Shown: positions 1 through 64,000 of the stretch, in pieces
Numbering within the stretch: the stretch's first letter is position 1
Layout: every line of letters begins with the position of its first letter
Origin: Ephemerocybe angulata
Lineage: Eukaryota; Basidiomycota; Agaricomycetes; Agaricales; Psathyrellaceae
Length of the DNA: 64,000 nt
Direction of reading: 5' to 3'
NCBI GenBank assembly: GCA_013368325.1
Contig: JAACJK010000111.1
Span: forward strand, 496,001 to 560,000
Notes under the pieces: generated by a model
The model's input: the letters and a program-made list of their open reading frames with translations, nothing else
Told to the model about the DNA's origin: nothing
Database searches by the model: none
Made by a program: the position numbers and the translations under genes

Positions 1-45
1 GATCTCATGATCTATCCTGAGGCGAGGAACGGAGCATTTTAATCA

Positions 46-705
46 TCACATGCTATTGTGTTCGCTCATGACGAGTGCTGCGATGCTCAGCTGCCAGTAT
101 CCGGACCGAAATACCAAATCAACGGCGCTCAGAACCGATTTTGAACGCCCAGGGTCCGCTGTGGTCGGATTAACGCGCAATGTCATCGACGCCAAGCAGA
201 AAATAGTCCACCGCGATAGGGCTAGTTGATGCCCCAGACCAGCTTCCACTGCTAAACTGATAAACACCGCGGACCCGACGCGAAATAAACTTTTCATCGA
301 GTACGCTGTCAGAAATTGTATGTCACTTTGATTGAGTTCAGAACTTGGAGGAGCACTGACACACTTCGATGCTATGTTTAGTCCGTATCGGCTCATGCAC
401 AAGTGGGTGTATAAGATATCGGTCTGAGTCTCAAATTCCAAGCCCCTCCTCAAGACTTCCCTGCACAACCATACAGCGACAATGGCAACGGACATTCCTA
501 GCATTGAGCTGATGTATGTACCAAGTTCCCAGGTTTCAAGGCCTCTCCGACTAACGATTAAGCGCCTTAGTGTAGGACCTTTGGTAAGCGCGGCACTCGC
601 ATGACCACTACTAGACCCGCGCTCAACTCTGGATAGATCATCGGAGCGTTGCTCACCTACTTTTTCATGGGCGTTTATATGGTGCAACTGCGTGGGTGAA
701 AACAT
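46..705 (-). CDS. Hypothetical protein with possible membrane segments
   Basis: An uninterrupted 219-codon frame opening with ATG. I do not recognise the protein. The first ~55 residues are polar; a hydrophobic stretch follows (about residues 62-85, containing SSMLGMSVAIVAVWLC), and another occurs near residues 145-175. Two or three membrane passes are therefore possible. A long open frame without introns is less typical here than a spliced gene, so this may be one exon of a larger gene or a chance frame. The neighbour at 0.8-2.0 kb on the other strand looks like a DUF6534 membrane protein, but this frame shows no clear match to it. Confidence 0.3.
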   Translation of the reverse strand: MFSPTQLHHINAHEKVGEQRSDDLSRVERGSSSGHASAALTKGPTLRRLIVSRRGLETWELGTYISSMLGMSVAIVAVWLCREVLRRGLEFETQTDILYTHLCMSRYGLNIASKCVSAPPSSELNQSDIQFLTAYSMKSLFRVGSAVFISLAVEAGLGHQLALSRWTIFCLASMTLRVNPTTADPGRSKSVLSAVDLVFRSGYWQLSIAALVMSEHNSM

Positions 706-710
706 TCGTC

Positions 711-2045
711 ATGAGGAAGCGTTACGAGACTAAACAATTCTTAGAACGTTACGTCTCCTTGTCCAAGCGGAATGGCGAGAAACGCATGGTACATGTCATA
801 GGTCAGAGGCCGAATTCAAGGTTTTAATCTGAGCGATTAACTGAACGAGGATATGGCCCGCTCAGTCGCTTTGACGACTATACTCGAGCTCCTACAGCTC
901 GTCTTTATAACCCACAACCTCTACCAGGTTGTTGTGGTGCATTTTGCAGACATCTCGGGGATCCTGCGCAAATCACCCTGGACTGGTGGCATGATGCCGG
1001 CGCTTAATGGACTAGGTGAGAACGCATCGGTAGATATACTGAAAGCAAGGAAGTAACCCCGTTATCCAGTCGCTTTTCTCGTTCAAATCTTTAGAATTTG
1101 GTGAGTGCTAAGTATATAAGCGCCAACGCTGCGTCGAGTATGCTCAATGGGCTGTGCGCTGTAGGAGAATACGTACATTTATGAAGTCGGTCTGGGGAAC
1201 AGAATTTATCACCCCAATCATATTTCTGGTGAGAATTCCCGGGCCAGGGCCCAGATACCTCATCTGCACCAGTACTCAAGGATGATCTAGCTATCCTTCT
1301 CTCAATGTGGTGCAGCAATTGCTGCAACGATGATAGTACGTTTCCGGCTATTGAACTCATTGCCAAAAGTGGTTTGACGAGTAAGTTTTACCTAGTTTAT
1401 GACCTCGGGGCGCGATGGGGCGCGTCTGGTGGTGCTAAAGCCAGCAGTCGTGACGTGGATTTCCTTAACCATTGCCTGTGACACTCTAGTTGCCTTGAGT
1501 ATCGTTATCCCAGTGCGTAGCTTTTACTGCACTACGAATGAGATGCATGCTCACGCTTGTTTTTTTGCCTCATCAATAGCTCCTCAAATACAAAAGAACC
1601 AGCCAATTCTCCCGCTCACGAGAAATCATCGACGCTGTTGTGCTAAAAACTGTGGAGAATGGCACCATCATCGTCCTATTCTCGATACCCTATCTCATAG
1701 TATTCATTAAATACCCAAACACCATGATCGCACCCGCCTTGTGAGCCTTACTATCAGTTATGGTCAACATCTGTCGTACTTACCATAGTTCCACGACAAC
1801 CCCAGCGAACACGTTCTGAGTCGGTTGTACGTGAACATGCTCTCCACTCCTTTTTCGGATTACTAACGACGTATCCCGCCAGGTATGCCAATGTTCTACT
1901 GGCAACGCTAAATGGGAGGCAGAGATTAAGGGAGACAGGCGATGGCATGTCCAAAGCCGATACAACTCCCTGGGTGCTAGATGGTAATGGGTTCGCTTTT
2001 GCCACCCAGTCCGACTCTACAAGCCAATCGACGACGATACAGTAA
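711..2045 (+). pseudogene. DUF6534-like multi-pass membrane protein, probably decayed
   Basis: Spliced plus-strand pieces follow the order of the agaric DUF6534 family. A segment near 870-1010 (TTILELLQLVFITHNLYQ, then a conserved Trp) resembles the family's central helix. 'VWGTEFITPIIFLV' is near 1190-1235. 'VTWISLTIACDTLVALSIV' is near 1455-1515. 'VLKTVENGTIIVLFSIPYLIVF' lies near 1640-1705. The C-terminal 'LYANVLLATLNGR' is split by an intron (1827-1882, branch CTAACGAC) and ends at a stop at 2043-2045. The splice before 1789 does not keep frame with the preceding exon, and the middle part (1240-1400) contains stops. I therefore infer a degraded copy, though an unusual intron layout is possible. 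The N-terminus is uncertain. Confidence 0.45.
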
Positions 2046-2319
2046 GTGCAATGCCATAATGCGAAATCTCTTCGGAGTTGACAAACCACAATTTAACGCG
2101 CAATAGACCCCCAGGGGAGAAATCGGCCCCCAGTGTCTAAGCTGACACCAGTTTAGCTTCAGAGTGGTGTTTAAGGAACTGAAGAGGCGATTTTCAAAGT
2201 AAATATGTACGTACGTAGTCTATGTAATTCTTCAAAGAGATGGGGTATTTTAGGATCAAGTGTTCTAATGTAGAAGTATGACAGGCACTCGCCCTCACGT
2301 ATCTGTATAAATGTAAAAC

Positions 2320-5075
2320 CTAGACGGCTGCGATGGGGAAGGAGAGCAGGCCCTCTGGTGGGATCCAACCTGAAAGGTTTGAAACACAGCCTTCGCGGGC
2401 ATATACCTGCAAGCCCATAACGAACGTCTCTCTGTCTTCAGGATGCTTCGAGAGCTCGTGCAGGGTGCACTGTGGAGGCTCCTCGTCACCAGAAGGTTGG
2501 CTTGCGGATTCCGAACTCGTTTCATACTCCACTTGCCAGTCGTCGTCGGTCTCGTCAGTAGCGTAATGGCGAGGGATATGTTTCTGCTGTGCGCTAGCAA
2601 GTTTATGTCTGTTAGATAAATTCTGGATTTGGACGATTCGAGCGGTACTTACGGGTCAAAACTCGCTATAGCCCTAGCTTCAGCTCGTGCTGTCATGGCA
2701 CGGGAGAGCTTGCGCTGGTCCCACGTTTCTTCAGAGTCCTTAAAGTAACCCTAAATAAAGTCGTTCCATTAGGTTTCCAAGTTATACACGCTGATCGAGA
2801 TCAATGCTACTCACCAGACGACGAATCGCCAGGAAATACCTATCTATCCGCGGCTGTGGAACCATCAGTATATCATCGAAAGAGGTCGGTGGGACTAATA
2901 GGCTCACGTATACAACGTATTCTCCTTCCTCTAGATCCATTTCCAAAGCCGCATTTCTGACTGCCCTGTAGGTCCCAGGGGAGGCACCTATCGGCACCTT
3001 CTCTCCACGTCTGCATACCACAAATTCTAGCGAGTACGTTACTCTCCCTGAAATGGGTTCGAACGAGCGCCGGTCGAGCTGGGATAGGACGATGCTTGTT
3101 TTTGACGGACTGCTCAGTGTGAAAGCGACTAAGGGAAAGAGGGCGGGCAATTGTTCAGTTTAACGAAGAGATCTTGATAGGTATTTCACTCACAGATTGC
3201 TTCGCCGAACGAATACGGATATCCGTCAGGTTTCGGAGGGACGCTTAGCCAATATTGGGACATGCGACAAGTGCTGTCCAGCAGGACAGTCCTCTGAACG
3301 TGCACAAAACAATTCAAGAAATCGCAATCTTTGAAAAACAATGGTTCAACCCAATGCGTCCGAGAAGAACTAGGCCACTCACATTCCATGATGAAGAACC
3401 CATGGCTACCCAAAGTATGTCCCAGCTCTTTCAAAATCCCAACAGTCTCGGGCGTCCACTCCTTTGATCCATCCGCCCACCTCCCGGTCCACTTCGAATC
3501 AATATCTCCCCATGGGTTTCTGATCACAATAAACCTGCGGCCTTGCACCTCCTTCGTCCTCAAAACAGTGTATGCGTGACTACCCACGAGACCTTCCACC
3601 AGTGGACTTGAGCTTGTACCGCTTCGTGTGGTATCGAGTGCCGGGAAGCTGACGCCAAAAAAGCGGTCCTTTCCAGCCTTTGAAAGCTCCTCGGTCCACC
3701 AGCGATCGGTGTCCAGAATATCTTTCATTTTCCAGCACTCTGTGACACCCCTTCGAAAAATAGTCAGTGCTCCTCTAATATCTCCACAGAATCAAGATAT
3801 GCTACTGCTCACCCAGTCAAGTCCTCCAGTGCATCTGCTGTGAATCCTGAATGCAGTGCACCATATGAGCCGTTTAGCTTCGCAAACGCCTTTTCCATCA
3901 GCGGCACCCAGGTCTCCCCTTCCCATCCTGATCTCGCGAAGTACAAACATTCTCCGCCTTTCCGCGCAAATGCATTGTACTTTTCCCGATCTTCCTTGTA
4001 GAGGCACTTTTCTCCGTCCGAAAGGCGGTCGTACACGGGGATCTGTGTGTATAGAAAACTGAGTTGAGTAAGTAATTTTCGTTATGGTTCTGGTTGATGA
4101 ACAGAGCTTGGACGTACTCGTCGACAATCACAGGCACCCACTTTCCGTTTTTCCGGAATATAAATGCGTATACTCCGACTTCCTCGTCTCGCTGTTCGTT
4201 CAAGCCTAATTAGCCAGCACGGAAGATAATAGCACGCAATTAAAGACTTACAGCAACACAAAGCTTGGTTATCAGACCAGGAATACTTGACAACGCCGAC
4301 AGCGCGGACAAAAACCAGCAGTCCCCCACACCTCCTTGCACAATGTCATTCGGATCCGCATCATTCACGAAGAACCGGGGCTCGTCATACAGATCCGTAA
4401 TCCTCTGCACGTCCGCGGGCCAATAGTCTGTAGCTTTGGAAAGCGTGTGCAGACAGTAATCCTTGTCACCCACAATATCGAACTCGATATCCCTATCACG
4501 AAATCAAGGTGATCCAGAGTAAGTCGATCGTACTAAGACCCAAGGGAAGTACAATATCCGCACCTGAAACGCCTGTTGTCCGCCCTGCACTCCCTCGAAA
4601 TGCGGGCCACGCGGTCCCTGCATGTTTTGACAGCTGCGAAGAGGTCGTCGCTGATGAGGAGGCCTGAGTCGTAGTATTCGCGGTAGGGGTCCCCGGGCGC
4701 TTCACAACCAGTGCCCCCTTGCAGGGCCTGTGATGGGCAGTCGCAGTCGGGCGCTTCAACGCGGGCCTCGCACTCCGATGCTGTTGAGTTTTCGCAGTCT
4801 GTGATGGAACTTGTGGACGAGTCTTCCACGGCGCTTGAGCTTCCAGGATACCCCAAGTTAAAGTATGCTCGTATTCGAAGGAATCTGGGTCTATTTGGTT
4901 TTGAGCTTGCTGCTAAACCGTCGTAGGACGAGGCTTTTGAGGACTGGATCTTGACCGTCGCCCGGGTTGAGACATATAAAGATGAAGCGAGCGCAATACA
5001 TGCAGCAGTAGCCGCAGTGGCCGTGAGGACTGTAGAAGTGAGTTGCGGAAGCTTGAGGTTGGAAGAGTTTAGCAT
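2320..5075 (-). CDS. Calpain-like cysteine protease C1 (intact triad, N-terminal hydrophobic segment)
   Basis: Exons include 4564-5075, 4252-4492, 4118-4191, 3813-4058, 3383-3750, 3194-3328, one ending at 3128, and further short C-terminal exons down to the stop at 2320. Residues ~15-37 are hydrophobic (TATAATAACIALASSLYV), a possible signal anchor absent from the other three calpains. The protease core (CysPc, family C2) shows the catalytic Cys in GGVGDCWFLSAL, His in VGSHAYTVL and Asn in VIRNPWG, so it should be an active thiol protease. A beta-sandwich region follows (SIVLSQLDRRSF onward), then the cluster-wide tail motif GLQVYAREG. Introns sit at the same positions as in C3 and C4. The gene is oriented away from C2-C4. 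The N-terminal membrane idea is inference. Confidence 0.85.
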
Positions 5076-5373
5076 GCTTGGTGAGCGAGCGAACTAGCGC
5101 TGAGCAGTGGAAGTCGAACGTGTGGGAGAGAGATGTGCAGACATAGCTCTGCTGCTTTATTTATCTATGAAACCCTTGATGAATGGCGGTCAAGAGCCGT
5201 GGCTTTGAACACAGCGCATTGTTAGGCGCCCTAGTCTGCTGCCATCACCGTCTCTGTGGGGCTTTGTGGGACCTGCCGACGAGCAGAGTAGACAATGACC
5301 GGGGCTTCGCTTGCCGGGAATGATTATGCATGACTCTGGCTGCGTAAGTTCGGCGTAAGTGCTCCCTGTGAGG

Positions 5374-5406
5374 AACCGTGCTTTGCACCAGGTGCAAAGC
5401 ACGGTT
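5374..5406. repeat. Perfect 33-nt palindrome (16-bp arms, 1-nt centre)
   Basis: The left arm 5374-5389 begins AACCGTGC and ends GCACC. The right arm 5391-5406 is its exact reverse complement, with a single A at 5390 between them. It lies in the 5140-6800 repeat but is missing from the matching place in the other arm (about 13080-13130). It is therefore an insertion or a newly formed structure in this copy. In RNA it would fold into a near-loopless hairpin; in duplex DNA it could be a dimer-binding site. Confidence 0.85.
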
Positions 5407-6145
5407 GGACCTTCGGCCCCTGCCGTGTTGGGTCTGCCGCATCGTCTGAGGGATATGGCACACCTTTTTGGGCCAGGGTTGAGTTCTTCTTGAAGCCGGT
5501 TGGGGCTTCCACTGGCAACGCACTGCGAATTTCATCGGCAGCGGGAGGCCCCGGAGGCTGGGGGATCGCCCCTGTCCGGTGCGTTGTGTTCGGGGTGAAG
5601 CTCTATTCACACCTACCTTTATGGAGCATGCTGTCTACATCTGCCAAAGCACTCCTTTAGACAGACAGAGAAGGTATTCGAGCTCGAAACCAGGAACGGA
5701 GCTGGTGGCAACTTAGGGGAAAACTTGGGGAAAACTGGAAAACCACTGCAACAGCGCAAGCCACTGTTCAAGTTCCCAGCACGTGATAGTGAATACCTCA
5801 CGACGCGTCGTACAGACCGCGATGGCCAGAATCCTGTATAAAGTAGTATCATACAATCCCACCTAAATGACTTAAACGAGAAGCAGACGCTCGTCCGGAA
5901 TGCGGGCGGGAGCCTTGACGAACCTCCCGAAAACTGCCAGATTCGTCAATCCGTTCACTGCAACCTCAGGGCGTAAATCGAGGCAAGTGAGCCTGCTTGG
6001 CACTTGCTTCGGTTTAGAAAAGTATAGACGTCTAACGGATGTCCGGGTACCGATTCAATGCTGCCTCACCCTCAAAATGGTTGCTCTCTCTGAATCACAT
6101 TCTAAACTACAAGTCAGACCACATAAATAAAGCGCTACAACTCAC

Positions 6146-6401
6146 CTCATAGATCTCATCCACTTTGGGGCATGACCGAAGAAAATGCAGTCTCTCACCA
6201 AACGTTCCACAGAATCATTTTGTAGAGGGCCACTTTATCGCTACTGCAGTGCCCGGACCAGGGGGGGGGCACGCTTTCAAAAACCGTCGCATAAACACTA
6301 GCATGTCGGCGTCGTTCTTGAGGTGCATGGTATAGCTCGACTCGACCTTTTCCCCTTTGGAGTGACCGATTTCGACGAGGTTGGTTTCAGTGTTCTGCCA
6401 T
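6146..6401 (-). pseudogene. I9-like protease inhibitor, copy A (broken)
   Basis: Homologous to the intact copy at 12109-12459. Both share the block ETNLVEI, a VESSY stretch, and a FMRRF...CPPGPGT core. This copy has an extra base just after the ATG at 6401 that shifts the frame, a TGA where the intact copy has a Gly codon (before FCGTFG), and a deletion in the DETL motif. The splice donor after the last Glu codon of the first exon is still present near 6145. It is a recognisable but inactivated gene. Confidence 0.65.
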
Positions 6402-6912
6402 GTTGGTGATGTGGATTGGGTGGGGGTTGAATGTCGCGGATGACGGTTCTGTCTGTACCATGAAGAGGGAATTAGATGTCTGGGTTTGAGTGGGGCTTGG
6501 ACTCGGAGGCATATCTTGCTCGTCCTCCAGCGCCTAAATGCGGGTGGCAGTGTCGGGCGGCGCTTCGCCCAACCAGCGCCGCATTTTGCCACCTGCTTGC
6601 GGTTCGTGCGACGACCGTATACTATCGAGCCGCTTGGCAAGTATGGAAGTCCCAAAGCTTTTCCCTATCCACTCTCTTGGTCCAATCCATGCCCCCATTT
6701 CCGACCTCATCCCCATGGTTTAACCTCAACGACCTCGTATTGGATGTATTGTAATCGATGTGTCTGGCAGCCTCTGGGGGAGTCTGGGCACTGTTGAGAT
6801 AGATATACTCCGTCTCAAGGTAACTTGGATTCGAATATCTAGACGTACCGGACGTAAGTACCGTCAAGTTTAAGGGATGTCCGGGTACTGATTCACCACC
6901 GCTACCCAACCA

Positions 6913-7247
6913 TTAACATATAAACATTATAGCATCCTAAGCCATTCCTATCAGTCAGTCCACACGCACCAACCGAATAACGAGTTGTTACAATTCACCT
7001 CCGAAATTGCCTTCACATCGGGGGACGACCGCAGGAAATAGAGCGTCTCGTCATCGAACGCGCCAAAGAAACTCATACCCCAACCGCCCTCTATTCTAGC
7101 GCCTGGACCGTCAGGGTGCGCTTCCCGGAACCGTTGGTTGAACGCCTGCGGGTCGGCGCCGTACTTGAGGTCCACGATATAGCGGGACTCCCTCTTTAGG
7201 GGGAAGCGCTGTACTTCGACGAGATTGGTTTCATGTTGTTCTGCCAT
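6913..7247 (-). CDS. Small I9-like serine protease inhibitor, copy B (intact)
   Basis: CDS join 6913-6936 and 6999-7247 on the minus strand, 90 residues. The ATG at 7247 starts MAEQHETNLVEV. A compact alpha/beta fold is suggested by YIVDLKYGADPQAF, the central FFGAFDDETLYFL, and the end SPDVKAISEDA. The pattern 'Phe-x-Gly-x-Phe...DETL...Leu...DV..I.ED' is what is seen in stand-alone I9 inhibitors (the Pleurotus proteinase A inhibitor type) and in subtilisin propeptides. The likely target is therefore a subtilisin-like serine protease, not a calpain. That assignment is by motif only. There is no signal peptide, so it is probably cytosolic or vacuolar. Copy D (13665-14011) is its closest paralogue. 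Confidence 0.6.
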
Positions 7248-8082
7248 GGTGATGTGGATTGGAGATGGACGGGCGGTGGAGGGCAAATGTCTCGGTGGTG
7301 GTGGTAAGGAAATGATTCTGTCTGCACTCATAGGAAAAGAGGGGTGTCAGATACAAGGACAATGATCAGAGTCACGTTTGGGTGGGGTTTGGAGCCGAGT
7401 CTCAGGCCTGAGTCTCATCCTCGACTCCTCGAGCGCCTAAATTCGGGTGGCAGTGTCGGCGCTTCGCCGGGTACACCATCGATCCGTATAACGGGAGGTA
7501 CAAGAAATATGAACGCGAACGCGCATAGTATAGACTCAAAGCCCAGGGAAAGCAAAGAAACCAGGGCACGCCGCAGAAAGCATGGTACAAAGGATTCGGA
7601 AGGAATGGGGTAGATGCATTGTACAGGGGTACGTATGAGCTAATCATATAAAACGAGAAACAGGTAGTAAGGTAGAGTCAGATGATACTACTACGGACAA
7701 AGGATAAATCTGAAGGAAGGTCAGCCGTCGGACGACTTGGAGAGCGCTTAAACGACATCTCCATATACACAGAGTAGAAAAAACAGAGAATAACGCCAAC
7801 GAACGAGTGTGTAGTACGGTACTTAAGTAGTAGGTAGAACCGGGGCGGGAGACAGGGAGAGACAGAGGCTGATAAAGAACGACAAGAAGGATACAGATGA
7901 TATGATACGATACGATGATATGCACAAAAATAATGATAATTCCACGGATGTACGAGCAAGGGAAGATAGAAGGAAGGTATGAGCAGGGTAACGTTCGTTA
8001 ATCGACGATATAATGTAAGCAACAGAGTCCACGAAACAAAAGCAGAGGAGAAAAGGACGGCAACGAGGGTTAAACGTTAAAC

Positions 8083-11071
8083 TTACACCTCATCAACCTC
8101 CATCTCCACAACCCCCACGCCATCCGAATCCACCGCCCCACCCTCCACAACCTGCACCATCCCCCCCTCCTCCTCCCCCGGCAACCCCACCACCCCTCTC
8201 CTCGGCGTATTCCCCCTCGACGCCAACGTCATCCTCCCAATCGGAATACTAAACACCGGACTCTTCCCCCCACCCACCTCCTCCAAACCCTGCCCACTTA
8301 GCCCACTCCGCCCACTCTCCATGCTCCCCCCGCCCATCGACAACCCACTCTGCGCCCCAAACAAAACAGGCGGCGTCCACGCCCCACTCCCCGCCGGCGT
8401 CCCCGGCACACTCTCATTCCACGCACTACTCGACCCACTCGCAGAGTTCCAAAACGGCGGCGACGGCGGCACCGCGTCGTGATCGTCGTACATGTCGTCC
8501 GAGAACTGCGAGCTGCTCCCGCGCCGATGGTGCATGCGTTCTGTATCCGAGGGAACGGGAACTTGTTGGCCCTCCGCGTCTCGAGGCGTCTGAATCTGCT
8601 CCCCCTCTCCCCCCTCGCCCTCGCCCTCCCGCGCCGCACGCTGCAACCCAACCGTCCTCAGCCTCGTAACCCACCTAGAAGGAAGGATAATCGTCAGTAT
8701 AAATCTTCTTCGGGACGATATGGAAGAAACGCACAGGTCTGCCCGGTCCAAGCTATCTTTCACAACCCCCGTAACACCCCTCATCATGTCCAAGCTCTCA
8801 GTCGCCAAGCTCAGAATCCTCTGCGCAGCCACAATCGCAGCGCCCTGACTAACAACACCCGCACCCCCTCCCGCTGCACCCGCACCCGCACCCGCACCCC
8901 CTCCCTCCTCCCCATTCACCCCACCCCCGCCGTTCTCCGCCGCCGCCAACCTTGCATGCCCCGACTGCATATACACCGGCGTCATCGGCGCCAACACCCC
9001 CCTCGCCAGGCGCGGACTCGCCGCCGGCGACGTCGCAGCACTCGAAGCCCCACTCCTCCTCCCGCTCCCTGGGGGCACGACAACGTCCAACGCAGCCCCA
9101 GCGCCCCTCTCGCGATTAACAACGCGCCTCGCCCCCGCCCGCCTCCCAGCCGCGCCCGCCGCCGCCGCCGTCACACTATCCCTCTCCTCCACACTTCCAT
9201 TCACACCAGCCGCCCCCGCCGCCTTCGCCGTACTCGCCCACCGCTGCGGCAACTTCAAAACAAACCCCCTCACCCGCGCCCGCGCCGGCTCCGGCAACGC
9301 GCCCCCGGCGTACTTGCTCACCACATCCACCACCTCCCGCACCGTCTTCACAATATCCTTCCGCACCTCCGCGAGCTTGCGCAGATGCTCCTGCGAGATG
9401 GGGTTGGGCCGCCGCGCGTGCGGCGGCGCGGAGGGCGGGTATTCTTGCAGGCTTGCGGTGAATTCGCGTAGGATGAGGATTTGCGCGTCGATGTGCGCTG
9501 TTGCGTACTATATTCAAGTTTATTAGTTTATTAGAGAGGGATTGGGGAAGGGTGTGTGCGTACCTGAAGCCAATGCAAGCAGTATTTTAGACGTCGCATG
9601 CTGTCTTCGCTCAGGGCGGCGCTGAGGCCGCCGGCTTCGAGCAGGACGGCCTGCCACCGACTGCGCTGGGCGACTTGCTGCTCATTCGAGGGGGCGTCTT
9701 CAGGTACGCCGCCGCCACCGCCGTCTGTTGTTGTAGCTGCAGCGCTCCGCTCGCGAGATTGTGTAGGCGTGGATGACCGTTCGTCTGATCGGATGGCCGA
9801 GGAGGCAAACGAGTTCGTCGCTGTTGGACGCGTCAATCGGGATTCAAGGCTTTTGAAGCAAAAAAAAAAAAAAAATAGACGAACATTCGATCCAACTTGG
9901 GATTCCGCGCTCGCCTCCATCCTTCCAGGCTCTCCTTGCACGAATATCCGAGGCTCTTGATCCTGTGTGTCGACTGCGGTGGCTTGACTGGGACTCTGAT
10001 TCGTCTAACGCCAGAGCAGATTCTTCGAGCGCACGGGATCGATCGCCGTCGGGTTGGTCGAGGATTGGACTTGGACGCGAAGAGGTGGATTCACCGGCAG
10101 AGGGGCGTCGGTATCGATCGAGCTGTGAAAGAAAACAATGTAAGCTATATGTCAATGGATCGGCCTCAAGTGAGATGAGGTGGATCTCGGCCGGCGGCTC
10201 GAGGCTCAAGGTTGATCCCTCCAAGATCCCTCCCAAGCAACTCGCCAGGGCCCCCGAAAATCCCCTGTGAACATTGATCCGCCGACCACCAGACAGATAA
10301 TGGGCCTCCGCTGGGCACATTTTGTCCTCCAATCCGAAAAGTTTGGATGCCATTCGATCCGACTGGACCTCATTTGTCCGTTTTTCGGGTTCACAGGCGA
10401 AAAATCGAAGAAAATGAGCCAGAAATCGAATATCTGTGCTCAGACCGATTCGGCCAAATTTAGGTCATTGACCACACAGATTATGGGACTTCGGGATCAA
10501 GGTTCAGAGGGGGTTTTCGGGGGTCCTAACTCGCCTCGGGGCGCGTTTGTAGATCAACGGAAGCTAAATCAAAGCCATGATAGGTACGCCGAACTCACTC
10601 TGTCCAATTGCCGACACGCAAATTCGTCGAGCTGGTTGACGTTCACCGGGAGACGCTCGATAACGGGTTTCGAGAGGGTCTTGACGCTGGATTCCACCAT
10701 TTCCGCACCATACTAAATCACATGTTAAACGGATGAATGCAAGCTTCAGCAGAGCCTACTCACTTTTACGACCCTGGAGGAGGCTTTGCCCTGTTCATAT
10801 ACGTTAAGAGCTGACTTGAGCAACGGGATGCTCGACATCCGCGATACGAATGCTGGAGAGGCCGGGCCAGGTTCTGGCTGCGGTGTCAAGGAATGTGGTG
10901 TGCGGGTGGCTGCAGACCAGTTCAGCCATCGATAATGGGGCTGGTAAATAACGTACTGTCGGCGCGGAGGGAGCTATTTCTCATGTCGCCGAGGGCTTTG
11001 ACGGCGATGCGGACGCTCTCGTCCTCGTCGTCCAGCGAGCTTCTCATCGGTGTGCGGGGGTCCATGCTCAT
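8083..11071 (-). CDS. OPI1: OPI1-family transcriptional regulator of phospholipid genes
   Basis: Exons on the minus strand: 10957-11071, 10764-10909, 10599-10712, one starting at 10122, one ending at 9564, 8735-9507, and 8083-8674. The join between about 9850 and 9950, around a poly-T run in the sense strand, is unresolved. Signature blocks are DEDESVRIAVKALGDMR, YEQGKASSRVVKYGAEMVES, RLPVNVNQLDEFACRQLDR, a WLQ..TAHIDAQILILREF helix, VSKYAGGALPEPAR and ATESLDMMRGVTGVVKDSLD. In yeast, Opi1 represses inositol/choline-responsive genes and is held at the ER by phosphatidic acid. That role is inferred here. The long linkers are Ala/Gly/Ser/Pro-rich. The ATG at 11071 follows an in-frame stop just upstream. 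Confidence 0.88.
9857..9872. repeat. Poly-A/T homopolymer run
   Basis: A run of about 15 A on the plus strand (poly-T in the sense of the OPI1-like gene). It lies where the two flanking OPI1 exons change reading frame, and probably forms the pyrimidine tract of a short intron whose acceptor would be just downstream (CAAAAG). Length errors here would alter any automated gene model. Confidence 0.6.
10247..10527. mobile_element. hAT-like MITE inside an OPI1 intron (281 bp)
   Basis: Imperfect terminal inverted repeats lie at 10247-10280 and 10494-10527, 34 bp with four mismatches, starting AGGGCCCCCG on the left and AGGACCCCCG (reverse complement) on the right. They are flanked by an exact 8-bp direct repeat, AACTCGCC, at 10239-10246 and 10528-10535. 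An 8-bp target duplication and an AGGG-type end fit non-autonomous hAT elements. It has no coding capacity. It sits within the 476-nt intron 10123-10598, which is far longer than its neighbours. Confidence 0.8.
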
Positions 11072-11689
11072 CGTGCGGCGGTCGTCGTCGTCGTCGTCGT
11101 CGGTGAAGGTGAGGAGAGTGAATGGAAATCACAAGTTGAAGGAAATCAAGTGCTTTACGAAGGTCAATTGCATGTGAAATGTCGATTTGGTATACAAGAC
11201 CAAACAAAGTTTGAAAGCCCCCAGCACTTTTGCATCATCCTCTCACCGTCACCGTGCCTGGTGCCAGTGTGCTCGTCGATACATAGGTTTGACAGTAAGT
11301 ATCAGAGTGGGTTTCAACGCGAAATAAGCGCCGTGTTTAGCGCGTAACTGACAGTCTAATACGCTAACCGAGAACTCGAGCACACCGTTGGAGGGATTCA
11401 GAGGGTCTTCTCTTTCTCCAAATGGCGGGGATCTATGTGCAGGGGGCCATTTCGCGGCGCCACTTCGACACCTGTCCACTTCATTGGCTAAAATCACATT
11501 GAAGTGACCTCAATGCTATGCACCCCAACGATCACTACGCCTTCTTATGGTCCTTCCTTCTTTGTCGTTATGTCCTCGCGGGCAGTAAGTATGGGAGTAT
11601 GCGTACGCTTCCCGTAGCGCGAATCTCCGCATGCAACCTGGGTCCTGGGAGCATTTCCTTCCTGGTGAGTTGCCGTGCCAGAGGCTGCC
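11072..11689. other. Intergenic, upstream of the OPI1-like gene
   Basis: I see no supportable gene. A short GTC/GAC trinucleotide run at about 11081-11102 lies just 5' of the OPI1 start. The rest is unique sequence leading into the right inverted-repeat arm. It probably holds the OPI1 promoter. Confidence 0.4.
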
Positions 11690-13350
11690 AGATACATCGA
11701 TTATTGCATCCCATACACCCAAGACGAGGTCGTTGAGGGTAAACCATGGGGATAAGCGCGGAAATGGGGTCATGGATTGGACCAAGATTGGAAGGGGTGG
11801 GGAAAAGATTTGAAACTTACAGACTTGTTAAGCGGATCGATGGTGTACGGACTGTCGGACGAACGGCAAGCATGCGGTGCTGGTTGGGCGAAGCGCCGGA
11901 CACTGCCACCAGCATTTAGGCGCTCGAGGACGAGACTCAGACATGTCTCCAAGCCCCACCCAAACGTGACCGTGACGCTGATCCTTGTCTTTGTATCAGA
12001 CACCCTCCTCCCTCTTCACGGTACAGACACAACCACCATCACCATCTCCGAGACATTCAACCTCCACCCATCCATCTCGATTCCAATCCACATCACCAAT
12101 TCCCCGGCATGGCAGACCAAGAAACCAACCTCGTCGAAATCGACCGCGCCAACGGCCCAAAAGTGGAGTCGAGCTATCTCGTGGGCCTCAAGGACGACGT
12201 CGACATGTCGGCGTTTATGCGGCGGTTTGGGGAAGCGTGCCCTCCTGGTCCGGGCACTGAAGTGACGAATAACTGGCTCTATATAAAGGGATTCTGTGGA
12301 ACATTTGGCGACGAGACTCTGCATTTTCTTCAGTCGTGCCCCGAGGTGGATACGATCTCTGAGGTGAGTTATTACTAGTGACTCGTTATTTGGTTAATAT
12401 ATTTGGGCTGACTCAGGGGAATGGTTCAGAACGCTATTGGGTCTGTGGGGTCGTTTTGAGATCAGTACCCGGACTTGTCGGTACGTCTGGAACTCTCCAA
12501 ACCCAAGCAAGCAGGCTTACTCGCGTTGATTTGGGCCGTGAAATTGCAAGGAACGGACCGACGACTCTGGCAATTTCCGGGAGGTTCGCCAACGCTCCCA
12601 CCCACATTCACGAGCAGTCTTCTTTTCGTTTAAAGTATGTAAACAGGACTATACTATGCTATATACAGGATTTGTTGGTCTGACCACCATGGTCGTCCGT
12701 GCGACGCGTCGTGCGATATTGGGTACCGATGTGGTTTCCCCTAATATGCTCAGTTGCCACCAGCTCCCCCGCTCAAAATTTATCGAACGTTCCTAGGTTT
12801 CGAGCTCGAATACCTCCTCTATCTGTTTGAAGGATGCTCCGTAAGGGTAGGTGTGAATGGACCCTGCAAACATCCCGTCGCTTCACCCCGAACACAACGC
12901 ACCGGACATGGGCGGTCGCCCAGCCTCCGGGGCCTCCCGCTGCCGATGAAATTCGCGGTGCATTGGAAGCCCCAACCGGCTTGAAGAAGTTAGAACTCAA
13001 CCCTAGCCCAAAAAGGTGTGCCATCTCCCTTAGCCGATCCTGCGCATACCACGACGGACGTTGCTGATCGTGGACGTGTGCACAGGCGGCGGACCAAACA
13101 GGAGGGCTCAGTAATGGTCTCTGCTGTAGCACTTACGCGTAACGCAGCCAAAGTCATGTGTAATCATTCCCGGCAAGCGAAGCCATCCCTTGTCTACTCT
13201 GCTCCTCGGCAGGTGTCCCACATGTTTGTTCGATTAAGCCCTTTGCAGGAGAGTCCACAGAGACGGTGATGGCAACAGGTAGGGCGCCTAACAGTGCGCT
13301 GTGTTTGACCGCCACTCATTAAGGGTTTCATAGAGGAAATAAAAGAAGCA
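11690..13350. repeat. Right arm of the ~1.65-kb inverted repeat
   Basis: This matches 5140-6800 in opposite orientation and carries inhibitor copy C in intact form. It is followed directly by a second duplicated block (13400-14160) that matches 6840-7480, also inverted. Because both blocks are in the same order on the right but swapped on the left, the layout is not one simple inversion. Confidence 0.75.
12109..12459 (+). CDS. Small I9-like serine protease inhibitor, copy C (intact)
   Basis: CDS join 12109-12363 and 12430-12459, 94 residues. The exon junction after ...TISE gives the ending NAIGSVGSF. Conserved elements are ETNLVEI at the start, SSYLVGLKDDVDMSAFMRRF, the core FCGTFGDETLHFL, and CPEVDTISE. 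It shares the same I9-like pattern and intron position as copy B but is clearly diverged from it, so the two represent older paralogues. There is no signal peptide. The target protease is unknown. Confidence 0.6.
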
Positions 13351-13664
13351 GATTTATTTTTTCACACCTTTTTCTCTCCCGACTGTCAGGACTCAGGACT
13401 CAGCACTTACCGGAGTGGGCCGCGGGGAAGAGTTTGGGAAGCGCCGTCGGACACTGCCACCTGGATTTAGGCGCTCGAGGATGGGACTCAGACTCGGACA
13501 TGTCCCCAAACTCCATACAAACGTGACCGTGACGCTAATCTTTGTCCTTGTATCTGACTCCACCACTTTAACCTTCACAGGACGAACGGTGCAGACAGAA
13601 TAATTTACCACCACAACCGAGACATCTGCGCTCCACCGCCTGTCCATCTCCAATCCACACCACC

Positions 13665-14011
13665 ATGGCAGAACAACATGAAACCAATCTCGTCGAAGTA
13701 CACCGCTACCCCCTAAAGAGGAAGTCGGGCTATATCGTGGACCTCAAGTATGGCGTCGACCCACGGGCGTTCATCCGATGGTTCCGGGAAGCGCACCCTG
13801 ACGGTCCAGGCGCTCGAATAGATGGCGGTTGGGGTATGAGTTTCTTTGGCAAGTTCGATGACGAGACTCTCCAATTTCTCCGGTAGTCCCACGAGGTGAA
13901 GACAATATCGGAGGTGAAAAGTAACAACTCGTTATTCGATTGGTGCATCTGGACAGACTCATAGGAACGGCTTAGGATGCTATGGGGTCTCTTGACGACA
14001 TGATGTTTTGA
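13665..14011 (+). pseudogene. I9-like protease inhibitor, copy D (nonsense codon)
   Basis: Very close to copy B: MAEQHETNLVEV, YIVDLKYGVDPRAF and MSFFGKFDDETLQFLR are shared. A TAG at 13884-13886 then replaces the Ser codon of copy B, cutting off the last ~20 residues, including the DV..ISED end. The intron and second exon (13976-14011, ending DDMMF) are still intact. The stop looks recent. A shortened protein could still be made, but would lack the inhibitory tail expected for this fold. Confidence 0.6.
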
Positions 14012-14159
14012 GATCAGTACCCGGACTTGTCGGTACGTCTAGAAAGCTCTGAACCTAAGCAAGAGGCTCACTCGCGTTGATTTAGGGCATTACTAGGGAA
14101 TGGACCGATTATTCAGGCAGTTTCCGGGAGGTTTATACGCCCCCCGCCCCCATTCCGGA

Positions 14160-15475
14160 GGCGTGAGGCGTCTTCTTTTCGTTTTAAGCCATGTCAAGAG
14201 GGATTATACACGCTGCATGCCAGTGTACTTCGGTATCACTAGTAGCGAAAGCCATCTTGAAGAGTATCAGGGTCATTGACAGGGAGAATCTCCCAAATAT
14301 ACCCACTTCTCTTGTACTTACCTCCTACTAGTACCCTAATACCCACCAAATTCAAATGCTATCATCATTACAGGCCACAATTTCAGATACATACAAATTC
14401 TCACTAGGGCTGCTCCACTTGCCGTGCAGACCGCAGTGTGCCCTCCCGATTCCGAATTTCAATTTTGAGGCGATTGCACAACGCCGACGCTGTGGTTCTC
14501 GCCGGCTCGGTACGTGGCAGTGCGGCAAATTCTTTCTTTTCAACATTCATGTCCCTGGTCTCCGAGTTCGACTCGCTCGTGTATCTGCGAACGCCGAAAC
14601 GAAGGAGCCTGAAGGGGCCTGTCGGAACTACGGATCGAGCGAATGGGTTTCTATGATTTTCCCTTCGCCGCTCATTGAAACGGGTGCTGTGCAGGAGGAC
14701 CTGCCTATAGGCTAGAAGCTCGAACCTCCGTATTCTCCCGCGCCGACCTGATCACTGTCGTTGGTGCAGTGGACATCCGACGTTTGCTTGTATACGGAGC
14801 GATGGTGTAACATTCGTAAGTACCCAAACACTTCTTTCGCGGAAGCTAACGTTCATCTGGATGACTGAACTAGTAACCTGCGAGCAGCACGGACTCCATG
14901 GAAGGCCCACTCCCGGTGACAACCGACACTTCAGACATGAAGAGATTTTGTCTCAAGGTGTTGGGAAGTAGCTTTAAGTGCTAAGGCCATGCAGAGCAGA
15001 CGCGTAATGTTTGTACGCGCCGTGATATCTACGCGTCGTCCAAGCGGAGATAAGAGAATCATGCCCAAATCACGCCCTCAGCACCCTGGATTGAGACCGA
15101 ACTGGGCGCTGATTGTTCTGTCGAGCCTCGTCAACCATCTGCCTGTGTGATATCCAGAAACACGCCCAAGCAGCGAGGCGGGGGAGCTTTGGTGAGTGGC
15201 TATCGATATCGTCGGCATCCCGAAGTAACCTCTTTTGGGTATAATAGGCAACAATGCAACTCGCCACGCCAAAGCCAACAGCAATAATGCTCATTCAATC
15301 AATGAGAAAGGAGAGACAAAGGCCGTTGGTGGCTGGACATCCACAGGAAGCACTGCACGTTCCCGGCCATCACTTCTATAGGCGCCCACTAGCTATAAAG
15401 CTCTGCGACGCCGGCAGTGGCGCTCAAACACCTCTTTCTTCCTCCTCCACACGTCTACCATAATCCTCTTCCGCA
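14160..15475. other. Intergenic stretch before calpain C2
   Basis: Short frames exist (for example around 14440-14660) but none has recognisable domains or convincing splice partners. The last ~100 nt contain the C2 promoter. Confidence 0.35.
15394..15399 (+). promoter_or_regulatory. TATA box of calpain C2
   Basis: TATAAA located 77 nt before the ATG at 15476, in a spacing usual for fungal TATA-containing promoters. Confidence 0.5.
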
Positions 15476-18027
15476 ATGGCTGATGTTGAGACTATCACGA
15501 CGACGGAGACCACTACGACTACGACTTCAGGAGCGCCCAGCGCCTTGTCCTTTGTTCAGCAGAAACCTGGTTTACTTGTCACGAAGGAGCTCAACAAGGC
15601 GATCGAGCAATGCAAGGAGAAAGTCGCGCGCATTGCCAAGGACTGCAAGGCGAGGAACAGGAAATTCCGGTATGTCTCTTACCTACCCCACAGCTTCTAA
15701 AGCTCACTGCAGTCCCCCGTAGCGACATCGAGTTCGATCTCGAGAACGACAAGGATGAATGTCTGTACGGGCTGATCAGCAGTGGCTCCTACAGCCCCGC
15801 CGATGTGCATCGGGTGACGCAAATCTTCGATAACCCTACGTTCTTCCAGAACGACATCCCAGGTTCGAACGACATCGTCCAGGGCCAGCTGCCGGACACC
15901 TGGTTCCTCTCGGCGCTTGCGACCGTGTCCACCGCGAACAAGGGCGAGCTGATCAAGACCCTCTGCGTCGCGCACGATGAGAAGATCGGCGTCTACGGGT
16001 TCATCTTCTTCAAGGACAACGCATGGGTCACCGTTGTCATCGATGAGTGCGTCTATTCCGTATTGCCTAACACATCTCGGACCTGCTGACCTCGATTACT
16101 CCTGCAGCATGCTGTACACACGTGTGCCGAAATACGAAGAGCTCAAGAGCCACGAGCAGGAGCTGTACCACTACGACAAAGATATCTACAACAAGTCTGC
16201 ACGCAAGGGCGGCAAGTCGCTCTACTTCGCCAAGTCCGGCGAGACGGGCGAGACCTGGGTTCCGCTCATTGAGAAGGCGTATGCCAAGCTGCACGGAAAC
16301 TACTCGCACATCGTCAACGGCGACGTGTGCGACGCCATCGAGGACCTCACTGGGGGCGTCTCGACCGTGCTGCAGAGCAAGGACATCCTCGACGTCGACC
16401 GCTTTTGGAAGGAGGAGCTTTTGCAAGCGAACAAGGATCGGCTTTTTGGGTGTTCGTTCAAGAGTCTCGATGGGAATCGGACGCAGCAGTATGGGGCCAA
16501 CATCCTGGTGCAGGGCCTCTTTGGTGACCACGCGTACTCGGTGTTGCGCGCTGTGGAGGTTAAGGGAAAGCGCTTCGTCGTTGTGCGAAACCCTTGGGGC
16601 AAGAGCGAGTGGACGGGCAGGTGGTCCGATGGCTCGAAGGAATGGACCACGGAATGGCTGGACGCAATGCCAGAGCTGAACCACGTCTTTGGGAACGATG
16701 GGCAGTTCGTTATGGAATGTGGGTGTCCGATGTTTACACTTTGTGGATGGTGGACGCTGATAGAAATTTCATCGCGCAGATTCTGATTGGCTTGACTGCT
16801 TCTCGCAGATTGACAGAACTCTTCTTTTCGACTCGAGCTGGGCCATGTCTTCCCAGTGGCTCCGTGTGCCCGCTCCTCCCCTTCCCGCTGCTTGGTCGTT
16901 TGGTGACGTCTCTTGTACGTTTGTTCACACCAGCGGCTTATGCTCCGAGCTCCTACGAAGTTGGCGCTAATATATCTTTTCACAGTCACTTTCTCCCTCT
17001 CAGGACCAACTCTTGCCGTCATCGTGCTATCCCAGATCGACACTCGTTACTTCAAAGACCTCGCAGGGAAGGCTAGATGGTCTCTAGACTTCGTCCTTGT
17101 CAAGGCTGGCGAAAAGGAGCCGCTCGCCGAAGTGCCGCACTCCGAGTACGACTTGAGGAGTGTCAATTTGGAGATACCCTTGGAAGCAGGCGACTACATT
17201 GTGTACGTTCGACTGGACAGAAATATCAAGGTCACAGACGCCGACGTACGTTCAACCCCCTCTCAGTTGCTGGATGATGATAGGCTGACAAGGTACCTGA
17301 ATTGACACAGACACACCCTGAGTCGGTGGCAGAGTCGAAGTTGCGCAAGCTTTCTAGAATCATAACCGCTCGATCCCAGAGTCACTCCATTGCATCCAGT
17401 ACGTCAAGATACATTCCTTCCCTTATTATACCATACTGAACGCTTTCTGTCTTTCTGTACCCGCGCTCTACAGACTTCAAGAAGGAGGACCACACAACGT
17501 ACCTCGGAACGAGCCTCCAGACTCTCATCGAAACCGACTTTGCCGAGTTCGAGAAGAAGAAAGCAGAGGACGAGAAAGTCAAGAGCACCACTACCGAGGA
17601 GGTATCCGATGACGGAACTGTTACGACCACCACCACCACCGTCGTAACGGAAACGAAGCAAATTGTCGTTAAATCAACTACGAAGCCCAAAGCCGATGGA
17701 CTTGAAGCACCTGGCGAGACACCAGAAGTCACTACAGTGTCGACATCGGAGTCGAATGCCGCTACTGGGACCGCAGCCCCGACTACTCCTACAGCAGATG
17801 GTCAAGCGGCTTCTGCGACGGCGGGAAGTACAGCGCCTGCAGTTAAGATCGAGGACGGGAAGGTAACTGTGCCGTATGACGACATTAACAACGTTGTTGT
17901 GGGCCTGCGCGTGTATACAAATAAGGACGTGCCAGTGACTGTGGTTGGGAGGTTGCGGGGCGATAAGAAGGATGCGACAACTACGACTGCGACTGCGACC
18001 GTTACTGCTGCTGTTACTGCAAAGTAG
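15476..18027 (+). CDS. Calpain-like protein C2, catalytic Cys replaced by Thr
   Basis: CDS join 15476-15669, 15723-16046, 16108-16718, 16780-16914, 16986-17245, 17311-17398, 17474-18027; 721 residues, in frame throughout. The N-terminus is Thr-rich; a short helical segment then precedes DIEFDLEND. The protease core keeps His (FGDHAYSVL) and Asn (VVRNPWG), but the Cys motif GDCWFLSAL reads PDTWFLSAL (Thr codon 15898-15900), and the Gly-x-Gly before it is lost too. It should be proteolytically dead. Past the core come the beta-sandwich domain and a Thr/Ala-rich linker, then [17 protein letters not shown]. It has lost two introns that C3 and C4 retain. A regulatory or scaffold role is inference. 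Confidence 0.88.
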
Positions 18028-18548
18028 TCCTGTAATTGATATTTTGAATCTTGCTTGTACTTCTACGGGTATCTTGGTCGAATTATACTAGGTGTTCTAC
18101 TTTCTGCATTCCGTTCAAGGCTCATTCTGAATTCTTTGTACTCACCGCCGTGTTCTATTTGCAGCGGCCTCTTGATGTGTTTTTGGGCGCTTCATTGGAT
18201 TTATTATTAGGTCACGTATACCTCCTTGATCGCGTCCACAACTTGCCCACGACCACCATCGAGCGCAGCATATCACAACCTTGTCACAACCTCCACTGTT
18301 CCCGATTGATACCAAGCGATATCGGATCTATCCAAGTGACGACTGCAATGAGCCACTCAATCCCCATCGGCCCATATCCAACCGAGAAGGCAATGAGCGC
18401 TTGTTCTTGCTCTTCTTACCTCACGCCACGCCGACTGCTGTAAAACTTTCGTCTTGCTCGGAGCGCCTTTGCCTACTCCCAACCTCGTGGTCAAGCGTCC
18501 TAATCATACCTCTAATCAAGCCAGAGCACATAGCAGAGCGCTCGCGCT

Positions 18549-21494
18549 ATGTATCAACCACCCATGCACGCGGCAGGCCCGTATCCCCCTCATCCTCAGC
18601 AACAGCCGCTAGCCCCAGTTGTTACACAATCCACCAACAACGCCGTCACCTATGCCCAGTACCAGCTCGGAGTGTCGATCTCTCAGCAGAAGCGGCAGGC
18701 TTTCGCGGAATGTAAATCTCAGGTCGAACGGATTGCCGCGCAATGTCGGCGGAAGAACCGCAAGTTCAGGTCAGTCAGATCTCAAGAGCTCCGAGCAATC
18801 CTCATCGCGTCCCTTGGCCATCTGAGCTCACTATAAGTTTCTCGTTTCGACAGAGACATTGAGTTCGATCTCGAGAACGACCGGCAGAGGTGCCTGCACA
18901 ACCTTTCGAGTCCGGACGTTTTCTCGCCCGTGGACACGCGTCGGATCCAGGACCTGGTTGAGAAACCGACATTCTATAGTGGAGGGCTGCGCGCTGCAGA
19001 GGTTGTACAGGGTTCTGCGGGTGACTGTTACTTGGTGGCCGCACTGTCTGGGTTAACTGCAATTCCAAAGCTCGTAGAGGAGCTATGTGTTGCTGTAAGT
19101 CACCTCCACTGGCCACCCGTACGCGTAGATATTGACATAGGTTGATGCGACTCTGTAGCGCGACGAGGAGATAGGAGTATATGGGTTCTTGTTCTATCGA
19201 GATTGTTATTGGGTCCCTGTCATCGTCGACGAGTGAGTGGTATTCTCCTCCTTGAATTAGTGTCCACCAAACTTGAACCCGCGTGTGCAGTCTAGTATAC
19301 ACGAGGATACCCCGCTGGGAGCTGCTAACAGAGACTGAGAAGGAGCTGTATCATTACGACAGAGTGGTCTATAACAAGACGGCAAGGAGCTCGATGGACT
19401 CGCTATACTTTGCAAAGGCTGGGAAGACTGAAGATACCTGGGTTCCGCTCGTAGAGAAGGCATTTGCCAAGTTGATTGGGGATTACGCTTCGATTATGAG
19501 TGGGGGGACGAGTGAAGCTCTGGATATCATATTGGGGTGCGTTCCTCGTCTTTGAAGGCTTGTGTTCAAACAGTGCTAATATCAAAACAGGGGAGCTTCA
19601 GTACCTATATTGACGAAGGTACGTACCGTCGCTTCGCCACACCGAATTTCATCGTGAATTCCTCGTTACAGGACATTCTGGATACCGATAAATTCTGGAA
19701 CGAAGAACTACTCAACGCCAACAAAGATCGCCTGTTCGGATGCTGGTTCTCCGGAGCGTCCATCCAAGGACTTGCAGGGAGCCTCTCCTACTCGATCGCC
19801 AAAGCCGTTGAATGCAAAGGGAAGAGGTTCGTTCTGCTCAGACACCCATGGGGCAATGCAGCATGGAATGGGCCTTGGTCTGATGGGTCGAAGGAGTGGA
19901 CGCCTGAGTGGTTGGAGGTGATGGATGAAATTGGGCACGACTTCTCAGTGCCTGCGCAGTTTGTCATGGAATGTGAGTCGTTTGAAGTGACGACTGTTCT
20001 CGAGATGAAGCAGGCTATTAATGCACTTGGTAGATAAGGACTTCTTGGATACGTGGTATGAAGTCCAGAGGACGTTGGTATTTGACGACTCTTGGCTCAT
20101 GTCCTCGCAATGGTTACACTTGGCCGAGAAAAAGGATCCAATTCTCCCATGGAATTACGGCGATCTCACATGTGAGTGGCTATAGTGGATTGTTCATCGA
20201 TACCCTCTCAAATATGGCCCCGACTTAGTTTCGTTCTCGCTACCTGCCGCATGCCGGACGGTCCTGTGCTTGGCCTTGGTTTACTCCCGCTACTTTAGAG
20301 ACATCCAAGGGGCGTATGTCTGGAATATGGACTTCATTGTGATAAAGGAAGGCGAAACGGAACCGCTGGCAGAATCATCGTATTCCGTCTTCTATACTCG
20401 CACCGCCTGCTTGGAGCTGGACCTGGAGGCGGGCAATTATACAGTTCTGGTGAGCGAATGCTTATTTCTACCTGGGAATGCGATTCGTGGGGTCTTACCC
20501 CTTTTTGAAGCCTCGACTGGACCCACGTGTAGACAAAGAGATGGTATGTTTGTCGATCGAGCTTACGAGTGCTCGAATTTGGACTGATGCCAGTTCTCCA
20601 ACAGGACTATTACAAAGAAGGCGTCGAGGGAGGATGGGATAAACGTAAACTGAGGCAAGTGATGAATCAACGTATGAAGAGCAGGTCAATTGCAGCCAGT
20701 CAGTTTAAATTCCTTCTTATTAAACTGTTTGAACTGTTACAATGAAGCTGAACAAACCGTCCAGACTACACCCCCGAGTCAGTTTAATAAAGTTGATCTA
20801 GATGCAAACCGGCACTGACCAGTGACTGCTTATCAGCCCGAGACTCATGGTTAAGCCCCTGGCCGACGTTCTCTCCGGAGACTTGACCAAGACCGACAAA
20901 GGGACTCTGGAAACGCTCAAGACCTACGGACATGAAGTCAGACCAGGCAACGAAAGCATCACAGTGACCACGAACACCACCACCCACACAGTAGTATCGA
21001 AGAGCTCACCGAGTCCTTACCCCCCTCCTCATCTAGGGCCTTCTCCTGCCCCACCATACGGGGGCTATCCCCAAGGGTATCCTCCATACCAGGCGTACCC
21101 CAGCTACCCACAGCAGCCGCCCGGAAGCCCAAGGGGGGCCGCACCTGACCGAAATTGGGCGGGTGGCCATCTTCAAACTCCTTACTCACGGGCGCAGACT
21201 CCCGATGGTAGCCAGCGCTCCCATGTCTCTTCGAGAACCGCGAGGAACGAAGGACCCAACCAACCTCTGCCCCCGCCTCCTCCACCTCAGCATGGACCAC
21301 CTTTTACCGGGCCACCACCCCCACCTCCACCGCAGCTGCCTCCAGCCCCTGATAAACGGCGGCAGGGGCCGGCTGTGGGGGACGAATACCTTGAAGATGA
21401 CAATGGCATCGTCCTGGGATTGAAGGTGTTTACGAAGGGTATTTCGCCTACCGCCATCACGGGCCGATTGAAGGAGCCCACGACTTCTGTTTGA
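18549..21494 (+). CDS. Calpain-like protein C3, catalytic His and Asn replaced
   Basis: Twelve exons: 18549-18769, 18854-19094, 19159-19232, 19291-19536, 19591-19618, 19672-19972, 20034-20171, 20229-20449, 20511-20543, 20605-20698, 20765-20777, 20837-21494; 755 residues, in frame. The catalytic Cys is present (SAGDCYLVAAL, TGT 19026-19028). The His position reads LAGSLSYSIA (Leu, 19083-style offset; codon 19783-19785), and the NPWG motif reads RHPWG (codon 19843-19845). Proteolysis is therefore unlikely. The core lacks ~20 residues before the His region compared with C2. The tail is long and Pro/Tyr/Gly-rich with polyproline runs, followed by GIVLGLKVFTKG. The N-terminus is Pro/Gln-rich, unlike its neighbours. 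Confidence 0.87.
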
Positions 21495-21730
21495 CGAGGG
21501 GTGTAATGGTGTTTCTTCTAGGATGTAATTAGTTCAAACTCTAGCGGCCTACCTATATCATAAGAGTTGCATAAGAGTCCATAGAAGTAGTCAGCGCCCG
21601 TCGTGATTTGTGGGTGTTTGGCAACGGCTTCGGGAGGCGCGTTCGGCGTGGCAGTCTCCGAGTCCGAATCGCAACTCATTTCTAACATATTTCTTCACCA
21701 CATCTTCACAGCACGAAACTCTGACGGACG

Positions 21731-23049
21731 ATGTCCCAGCGCGTTTACAACGCCCTTGGGCGAGCCGTGGTATGTCCAGTTAAATAGGGGGTAAGCGGTC
21801 CCTGACGGCAATCTACATTTAATGGTGGATGTAGCAACATGTCTGCTTCTCGGGTTCCTCTATCTCGAAAAGGACTTCAGGATTCTTGGTGAACCAAGGA
21901 GTCTTTCACAAATTCTCTCTGAATACTCTATCAACGCTCCGGAAGACGCATGGAAGAATACAGCCGTTTCGCTCGATGTCAAGTTCTGCCGTTCAACACG
22001 ATGTTCCGCACCGCCGGCGGGCGCCTGTGACGCGCGTCGTCAACAACTTGGATCCAGGATGCCTGAAAATTTCGGACATTGTTGACTTACATGGGCCTCA
22101 CCAACCCAAAGTTACCTTTGGAGCCGCCACGGGAAGAGTTGAATATTTTTCAGGAAACCCATTCCCCCCAGGCTCCAGAGGGTTTTTCTATTACCACAGC
22201 AGGCCAGGCCAAGCTGCATGTGCAGGGGAAATTAGGTTTCGCGTGGTGGACGTTGGTTCTCCATCCGCTTCGGCAGCTGATCTTTTCGCAAGTGGGAGGG
22301 ACTTGCTAGACTACACCGGCTACAGACCTTGGCGCATACATATGACGCAGCTTTACACAGTGCAACGATATGACCCCATCCGGCGGCTTCTTCAGTCCCA
22401 AGGTCTCATTAGTGCAGCTCAAGACCGCGAGGCTGAAAATCAGCTTTCTGGGCTTAGTTGCCACGCTACAGGGCAGTCGACCATCATCGATACCATCTCG
22501 GACACCTTTGTCATCCAGCTACCAACATCGACCATCCGTCTCGCTTTCACCCACGCCGAGGGCTTTTTTCCATCTGTCACTCCAGTGCTACAACACGCGG
22601 TTTGGAGAGGGAGCCATGAAACTGTTGACGCCTCCGATGCGCCTTGGAGAGTGTATACAGGTGAGGTTTATGACGCTTCTCCATACTGGCAACAAGCCGC
22701 CAATCTGCCCATCCTGATTCTTGTTCCCCCAGGATATGCCGTCGTCAGGTTTGAGCTGCAGAGGGCGCAAAGAACGGAAAATTATTTCCAAGTGAAGGAG
22801 GGCGAAGTCGTGCTTGTCCTCCGGATCATCGAGCTTTTGGACCCCGTGGGTCCAGACGGGGTGCCGTTTCGCCTGCCGGAGGGAGGTGACTTCGTTCAGA
22901 CACAAGTACCCGGCCGGTACTGGCGTATGCCTCTGGATAAGGCACGGAAGCTCGGAATCCTTACTCCCTCTTCATTCAAGATCTTGGAAGACCTTTATCT
23001 TCGTGGAAGTCCACCGGTAGAGGCATCAAGCAACAGCAGTGCTCAGTAG
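21731..23049 (+). CDS. Uncharacterised ~420-aa paralogous protein, copy A
   Basis: CDS join 21731-21769 and 21835-23049, 417 residues. The first exon encodes 13 residues (MSQRVYNALGRAV) and exists in all three copies (34077 and 55670). The first ~60 residues are rich in Arg/Lys/Ser/Thr with almost no acidic residues, as in a mitochondrial presequence. The core has GSRGFFYYHSRPGQAACAGE, GEIRFRVVDVGSPSASAAD, DLLDYTGYRPWRIH, WRVYTGEVYDASPY, a hydrophobic LPILILVPPGYAVVRFELQ, and an end TPSSFKILEDLYL. I do not recognise the family. Here the frame lies downstream of calpain C3, and its 3' flank is interrupted by the 23.2-29.0 kb transposon. In-frame indels among copies argue for past selection on the protein. 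Confidence 0.7.
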
Positions 23050-23148
23050 CTCCTGCAACCAGAAAAAGATACTATACCATCCGCCACCAGTATCTTTAGA
23101 GTCTGCGTGAAAGATCTGTCCGAAATCCTTGCCACGGTGCCTCCTCGT

Positions 23149-23155
23149 CCTGGGT
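23149..23155. repeat. Target-site duplication, left (CCTGGGT)
   Basis: Seven bases, CCTGGGT, immediately before the 5.9-kb element, repeated exactly at 29047-29053. Confidence 0.75.
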
Positions 23156-23158
23156 AGC

Positions 23159-23184
23159 GTTGGCGGGAACTGCACGGCAGAAAT
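23159..23184. repeat. Left terminal inverted repeat of the 5.9-kb element
   Basis: 26 bp beginning GTTGGCGGGA and ending CAGAAAT, an exact reverse complement of 29017-29042. Confidence 0.85.
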
Positions 23185-23435
23185 TTCCTAACGCCATCAT
23201 TCCCATCAACTTCTGAGGTATCACCGACCGCCGACCGCCGCAGAGGCGAGAGATTCGTACATGCGCACGGAGGCCAGGAGAGCCCCGACGCAGCCTAAAT
23301 AAAGCCCAAATACGAGATATATTCCTACGTGAGCCATGAGAGACATGCCATGTACATCACGGGTTGGGTGTGAGCGGGCTGGCAGTCGAGAACCGCCGTG
23401 CACTCTGCTATGTACGTCCCAGACTCCCAGCTACA

Positions 23436-24987
23436 TCATATATAGATACGAGGCTCAGCCGGAATATGGTGCAGCATTGCGCTAAATATCTCCCATCCCT
23501 TGAGGGCGATTAACTCTGGACGCCCGATCATGTCGTACGCATGTTCAGCCCGACGACTGAATTCAGCATCCACCCCTGGCCACATCATGACCTCCTCTCG
23601 CGGCTTTTTTATCTCATTGCGTAGTGCGTCAATGACAGCCTGGTCTACCTCAATACCGCAGTCGAAGGCTGGAAGGGCTGGAACGGTGAATGCGTGGCGC
23701 GGAGTCGATCCGGACATGTTTGGCTTCTTGGCCTGTTTCCGTATCTTATGGTTATTCCAATACTCCACAAACCTGTCCAGCACAATCTGCATGATCTGGG
23801 GCCAGAGCCAGTAGAATAGCTTCCTATAATTAGAAATTATCCGTCTAGTCAGCAATGATAACAATGCAGTAAGTGCGATGGCTTACGGGTGGACAGGATT
23901 GTTGGGGTTATAGTTGCCATTTTCGTACCCAGACACGACGACAACCTTCAAGTTGACACCAAAGGTCTTCAGAAACCAGTGCCACAGGCCTTCAATGGGG
24001 GTGTTGTGGACACTTTTTAATTGCAGAAAGGGAGGATAGTGTGTGGAATCGATTGTCGGTGCGTATGCTGACCTGCAGAAGGGAAGTAAATACGATGGCT
24101 TGAAGCATAAACCAAGAGAGACGAAACCATACCTCATCCCCGTCTGGTAAGCGAACATGTAGCCTATCTCAGTTCCCTTGTCTGTGACCATCGTAATTGG
24201 AACCGCTGCGGTATGGCGAGTTAGAATGAGGACTCGCGACCGAAAGGTCAATAAAAAGCCAGCCAAGAACGCACTCATTCGCTTTTGTATTGTATCGAGG
24301 AAAACATGGCCCACTGTGTCAACATCACGGTCATTCGGGACGACGACCAAGTTGAGTAGATACGAGGACCATTGATCCTTAATACCATAAATATTCAAGG
24401 CCACTCCTCCCATCTGTAGCGCTTGCGCATTCATTTTCTCGTGACCGTCCCCGTGGTGCTGGTGATTGGGCCCAAGGCAGGAGAGGCTGGATCGTTGAAT
24501 GCGATTCGCTCCAGGAAAGCGCCTGGCAAGACCTTCCGGTGCATACTGCGCCAGAACGTTGCGCACAAAGTCCCTGGGAATGGAGCAGTGTTAGAGAAAT
24601 CAGAAGTGCCGTGCGCGACGGGGTAATTCAACGTACCTGGGGAGGAGGAAACCTTCATTGGCTAACATGCTCAGAATAGTGCCAGTGCCGTTGGACTGGG
24701 CTATATCCTCGGCGACTTTGTCCAGTACAAGCTGTGTGGCGATGTCTTCCGGCGGAGGCTTGCGAACACTCGGAACATCGAACTGTTTGTTGAGCGAGTA
24801 TAGTTTTCTGTCCCTATTACCCAACGAGGACAATCAACTATAATAGCATAAAGAATACGATTTGAACGCACTTGATTTCCAGGTTGAATTCTGCCTTCAG
24901 TCTCGCGAGACGTTCAGGCGTGGACAGACGCTCCTTGGAATATTGATGGAGGGCCTCACGCAGTACGTCGTCGGGCGGGTCTACCAT
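23436..24987 (-). CDS. Integrase-core (DDE) transposase-like protein
   Basis: Spliced minus-strand gene; clear exons include 24872-24987 (MVDPPDDVLREAL…), one ending near 24813, and the C-terminal exon down to the stop at 23436. It matches the agaric integrase-core family: KLYSLNKQFDVP and RKPPPEDIATQL, LLPRDFVRNVLAQYAPEGL, SDGHEKMNAQAL (here GDGHEKMNAQAL), IYGIKDQWSSYLL with the first Asp, MVTDKGTEIGYMF with the second Asp, SVHNTPIEGLWHW with the Glu, then NPNNPVHP and RFVEYWNNHKIRKQ. All three acidic residues are present. An upstream exon (from ATG 25101) is possible but does not splice in frame cleanly. It is the likely mobiliser of the element bounded by 23156 and 29046. Confidence 0.82.
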
Positions 24988-25560
24988 GACATAGTATATT
25001 GTCAGTCATACAAAGTGCAGTGAATTCCGACAGGGCAACATACACGCTTTGGTTCCATATCCGTTCACGCCAGCCATGTTGTTATTTGTACGTGCCGCCA
25101 TTTCGAATTGTTTAAACCCGGAGAGCGGCAAACCGATGAAGAGGGCTGCGAGGCTATTATGCTGCGATGCTGAGTCAATTTCGACGATCCTCTCGCCTTA
25201 TATACTGCCATAGACTCACCCAAGGCGTAATATTCAATTTTACCTGCTGGCTAACACCGTCGCTTACACTCAGTCGCAGTCTACAAGAAGTACACTTAAC
25301 TGCGATAGCCGTAGTTAAACTTCCAGAAGTGACGGGACTTGGATATTAAATGCGAACACCTATGCAAGAACGTCATAGAGGCACATGTTAGTGGTCACTA
25401 AGCGTACTAGTAATGCTAGAATCAATTGAAGCAACCGAGCGGCGAGAATATACGGAGAAGTCCATTAAAAACAATATAGAAGCACAAATGAAGTCTTGTT
25501 GACAGATCGAGACAGATCGTGTCATTCACCGAAGCGTACGTAGTGACACATCATTCTGAT

Positions 25561-28120
25561 TCATTCGTCCTCGTCAGTTAGCGGAGGCCGAGCATCCCCA
25601 TCTCCATTATCCACTTCCTCCTCCTCCTCTGCCTCCCCCTCATTCTTGCCCTCTGCATCCACATCTTTGGCAGCCCGCTTCTTGGAACTAACTGCAATTG
25701 CAACGAACTCCTTAAACCCGAGGAGTTGGCATATGTGAGAGCAACGGTGTTGTGCCTTAAAGGTTTCAATGCCTTCAGAACCGTGATCGCCAACACCTGA
25801 GTCCCTAATATTGCTGATCTTAGAGGCGAAATATATCGTCGGACGAACTAAATAGACGTACCCTTCCACGGTGTGACTCATGGGATCGAAGAGAATAAGA
25901 GTATCAACCCCACGGACATTCATGCGGGAACCTGTTATTTAATCAGTATCAGGGGTCAATATAACATTTCAACGCAGACCCACGACGCACCTTGTATATC
26001 AGAAAAGACAAATTCCTCTTGGCTAGCCCAGAAGACGTAATGCAAGAAAGCAGAAAGAGTAACACCAATCTTATCAGAACGTCGTGGGTATTCCATCGTG
26101 CCGCAATACTTTGTAACCGACATCGTACGGCGCGGCTCAATAAGCCACACGGCCTCCTCAGAAGGCCCAAGGCCAGAAGCCGAAGACGACATCCCAACTT
26201 CGCATGCGAGGAACGCGGGCGTGACTACAAGATCTAGAATAAATGTGAGTAAGGTCTCCCGGCAAAGTCAAGACAATTAACACGTACTGGATGCGTATTC
26301 TATATTCTTTCTGTCTGCTGAAGCTTTGAAGAGGTCCAAAAACCATTCGAGAGATTTGAGACGAACAAGCTCAAGTTCGAGATAGTATGTATTCTCGTCA
26401 CCAGTCACGATCTCACCCTGCTTCGACACGGTGAAGAACCTTTTTGCCATATGGAGTTTGCCGTCAATGGAGAGCTAAAGCGGACATATAAGGCTTCTCA
26501 GACATTATCAGGTCTCGAGTAGACATATACGTACCTGGTGCACTGCCTTAGTCTTTCCCCGAGCGCAAGACTCCCTTCCGATAGACCCACTGACCGTCTG
26601 AGCGTCATCAGGCCACATGGTTGATACTTCACCCGTATCCTCAGCCATAGCCGTAACGGCCTTTTGCAGAATGACCGACTCGCTCGCAGTGCGTCCTACA
26701 TTCGCAGGGAGCTGGCTGCGCATATACATCGAGGCAGGCTGCCCTGTCTCCCGATTTCAAAATGTCAGAAAAAGTACAAGATCGAAGATGGTTAATAGAC
26801 GCACCTAGTCCCAATGCTGCTCTTCGCTTCTGGGGTACCTCGGAGACGCCTCCTTGGGTGTTACTGCGCTTCCGACCAGCTTGAGCTTCCTGAGCTTCCG
26901 CCTCAGGCGCACCCTCCTGCGCCTCTGCCGCGGTAATTTCGGCTTCTTCCTCAACAGCCGCACGACGTGAGAGATACTGTCGTGATTACAGGTAAACTGA
27001 GCAAAGAAATCAATGGGAAGTGAGGTAAGGACGTACTGCCACTTTGTCGATGAAAAGCTCCATGTACATTCTAAACTGAGGTTTGGCCCCAGAAGCGCGA
27101 CCTTTGGGCTCACTAGCTCCGTAGAATGTACCCATATCGCCCGTCATATATTTCTCGTATATTTCACCGATAGTACCGTTCTCATACTCCGGGGAAATAA
27201 CCTTATTTCCAGCAAAGCGCATCTGGACTTCGTCTCTTTTTAATGAGGGGCTGGTCAGAAAGGCCATCACGTCGTTGCTGGTCGGCGCCCGACCATTTCG
27301 GTAGAAATGACTCACTTAACTAGCTCCATCGGTTCAGTCCTCGTCCAATTAGCATTAACCGTTGCGAGATGCTCGTCGATGACCTCTATGCATCCCAAGA
27401 TAATGTATTAGGAGGTGCCGGTTCAAGTCAGAGAGTCGAGACATAGACGTACCAGAAAGGTATGACTCCTTCGGCCACAACCTCCCAGACAGCCCAAGCC
27501 CCATGTCGGTGCTCTTGCCGTCCTTCTTACTCGACGTCATGATGCGGCACTCCACGGTAATAAAGATATCCTCGCTACCAGCACTGCCAGGAGGTGGGAT
27601 CGAAGCAAGGGGCCCTCCAGGAGCGAATGCAGGAGCTGGATTCTTGGTAAGACGAGCGTTTAATGCATGGCCCCGTGCCTGGCGGGCAACGTCGAGGGCG
27701 TGCTGGACACGGGCTTTGTCTGAACATAAAGAATGAAATGAGGAACACTGCAGTCGAAAAGGTGATGGAGGACTGTACCTTGGGCAGCCCCGTTTGGCTC
27801 TGGGTTGCGCTGTTGAGGGCCGGGTGGAGGCATTTTGGCAGTGTCGCATGCACCGCAGATCGTGCGCTCAGATTTCCAGTTCTTGTAGGCTCGACCACAA
27901 GACTCGCATTGGCGCACATTCTACCGTGATATGTCAGAGACCCAGGAATCTTGAGAAAATCAGCTAGAGTATCACGTACCATCCACGCGTCGTACTCGGG
28001 ACTTCCTGGCTCAAGTGTTGCAAGCTTCGAGCATAACATACAAAGTCCAGGTAACCCTTTCATTACAAAAAGCTCTCCACAGCCTTCTCCGTCGTCTGTC
28101 GTGCAGATATTGGCGTCCAT
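25561..28120 (-). CDS. Alpha-type (MHCK/eEF2K-like) protein kinase, transposon cargo
   Basis: Multi-exon minus-strand gene; the start ATG is 28120 (MDANICTTDDGEGCGELF). The N-terminal part has paired Cys motifs (LCMLCSKL, CESCGRAY, ICGACD), probably zinc-binding. The middle is variable. The C-terminal third is an alpha-kinase domain: AVWLIEPRRT, VTKYCGTMEYP, FLHYVFWASQEEFVFSDIQG, LILFDPMSHT, the Gly-rich GVGDHGSEGI, and a final Cys/His site QHRCSHICQLLGF. It should phosphorylate Ser/Thr in proteins; the substrate is unknown. The tail is Glu/Asp-rich. Alpha-kinases are expanded in mushrooms; this copy lies wholly inside the element with the integrase gene. Exact internal exon borders were not all resolved. 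Confidence 0.8.
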
Positions 28121-29016
28121 GGAGTTCAAATTCAAGCGAAGTAGCAAAGTCGGATACGGGGAGTACTAAGCAGGGATCTCTACTGAGTGACAAGGCTCTA
28201 GTTTATTTCTCTCGCTTATATAGGGTTCAAAAACATAATGCGACTAATCACTATACACCACCCAGGCTACTAGTTGAGGAACGGCAAAGTTGTGAAGCGA
28301 GAAAGGAAGACATACATGTGTTGCTGTACCCGTAAGATAATCGCAGTGCACTGTCATTTGGAAAGGTTCTCGAAGGGTCATTATTGCACATAGCGGTTAG
28401 ACGGTAAGAGTTCCACGTACTGTCAATGCATTGTGGTGCATGCCCCGCCAGTTCTCCTCTGCGAACGATCCACCAGCCACAAGGAACGAGGTATGTTGCG
28501 AAGCTCACTTTCTAACAATTACAAGAGGCGGTGGACAGATTGTCATGAGCGTAAAACAGACTGCATGATCACGGACTCACTTCCGCACAAGTTCTGAGTC
28601 GCAGAAGGTAAGAAGAAGAGAAGACGCAGGGTTATTGTAGTCATAAACAGCGCGCGCCAACCCTTGCCTGTTATGAGAACAAAGCCAGAACAAATGGGGA
28701 CACCTCCATCGCTGCCTCGGACCGGCCTTCGAGACTCCTGGCGTCAATACTTACCCTCAAATCCTGGGCGTCCTCATTACATCCTGCCTTGTACACACCT
28801 CGCGGCCCATTACTAGTATCAGGGGACTTCGATCTCAATGTGGTAGAGACTCTGATTCATATTACAACCCTCAGCGTGTCTATTGGGGTGGGTATTTACT
28901 CTATAAGCCATGCCATACTCGTACTCCGGGTCTCCCAAGGAGGCAGGGTCGTGCTGCTGACTCGATGTTTGTGCGGTCAGTTGGCGTAACTGATGGCGGA
29001 CGCTCGCGCATCAAAG
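28121..29016. other. Right non-coding end of the 5.9-kb element
   Basis: No gene is supported. It would contain the kinase promoter and the sequence next to the right terminal repeat. Confidence 0.4.
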
Positions 29017-29042
29017 ATTTCTGCCGTGCAGTTCCCGCCAAC
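29017..29042. repeat. Right terminal inverted repeat of the 5.9-kb element
   Basis: 26 bp, exact reverse complement of 23159-23184; followed by CTTA and the duplicated CCTGGGT at 29047-29053. Confidence 0.85.
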
Positions 29043-29046
29043 CTTA

Positions 29047-29340
29047 CCTGGGTTTGTTCCCCAGTTGCCCAGAAGAATACGGCTCCAACACGCATTCTAC
29101 AGCTTACCATCATCACAGCTTCCTCCTTAAATTTATCAGCAAAGGTGTCGAACTTTGCCTTTAATCTGGGCTCTTGTCGAGCAGAACGTCACTACATGAT
29201 AGGGGAGACTGGCGGGGCGGACTCAAGGCGAGCGGGCTTTGCAGTATGTAGCATTGACAGTTGTCATTTCAAATTCACTGAGATAATACATCGCCCCGTC
29301 GCTTGCTGAGATATAACCCCCCACTGTGTCCCCTTCATAC
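29047..29340. repeat. Displaced 3' flank of paralogue copy A
   Basis: This segment aligns, in the same direction, with 35520-35830 downstream of copy B. Shared runs include AGAAGAATA, TTACAGCTTA, ACTGGCGGGGCGGA and CCCCTTCATAC. It was separated from copy A by the transposon insertion. Confidence 0.7.
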
Positions 29341-29569
29341 TAAAACCAATCACTTGCTGATTATCCGAGTCCGTGTATTTAGCCAGAAGGTTGTACCGCT
29401 GGTCGATCTTGCATGTACCCACACCCTTCAATCTCGTGCTTTTCGCGATACTAGCCGCTCATGAAGGGAATAGACGCCCGTGCGAAAGCCGGAACTTGGC
29501 GGGAACCGGCCGAAGTCGCACCAATTTGGCCTGACACGGTCCATATCCTTCGTCATACTATCGTGATCA

Positions 29570-30255
29570 ATGGGTTGCAAAAAGGTCATAGAGTTGCAAA
29601 AACGCATATCGGCGCACGTTTAGATCACTGGGAACCACAAAAAGTAGGTGGTGCGATGAAGATACGTTGGGGGATTATGTTGCAAAAAGAATTAGAGCGA
29701 ACGGAGCATTCGTCGTGGACCAGGGGGGCAAACGGTGGTCGAAAATTTGTTGCAAAACGGGATTTTTGGAGGAAATCCTCAATATCAAGCCAGGAACTTA
29801 CCAGGGGCGGGCGGAAGTCCCGGAAACGTAATTGTGACCTCCAGAAATATGTTAATCGCCCTTTTCTTTGGCGAAAATTGGAGAACAATTGCAGATATAT
29901 GCTAGATACTCAATGCGTGACGGATTTCATGAGCCCGGACGCGTCGCGATTCAGACTCCGACAGATTCCGACAGGCAAATTCGATCTTTCGGCATTTTTG
30001 GTGTCACGCTCGCCCCTTCGGAGCTCAATCACGGCAGTGACATTTGGCGTGTCACTTTTTGCAACTCCATGATTTTAGCACTCTTTCTCCCGGAAGGCGA
30101 CTGGCAACATACCATATCCACGGAACGCAATATAAAGTACATATTCTTGTAGCCAGCAAGGTAGAGAAGGTATGTATATACTTTATTTTAACAGGGGACA
30201 AACGCTGACGAAGGAATACGCTTCGCCCTGAAAATTTTGCAACTCCGTGACAACG
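29570..30255. repeat. Region with recurrent GTTGCAAAA motif, possible degenerate MITE
   Basis: GTTGCAAAA or its extension occurs directly at about 29573, 29591, 29680 and 29749. It occurs in reverse complement at about 30057 and 30236 (TTTTGCAACTCC). The outer motif GAGTTGCAAAA appears inverted at both ends. A 203-codon frame crosses it but has no domain and is probably accidental. The borders of any element are not clear. Confidence 0.35.
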
Positions 30256-30632
30256 ATAGTAACCCACCACAGCCTCGGATTATCTCCTCAGTAATCTGCA
30301 ATGCGCCGTACTGCCGCGAGAGGTGGGAGGATATGCAGTATCTACTAACGCCTTCCTGAAAGGCGAATCCCTGACTGGCCAGACAGAGTGATACTGTGAT
30401 AGACAGGTGAGATGGGTATCATCCTGTGGCATCGTGCACAAATCAACGACATACTCCGAGGAGATCCACGATACGACTAAGCGCCTGAGGCTTCTTGTCC
30501 TTGGACCACGCCACTATCAATAGCACGAGGATAAAGAGGGCCTTGTGGCCACTTCAGGTGCGATTTCACAGCTTTCGAATGACTTTCCACGCCTCTTGAC
30601 AATCACGACGCTTTTCAGGATTACGGTCAGAG

Positions 30633-33457
30633 ATGGATAGTGCCACAATGTCGCCAGTCGAGCTTGAGCTTGCTAAATCGCTCCCCCTTCTGCGGACTGA
30701 TTCAGAAGATGCGCCTGCATTGAGGATGTCGTTCGCTGAGCAGGACGGTGGTTTACTTATTACGCCAGAGTTGGACGAAGCAGTCGCCCAATGCAGAGCG
30801 AAGGTAAAGCGCATCGCACAAGATTGCAGGTCAGGCAATAGGAAATATCGGTGCGTACACATTTGAAGCCATCCCAGTGCCATTGAAAGGCGTCGTCTCA
30901 CTGCTCGACTCCAATAGCGACATCGAATTCGACATAGAGAACAACCAGGGCAACACTCTTTATGGCCTGTTCGTTACTGAGCTGTACATGGTGGCGGATG
31001 TCCGACGGGTAGACAAGATCTTCGACAAACCACTCTTCTTCGATGGTAGCTGCACCATGTCGAAAGATATCGTCCAGGGCGGTGCGGGTGATTGCTGGTT
31101 CTTGTCAGCGCTGGCGACGGTGTCCTCATCTAAAAGGCTTATAGAGAAGCTTTGCGTCGAGGTGAGCGAGACAACTTATATCACAGCAGCTTTACAAGCT
31201 TGACAGATGAGCTCTGAAGCGCGACGAAGAGGTTGGGGTATATGGATTCATCTTCTTCAGGGATAACCGATGGGAGCCGGTCATCGTCGATGAGTTTCGT
31301 GCACCCCATTTAATTCTCCCTGGGCCTCTTTGGCTGACTTCTCGCTGATACTCAGTCTGCTCTACACGCGAATACCAAGGTACGAGGAGCTGAAGATCAA
31401 CGAGCAGAACCTTTACCACTACAAAAAAGAGCTATACGAAAAGGTCGCGCGAAAAGGAGGAAAGTCGTTGTTCTTTGCCAGGTCGGAGTCATCAGGCGAC
31501 ACCTGGGTGCCCCTAATCGAGAAAGCCTATGCTAAGCTTCACGGAAGCTACTCATCCCTCGGCAGCGGGCAGGAATGGGACGCCCTCGAGGACCTAACAG
31601 GGTACGCTCTTAAATTCACGGTCGTTCTTTTGTCCCACCCCACTGACGTACAACCTTTCGAAGCGGAGTCGCCACGGTTGTCCTCAACAAAGACATCCTC
31701 GACACCGACCGATTCTGGAACGAAGAGCTCTCCCGAGCGAATCGCGACCGCCTCTTTGGGTGCTCATTCAACAATCTCAGCGGAGAGCGGAACGGCAAGG
31801 CCGATACGGATGTCCAGGGCCTCTTCGGTGCGCACTCGTACTCTGTCCTCCGGGCGGTCGAGGTGAAGGGTCGGCGGTTCGTTATGCTCCGAAATCCATG
31901 GGGCAAATCAGAGTGGACTGGGCGGTGGTCGGACGGATCGAAGGAGTGGACGAGGGAATGGGTCAGAGCAATGCCCCTGCTTGGGCACACCTTTGGAAAC
32001 GATGGGCAATTTATGATGGAGTGTGAGTCTGTATAGGTGCCCGAGCAAGAGTTAATGCGCTGATATCTGAACCTGTCGCCCATAGATTCAGATTGGTTGG
32101 ATTGTTTTTCTTTCATCAGCAGAGTTGTGCTATTCGACTCAAGCTGGGCCATGTGTTCCGAGTGGCTTCGTGTTCAAGCACCACCTCTTCCAGCAGCCTG
32201 GTCGTACGGCCTTGTTTCCTGTCAGTCGTTGCAATCTTCTCTTAGTATATTAACTGTGACTTACCCCAACCAAATACCGTATTCTCCTCAGTCAAAATTA
32301 CCGTATCCGGGGCCACGCCAGCCATCATCGTACTCTCCAAACTCAACTCGCGATACTACCGAGACTTCAGCGCGCAGATGAGGTGGTATCTAGACTTCTC
32401 GGTTGTCCGAGAAGGAGAGAAGGAAGTCCTCGCGCAGCCCCACCATTCTCAAAATAGCTCACGCAGTGTGAGCTTGGAGCTCGAATTGGAGGCGGGAACC
32501 TACTTCGTATACGTAGGTACCTATCCTTCAAGACTTGAAGATGGTAGGCTCTGCTACCGGATGCTGACTTTCGCACAATGTATAGGTCCGCCTGGACAGG
32601 GATATTGTGGATACAGGGGTACGATACGTCCCTCCCCAGATATATTGAATGCTCATCTAATACCGACGGCGCTCAGGTCCTCGCCTGGCCTGAAACTGTG
32701 GAAGACTGGAGGAGCGAGAGACTATGCAAAGCGATGGAGAGAAGGGCGCAAAGTCAGAGCATCGCATCCAGTACGTCCTACCATCCATCCCGCATCCCTT
32801 TCAATAATCCAATACTCGGAACGTTTAGATTTCAAGAAGGAGTGGGTTCGACTCAGTAATCCCCCGAGGAGGTTCACTTACTATCTTTGCAGAGACCACC
32901 CCAACTTCCTCAGGGACAACCTCAGCACGTTGATCAAGCAAGAAACCGAAGCTATCGAAGCCAAAAAGGCAAACACACCCACCGAGTCCTCCTCTGACGG
33001 GACAAATGATTCCAGACCTGATATCCTCACCACCAGCAGCACGCCCTCAACCTCAAATCCACCCACCATCATCCCTCCCCCACCCCTCACGATCCTCACA
33101 CCCCCCACATCGCCCTACACAACAGCCCCCAGCTCTCCCCTCAGCACCACTCCTCCAGCTCCTCCTGTCCCTAACACAGAAGAAAAGCCCCCTCCTCCCA
33201 AACCAACAGACTCAGAAACCCCCAAGGCCCCCGAACCCGACCGTATACGCGTGCCGTACGACGATCGCAACACCCTCTTCCTCGGGCTGCGCCTTTACAC
33301 GCGGCATGGCGTGCGGGGCGCGGTCGAGGGGAGGCTTGGAGGTGGAGCTGTCAATGCACCCGCAGCGAGGGCAGGGGCACGTTCCACAGGGGTAGGAACA
33401 GGGACGGGGCCGGGAACGGAGAAAAAGGCCGCATTGACAGGAGCCAGTGGCGACTAG
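30633..33457 (+). CDS. Calpain-like cysteine protease C4 (intact triad)
   Basis: CDS join 30633-30850, 30918-31161, 31220-31293, 31356-31601, 31664-32022, 32086-32220, 32292-32512, 32586-32618, 32677-32770, 32829-33457; 750 residues, in frame. The last exon may contain a further short intron near 32855-32893. The catalytic Cys is in GGAGDCWFLSAL, His in FGAHSYSVL and Asn in MLRNPWG, so an active protease is expected. The beta-sandwich domain follows (AIIVLSKLNSRYYRDF). Then come VRLDRDIVDTG, a Pro/Thr/Ser-rich linker, and the tail VPYDDRNTLFLGLRLYTRHG. Exon borders match C3 closely, which supports tandem origin. It is separated from C3 by paralogue copy A and the 5.9-kb transposon. Confidence 0.9.
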
Positions 33458-33697
33458 TGGGCGGCCTCATTGGCCTTCTTCACTCAAATCATGAGGGAGA
33501 AGGCGGGACCCTTAACAAGATATCTCCTAGATGATGTATGTATGTAGTTCGAACCGAGTTTTGGCGCCAATGGAGAATACATGTAATACGTTAGCGTTGA
33601 ACAACACATCTATAAGGGCCCCTCGATTTTTAAGTTTGTTAGTCCATTGCTTTCTTTTCCTGTTGAAAAGCCTCGGTTGTTGGTGTTGGTGCTAGAG

Positions 33698-33883
33698 TCA
33701 TGTTCGTAGTTGGTTGATAATGCTCAAGACGAGGGTGAGGTCGATAGGAGAAAACTCATCGGCGTCTTCTTCGTTGGGGCCACTGGGGTTGTCGGGTAGC
33801 TTTACGACTTGTTGGTATTGTTTGGAATAGCTCCTGAGATCGTCGAGCTGTTCGCATTGTGCTATCTCATCGAACTTGGACAT
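33698..33883 (-). CDS. Small acidic protein divergent from paralogue copy B
   Basis: A 61-residue frame, MSKFDEIAQCEQLDD…, with the acidic stretch NEEDADEFSPIDLTLVL near its end. A related but disrupted frame lies in the same divergent position beside copy C (plus strand, from 56463), where the ATG is a few codons earlier (MQPPAQSPKVSKFDE). The pairing of this frame with the 420-aa gene in two of three copies suggests one duplicated two-gene unit. Its function is unknown. Confidence 0.45.
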   Translation of the reverse strand: MSKFDEIAQCEQLDDLRSYSKQYQQVVKLPDNPSGPNEEDADEFSPIDLTLVLSIINQLRT

Positions 33884-34076
33884 CTTTGGAGATTGTGCTG
33901 TTGCATGTGATGGGAGGCCGCTTTACGTTTCCCGTGGGCGTTGATACTCGAGTATACGTCAGGCGCTCGTCGGGATTGTGGGTATTTGGCAAGGGTTGCG
34001 GGAGGCGCGTTCGGCCAACTCCGAATCACAACTCATTCCTTCACCACATCTTCACCGCACGAAGCTGTGACGAGCG

Positions 34077-35411
34077 ATGTTCCAGCGCGTTCACAATGCC
34101 CTCGGGCGAGTGGCGGTAAGTCCAGTTAAATAGGGGGTCACAATACTTGGGAAGCGGTCTCCTGACGGCAATTTACATTTGCGGTGGATGCAGCAACGTG
34201 TCTGCTTCTCGGGTTCCTCTATCTCGAAAAGGACTTCAGGATTCTTGGTGAACCAAGGAATCTTTCACAAGTTCTCTCTTAATACTCTATCAATGCCCCG
34301 GAAGACGCATGGAAGAATACAGCCGTTTCGCCTGATGTCAAGCTCTGGTGTTCAACACGATGTTCCGCGCCGCTGGCGGGCACCAGTGACGCGCGTCATC
34401 AACAACCTGGATCCAGGATGCCTGAAAACTTCGGACATTGTTGACTTATATGGGCCTCTCGAACCCAGAGTTACCTTTGGAGTCGCCACAGGAAGGCTTC
34501 ATTATACTTATAGAACACCATTCCCCCAAGGCTCCAGAGGGTTTCTCTACTACCGCAGCAGGCCAGGTCAGGCTGCATGCGCAGGGGAAATTAGGTTTCG
34601 CGTGGTGGACGTTGGTTCTCCATCCGCTTCGGCAGCTGATCTTTTCGCAAGTGGGAGGGACTTGCTAGACTACACCGGCTACAGACCTTGGCGCATACAT
34701 CTGACGCAGCTTTACACAGTGCAACGATATGACCCCATCCGCCGGCTTCTTCAATCCCAGGGTCTCATTAGTGCAGCTCAAGAACGCGAGGCTGAAAACC
34801 AGCTTTCGGGGGTTTCATTGGCGCAACGCCCGGGGCGGTCGACCATCATCGATACCATCTCGGACACCTTTGTCATCCGGCTACCGACATCGACCATCCA
34901 TCTCGCTTTCACCCACGCCGAGGGCTTTTTTCCATCTGTCTCTCCAGGGCTACGAAGCGTGGGTTGGAGAGGGAGCCATGAAACTGTCGACGCCTCCGAT
35001 GCGCCTTGGAGAGTGTATACAGGTGAGGTTTATGACGCTCCTCCATACTGCCAACAAGCCGCCAATTTGCCCATCCTGATTCTCGTTCCCCCAGGATATG
35101 CCGTCGTCAGGTTTGAACTGCAGAGGGCCCAGAGAACGGAAAATTATTGCAACGTGAAGGAGGGCGAAGTCGTGCTTGTCCTCCGGATCCTCGAGCTTTT
35201 GGATCCGCTGGGTCCAGATGGGGTGCCGTTTCGCCTGCCGGAGGGGGGCGACCTCGCTCAGACTCAAGTATCCCACCGGTCCTGGCGTATGCCTCTGGAT
35301 AGGGCACGGAAACTCGGAATCATTACGCCCTCGTCATTCAAGATTTTGGAGGACCTGTATCTCCGCGAAAGGGCACCAGTAGAAGCATCAAGCACTAGCA
35401 ATGCTCAGTAG
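34077..35411 (+). CDS. Uncharacterised ~420-aa paralogous protein, copy B
   Basis: CDS join 34077-34115 and 34194-35411, 418 residues. The first exon encodes MFQRVHNALGRVA; the junction is in phase 0, as in copy A. The same core blocks are present (FLYYRSRPGQAACAGE, VVDVGSPSASAAD, DLLDYTGYRPWRIH, TPSSFKILEDLYL). It is clearly closer to copy A than to copy C in the second half. It lies directly after calpain C4, as copy A lies after C3. The frame is intact. There are no recognisable enzyme motifs. Confidence 0.7.
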
Positions 35412-35840
35412 CTCTTGCAATGCAGAAACACATATCATAACATCCGACACCAGTATCTTAAGAGCCTGCGCGAAACGCGCGAAATCCTTGCCGAAGTGCC
35501 TCCTGTCCTTCTCTTCGGTTTGCCCCCCACTTGCTCGGAAGAATAGGGCTGGTACACGACTCTTACAGCTTAAGGTTGCCCTCTATCACCCCGGCTTCCT
35601 CTTTGAGTCTCTATGCAAAGGGGTCGGGACTCGGAATCACTCCAACCTGGGTTCCCGTAGACCAGACCGTCACCATAATATGATAGAGGACACTGGCGGG
35701 GCGGAAGTCGAGGTGAATGGGCTTGCAGCGGCGGTTGTCATTCCATACTCACTGAGGCGTCGCTTGTTTGAGATCTGTCCCCCCTTCTGTTCCCCTTCAT
35801 ACCAAAATCGACCCGGCGCTTCAATGGTTTGGACCTTATT
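35412..35840. repeat. 3' flank of copy B, uninterrupted
   Basis: About 430 bp that matches the 3' flank of copy A in two pieces (23050-23155 and 29047-29340) and, over ~150 bp, the flank of copy C (about 54323-54170 reversed). It marks the empty site of the 5.9-kb insertion. No gene is seen. Confidence 0.7.
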
Positions 35841-35984
35841 CTACGAGCATCGTTGGCGGAGCGGCGCACAGGTATCAGCTAAATCACAAAAGAATGCGAT
35901 ATAGCCCTCAGCAGGTTTTGCGGTGACAGTAGTACACACTCACCAGATAACCATAACCAGGCGCCCCAGGGCACTTCGGTGCAT

Positions 35985-36290
35985 GCTTCAATCTTCTCTT
36001 AATTTTTACGCCGCACGGCTCGCGGGATGTAGGATTCTTGTCGCAGGGAGTCTTGGGGACGAGGCTGTCAATGCACCCTGGGCAGGTGCCTCAACCAAGA
36101 ACAAGGAACAATTCGGAGAAAAGAGTTCACAACACGAGCTCAACCTCGGCGCCTAATACTACCCATCCTAATAGATCGTTTGTATCCAGCCAGCGAAATC
36201 CATCATACGTAACTCCGGAACTTAGTATTCTCATCTTCAGCGCCAACGGAGAATAATACATTAGCAACAACACATCTATAGGGCCTACAG
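35985..36290 (+). pseudogene. Relic of a calpain-like gene 3' end
   Basis: This aligns with the last coding part and 3' UTR of calpain C4 (about 33300-33625). The runs GCTGTCAATGCACCC, GCGCCAA(T/C)GGAGAATA and AACAACACATCTATA are shared in the same order. The rest of the gene is missing. It implies a fifth calpain once followed paralogue copy B, now almost fully deleted. Confidence 0.6.
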
Positions 36291-36422
36291 CGGGCATAAA
36301 TACATAAGGTAACAGTTCAAATATCTCGGCACACCCGCTTGCTTTCCTTCGAACGAACGACTCGGATTCGGAGCAAGTGCTAGGGGGCAAGAGGCTCTGG
36401 ATTTGGTTTTTATCAGCAATAC

Positions 36423-36446
36423 GAGAGAGAGAGAGAGAGAGAGATA
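36423..36446. repeat. (GA)n microsatellite
   Basis: About ten GA units within a purine-rich stretch downstream of the GATA factor gene. Confidence 0.85.
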
Positions 36447-36449
36447 GGG

Positions 36450-37541
36450 AGTCTGGGAAGGGGTGTATGGGCGAGTGACGTTCGCTGCAGGGCCAGAGCC
36501 AGGTGGAATTTGTGGGCCCACGAGGCAGGGCTGGGCCTGACGAGGCGAAGCGAATGATCTGGAAAAGAGGAGGGAGAGGGAAATGTTCGAAGGTATAAGT
36601 AGGGTAAGGGTAAAAAAGGATTGGGGTAATAGGAGAGTAAAGTGGGCGAATATAGTACCAGAGAGACGGAGGAAGAAAGACAGAAGAGAGAGAGAGGGAA
36701 GAAAAGATGTCGCCACCGCCTCGCCTGCGTGTACAACTACACACAGCGACCTCGAGACTAGTGCGACGACAATGGCCAAGCAAAGGGGAAAAAGAGGAAT
36801 ACGAAGCCAATCGCACAAAAACCAAACAAAAACATGGCACATCGATATATACATACAGGCCAAAAACGAGGAGGGAAGAAAAGAAAGAAAAGGGTCCATA
36901 AGCACAACAAGAGTAAGATACTACGAAGGTAAGGGAGGGGGAAAAAGGGCAGACGCTTGCGCGCAGGCATTAGCACTAAAGGAAGGGGGAGAAGATACGG
37001 TCAAATAGGTACTAGTCATCCTTACAATAAGTATTCGAGGCAGCCAGAGACAGAGAGAGGAAGAGAGAGGGGAAAAGAAGATTAGGCAGAGAGGATGGAT
37101 GGATGGATGGAAGGACGGGGAAGCGGAGGAGGAGGAGCGAATCGATAGATCCAACAGACCAACCGAATCACCACAGTACTAAAATTAACACGTATGTATG
37201 TATGTATATAAGTATCAGAGGGGAGTGCATATGGGATGGATGAGATTGGATGGGATGGCATATGGAAACAAACAGATAGACAAGAGACCTAGACAGACAC
37301 AGACAGACAAACAGACAAACAAGCGACGAAACGAGATGAAAATACACGATATGCAAAGCGACGATGAGGTGGGGGGACCAAAAACAAATGGGACGAGGGC
37401 GAAGGGCGAAGAGTAATAGATACAGAGGTCGACGACAGGGGGGTCGACAAAGCGACGGGATAGGCAGGCAAGCAGGGTACGTAGGCAAGCAAGATATGCA
37501 GGCAGGGTAAGGAGAAAAGCTCACGTAGCAGTAGAAATGGC
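36450..37541. other. Purine-rich region downstream of the SRE-type gene
   Basis: The plus strand is dominated by A and G, with GGAAG, GAGAGA, ATGG and CAGA repeats, so the transcript strand of the GATA gene would be C/U-rich. No supported gene. It probably includes a long 3' UTR. Confidence 0.4.
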
Positions 37542-40500
37542 CTACGCAAGCTCAGCACCAGCAGGCGCAGCAGCCACAGGCTGCGCAACCGCCCACACAG
37601 GCTCCTTCACACCCCTCTCCCCACCCCTCCCCACAAGCGGCACACTCGCCGGCACACCCTCACTGCTCGTCACCGCCACACTCGGCACCCCCTGCTGCTG
37701 CTGCTGCACCCCCTGCTGCTGCTGCTGCACCCCCTGCTGCTGCGCCACCTGCGCCTCACCCTGCTTCGGCGACGCCCCCGCACTCGCACTCCCCGCCCCA
37801 CCCTCCGCGCCCTTCATCTCGTCAATCGTCCTCTTCACCCCCGCAATCATCCTCTCCGTCGTCCGCATCATCTCCTCCCACCTCCTCTTCTCCTCCCCAA
37901 GCACCCCAAGGTGCCTCTCCAGCTCCGCCACCGTCGGCACCCCCATCCCGAGCGCCACCCCCGCCGCCATCCCCAAATTCATCAAACTGCTCAAATCGCC
38001 CGCTCCATTCACCCCTCCGTGCATCCCCACCATCCCCGGATAATACGGGCCCATCCCAGGGTGCATCATATACCCCGGCGGCATCCCCGCCCCAGGGCCC
38101 AGCGGCGAGTGCGTCCGACTCGGCACCCCGCTCCCCGGGTTCCGCATATACGCCGCGCCCTGCCCACTCAGGAGCGCCGCCGCGACCGCCATCCCATTCG
38201 GCAGCTCAAAGCCCCCGGGCACACCCCCCGCCCCAAACGCGGGTCCCACGCGCGGACTCCCGCGGTGCTGCGGCGACGCGCTGCGCCCATGCCCACTATC
38301 CGTCCACCCATTCGCACTATGCGTCCTCTTCGTGCCCCTCGCCGCACTCGCACTATTCCCCGCCCCATGATTAGCACCATGCGCATGCGCATGCACACTG
38401 CTCTCCCGCCCGCTATCCTCCGCACCGCCCTCCGCCATGCTCACATCCTCGTCCTCCTTCTCCGCCGCCGCGACGCTCGCCCGCGTCGTCCGCGCACTCC
38501 GCCTGACGCGCTTCTTCCTTGGCTGCTCCGCGACCTCGGCGTCGGTCTCGTCGCCCTCGCCCCCCGCGGGGAGTGTGTGGGGGCGCCCGACGGAGACGAG
38601 CGCTTCTGCTGCGGCCTGGTCCGACATGCGCCCCGAGATGGCGGCACTCCCGCTTCCTGCGCCTGCGGCGGCGGGGACGCGTTTCCGCCGCTTGATGACG
38701 GTCTTCTTCATCGAGTTCGGGCGGTGCGTGCCGTGCAACTTGAAGTAGAGTCCTATAAACCAAGCGTCAGCTTCTTCGCTCATGCAAACACCATATATCT
38801 GATAAGATCCCCGCCAAATGAAAAACCACCACACCACACGCGCACCCCTCCAACCCACAAGTCCAATTCCAAAGACAGTGAAAGAAAAACTCACCACAAG
38901 CATTACATATATTATTCCCCACATCATCCCTCCTCCAAAGCGGCGTCGTACTCGTCCCACAATTCGCACAACTCAACGCCCCAACCGCACCGCGCCCCTT
39001 CTTCCCCGCGCCCCCCGACCCCAACGCCCCCGGCGCAACACTCACATCACTATCCCCCGCATCCGCCCCTCCCAATTTCGGACTCCCACGCGGGCTTTCC
39101 TCCGTTGCCGCACCCCCACTACCCGCACCCGCATTTCCATTCGTGCCATTGCCGGCGTTGGCGTTAGAGCTGGAGGTGGGCTGAGCAGAAGCCCCCGTAG
39201 CAACGACACCCTCCATCTCCATCCTTGCCGAAATCGCAAGCGCATTATTATACGTTGGACACCCCGAACACGCACTCGTCCCGCCCGTCCCATCACACCT
39301 CCCATCCCCCGGACACGTACCCCCGACATGCCCACTCCCACTCCCACTCCCATCCTTATTGGAACTCCCAGCAGCAGCACCCGCACCAGAACCGGACGCA
39401 GCCCCGGCATGCTGCTGCAAAAGCTTATGCATCGACGTCCCATTCCCACCCTTACTCGCGCTCGGCGAGGCAGCCGGGGCCGCGAACGGCGACGGGCCCG
39501 TCGTCGACGTAGAGCTCGCATTGTTTCCGTTGGCGTTGGCGTTCGCGTTCGCGTTTGCGGTTCCCGAGGCGGTTACGGGTACGGGGGGCGTATTCCGGCC
39601 GAGGTTCGTGGGCCGCGGCATATGTCTTGATTTTTGGTACAGACCTGCAGGGGTGAAAGGGAAGTGGGAAGAGGAGGGGCGACGCGGGTCAGTCATTGAT
39701 CGATATTCGGTCGGGTGAACAAAGGGTGAAAGGGTAAAAGTGAAGAAGGTAGGTTGTGGAGAAGGAAGCGAGGCGAAGAGGATAGCTGTAGATCAGGGTT
39801 CGAAGAGATAGTCGCTCGATAAACGATGCTAGAGAACAGGGTCTGGTCTGGTCTCCCAACCGGAAGCGAATAGATCCACACAAGTGAAGTGTGAAGGAGG
39901 CAGAGCACAACGAGGAACGAAAGAAAGAAGGAGAAGGAAGAAAGGGTGAAAGGGTGAAAGAAGGAAAGCCACCAAACGCAAGGCACGCTCCGAGAAGTAC
40001 ACTCCAAAACAGACTTGGAATGAGGCAAAAGGCAGGTACGATGATGCAAATCACGATCCACACACTCCGAATCCGATCCAATGAGTCGAAACACCTATCA
40101 GACTGGATGCCTGGATGCCTTGAGGTTCGCTCGCAACCCGCTGAAACGAACTCAATCCTCCGCACGACAAAGCTGCAGATCCAGCGAGATATGCCAAGCT
40201 CAAGAAAGGGAAAGAGAGAAAGAAACTTGAGAAAGGCGAATATCTGGCTGTCAGAGTGGAGCCAGAGGCAAAGAAAACGCCTAAAGATAAATTAATAGAT
40301 AGAGCGATAGAACGATGGATGGATGGATAGATGGCCAAATAGATGCCCATGGATATACGATGTCTATCGATGACTGAACATCGTCATATCCCGACCGAAA
40401 GACCGAGACACAATCTATCATCTCATCTCATCTCCAGTCTACCCGACTAGTCCATCGTCCGTCCACTCCAGACACATCTCGAAGCAAAGAGCACCCATCC

Positions 40501-42136
40501 GTCCAAACCACCCCCCAAACACAGCAAACCAAACCAAGCCAAGAAGAAGGAAGGAAGGAAGGAAGGAAGGATTGTGTTTCGTCTCAGCGATAGCTGCGAT
40601 AGCAAGCTAGCTAGCTGGCCGGCCAAAACGTGTCCGTCCTGACTCCTGGGTGCCCTACACGCGCCCGAGGAGGGGAAGGAAGCCAAAACGAATCGCTAAT
40701 GAAATCAAGCTGGCGTTGCCACACCACCCCATCCCGCGACACAACCTGCCATAGAGGGCGGACCAACCCAATCAACAAGATAAAACAACCGGAAGTTGAC
40801 CGAGGCAAAGAAAAAAAGACGGACTGACGGACGTCAAGTCCCCCGGCGGCCGATAAGCCAAAAACAGAGACAGCCACAGCCAGCATGAACGCAAATGAAC
40901 GAACACGCCGAACCGAATGAACGAACGAATACGAGAATGAACGAACGAATACGACGAACGAGGTCGACGAATGAATGAATGAACGAACGGATAAGATCAA
41001 TGAAGAGGGGAATGGAATGGAACCAAGTCAAAACCACACCCCTCGATCCACAGCAAAGGCAAAGGCAGACAGCCCGTATCCATGCACCCAACCCTGCCTG
41101 CGGCGCGCCTGCGCACATTTAGACTCTGCTTTGGCATGGGTTCCGGGACCCTGGCCACCCATTAAGCATCCGCCACTCACAGCTATGACGCCAGAGATTA
41201 AGCTCTCCGCCACCAGCCAACCTCTCGTCCGCCCGCACGTTTGCCATGCGCTGGCCAAGGATGGATGGATGGATAGCCTTGGTGGTAGGCAAACGGTCGA
41301 CACGTGTGGGTGGCGATCCTCGAGCTCGAACTCGGCGTCGGAATCGGAATCGTCGTCATAGAGAAAGTGAGAGACAGACGGGTGGGTGACGCCAAGGACG
41401 GAACGGAGGTGGGACGAGATTAAAGTTTTGAAGTCGGAGTAATGGGATCGGAGGGCAAGGGAGGGACATAGAAATGAAGCAACGAAGGAAGGAAACCCGA
41501 GTCGAAACAGGAACGAAGGAAACTCGAAGGAAGCCAAGTAGAAGTAGAAGGAGAACGGACGAACGAACGAACGAACGGTGGACGAAGGGCGAAGCAGGTA
41601 GAGATAGAAGGAGGGGTAGAAGACGGAGGAAGAGAGACTCACCACACGCATTGCAGATAGGGTTCCCGTCCGCGTCGCGGCGCCAGAGCGGGGTGTCGGT
41701 CGTCCCACAGTTCACGCACGGCGTGCGCGAGGGGCTCAGCACGCCCGTCGTGGGCGCAGCAGCATTTGCAGTCGTCGTTGGTGCGCTCGCAGTTCCGCTT
41801 CCGGGTGTGGGTCCGGGTCCGAATGATAATGGGGTGGGATTTGAGTCTGGGAGATTAGATTGTTAGTGTGGGCGTTCATGGGAGTGGGAGTGGCTTGTTG
41901 GAGGAGGGGAGAGGAGGAACAGGAGGAACAGGAAGGAAGAACAGAGGGTCTAGAGAGGATGAACGAACGAAGAGAGTACAAGAGGGGAGGAGTAGAGAAC
42001 AAGACGGACAGGAGAAGTAATCCTCACCTGGTGTTTCCGGCACTCCCCCGTCAAGGTTCAGCTGCTGCAGGCGGCCCATAGTCGCATTGTGCAGGTGGTT
42101 CACAGGCGCAGAGTCCATCACGACGGCGGGCGACAT
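37542..42136 (-). CDS. SRE1: Two-finger GATA factor, SRE/URBS1-type siderophore repressor
   Basis: CDS complement of 42028-42136, 41643-41846, 38895-39644, 37542-38752; 757 residues, in frame. Finger 1 is [20 protein letters not shown]…[15 protein letters not shown]. Finger 2 is [20 protein letters not shown]…[16 protein letters not shown], with a basic tail IKRRKR. Between them is the Cys-rich block [12 protein letters not shown]…[11 protein letters not shown], which is diagnostic of fungal iron-sensing GATA repressors (Urbs1, SreA, Sre1). These repress siderophore synthesis and iron uptake when iron is plentiful. The linkers are Gly/Ala/Asn-rich; the C-terminus carries a helical [18 protein letters not shown] stretch and Gln repeats. 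Both finger codes are split at the same point (CNACG|LY). The intron in finger 1 is ~2 kb. Confidence 0.92.
37690..37745. repeat. In-frame Gln-repeat (QQQQQGV)n
   Basis: A tandem 24-nt unit coding for GVQQQQQ, in the C-terminal tail of the GATA factor; length is likely polymorphic. Confidence 0.75.
39645..41642 (-). other. 1998-nt intron within GATA finger 1
   Basis: Donor GTGAGTCTC at 41642 and acceptor CCTGCAG at 39645 join TGTG to GTCTGTACC, giving the invariant [15 protein letters not shown]. Both flanks are fixed by the zinc-finger code. All other introns in the window where I could place both ends are below 500 nt. The interior is low-complexity (GGAAG, GAACGAAC and ATGG repeats) with only meaningless frames. 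It may hold an alternative promoter or a non-coding RNA; neither is shown. Confidence 0.8.
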
Positions 42137-44736
42137 CTGTCTGTCGGGCACTCGTCGCAGTTTTATGTTGTTATTATAGAAGGAGATTGAAGATTCGAGC
42201 CACTTGGAGTAGCGACAAGGTGGTGACTGCACAGATCAGGTTGGGTTGTTTAGCGGAGGCAACTTGTGCAATCTAATCTGCAACGCACGGATTATAGATG
42301 TGCAGCGCGGGCGGGTAAGTATTATTCGAGTCTATACGTTTCAGAAGAGAGTTATGTCGGTCGGTCGGGTGTAAACCAGGCAGAGGTCGGTCGGGCGGGT
42401 AGAGGAGGATGAGTGAACCGTCGGTGGTCAGTCGGTCGGTCACAACTTGCTAAGAGAGAGAGACAACAGACGCGCGAGTGACCGTCCCGCTGGCACTTAG
42501 ATAAAGAGTGATAACACCCGACAGCCAATCAGGAATGTTCCATTGGTCGAGATCTTGATCGGTTTATTTATCTGCGTATTGAAGCCGAGGTGCCGCGTGC
42601 TTATCATATCTGATAAAAATGTGGGAATGTGTCTCACGCCCGGGTGATTCAACGAGACGGGACCAGTCTCGGGCTCCGGGATGGTCAAAGCAAGCATCCA
42701 GGACTATCCAAGCGCTGGAGGCAGGTAGATGGTTAGACGGGGAGCGAGAGCTGGAGAGGGGATGAGGAGGGGATCCGAACATGAAGAGAGGATGGAGCGG
42801 CACGAGCCTCCCGAACGCAGATGGTTACGCCGTCCCTCAAAATTTTCCCTGTTACTTTTACATACAACTCAGGGTCGTCGCCGCCCACATCATCTCAAAA
42901 CCCCCGTCCTATCCCCCGGCGTCCGTCCCCATCTAATCTTCTCCCTCTCTCCCCCGAGCTGACGTGTTCCCAGCACCCCCGCATCTCCCATGCATGATGA
43001 GCAATTATCGCCTCCTCCATTCAAGATAAGATGCAGATGCACGTTAACTATACAGTTATCTAGGTTTGGCTTGGATCCTTCATTCCTGCTGACTGCTGGC
43101 AATCGTTGATGCAATGTGCTTAGAGGGACTAACCCGTAAGGAGATCGCACGTAAACCGAATTGATACATCGGATCAAGCGCCCACCCTCGAGGTTGCTCG
43201 TCACCGTTTTACGTGTACTAACGCGCCCAGTCCAGCCACGCTCTCCCCAGTCCTCTCCAGACCACGTCCAAACCACGTCGGTCTTCTTGATTCGATCGAT
43301 CTCTTCTTGCTCTGCGCTCTTCCCATGCTCAAAACGTTATTCCTGACTCTTGACTCTCATCGGCCCAACCTCGTATGATTATGGCTGATTATGGGCGCTC
43401 TGTGGCGACGGATCATGGGAACGCCCCAGGGCTCCGTGCGTGGGACCGCAGGCCCAGGGTGCCGCCTCGTGTCCCGGCCTTCAACCGGCCTTTCCTCGTG
43501 TACTCACATCCCTGCACAACCAAGTCCGCCCGGATCCTGGCCTCCTGAGTCCCAGTCTTCCAGGGATTTAATTGGGGTTCAAGGGACTGGGACTGGGGTT
43601 GACACTGCGTTATATCTTATCTTATCATATCAGATAGCAGGGCTACTACGAAGATGCGATGCGATGATCTCGCGCGCGCGCAACGTGTTTCATCTTATCG
43701 CCGACCGATTCAGATTCCCCATCTTATCTGCGTCCTCGTCGTAAATACGCAGAGTCCATCATAAAGCAACTGCATAAGTAGTAACTCTGGAACCACTGGA
43801 ATATAGCATATGGATTTCGTGGACCATGCATCCAGGGGTCAAGCCCGAGCCTGGATCTAAAGAACGAGGTGGGCAGGATGTGGGAGATGAATGAATTCAT
43901 GATAAGATTGATAAGATGGTCTAGCACGATCTTATCCGGCCGCGGTTACCAACCCGTTCCGCTGCGTATGTGCCTTACCCTACCTTACCCTCATGCACGA
44001 ACCACGTCCAAAGCCCGAGCGGCTTCAAGCGAAGTCAAACCAACCCTGCAAAACGAGGGTACAAAACGTAGCAAGTAAATAACCGGAGTGAATTCCAAAA
44101 TGACAACTCGAAATACACAACACACGAAGAATCACCAAATACACGACACCATGACCCTCCCGGAGTCCCAGTCACCTGTCCCGGTCCACCGGCCGCGTCG
44201 CGTCGCGTACCTCTCCATCCAGAAACCCGCACAGCGTGGTCCTAGGTGGTCCTCCCCCTCCTCCTGCCTTTCAACTTCAAGCATCCCCTCCCACAGCCCG
44301 GGATCCCCAGCGCCCTAACGGTACTGTCTAGCTTACCACCCATGTCCTACATACGCGCCCGAGTCCAGCCAGCTCTTCCGCTCACCCACCCTCTCCCCTT
44401 TGACTCCCGAGTCCAGCCAGGAAGCAAGACACCCGCCATTGGGCTTGCCCGCCGAACAGCCTGGCGCCAGCCAGAGGCGCTTGCCTGGACCGCGACTCGC
44501 TCCCCTCAGCCCTTGCCACTGCCAGCTGCCCCCGGGTCCGACGCATGCACACGCATCTTACAACCCTTCCTTGCTTCTCTCCAATCCAAGCCATCTCCTC
44601 CACTCAGTGAAAGCCAGAAGGAAACTCCCCAGCTCATGCTCAAGCCTCAAGGGCTATCGCCGATATCCTTACACTGGGCCTCCCTCCGCTATGCCGATAC
44701 TGGCAGGTCCCGCCTCCCCATTGCGCCTGTGACTTC
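42137..44736. other. Long upstream region of the SRE-type gene
   Basis: Contains no gene I can support over 2.6 kb. A plus-strand frame at 44246-44740 is Pro/Ser-rich without domains. The interval holds many GATA motifs (see the regulatory entry), and GGTC(G)GTCG repeats near 42358-42440. Confidence 0.4.
43610..43935. promoter_or_regulatory. Cluster of GATA-factor motifs
   Basis: In ~325 bp I count at least seven TTATC/GATAA elements: two at about 43617-43626, TTATC near 43694, CTTATCTG near 43722, GATAAG near 43901 and 43910, and CTTATCC near 43930. Further TCTGATAA and TTATC motifs lie at 42601-42616. GATA proteins bind such sites. Autoregulation of the adjacent GATA factor is an inference. 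Confidence 0.4.
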
Positions 44737-47700
44737 CTAACACCTCGCACATCCCTCCTGCGCATCCTTCATCTCAGAGTCAGGGTCCACGTCGTCATCC
44801 GACATATCAAGCGCGCTGCAATCCTCTTCCTCTTCCCCCTCTTCATCCCCATCCTCGGCGTCCATCTCCTCCTCATCTTCAGAATCCCCGTCCAAGTCCA
44901 CTTCGTCGTCCAAATCACTACTCGCCTCCTCAGCGTCCTCCCCTCCAGCGTCCCCTTCAGCGTCCCCGTCCTGCCCCGCAAGCTCGTCCCACGCGGCCCC
45001 AATCTCCGCCTGCACGAGCCGCACGAGTGTAGTTTGCGCGCCTTGGAGAGCGCGGGGGGCGAGCCAGGGCGGGAGGGCGCATTCTCGTTCCGCACGCGCA
45101 CGCGCACCAGGCGGACTTGTACTCGGTGACGGCTTAGAGGACAACGGAGACGGAGGGAAGGCCGAAGTCGATGAAGGAGCGGAAGGGGAAGAAGAGGAAG
45201 AGGAAGCGGAAGAAGTCGAAGAGGAAGAAGAAGCGGGAGAAACGGGGGAGGAAGCGGAAGTGGAACTCGCGGGACATGAGGAAGCGGGACAAGAAGACGA
45301 AGACGAAGACGAAGTCAAAAACACCCTATCCAACTCCACCCTCCCCTCCACCCTCCCCTCCGCCCCCACACCCAACCCCTCACCCAACCCCACACCTCCA
45401 CCACCAACCTGAAGCGCATCCCGCCCCCCAAGACCCCAAACCACATCCCCCGGCACGTCCCACACCCCATCGAGGACAAGCCTATAGGGTAGCGGGCACC
45501 CACGCGGAGTGCGCAGCCGTCGACAGGGCGCTCGGGGGACGTTGCTGTTGGCGTTGGTAGCTTGGAGGGCGGGGATTGGGACGGGGGCTGATTTTCGTGT
45601 GCCACGAGCCAGCTCGCAAGGCATACTTCAGGACACCATCGCATCTCCCCTCCTCCTCCTCCTCCTTCCCCCTCTCCCTCGCCATACCCGGATCTCTCCC
45701 CTCCCTCAACTCCCTCTACAACCCCAGTGTCCCCCCGTCGCCCTCCACGCGAAACGACGTACCCACCCCCAAAGACGTCGAACTCGCACACGAGGTCCTC
45801 AAGACACTTCACAGCGACCTCCCCCTCCTCAGCCCCTTCATCCGCACCCGCACACCTTCCCCGTACGCTTCCCCGATACACACACTTATACGCCTCCCGT
45901 ACAACTTCCCTCCAGGGCAAAAGCGCTACAGTAGAGGCACTTGCACTCAAGGTCATTTCGACATGGGATTCCACGCCGGGCGTTAAGATCGACACTGGCG
46001 AGGAGGAACTTGGACTCGGGAAGAAGTCGGGCCTGCGCACGGGCCTGCGCCGGCGTCTTGGGAGGGCGGGGTCGGAGAGGCTACCCCCGCGCTTTCTCTT
46101 TCTTGCGCCGTCACGGTTCTCTTCCCGGGCTTTGCCTTTCCCGTCTTTCTTCGTATGAATCGGTTCGGCTGGGTCTACTTTCATGTTTACGTCCGTCGCG
46201 CCTCCCGCATCCCTCGGTATGGCTGGTGCTTTCACTTTCACGTCCATCGCCTCTGAATTAGTAATAGGCGAAGGCACCGATTCAGATTCAGATGGAAGAT
46301 GAAGAGGGGATGTGGCGAGGGGAACTTGGATGACGGTGCTCAGGCCGACTTTCCATGGTGCGCGCGCCTCGGCCGTGCAGTTTGTGCGCATGTTGGCGGT
46401 GCTGCGTTGGATTGTGCCGAGCGCTTCGAGGGGCGCGACGAGCGTGTGCAGGTGCGCTACTAGTAGGCAGGCGGCGGCGGTCGTGTCTGTCGTTCCGTTC
46501 ACAATTATATGAGGATGAGCATGCGGATGAGGGTGAGGGTGAGGTGGTGGGTGGCGAGGCGAGGCGCGGGAGAGGTGTGGCTGGATATGGGTGGAGAAGA
46601 GGGTGGAGAAGAGGGATGTGGAGAGGAGGTCGCGGAGGAGGATGCCGAGGGAGGTTAGTTGTGTGCATCGCTGCGCCAGAGCCAGCGACTCTTTGCTCGA
46701 GGGCGAGGGTGGGAGGGCGTCGAGCGCCCGCACGAAGGCTCCTAGCCTCCCTATATACCCGCCTTCGCTGCGTAGGAGGAAGATAAGGAGCGCATGCAGC
46801 TCCATAAGCTGCATTTCGGCCTCGGCCTTTTCCTTTTCCAAATCTTGTTCGCTGGGCCCGCCAGGAGGTGCGGAGGCGGCGTGTCGAGCGCGCTTTGCGG
46901 CGCGTTCGAGGTGGGCGAAGTTCACGCCGTGTTGGTGCAGATACGAGGTGATCAGCGGGTAGAGGAAGCGCGCTAGGAAAGTTCTATCCGCGTAGGTCCA
47001 CCCCGCCGTCGTCCCCGATTCAGAAGGTCTGCCGCCTGAACACGCATGCGCAGAAGCAGAACTTGAACCTGCTCTGGAGCTGGGGACGGCCGCGTGTGGC
47101 TTAATGGGTGCGTTGGAGCGACTCGGGGCGGGCACGGCGCATAGTGCGGCGATGAGCGCCTTGGAGTGCGGGGTGGTGCTGCGGTGGAGGAGTGTGCGGG
47201 CGTGGGCGGCTGTTGTGTATTCGACGAGGCGGTTGAATGTGGAGAGGAATTTTTGCCAGGGGGGTGTCTGTGTCGGAGTCGACATTGGCTCTGGTGTCGG
47301 GGTGGTACCGGTCGTTGTCGCCCGTGTGGTTCCGTTGAGGGGTCCATGGGGCGGTTGGGGTGAGGAGGAGTCTAGTGTGGGGCTTGAGAGGATGGCGAGG
47401 AAGGCGTTTATTGTGTGGGCATGCTCGAGGAGGGGGACGCGGCCTCTTGTTGTTCCGAAGGAGGAAGGAGGAAGGAAGGGACGAAGGGAGAAGAGGTGGG
47501 AGGGACTGTTAAACGTGGCACGGGCGCTTAATCGAAGATGCTGACTCACCTTTGGCGTGCGATGAGCGCGAGGGGGTCGGATCCTTCTCCAACGGATACG
47601 GGTGTAGAAGGAGAGGTGTGCTGGAGATGTGAAGCTGTGAAGAGGATAAAAGAGGGGATGTCAGTCCTTTTTTGCCGTTTTGTTCTGGGTGGCACGCCTC

Positions 47701-48530
47701 GCGGCCATGGACGGTCGCCACTGTTCCTTCTCTTCTTGGGTTTTGCCCAAAGAAGGACGGACGGACGGACGCCGGACGATTGAATGGGCTGGCAGGAAGA
47801 GTCCTGTCATTTCTAGGCGGCTAGTACATACCTGGCGTCTGGGCGTTTGTGGCACTGGCACTGGCAGAATTGGTGGTGTTCTGGCTGTCGAGGCGACGCT
47901 CTTGTGACCCTTCCCTTTCGCCTGCCCCGCAGACGATAAAGTCGATGGCGAGGCGCCGGCGCCGCTCATCGTGCCCATCGCTGTTTTGAGGGCAGACGTA
48001 GGACCCGAGGGTGGAGACGGCGACGCGGTGCCCGGAGGAGGCGAGGACTGTTGCGAGGGCGTCGAGGAGGACGAGGAAGGTGCTTTCTTGCGCTGTGGGG
48101 GATGTGGGCGTGTGTGGGCGGCGTGTTGGGGGTGTGGGTGCGGGGTTGGGCCGAGGGAGGGTGCGCCACATGGTGAAGAGGGATACGTGGGGGAGGGGTA
48201 TGTTGAGGAGGGACCGTGCGGTGTTGGGCTGGACTTGCTTGACGAGGAGCGGTCAAGGGGAGGGGTGGAAGAGGTGGAGGCGGAGGTGGTGGGGAAGGAG
48301 GGAGAACCTTGTAGGGAGGGCTCAGCAGGACGGTGGGTCCCGATTGGTGCTGTTGCGTTGGGGGAACTCGAGTGGCGCTGCGTTGGCGCTTGACGAGCCT
48401 GGGCACGGGACTGCTCAGCAGATGCAGTGGATGTTGAGCCAAAGCCAAGTAGCCTTAGGGTGGCGGTTAAGGCTGCCGTGGATTTGTATGCCAGTGCGAG
48501 CTCGTCAAACGTGGCTGGACATTTAGACAT
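44737..48530 (-). CDS. Large Ser/Pro-rich unknown protein with acidic tail
   Basis: The gene is read from ATG 48530 (MSKCPATFDELALAYKS). A first exon, 47832-48530, is followed after an unresolved stretch (47.5-47.8 kb) by a long exon to about 45.6 kb with SARATFNSPSHLF, LEHAHTINAFLAILSS, TYADRTFLARFLYPLITSYL and LMELHALLIFLLRSEGGY. A short intron near 45.5 kb leads to the last exon (LVLDGVWDVPGD…), with Ser runs and a strongly acidic end (about 44740-44960) closing EMKDAQEGCARC. I do not recognise it. The conserved-looking parts are helical and hydrophobic. The low-complexity linkers, basic nuclear-localisation-like KRKR and acidic tail would suit a nuclear protein, which is inference. It could be two genes. 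Confidence 0.5.
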
Positions 48531-51500
48531 GTTTAGCTCGTGATGGTTGGTTTAAGGTTTGGGAGGTGCGTCGTTGGATCCTAGAATTCGTACTTGGTGT
48601 ACTTGGTTTGTGAGATGAGATGAGCTGGCGTTTTGCCCATATACGAGGGTTGAGCGGGTGGTGCTTGCTTGATGCGCAGAGACAATGGGTGAGGGTTGAG
48701 TTGGTTTGTCGTGCAACGGTTAGTCGCTTAGTCGGTCAGTCGGCTAATTGAGTGTGGCGGCAACCCCACAAGATTGTACCACACCCCGTCCTTATATATT
48801 CTTGCGCTATGGAGGCACGTAGCTACAACGATGGATGGATACAGGCCGCGTCGTACAGCACAAGCACCGAGAAGTCAGAACAACAGACAGAACAGTTTCC
48901 GAAACACGGATGCGAGGCGTTTTGCTGTAATCACATCGGCGACGGGCCCCGCGACGGCTTCGGTGCAGGGCGAGCCTCGAGGCTGGCGAAGCCTGAGGCG
49001 AACGCAGGACGGAACGACGCCGACCCGGGCTCGGGGCGCTGTGCAAGCGCTGTTGATACCACTCACTCGGAGTCCACAATATATCACAGATGATGACACG
49101 ATCTGCACAGTATCAATTGGTATTATTATCGTGCTCTATAGCTTTGTTTCCTAACCCCCTCGATCTCCTTAGAAACCCAGGGTGCTGATAGACGGGATAT
49201 CGTAAGCTCAAAAGATTTCGACGGAGCAGCGGATTAATTATTGCAGAGGGGCTGTACATCGATGGATGCTGGCTGAGGCGCCCGTGCCTGTAGGAATGGC
49301 TTCTGTGAGGGTTAAAATTTCACAGGTGCGTTGATAGAGGGTCTGTAGTTGGCACTGCAGTGTTCCGATCATCATCCTATGCCTGCCATTGTCAAACACA
49401 CCTTCGCCCTCCGTGCCCCATCCCGAGATGCACTCCCCGGATCAACAGCAGCGTTGCCATGATGCACGTATCTTCCGTCGTCTATTCAGGCGCCGGGTAT
49501 GTATTCTGAGATCGCTCTGTACGGAACGTCTGCTATTGAATGAGGGGTTGTGGGGTCGTGCAATCAGAAATGGGTAAATCACCGGTGGCTCGGGATAACT
49601 CGAGCCGCTCTATACCCACAAGCTACCTTCCCCTCTCCCCTTCCCAATCGCCGACGCGAGCCTTGCACATAGATAGTTGAGCGCTTCAGCCGTGCCAGAC
49701 GCAAGTAATCTAACCGAGAATGTGCATCAAAACGCCTTGGACAAGCGAGAGCTGGTCTGATGGATGATGGATCGACCTGGCAGTGCAACAGAATCATTTC
49801 GGGCGTTTAGGCCATGTAGCTGTGCTCGTCCCGCTCCGGGTGGAGGGTTGAGTTGATCCTTCGACGATGAAACGATCGGAGCCCGAGGTAAGAGACGGAT
49901 CTGTTTATCAGCTCTGAAAGAGATGTTTGGACGGAGGTGTTAAGCATCTTATCGTGAAGGCCAAGATGGCTGGTCGGGCTTCACAGATCACGGAGTGAAA
50001 CTTCAGTTCGACGAGCTTGTGAGTTGATATTTCGAGGTTTGGTGGGGCAGGTAATTCTCGAGGAGGTACGGTGCTATAGGGGCGTGGCTGGACTCAAGGG
50101 GGGCATGCTAACTAGAACTTGAATCAGGTATCCTTACCTCAACTCTGGAGAGTATGGCGGTGGTGTGATCTGGTATCGAATGGTGTCATAGACTTCCTTG
50201 TGCAATAGGAACTGTGGTAAGTATGGGAACATCTTCGATTGCACTCGTCGAGCTCGTGGGAGCCGGAGACGCTCTTTGAATACATAGGGTACGAAGGGAG
50301 TCATGGTAGTGGGGCACACGCTCGGGCCGGAATCCCAATTCTAACATGGATGGTCGACTGCTCCTTTCTTTCTTTTACGGGATGCATTTCTTCCTCCCTA
50401 AAGCTTTCGTGACACTGGTACGAGTGTCCGGATATATTGCCATTCAGGCTCTATGTCTATGTTCCTTCCGCTGTTCACCTCCCAGGTCACGAAAGAAAAA
50501 AGGTCACATTGTGCTCTTATCTCTACTAGAGGAGGTGTACACAAAGAATTCCTAGCCCCTCGTGATAGTAGCAGTCCCGAGTGAACTTCCGCAGTAATGG
50601 GAGTTCTCTAGTTGGCCAAACGGCCATGCGGAAAGGGTACCAGAAAAACGGATAGAGCTCACGCCTGTCACACTACCCTTCTTTATCTTTCCTCGTGGTA
50701 TCTTGTCGAAAGAGAAGGCATAGACTTGGGGCTTTGAAAGGTGAAAGACGCCTCGCGACAAGGACACGGGTCTATCTCGGCAAACACCGCGCCCGGGCGC
50801 CTATCATTCCCATGATGCGCAGTCTGAATTCGGCGTGGGTATTTCCTCTGTTTCCTCTTACCATCGCGAGCTGGCAGTAACGCGGCCTCATATCTCAACG
50901 CACTTCTTTTGAAAGCATCCCAATCGCTCTCAAATGAAGCCGTTCTTCGACGACACATGGCGTAGATATGTTGCAGCTTCTATCTTCTCTTTGGCTTGGC
51001 ACTGCGAAACCTCGTCACAATAGCCTTCGGTTCCGGGACGAGGCGCCACTTTTGATAGAGCATAGGACGCAAATGGCCCTGTCTCCAGTGCAGGATAAAA
51101 GGCTCACTATGTTGTTTAGACAAATTTTAGCCGAATAATGATCCGTCGGTGGTCTTGTGAAGAGGCCACCGGCTAACACTTACTTGTGGTGGGTGTGGTT
51201 GAATGGTACGTCCAATAGCTTCCCTCCCATTGGTTTGACTGAGATGAAAAGGCTTAGAAAAGAAGTTATGGCGCTTCTCAACTTCCTGACCTTACGCTCC
51301 CATGACCACCACCAAACCTCCTGCTGCGCAAACTACAGTTTGAGGTTTCGCTTCCGAAAATCGAAAGCTTACGCCCGGAAAAATCGTGCGGTTCAACGAA
51401 TAAGGCCAATTCAAATGTCGGAAGATGAACGGGAGATCTAGCCCTTTCAAGCTTTGACTGTGAGTCCCGCAGGCATTCAGCACCTGATTGTGCGATTAGC

Positions 51501-52027
51501 CAACGAGAGAAGGCGGATTATCAACCCACTTCCTGCAGTGGAGGCCATGTCGTCTCTTCCCCATCAGTCCCGAGAATCCTCTGAAGCATCCTCGATCTCC
51601 ATGAAGATTCGATATGTTGCAAAACGCCGCTTAGACCGCTCAGCGGGGTACCCAATTTGGACCGGGTGACCTCTTCTCGTTCAGGCGCCCGAGTCTATCT
51701 TTCTCCGCTCGCTGTGCAATCCTTGGTGGCGTGCTGCCTCAAACTGCACGCGGTGAAGGAGGTCCACGCTGAACACATCTACCTTTGGATGAAGAGCCAA
51801 GCAAGGAACATTGTCTACCAGGTCAAATAATTGCTAGGGTGACCTTAACTCTGTTCTTCAAGTGCGAGGTATCGGCGTGAATATTTTTCGCGAAAAGTCT
51901 TCTTTCAATTCAGCTCTTCTGTCGGCGCCCTAACAGGCATACCAAATTGCATATAAGCTAGGCACCACCCTGTGGGGTAGGACATCGTTTTCGACCTTCA
52001 TCTCTTCTTTAACCGAAAGGAAAAAAG
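48531..52027. other. Gene-poor stretch
   Basis: 3.5 kb with no confident gene. Minus-strand fragments that could be exons are at 51292-51483, about 50950-51110 (ending KPRR-type basic residues) and 50552-50958 (YAFSFDKIPRGKIKK). A further frame, 50137-50319, ends exactly at a good donor (GTAAGG). They do not join into one model, so I leave them as possible pieces of unknown genes. Confidence 0.3.
51952..51957 (+). promoter_or_regulatory. TATA-like box of the intradiol dioxygenase gene
   Basis: TATAAG in the context GCATATAAGC, 71 nt before the ATG at 52028. Confidence 0.45.
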
Positions 52028-53283
52028 ATGCGCTTCTTGTCTCTTGCTTCGCTCCTCGCCGTCGTCGGATACGTCTGCGGTAAGTCTCTTCATCGCTCCT
52101 ATTTTGATTGTTGGAGGCTGACTTCCATCCTCCCTCAGCTCATGGGACCCCCGACGAGTACAGGCCCACTACCACCGAAGAACTAATCTCTCGCAACGTT
52201 AGTTCCTCCCGGTATGCTTGACTTAGTAGGACCTAATCACTCCTACAGAGGGCGATGGAAGCCCGCAACCTCGCCACTCGCAAGTGTGCTGGCGAGATCG
52301 CTGCCTTCGAGGCCGAGCGCATGGCTAAGAGGGATCGTTTGATGAAGAGGCAGTGGACCCCCACCTCCACCGCTGCCACTCCTCATTACACAACCATCCA
52401 GAACGTGATTCTCTTCCTCCATGCTTCTCTTACTGTAGCAAATATTGACCGACGTTTCAGAGCACCTGTGTCCTCCACCCGGAGACCGTCGAGGGACCGT
52501 ACTACATCCGTAACGAGCTCATCCGTACCGACTTGCGCGAGACTCAGGCGTAAGTCAGAGCGAAACTGCCTGCTGAACTCCCTTTACTCATCTTTCGCCA
52601 TAGCGGTGTGAGTCTCGTCCTCGACATTGGCCTGATTAACAGCAGGACCTGCCAGCCCATGTCCAACGCGTTCATCGAGCTCTGGGCTGCCAACTCCGTC
52701 GGCATCTATGGCGGCTACCCCAACGGACAGCCCACTGGCGTCAAGACCCAGTCTTTCCTCCGTGGAGGTTACTTCACCGACTCGAACGGCATCGTCGAGC
52801 TCACGACGATCTACCCCGGCTTCTACCAGGGCCGCACCGCCCACATCCACGCGTTGGTCCACAACAACTGGAAGGGCAACACCAACGGCACGTTGATCTC
52901 CGACAGTGGAAGCGTTAACCACTTCGGCCAGTTCTTCTTCGACGAGACCTGGAACACCAGGGTCTTTGCGACTGCCCCGTACAACACCAACAAGCAGATC
53001 AGGACCCTCAATGCTCAGGACTTTATCCTTCAACAGGCCGGCAAGAGCTCTTTCGTCAAGTGAGTTGAGACTGAATACCATGTACAGGACGCGTGCTGAC
53101 TATCGCATTTTCCTTTAGCCTCCAGTACCTCTCGGGGAGCACCTTGACTTCTGGCCTTCTGGGCTACATTAGTACGTCAAGGAGCGTTTAGCGGGTCACA
53201 ATGAAACCGTACTGACCACATTTATAGCCGTTGTTGTCGATGGCAACGCCAACTACAGGATCCAGAACAACAACTCCTTGTAA
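52028..53283 (+). CDS. Secreted intradiol ring-cleavage dioxygenase
   Basis: CDS join 52028-52079, 52139-52197, 52249-52404, 52461-52549, 52604-53059, 53119-53171, 53228-53283; 306 residues. It has a signal peptide (MRFLSLASLLAVVGYVCAHG) and a propeptide-like basic segment with KR before QWTPTST. The dioxygenase fold is shown by CVLHPETVEGPYYI, with the first Tyr ligand, LVLDIGLIN, DSNGIVELTTIYPGFY with the second Tyr, and GRTAHIHALVH with the two His that bind Fe(III). Catechol-type rings are cleaved between the hydroxyls. The secreted fungal branch is linked to breakdown of lignin- or plant-derived phenolics outside the cell. It stands alone, with no other aromatic-catabolism genes nearby. 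Confidence 0.92.
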
Positions 53284-53503
53284 ATCGTTAGCGTTGATTA
53301 TAGTTGCTTCCCATAAGATGTGAATGTGTGCTTATGGTTCAGGTCGCTTGAATGATTGATATGGGAACTTGCCCCTATGTGTCCTCTTCGTCTAAATTGT
53401 GAGATGTTCTTCCACACCCTCCCGAAGTTTCCCAAATCGATAAATATCCTTGATCGCGGGAGATTACGCGGGATCAAACAACCCTCTCCTCCCTGCCACC
53501 ATC

Positions 53504-53924
53504 ATGCCCGGGCCTTCCAACGGAAAGAAGGTTAATAAGCCTAAACGAAGACTCGGGGCGTGGAGGGCGTACCCAAACACACCTGCTGGGAAGGAACGAA
53601 TAATTAAGAGGCTGATCCAGCAAGATAAAGAGCTGTTCGAGCTGCAGATGGAGGTGGGTAACGAAGCCACTGATAGTACTTACGGCGACAGTCTACTTAC
53701 CGCTTTGCATCATGAAGTCTGCAAAGCTTGACTATGAGGCCAAGATGCTTGAAACTGAAGCAGAACTCTCGAAGGATGTGATGATCAAGGTCCTGACCGC
53801 GGATAACGTGCCCGAGGCACAGCGGGTCCTACGTGGATGTTTGGCGCGGGGAGATTCCCCTAGAACGATGTTAAGGGAGCTGGATTGCGCATCGTCGGGA
53901 GGATCATCTCAAAGTCGTTATTAA
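53504..53924 (+). CDS. Small basic/coiled-coil protein, unknown
   Basis: CDS join 53504-53653 and 53718-53924, 118 residues. The N-terminus is very basic (GKKVNKPKRRLGAWR). It is followed by a long charged helix (KERIIKRLIQQDKELFELQME / SAKLDYEAKMLETEAEL) that runs across the intron. A Ser/Gly-rich end follows. The continuity of the helix across a clean GT-AG intron is the main support. There are no catalytic motifs. A nucleic-acid or chromatin-bound role would be a guess. Confidence 0.5.
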
Positions 53925-54323
53925 AGATGGGATCGTGGACCACAACAGCAGCCGCGCAAGGTCGGAATGGGCTGCCAAGTTCTGGAAGTATGAAACCCCA
54001 TATTGCCAGTTCATGAACGGTCTTGTATACTCAGTTTGTACAATGTATATGGTGTCTTACTGCACGAATTTACATTTGGTGGTCCCCAATTCCACTTCTT
54101 GCAACCGCCACCAATAGGACATCGCTTCATGGTTAGTTTTCGACTATTCTAATCGAGCTTGCGTTTCGGTACATACCCTGTAAGCCGCGTGACGGTGGAT
54201 GGTTCGGGCAAGTGGGAAACCAACCCAAAGCAAGGAAGTTCTGAGGCAAGGTATTCGGTTTTCCCGCACACTCTTAAAATACTGGTGGTGGATGCTATAA
54301 TGTCTTTGTCTGTATGGGAAGAG

Positions 54324-55670
54324 CTACTGAGCACTACTCGTGCTTGATGCTTCTATTGGTGGACTTTCACGAAGATACAGGTCCTCCAAGGTCTTGAATG
54401 ACGAGGGCGTAATGATTCCGAGTTTCCGTGCCCTATCCAGAGGCATACGCCAGTACTGGCCGGGTACTTGTGCCTGAACGAAGTCGCCTCCCTCCGGCAG
54501 GCAAAACGGCGCCCCGTCTGGATCCAGCGGATCCAAAAGCTCGAGGATCCGGAGGACAAGTACGACTTCGCCCATCTTCACTTTGAAATAATTTTCCGTT
54601 CTCAGCACCCTCTGCAGCTCAAACCTGACGACGGCATGTCCTAAGAGAACGAGAATCAGGACTCGGAGCCTTGGGCAGGTTGGGCAACACGGAAAACCTT
54701 CAAAGACCTCACCTTCATACACTCTCCAAGACGCATCGGAGGGATCAACAGTGTCAGGTTCATGTCTCCCTCTCCAAAACACTTTAAACATCGTTGGAGT
54801 GGATGGAATAAAGCCCTCGTTGTGGATGAAAGCGAGATTGAGGGTAACTGCCGGTAGCTGGATGACAAAGGTATCCGAGATGCGATCGATGATGGTCGAC
54901 CGCCCCGGGCGTTGCGCCAATGAAACCCCGGAAAGCTGGTTTTCAGCCTCGCGGTCTTGAGCTGCACTAATGAGTCCTTGGGATAGAAGAAGTCGGCGGA
55001 TGGGGTCATATCGTTGCGCTGTGTAAAGCTGCGTCAGATGTATGCGCCAAGGTCTGTAGCCGGTGTAGTCTAGCAAGTCCCTCCCACTTGCGAAAAGATC
55101 AGCTGCCGAAGGGGATGGAGAACCAACGTCCACCACGCGAAACCTAATTTCCCCTGCGCATGCAGCTTGGCCTGGCCTGCTGTGGTAGTAGAAAAACCCT
55201 CTGGAGCCTGGGGGGAATGGGTTTTTTGAAAAATATGTAAGTCTTCCCGTGGCGACTCCAAAGGTAACTCTGGGTTCGTTAAGACCGCTCAAGTCGACAA
55301 TGTCCGAAATTTTCAGGCATCGTGGATCCAAGTTGTTGAGGACGCGCGTCACTGGCGCCCGCCAGCGGCGCGGAACCGTGACATCGTGTTGAAGAGCAGA
55401 ACTTGACATCGGGCGAAATGGTTGGATTGTTCCACGCGTCTTCCGGGGCGTTGATATAGTATTCAGTGAGCAACTGTGAAAGGTTCCTTGGTTCACCAAG
55501 AATCCTGGGGTCCTTTTCGGGGTAGAGGAACCTGAGAACCGGACATGTTGCTACATTCGCCATAAAAAATGTGGATCGCCGTCAGGAGACCTCTTTCCAA
55601 GTATTGTGCCTCCCTATTTAACTGGACATACCACGGCTCGCCTAAGAGCGCTATAAGCGCGCGGAGACAT
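54324..55670 (-). CDS. Uncharacterised ~420-aa paralogous protein, copy C
   Basis: CDS complement of 55632-55670 and 54324-55550, 421 residues. First exon MSPRAYSALRRAV; same phase-0 junction as copies A and B. Against those it has a 6-nt in-frame insertion (HDVTVPRR) and more changes around WRGRHEPDTVDPSD and FEGFPCCPTCPRL, but the reading frame is kept. It lies ~19 kb from copy B, in opposite orientation, and again carries the small divergent frame on its upstream side. The 3' flank (about 54323-54170) still aligns with that of copy B. Confidence 0.7.
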
Positions 55671-56462
55671 TGCTCGTCAGAGTTTCGTGCCGTGAAGATG
55701 TGGTGAAGAAATGAGTTGCGATTCGGAGTTGGGTCCTGGGAGTCTGCCACGCCAAATGTAGGTTCGTGCCAAGCCCCTTCTTTCGATGTTTGGTTATACC
55801 AAACAAACGCCTTTTATGGGCGTTTTCCGTGCACGTAGCCTCTACAGGAACATCTTTGAGACGGGCGTCGTCGATGTCTCGGAAGCCCCTAATGAGGCTG
55901 ATCGCGACGGCACAGCCACTTACGCCGGGCATGGTCTCAGGAGCATAGGCCATAGTAAAATACCCAGTGCTCCGAGAGGGCTGTAACTTGGTAGACCTTG
56001 TTGAACTCTATACGGGACCCATAAACCGAAGTTTCGTTGCTGTAGCTTCGATTTTGCGGAAGGGATGGGAGAATATATCAAAAGTTACCTGCCTCACACG
56101 GTTGGTACTTCCCTGGCATAATTACTTGAATGAAATATATATAAAAAGTAGATAGAACTATTTTATAACATCTCATTAAGCTGTCTGTGAAATTCTGGAG
56201 AGATTGAGTCAAAGAGCGTAGAAGGACGCAGCGTAGAACGTCTCCCCTCAAATCGTGATCTTGTCCCAAGTCCCTTCTTCGAAGGAAGTCCGGCCCAAGT
56301 CCGGCCCGAGCAAGAGGGCTTGCTCCGAATCTACGCCAAATGCGCCTTCCGAAGCCGTTGCCAAACACCCACAATCCTGACGGGCGCCTGACAGTGACTT
56401 CCAAGTTCTTATAAAAGGGCCACCTCAAAGCCAACGGGAAACGTAAAGCGGACTCCCATCAC

Positions 56463-56800
56463 ATGCAACCGCCAGCACAATCCCCAAAGGTGTCCAAGTT
56501 CGATGAGGACGACGAGTTCGATGAGATAGCCCAATGCGAACAGCTCGACGCAAGCTCGACGATCTCACTTTGATCTCACTAGCTATTCCAAACAATACCA
56601 ACTTGAACGAGTCCGAGTTCACGAGAAAGCTATCCGACAACCCCAGTGGACTGTGGCCCCGACGAAGCAGACGAGGACGAGTTTTCTTCCATGGACCTCA
56701 CCCTCGTCTTGAGCATCATCGTTGCTTACGACGAACCGCCTACCGTCATGCGGATCGGACGGCCTGCCCCCAGCCCTCCAAACATCAACTGACGTTCAGA
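56463..56800 (+). pseudogene. Disrupted small acidic frame beside paralogue copy C
   Basis: Begins MQPPAQSPKVSKFDE and matches 33698-33883 through DEIAQCEQLD. An insertion then breaks the frame. The downstream sequence still matches the other copy (DNPSG…, then MDLTLVLSII in another frame). It stands back to back with copy C. Confidence 0.5.
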
Positions 56801-57218
56801 AACCTTCTAGTCAGCCTGTTGCATGAGTTCCGGGAACCCTGCACCATCTGGCCGCATGAGACCCTTTTGGGTAGCTTCACGGGTTGTGGAGGTGGGTGGG
56901 AAGTTCCCTGAATACTTAGTATCTGTGATTCGCGAACACTTTATGAGGTTTGAGGTATTCACGCATCCAACTCTTGAAATCACACTTCTGCATTGGAAGG
57001 CATGAGCATTCCCTCTTGAAGTGCCAGGATCCCAAGAATCACGGTGAATAACACGTTGTCCACTCACAGCCCACATCCCAAGCAACACCATCTTTGACAA
57101 GGCGTCCTCAAGCGAGCACCCTATCGCTTATTATCAGATAAGAACAGTAACGCGTTGTATACAGAACCTAAGTAATCATAGATGATTCGATGAGGTGGAA
57201 TCATAACTTCCGCTGTAT
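56801..57218. other. Intergenic
   Basis: No gene seen. It separates the copy C unit from the FunK1 gene's 3' end. Confidence 0.35.
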
Positions 57219-59047
57219 TTATCTGGCATATCGTGCCCGCTTCTTGCCATCATCACCAGTGGGGTGTCGTTTCATAGTTGATGTTCTCGTCGAAGACTTT
57301 AACGGGCCGGACGTCTTCAACTTGGTTGGGAGAGCTCGGCTAGAGGAGCCTTCAGTAATTTCGCTCCTTGCTAACCTTGTTTTGGACCGTGTCATCCTTG
57401 GGCCAGTGGCATCGACGGCCTTTGGGCTTTCCTCGTCGAGCTTGCGCTTCGTCAGAGACCTTGTAGCCCGCATGACGGTAGGTGGTTCGTCGGCAGTCTT
57501 CATCGGCATTTTGTTTTTGGAAGCTGCTGTTGTTCGTTGAGCCTTCTGATGCTTCGTCCCTGTCCTGCGGATATCACAGGACGAGTGTACCTGCGGCGCA
57601 TTCTCCTGCGATCCAAATTGGCCCTCGCCGTGTGCTTCGAATTTTCTCCTCTTCAAAAGCGCAAGAGACTCCCACGTATTGTCGATAGCCTTCAGCGACC
57701 TGAACGACTCCTGGAAGAGAGCATGTGCGGCCGAGTACCTCTCGTAGTTGTCCTCCACCGAGTTGGATGTATCCTTGTTTTGACAACACAAGTCCAGGAG
57801 CTTCGCTCGTAGATTGTCGATGATGGAGAAAACGTCGCCAAGTTTCGTGTGCGAGGAAGTGCTGTAGTCGCAGAATCCTCCCCAGATAACCTTTCGAGCG
57901 TGGCCAGTATCCTCGTCTAAGGAGTTGATGAAGACATGTCGGTACGCCTCTTGAGAGCGACCGCTGTCGTTGAGCCGGCTAGTGATCAGCCAGAGCCAGA
58001 TCCACCAGATAGATTCGAGGTCGTGTTGAAAGTCATAAATCAGGTTCGCCCTGGTTAGAAAAGTCCACATCACCCGACGCTGGGCTCGGATTTCACAAGG
58101 CATGAAGGGAGCGGTTCCCTAAATGCAAGTTGGTGAGATGCGACTCTACAATAGTAGTTGAGTCAGTGGAGACTTGAGAATACTCACAATAGGAGGAATC
58201 AGACGGTCATTAGAATCGTTTGAACATCTTCTTGCGTATTCTAGATCGGCTAGCTTCACCCGCCAGGGAACGTCCTCCTTTTTTCTGAATGCTAGTATGT
58301 TTCCAGGGCTGATGTCATGATGCACCCATCCGGCGAGCATCATTAGCTGCAATGCTGAGAAAAAGTCAGAGGCCTACAACATGAGAGGGAGTTTATATAA
58401 GTCCACTCACCGACGACGCTCTGGTTGAGGATGTCAGTGGCCTCCCCCAGAGTAGGAAGATCGCCCAGTGCTGTACACACTTCTCCAAACACAGTGATAA
58501 CCCGGTTCTTCGAGGATTCTGTGCGTGTACTGGAATCTCCCCGGCGCTTGATACGAAATGGAGCGTCATAGATCCTGTCCTCATCCTCGTGCGTAGCTTT
58601 CGCTGGACCCTTATACTCAAGAGATACGCGAAGAAACAAGTTCTCAAACTTGTCCCCTTCAAATAAATCGCCCAGCATGTCTTTCTGTCCTTCGTCAAAC
58701 TTCAACAAGAGCGGATGCTCTCTCCAGTCACGCTTCGCAGCAAATGCCCGAATGTCGCCGAAAAGTTGCGTTTGAATAGCCTTCTCAGTCAACCGAGAGC
58801 TGTCTATCCACGCGTCCTTCAATACCACAGGCCTTGCATTCGGAAGTGGTGTCGGTTCCTCCCTAGACTTGACTTCAATGGCCTCCCAGACGCGGCTGCC
58901 ACGTAGAGAACGCGTCGTGCGGAAGAACCGGGATTGGCTGGCGTCCTCGGACTGGTTCGGAAGTTCGTAGAGGTAGCTGGTGCCGATGGTGTCAATGGGA
59001 AGCTCATAGCCGGCAAGGTCGATGGTGGATGGGACTTTGGGGACCAT
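57219..59047 (-). CDS. FunK1 fungal-type protein kinase, short N-terminus
   Basis: CDS complement of 58411-59047, 58188-58354, 57219-58118; 567 residues, in frame. Kinase landmarks are VVLKDAW with the ATP-site Lys, WVHHDISPGNILAF in place of the HRD loop, KLADLEYAR in place of DFG (usual for this family), GTAPFMPCEI and HDLESIWWIWLW. The C-terminus is basic (KRKLDEESPKA, RMTRSKTRL, KKRARYAR), suggesting nuclear location. FunK1 proteins usually have a further 150-250 residues before the kinase Lys. Here only ~100 precede it, and the gene before it ends ~500 nt away, so the 5' end may be lost. Confidence 0.85.
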
Positions 59048-59550
59048 TGGTCGTCATCGTGGTTCAAGTTCAACTTGAGTCTCCTTGACCAGTGGCCGCT
59101 GCCGAGCCATCAGATCAGGGCGCGGCGCGGCCTTGCCGGATTAGGGGCTGGCGCTTCGACCGGCGTCTATTGGGGTCAGCTCCCTTTCATAAGGTTTGAA
59201 GGGGATTGAATTGAAGGTCTGATATCAGGGAAATAGGTAGGTACAATGGGTGTAGGTATAGGACAGAGGGATAAAGAGGGACAGTAGCAGTAATGTAACG
59301 ATAGTGATGCAGAGTCCTTATGCTCCGAGTCGACATCGAAGGATTCAGAACAGTAGGCAGCGGATACACAGACAGCAAGACAACAGCCCAAGATACAAGT
59401 ACAGATACGGGTACAACCCGAACATGGAGAGACCGAGACGAGAAAGCACTGGTAATACAGTATGGCCGATCCAGAAAACCGAGAAAGCGAGCGAGAAAAG
59501 GAGGAGGTCGTGTAGTGGGTATCCAGGATATGAAAGTTACACGAAGGGAA
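59048..59550. other. Intergenic between FunK1 and the zinc-finger gene
   Basis: No gene supported. The 5' end of FunK1 and the 3' UTR of the zinc-finger gene must share it. Confidence 0.35.
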
Positions 59551-61542
59551 TCAAGTCTGAAGGTGGATACGGACGTGCTGGCCAAGGTTATCGCGCCTGC
59601 TGAACGTTTTGTCGCAACCGTTGTAGGGGCACGGATGAGCTGAGGTTGAGAACGTAAGCTGAGGTGTCTGTTGAGAGAGTAAATCACGTACGTTTGTCAT
59701 ACGTATGGATGCTTCGAACGTGCCGCTTGAGGTGCTCGCCCCGTACGAAACACTTCCCGCATCCAGGGACCTCGCACATATACGCACGCTTCCCGCCCTC
59801 CCCAAGGCTATAAGGCAACGAAGCCCTCCTCCCCCGCGAAGTAGTCCGCGCCGTCCTCGACGGACCACCAGAAGCCGGACTCACAGAAGAAAGAGTATTG
59901 GAAGCAGAACCGGAAGCAGACTGAGCCTCTTCCATAACGCTCTGCGACGCAAAGGAGGTAGATGCGAAGCTCGAGCTACTGTCCATCGTATGCTGCACTT
60001 CCGGCGACTCCACAGGGACATACGGGACCTTCCTGCCCCTGCTCTTCTTGATGAGATGCGGGACAGGCACGGGGAGGGGTATGGTACTGTTCTTGCGCTT
60101 ACGCCCAGGACGAGCGAGGGTGGCGGTCGCACCGTAGTGACCATTCTCGTCGAGGGTGTGAGAAGCGCCAAACGCGGCGGGGAAGGGCGCCTTCGCCGCA
60201 TGCTCCTGCTGGAGCTTGCTCATCTGGGTCACGACAGCCAGCGCGAGGGCTGCGCTGCCTTTGGCCTTTCCTTTCCCTCTGCGGGAGTGACGTTCGACAG
60301 AGATACCGCTGTGGCCCGAAATCGTGCGGTAGCCTGTATTGGCATTGTTGGAATACCTTCCGCGTGTGTCGGGAGAGAAGGGGGATTCCTCGCGCGACGG
60401 GCTAAAGTTCCTGGAGGGAGAGCTGGAAGGCTGGTACACGTCGTCGTCGTCGTCCTCGGGAGACGCATCGTCAGAGCCGAGAATGTTGTCGTACGAGGGC
60501 GAGGGGTTGAAGTCCGCGCTGAACCTCGAGCGGCGCGTTCTGGGCGCGATGGGTGGAGGGGCGGTGAACGGGTGGCTGTCGATCTCAGCCTTTGGTGGAG
60601 CGGGTGGAGCGGGTCGAACGGACGAAGGGCGCGGGCAAGGTGGCCTCAGGCCGGCGAGAGCGGAGACACCAAAATTGCTGGCTTGGAAAGTGGTAGGACG
60701 GGTGTGCTTGACGTCCTCGGCGGGTACCCAGCCAGTGAGACCCCGAGAAGCAAACGGAGATTGTTGAGGACGAGCAGGGGCTGGCGAAGTCTGTGCCAAA
60801 GGGAGACCTAGGAATGACGCGGGAATCGGGTTGCGCTTTTGGGCGAGGTCGGCTGGAGAAACACATTCGTGCTGAGGGCCAGGGGACAAGGTTACGTCTG
60901 GCGAGCCACTCGATTCGAGGAATCGACGAAGGGATGACGAGACTTGAGAGGTGTAGCTGTCGGGGGACGTCGAAGATTGGATGTTCGACGGACTCGCTGG
61001 AGCGAGTCGAGCAAGCAGTTGTTGAGGCATCGTCGAAGAGTCCACTTGAAACGCGGGTGCATCGTGGTGGGGATCGGGGGTGGAGACATGCTCGGGGACG
61101 GATGCACTGTGAAGAAGATGAAAAGGATCTGAAGGGGAAGCCGATAACCCGTTCCAAGCCGACGCGCAGGACGCGTCTGGATACTGTAACGATGGCGGGG
61201 TAGAAGAGCTGGTATTTGTTGATCCGTTGAGTGACGCTGAGTCGGCTGACGAAGTTCCTGGAGCGTCGTTAGCATGGCACATGCACGTTACACGTACCAC
61301 GAACCTATGCTCTGTGACAGAAGAGTGCTAATGGTTTGAGACCACGACTCAGGAATCCGAAAGGCACTTGCATCTGATGGCCAAATGTCCGAAGCAATAT
61401 CGTTCGAGGTCTGCCAACGGTCGCTCAGAGAGAGGTTAGGAGCCTGCTTCGAGAAATGTGAGGCAACAGGATCTTCAAAGGACTCGAGATCGTTCCCTTT
61501 ACGGAAAGGACTATCAATTTCGAGGAACGAACTGAAGTCCAT
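59551..61542 (-). CDS. C2H2 zinc-finger transcription factor (two fingers)
   Basis: CDS complement of 61305-61542, 59692-61257, 59551-59639; 630 residues, in frame. The intron after QSIG contains CTAACGAC. The DNA-binding part is at the extreme C-terminus: YMCEVPGCGKCFVRGEHLKRHVRSIH, then PHPCPYNGCDKTFSRRDNLGQHVRIH, the second finger split by an intron just before it. The spacing and HTYDKPHPCP linker resemble the Msn2/Msn4-like stress factors, but the fingers alone do not settle orthology. The long N-terminal part is Ser/Pro-rich with an acidic stretch (EDDDDDV) and a basic RKRKNS. It is divergent from the eL37 gene. Confidence 0.85.
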
Positions 61543-62047
61543 TGCCCGTCAGCCACCTTGTCTAAAGGAGGAGGGATGGTCGTAAAGGAGACAGGATGCG
61601 ACTGTCCTCCCCTCTGCCCATTTTGTAAGGCCGACCCAGGCCAGTAGATTTTGTTGGTTTCAAAATGACGATCTTCAGACTCTGGCCTCGCGAGATGGGC
61701 TAGCTCGCTATCGAAGGATTTGGCGCCTGGTGACGTGCACGGTAAGGCGCTAACCGAAGGACGACGCAATGAACAGATACCCCTGGCATGAGCGAAGCTT
61801 ATCTGTGTCTGGGTGTTCCAGCTCAGCTTTCCTACAGTATCCCAGCGTTTTCTTTCGGATTTCTTGCAGTTTTGCTTGGACTTTATGACTTCACAGCTGC
61901 AGGTCGGGAACAAGGAGGTGAATATGATCCGAATCCGGCAAGTCCGTTCCACGGCCCGGGTTTTCCCACCCTCCAGAAACTCTGGACGCCGCCATCGCGT
62001 AGTCATCCCCACCACCGACCGCCCCCAGTCCTCAAGAATACGTCGAG
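61543..62047. promoter_or_regulatory. Divergent promoter region (C2H2 factor / eL37)
   Basis: The 505 nt between the two start codons must serve both genes. An open plus-strand frame at 61788-62054 has no domain and is likely chance. Confidence 0.4.
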
Positions 62048-62729
62048 ATGGTGAGTTATGTCGCTTTATGAAGGGTTGCAGGCCGTCTGGAGAGATTCTA
62101 CGCCGTTGGAATGGCGTTTTGGGATGGATTTGGGGTGGATGCGGCGAAATTGGATTGGATGAGGTTTGGGGAAACGTTGGAAGATTGAGCCCGCGGCAGT
62201 GGGATCCCTCGTTTTCTGTGCCCTATGTCGCCGGGAACGTCGTGCTGACCAGTTTCCTTCCTTTGCGTGCTCTCGGTGCTGTAGACGAAAGGTGCGTACT
62301 TTAATTCGTTATCCCACCCGAAGTTGTGCTGATCTTGCATCTAGGTACCTCGTCCTTCGGTAAGCGCCACACCAAGACCCACACGCTCTGCAGGCGTTGT
62401 GGCCAACGTGCCTTCCACAGGCAGCACAAAAGTACGACCGATCGACTACCTAGGCAATATACCTGAATGTTGACCGTGCTCTCTTTCAGCCTGCGCCCAG
62501 TGTGGATACCCCTCCGCCAAGCTGAGGTCGTTCGAGTGGGGCCAGAAGGCCAAGCGCCGAAAGACCACTGGTACCGGCAGGATGAGGTACTTGAAGGATG
62601 TTTCCAGGAGGTTCAAGAACGGCTTCCGGTGCGTGTGTATGTCTCTTGCCCGGCGGTTCCATCTACTTACCGGCCGTCTTCAGGGAGAACACCACTGCCA
62701 CCAAGAAGTCGAAGCCCACCTCCGATTAA
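62048..62729 (+). CDS. RPL37: Large-subunit ribosomal protein eL37
   Basis: CDS join 62048-62050, 62285-62291, 62345-62431, 62490-62628, 62684-62729; 93 residues. The protein reads [20 protein letters not shown]…, with zinc-ribbon cysteines in [10 protein letters not shown] and [10 protein letters not shown], then [20 protein letters not shown]. This matches eL37 in length and sequence. The first exon is only the ATG and the second is a 7-nt microexon (ACGAAAG). Both are confirmed by the otherwise invariant [11 protein letters not shown]. Five exons for 93 codons is typical of fungal ribosomal genes. It is cytosolic and structural in the 60S subunit. Confidence 0.95.
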
Positions 62730-63444
62730 ACGCTTCGCTCGTCTTGATGCATATCATGTACCATGCTACCCACATGCCAAAATACACTATGGCCATGCCC
62801 ATCCTTCATCTGTTCAGGGGAATCAGAACGCAAGATGTTTCTTTCACGACGTTGTACTTTCATATTCGCAGCCTGCATCGAATTCATATCTTGGGGTTAC
62901 AGGCCTGGGCTGGCTCTCGGTCACATCGATGCGCTTTCATGAGTACTGCCCTCGTCCATAAACTCAGTCCCGTAGTTCTATGCCTCAGGTGTCGATCCTG
63001 AGCCGCGGCTCATTGCAGAAGCTATTGGGGCATTTTACCAAAACGACAGAACACGCAAAATTGCCAGAAAATCTGCCCTGCCATCACGATGGTCGGAACA
63101 GCAGCAAGGTTCTATAGAATAACAATTAATAGGGAGCTCGCACAGGCAGTGGAAGCTGGCACATTCCCTGCCGGAAATGAAACCATCGTTCACAGATTCA
63201 TGCCACGTTCCGGATCGCGTCAACTACAACGCCCAGGGTATGGTTCCCTTGGAAAATAGGAGGCTCCTTCTGAAATGCTTCGAAGCATTCAAGCAATTCA
63301 TGGTGGGTCTTGCATGGGCACCATATTGAAGCATATTGAAATACCTAATGAGTTGCAGGTGGCTCCCCCCATCTGACAGTCCCTTTAGTTCCTCGCTGAC
63401 AGATGAAATAATTTGACTTTCCAACATTGCAACCTCCAGAGCCC
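62730..63444. other. Intergenic, no RPC1 upstream exons
   Basis: No supported gene. A frame from the ATG near 63091 (MVGTAARFYRITINREL…) runs ~80 codons without known domains. It contains none of the sequence expected upstream of the RNA polymerase III fragment that follows. Confidence 0.35.
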
Positions 63445-64000
63445 TACCGTAAAATTGACGCTGCGAAGGTTATCAGCACGCCTATCATCAGCTGTAAACT
63501 CGTCACTCGTATTGTCAAGGGACGACTTGAGAAGACCCTTCTCGGAGAAGTGAGTGGACAGCTAGCTTTCGTCAGGGATAAATAATTAAATCGACCACAG
63601 ATTTCTAGCGTCTTTGAAGAGGCTTGGGCCCCTCAATATACCTACATCGGTATCATTATTGATACAGAAGCAATCCAAAAACTTCACGTTCGCCCCATTT
63701 TGCAATAGCTTTTCATAATATTCTCAGGATTACGAACGTCTTGCAGCTGGAGTTGACTTTGGATGACATCAAATGGGCGATCGTCAATGCAAAGAAGCTC
63801 AAGATCAAGCAGGAGTCGATTACTGTCATCCCCCGCAGAAACCGTCTGCGCATCTACATCGACGGAGAGGACAAGTTCTACCGTTTGCGAGAGCTGAGGC
63901 GCACCCTTGCTGACGTTGTCGTGAAGGTAGATGTTCAAAAGGCTACCGTGTTTGCACCTCTAACTCATTGCGATAGGGTCTGCCTACCATCCAACGTGCT
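63445..64000 (+). pseudogene. RPC1: 5'-truncated piece of RNA polymerase III largest subunit
   Basis: Exons up to 63549, 63601-63687, 63747-63926 and 63977-64000 (cut by the window edge), all in phase 0 with no stops. The protein reads IDAAKVISTPIISCKLV, RIVKGRLEKTLLGE, TEAIQKLHLELTLDDI, FYRLRELRRTLADVVVKG, LPTIQRA. These match the region downstream of the trigger-loop area of RPC1/RPC160. The preceding ~1000 residues are absent, because eL37 lies only ~700 nt upstream. I call it a fragment. The remaining exons may continue past 64000. An active but shortened gene cannot be ruled out. Confidence 0.7.

Follow-up and report, generated by a model that had tools for sequence, protein, structure and literature searches.

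The window, that is, the whole stretch of 64,000 nucleotides analysed, is C18:496001-560000 of the 58.7-Mb assembly of Ephemerocybe angulata, an inky-cap and kin to the model mushroom Coprinopsis. C-numbers designate the contigs of that assembly. A complete DNA transposon was delimited in the window. It contained a transposase gene and an alpha-kinase gene, spaced 460 bp apart and both on the minus strand, in agreement with the earlier note on this DNA. The features were as follows.

23155..29046, no strand assigned: complete DNA transposon, IS3EU-like, 5,892 bp, with 30-bp inverted ends, a 6-bp target duplication and a paralogous empty site
23149..23154, no strand assigned: left target-site duplication, CCTGGG
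29047..29052, no strand assigned: right target-site duplication, CCTGGG
23155..23184, plus strand: left terminal inverted repeat, TAGC and 26 bp
29017..29046, minus strand: right terminal inverted repeat, TAAG and 26 bp (as read on the minus strand)
23436..25101, minus strand: transposase of 429 aa with an rva_4 integrase core (D157, D223, E266), 7 exons
25101-25044, 24980-24872, 24813-24637, 24573-24275, 24205-24133, 24072-23887, 23823-23436, minus strand: transposase exons
25561..28120, minus strand: alpha-kinase of 647 aa with an N-terminal Cys cluster, a possible ubiquitin-like domain and a C-terminal kinase domain, 11 exons
28120-27980, 27920-27779, 27719-27453, 27385-27316, 27235-27037, 26976-26805, 26743-26535, 26474-26288, 26233-25991, 25931-25862, 25804-25561, minus strand: alpha-kinase exons

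The inverted repeats had been described as perfect over 26 bp, and they were identical at 26 of 26 bases (94% over the 32-nt arms). With up to three mismatches allowed, the 23-base core of the ends had no match in 100 shuffles of the window. At the same tolerance the 26-bp end was found at 22 sites in the whole assembly (58.7 Mb), and the backwards-read control at none. These 22 sites excluded the case, raised in the earlier note, of ends without a second copy anywhere. In none of 60 shuffles did paired TA ends arise together with a 6- or 7-bp duplication and a match at 20 of 22 end bases.

The true ends were 30 bp, longer than first noted, with TAAG and TAGC lying outside the 26 identical bases. 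The element was taken to span 23155-29046, because all 12 two-ended copies carried TAAG and either TAGC or TATC outside the 26 bp. The 7-bp direct repeat reported before, CCTGGGT, is literally present, but the duplication itself is the 6-bp CCTGGG. The seventh letter, T, already belongs to the left end as its first base, and equals the T of the right flank by chance.

For the empty-site test, the element was removed, a single CCTGGG was kept, and the joined flanks were aligned across the junction. Two paralogous loci were recovered.

34862..35807, plus strand: paralogue of both flanks, unbroken over the insertion point (empty site), 81%, 293 bases beyond the junction
54206..54876, minus strand: second paralogue, weak empty site, 81%, left flank and only 18 right-flank bases

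Restoration of the flank had been claimed for both loci. It held for the one at 34862-35807, but was weak for the one at 54876-54206. The evidence that the 5.9-kb form has moved consists of its own duplication and these paralogues, which are only 81% identical and non-allelic. Taken together, the borders, the repeats and the genes supported the proposal of a complete transposon with terminal inverted repeats enclosing a transposase and an alpha-kinase. As a separate observation, the left flank of the element was part of a multicopy family, with 31 matches including itself.

The assembly contained 12 two-ended copies. One is the window element, and the other 11 are short, at 633-780 bp; some end partners were detected only at 4-6 mismatches. 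The earlier note had proposed a search of the assembly for inverted end pairs 3-10 kb apart. The window copy was such a pair, but it was the only one. Every two-ended copy (12/12) had TAAG at one end and TAGC (nine copies) or TATC (three copies) at the other, and the side order of TAAG and TAGC in the short copies was the same as in the long element. Exact duplications beside the TA ends were 6 bp long in 6 of the 12 and 7 bp long in 5. The remaining copy, at C149:272519, had no exact adjoining duplication, and ATATAC matched there one base off. Four ends (C98:63536, C98:618397, C98:616169 and C18:186979) had no partner in the flanks examined.

The short copies fell into three sequence groups, and had no more in common with the long element than the terminal 23-34 bases. 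In two pairs of them the copies were identical throughout (735 and 780 bp), and their 1,400-bp flanks had no similarity (E 1e-3). The ends have therefore been mobile recently.

The transposase model was identical to the database protein D9611_008101. Spliced, it matched PF24764 (rva_4) with an E value of 1.6e-8. All three acidic residues of the integrase core noted before were confirmed: of 29 relatives, at least 90% retained each of D157, D223 and E266. The predicted structure (mean pLDDT 89.8) matched the cores of integrase, IstA and TnsB. By eye, an HHCC zinc motif upstream of the integrase core was absent, with a single cysteine before D157. The PF24764 search of the genome missed the window transposase itself. 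The PF24764 counts for the genome are therefore lower bounds, as short exons hide the protein.

The final 11-exon kinase model was fitted to the database protein D9611_008102 and reproduced it exactly. Its reading frame, like that of the transposase model, was open. It replaced a 671-aa model in which one intron was retained and one junction was wrong. The match to the alpha-kinase family PF02816 (E 3.7e-20) was scored with this earlier model, and the conservation and profile searches were run with the database protein. K411 was invariant across 10 relatives of the kinase, and D541, Q543, H586, C588 and C592 were conserved in at least 90% of them; the zinc motif (H586, C588, C592) was thus intact, as first noted. 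The mean column identity of the alignment was 36%. The DIQG and HxCN..C motifs aligned to those of myosin heavy chain kinase A.

When the single kinase sequence (671-aa model) was searched against the PDB, nothing was found at E 0.001. The PDB profile search, on the other hand, yielded 11 distinct sequences, of which 10 had E values under 1e-6. The nearest alpha-kinases with a solved structure were TRPM7 (ChaK), eEF2K, MHCK-A and an Entamoeba alpha-kinase. Judged from its sequence, the window kinase is a member of the alpha-kinase family PF02816, with the catalytic and zinc motifs and the fold retained. When each gene region was used as a DNA query against the whole genome, no second copy came up among the best candidates scored.

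Six alpha-kinase loci were found in the genome with Pfam. Five of these (C18, C67, C107, C120 and C105) had a match to the window transposase no more than 10 kb away. The exception was C87, which had no such match nearby and whose kinase was not close kin of the window kinase. In the reverse view, with kinase relatives as queries, a kinase match was present near seven of eight places with relatives of the window transposase. The kinase remnants on C218 and C147 were found by looking beside the transposase, and the unbiased figure for the pairing is 5/6. The eight places omit C16 and C47, which were 28-29% identical and also on the PF24764 list; with these included the count is 7/10. On C216, which had an end and a transposase piece, a kinase was not found within 1.5 kb on each side.

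As a control, none of 18 distinct PF24764 places had a Pfam kinase locus within 10 kb. The closest one on the same contig, C18:648147, was about 126 kb from the kinase locus. None of 25 control loci, taken with 1.5 kb on each side, matched the kinase relatives. By Pfam alone, the contrast was 5/8 versus 0/18. By our own estimate, chance alone would give about 0.02 pairs within 10 kb for 6 and 8 loci spread over 58.7 Mb.

The two genes pointed the same way in the window; they stood head-to-head at C67, C107, C120, C105 and C218, and tail-to-tail at C147. The kinase had been regarded as cargo. It did lie within the element, but it recurred beside relatives of the transposase and behaved like a standard second gene, so that 'cargo' probably understates its place. 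The pairing suggested that the kinase is a regular second gene of a transposon group and was spread by that group.

Five cases were scanned for TA ends with duplications, giving two perfect results and three nulls.

C105:418624-430528: kinase-transposase pair with 38 identical end bases and duplication GCCGTG, better than 100 of 100 shuffles
C218:102264-104280: kinase-transposase pair with 31 identical end bases and duplication CTCCCTC, better than 100 of 100 shuffles

Both pairs of ends opened with TACGG; the TA was demanded by the scan, and the identical stretch began exactly there. The C105 transposase was interrupted by about 6 kb of other DNA, and with the nearer transposase piece alone no ends above shuffles were obtained. 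Searched in the genome with up to three mismatches, the C105 end was not found elsewhere, both matches being its own. No ends above shuffles were obtained for C107, C120 and C147, and only one end was found for C67 and C216.

The C218 end was found exactly at C67:71763, C216:237645 and C47:1061633, and with three mismatches at C120:287079 and C124:97306. Flanking an internal deletion, C218 matched the C67 element at 87% over the kinase side and 96% over the transposase side. By these identities, the C218 element is a relative of the C67 element that has lost an internal part. The kinase exons, with 87% DNA identity between these related elements, had therefore been multiplied by transposition here. 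The route for alpha-kinase expansion that the earlier note had suggested was thus supported within the E. angulata genome.

Another end pair for C67 (TATGG../TACGC.., with CCATTG) was rejected, because the end identical to that of C218 sits at C67:71763. The rejected pair was attained by 7% of shuffles, and a narrower scan had given a misleading 0/100. A right end matching C67:71763 was not found.

By the printed marks, the element is very probably a DNA transposon of the IS3EU type that moves by cut and paste. The earlier note knew of no defined element with ends and target duplication for this integrase-core family. This was incorrect: IS3EU has been in Repbase since 2013 and numbered 17 autonomous transposases there by May 2022; its ends are always TA..TA and its duplications usually 6 bp (PMC10045372). 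In the window family, all 12 two-ended copies had TA at both outer ends. The duplications were of 6 bp (6/12 copies, and C105) or 7 bp (5/12 copies, and C218). The DDD/E integrase core without an upstream HHCC was also present (rva_4 E 1.6e-8; D157, D223, E266). IS3EU and GingerRoot resemble the window element in the DDE integrase core, the TA..TA ends and the usual 6-bp duplications, and differ in that the window family has duplications of 6 or 7 bp; the main text of that paper never uses the word kinase (PMC10045372).

Membership of Ginger1, Ginger2 or IS481EU, or of a superfamily of its own, appeared improbable. The duplications are 4 bp in Ginger1, 4 or 5 bp in Ginger2, and about 4, 15 or 25 bp in IS481EU, whose ends are TNT..AYA or TGT..ACA (PMC10045372); the window family has 6-7 bp. 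The TAAG and TAGC ends do differ from the TAYGG of the TET+ IS3EU of rusts (PMC12730594), and the 7-bp duplications in 5 of 12 copies also point away from IS3EU. However, TA..TA ends with 6-bp duplications are the printed IS3EU marks (PMC10045372), and C105 and C218, relatives in the same genome, start with TACGG.

Within the IS3EU type, the closest printed elements were the TET+ families. The pairing with a kinase was already in print, which the earlier note had missed: a brief remark by Kojima (2025, PMC12730594) states that TET+ IS3EU families of rusts and Tuber carry a transposase and an alpha-kinase. Like the window element, TET+ IS3EU (Pucciniales, Tuber indicum) unites both genes in one element; it also shares the TA..TA ends, the 6-bp duplications and inverted repeats that measure about 30 bp or longer. 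It differs in having a TET/JBP gene between two opposed genes, whereas the window element has co-oriented genes and no TET/JBP gene between them (PMC12730594). At least 30 Tet_JBP matches were present in the genome, and the nearest of these to a kinase locus was more than 200 kb off, on C18.

The TET+ mark TAYGG..CCRTA was also lacking in the window element (TAAGG, TAGCG). On the other hand, the TACGG starts of C105 and C218 agree with it (PMC12730594), and the opposite gene orientation of TET+ elements, absent from the window, was found at C67, C107, C120, C105, C218 and C147. These six oppositely oriented pairs and two TACGG starts therefore tie the mushroom and rust elements together. What is new is the TET-free mushroom version, with its defined ends, short relatives and co-oriented genes. 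In the available part of PMC12730594, short copies, TET-free kinase elements, the pairing in mushrooms and the role of the kinase are not treated. This was the only report joining an alpha-kinase with IS3EU found in a literature search that covered few subscription journals. Styx of Zymoseptoria is IS3EU-related and likewise has inverted repeats (36 bp), 6-bp duplications and extra genes; these have GATA, CCHC and DUF3577 domains, and an alpha-kinase is not mentioned in the available text (PMC10853768).

Pairing was also seen in other species. The kinase and transposase have adjacent gene numbers in Candolleomyces efflorescens (MD484_g8243/g8242) and C. eurysporus (H1R20_g1195/g1196), and C. 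aberdarensis EST38_g9157 is a gene model fusing the two in the order of the window. As weaker evidence of pairing, both proteins were on contigs of equal size in Lentinula detonsa (143,133) and Laccaria bicolor (1,105,879). The profile search with 10 kinases, in which 7,994 candidates were scored, gave 3 proteins, and the single-protein search gave 10.

We propose that the transposase, consisting of a helical N-terminal part and an RNase-H-fold DDE core, would bind the 30-bp ends, excise the element and join it to the target at strand positions separated by 6 to 7 bases. Such cut-and-paste joining is suggested by the ends, the duplications and the DDE core. Since the window copy is the only long one found with these ends (3-10 kb apart), its transposase is likely the driver, and would move the 633-780-bp short copies in trans. 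The alpha-kinase would be the standard second gene of the lineage rather than an accidental passenger, and both genes would have multiplied together by transposition in the E. angulata genome. To our knowledge, a protein kinase as regular second gene of a DNA transposon lineage would be unusual.

The conserved motifs and the recurrence of the pair support use of the kinase by the element as most likely. The kinase may phosphorylate proteins for the benefit of the element, either of the transposase complex or among host silencing and repair factors, and we consider the case for this evenly balanced. Anti-silencing has been proposed for the TET gene of sister elements (Kojima 2025, PMC12730594). 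In a broader and more tentative form of our proposal, which we put somewhat below even, one IS3EU lineage of mushrooms would be a two-gene machine of transposase and alpha-kinase, with the kinase a working factor of transposition or anti-silencing. Most alpha-kinase genes of such genomes would then be transposon genes and not genes of host signalling, and the N-terminal Cys cluster and the ubiquitin-like domain would guide the kinase to the transposase complex or to chromatin. The present element thus extends to mushrooms, in a defined and TET-free form, what had been briefly stated for TET+ elements, chiefly of rusts. Two questions thereby become directly testable: does an alpha-kinase encoded by a transposon take part in transposition or counter silencing, and are the alpha-kinase expansions of basidiomycetes disguised counts of transposon genes?

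The kinase may instead be captured host cargo, riding along and useless to the element, which we regard as unlikely. Expected from such cargo are the faster divergence of the kinase (35-62% identity versus 57-76% for the transposase in the same 10 species pairs), the lack of correlation between kinase and transposase distances in 5 pairs (Spearman 0.21; 35 of 120 permutations were as good) and the varying gene order and orientation among copies. Not expected are the five of six Pfam kinase loci adjoining relatives of the window transposase, the pairing in another genus (the adjacent gene numbers in Candolleomyces), the conservation of the catalytic and zinc positions despite a mean column identity of only 36%, and the alpha-kinase in the TET+ IS3EU of rusts (PMC12730594).

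More doubtful still is a kinase that now serves the host, or aids the persistence of the element in a toxin- or drive-like manner, with the transposase as its vehicle. The one Pfam locus without a nearby transposase, C87, argues against this, as it is not closely related. A second E. angulata kinase, P0002, speaks in favour: it was 86-94% identical to the window kinase by three measures, and no close transposase was among the matches listed, in which the E. angulata transposases were D9611_008101 and two at 57% and 54%. A comparison of wheat-rust genomes also lists PF02816 in a table of domains (PMC5295586). A kinase working for the element remained our preferred reading over both of these. 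That the locus consists of two ordinary host genes between independently inserted short copies with shared ends we consider barely credible. Ends are indeed common alone in short copies, and four were without a partner in the flanks examined. But one 6-bp duplication spans the whole 5.9 kb with TAGC and TAAG properly oriented, the paralogue is unbroken across the site, and the pairs on C105 and C218 are bounded likewise.

Two pairs of short non-autonomous copies, with terminal inverted repeats of the element's type, were identical throughout their length.

C139:617285-618019 and C149:272515-273249, pair 1, 100% identical over 735 bp
C149:15697-16476 and C155:75072-75851, pair 2, 100% identical over 780 bp

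The flanks were unrelated within both pairs. Together with the complete identity, this pointed to very recent movement of the short copies.

A search of the assembly with the end of the related C218 element, which recurs at C67, gave additional lone ends of the C218/C67 family.

C47:1061633, lone end
C120:287079, lone end
C124:97306, lone end

The transposase of the related element on C105 was interrupted by about 6 kb of other DNA (C105:419594-425641), probably a nested insertion.

The sole Pfam alpha-kinase locus without a window-type transposase nearby, C87:132534-132965, was just weakly related and is a candidate host kinase. Tet_JBP genes were plentiful in the E. angulata assembly (at least 30 places). 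Among the 30 matches listed, 25 exceeded the Pfam cut-off, and none lay within 200 kb of any alpha-kinase locus.

The left flank of the element belonged to a multicopy family, with 31 genome matches including itself, many on C125. Its members in the window are listed here.

22500-23154, left-flank family member
34862-35509, left-flank family member
54260-54876, left-flank family member
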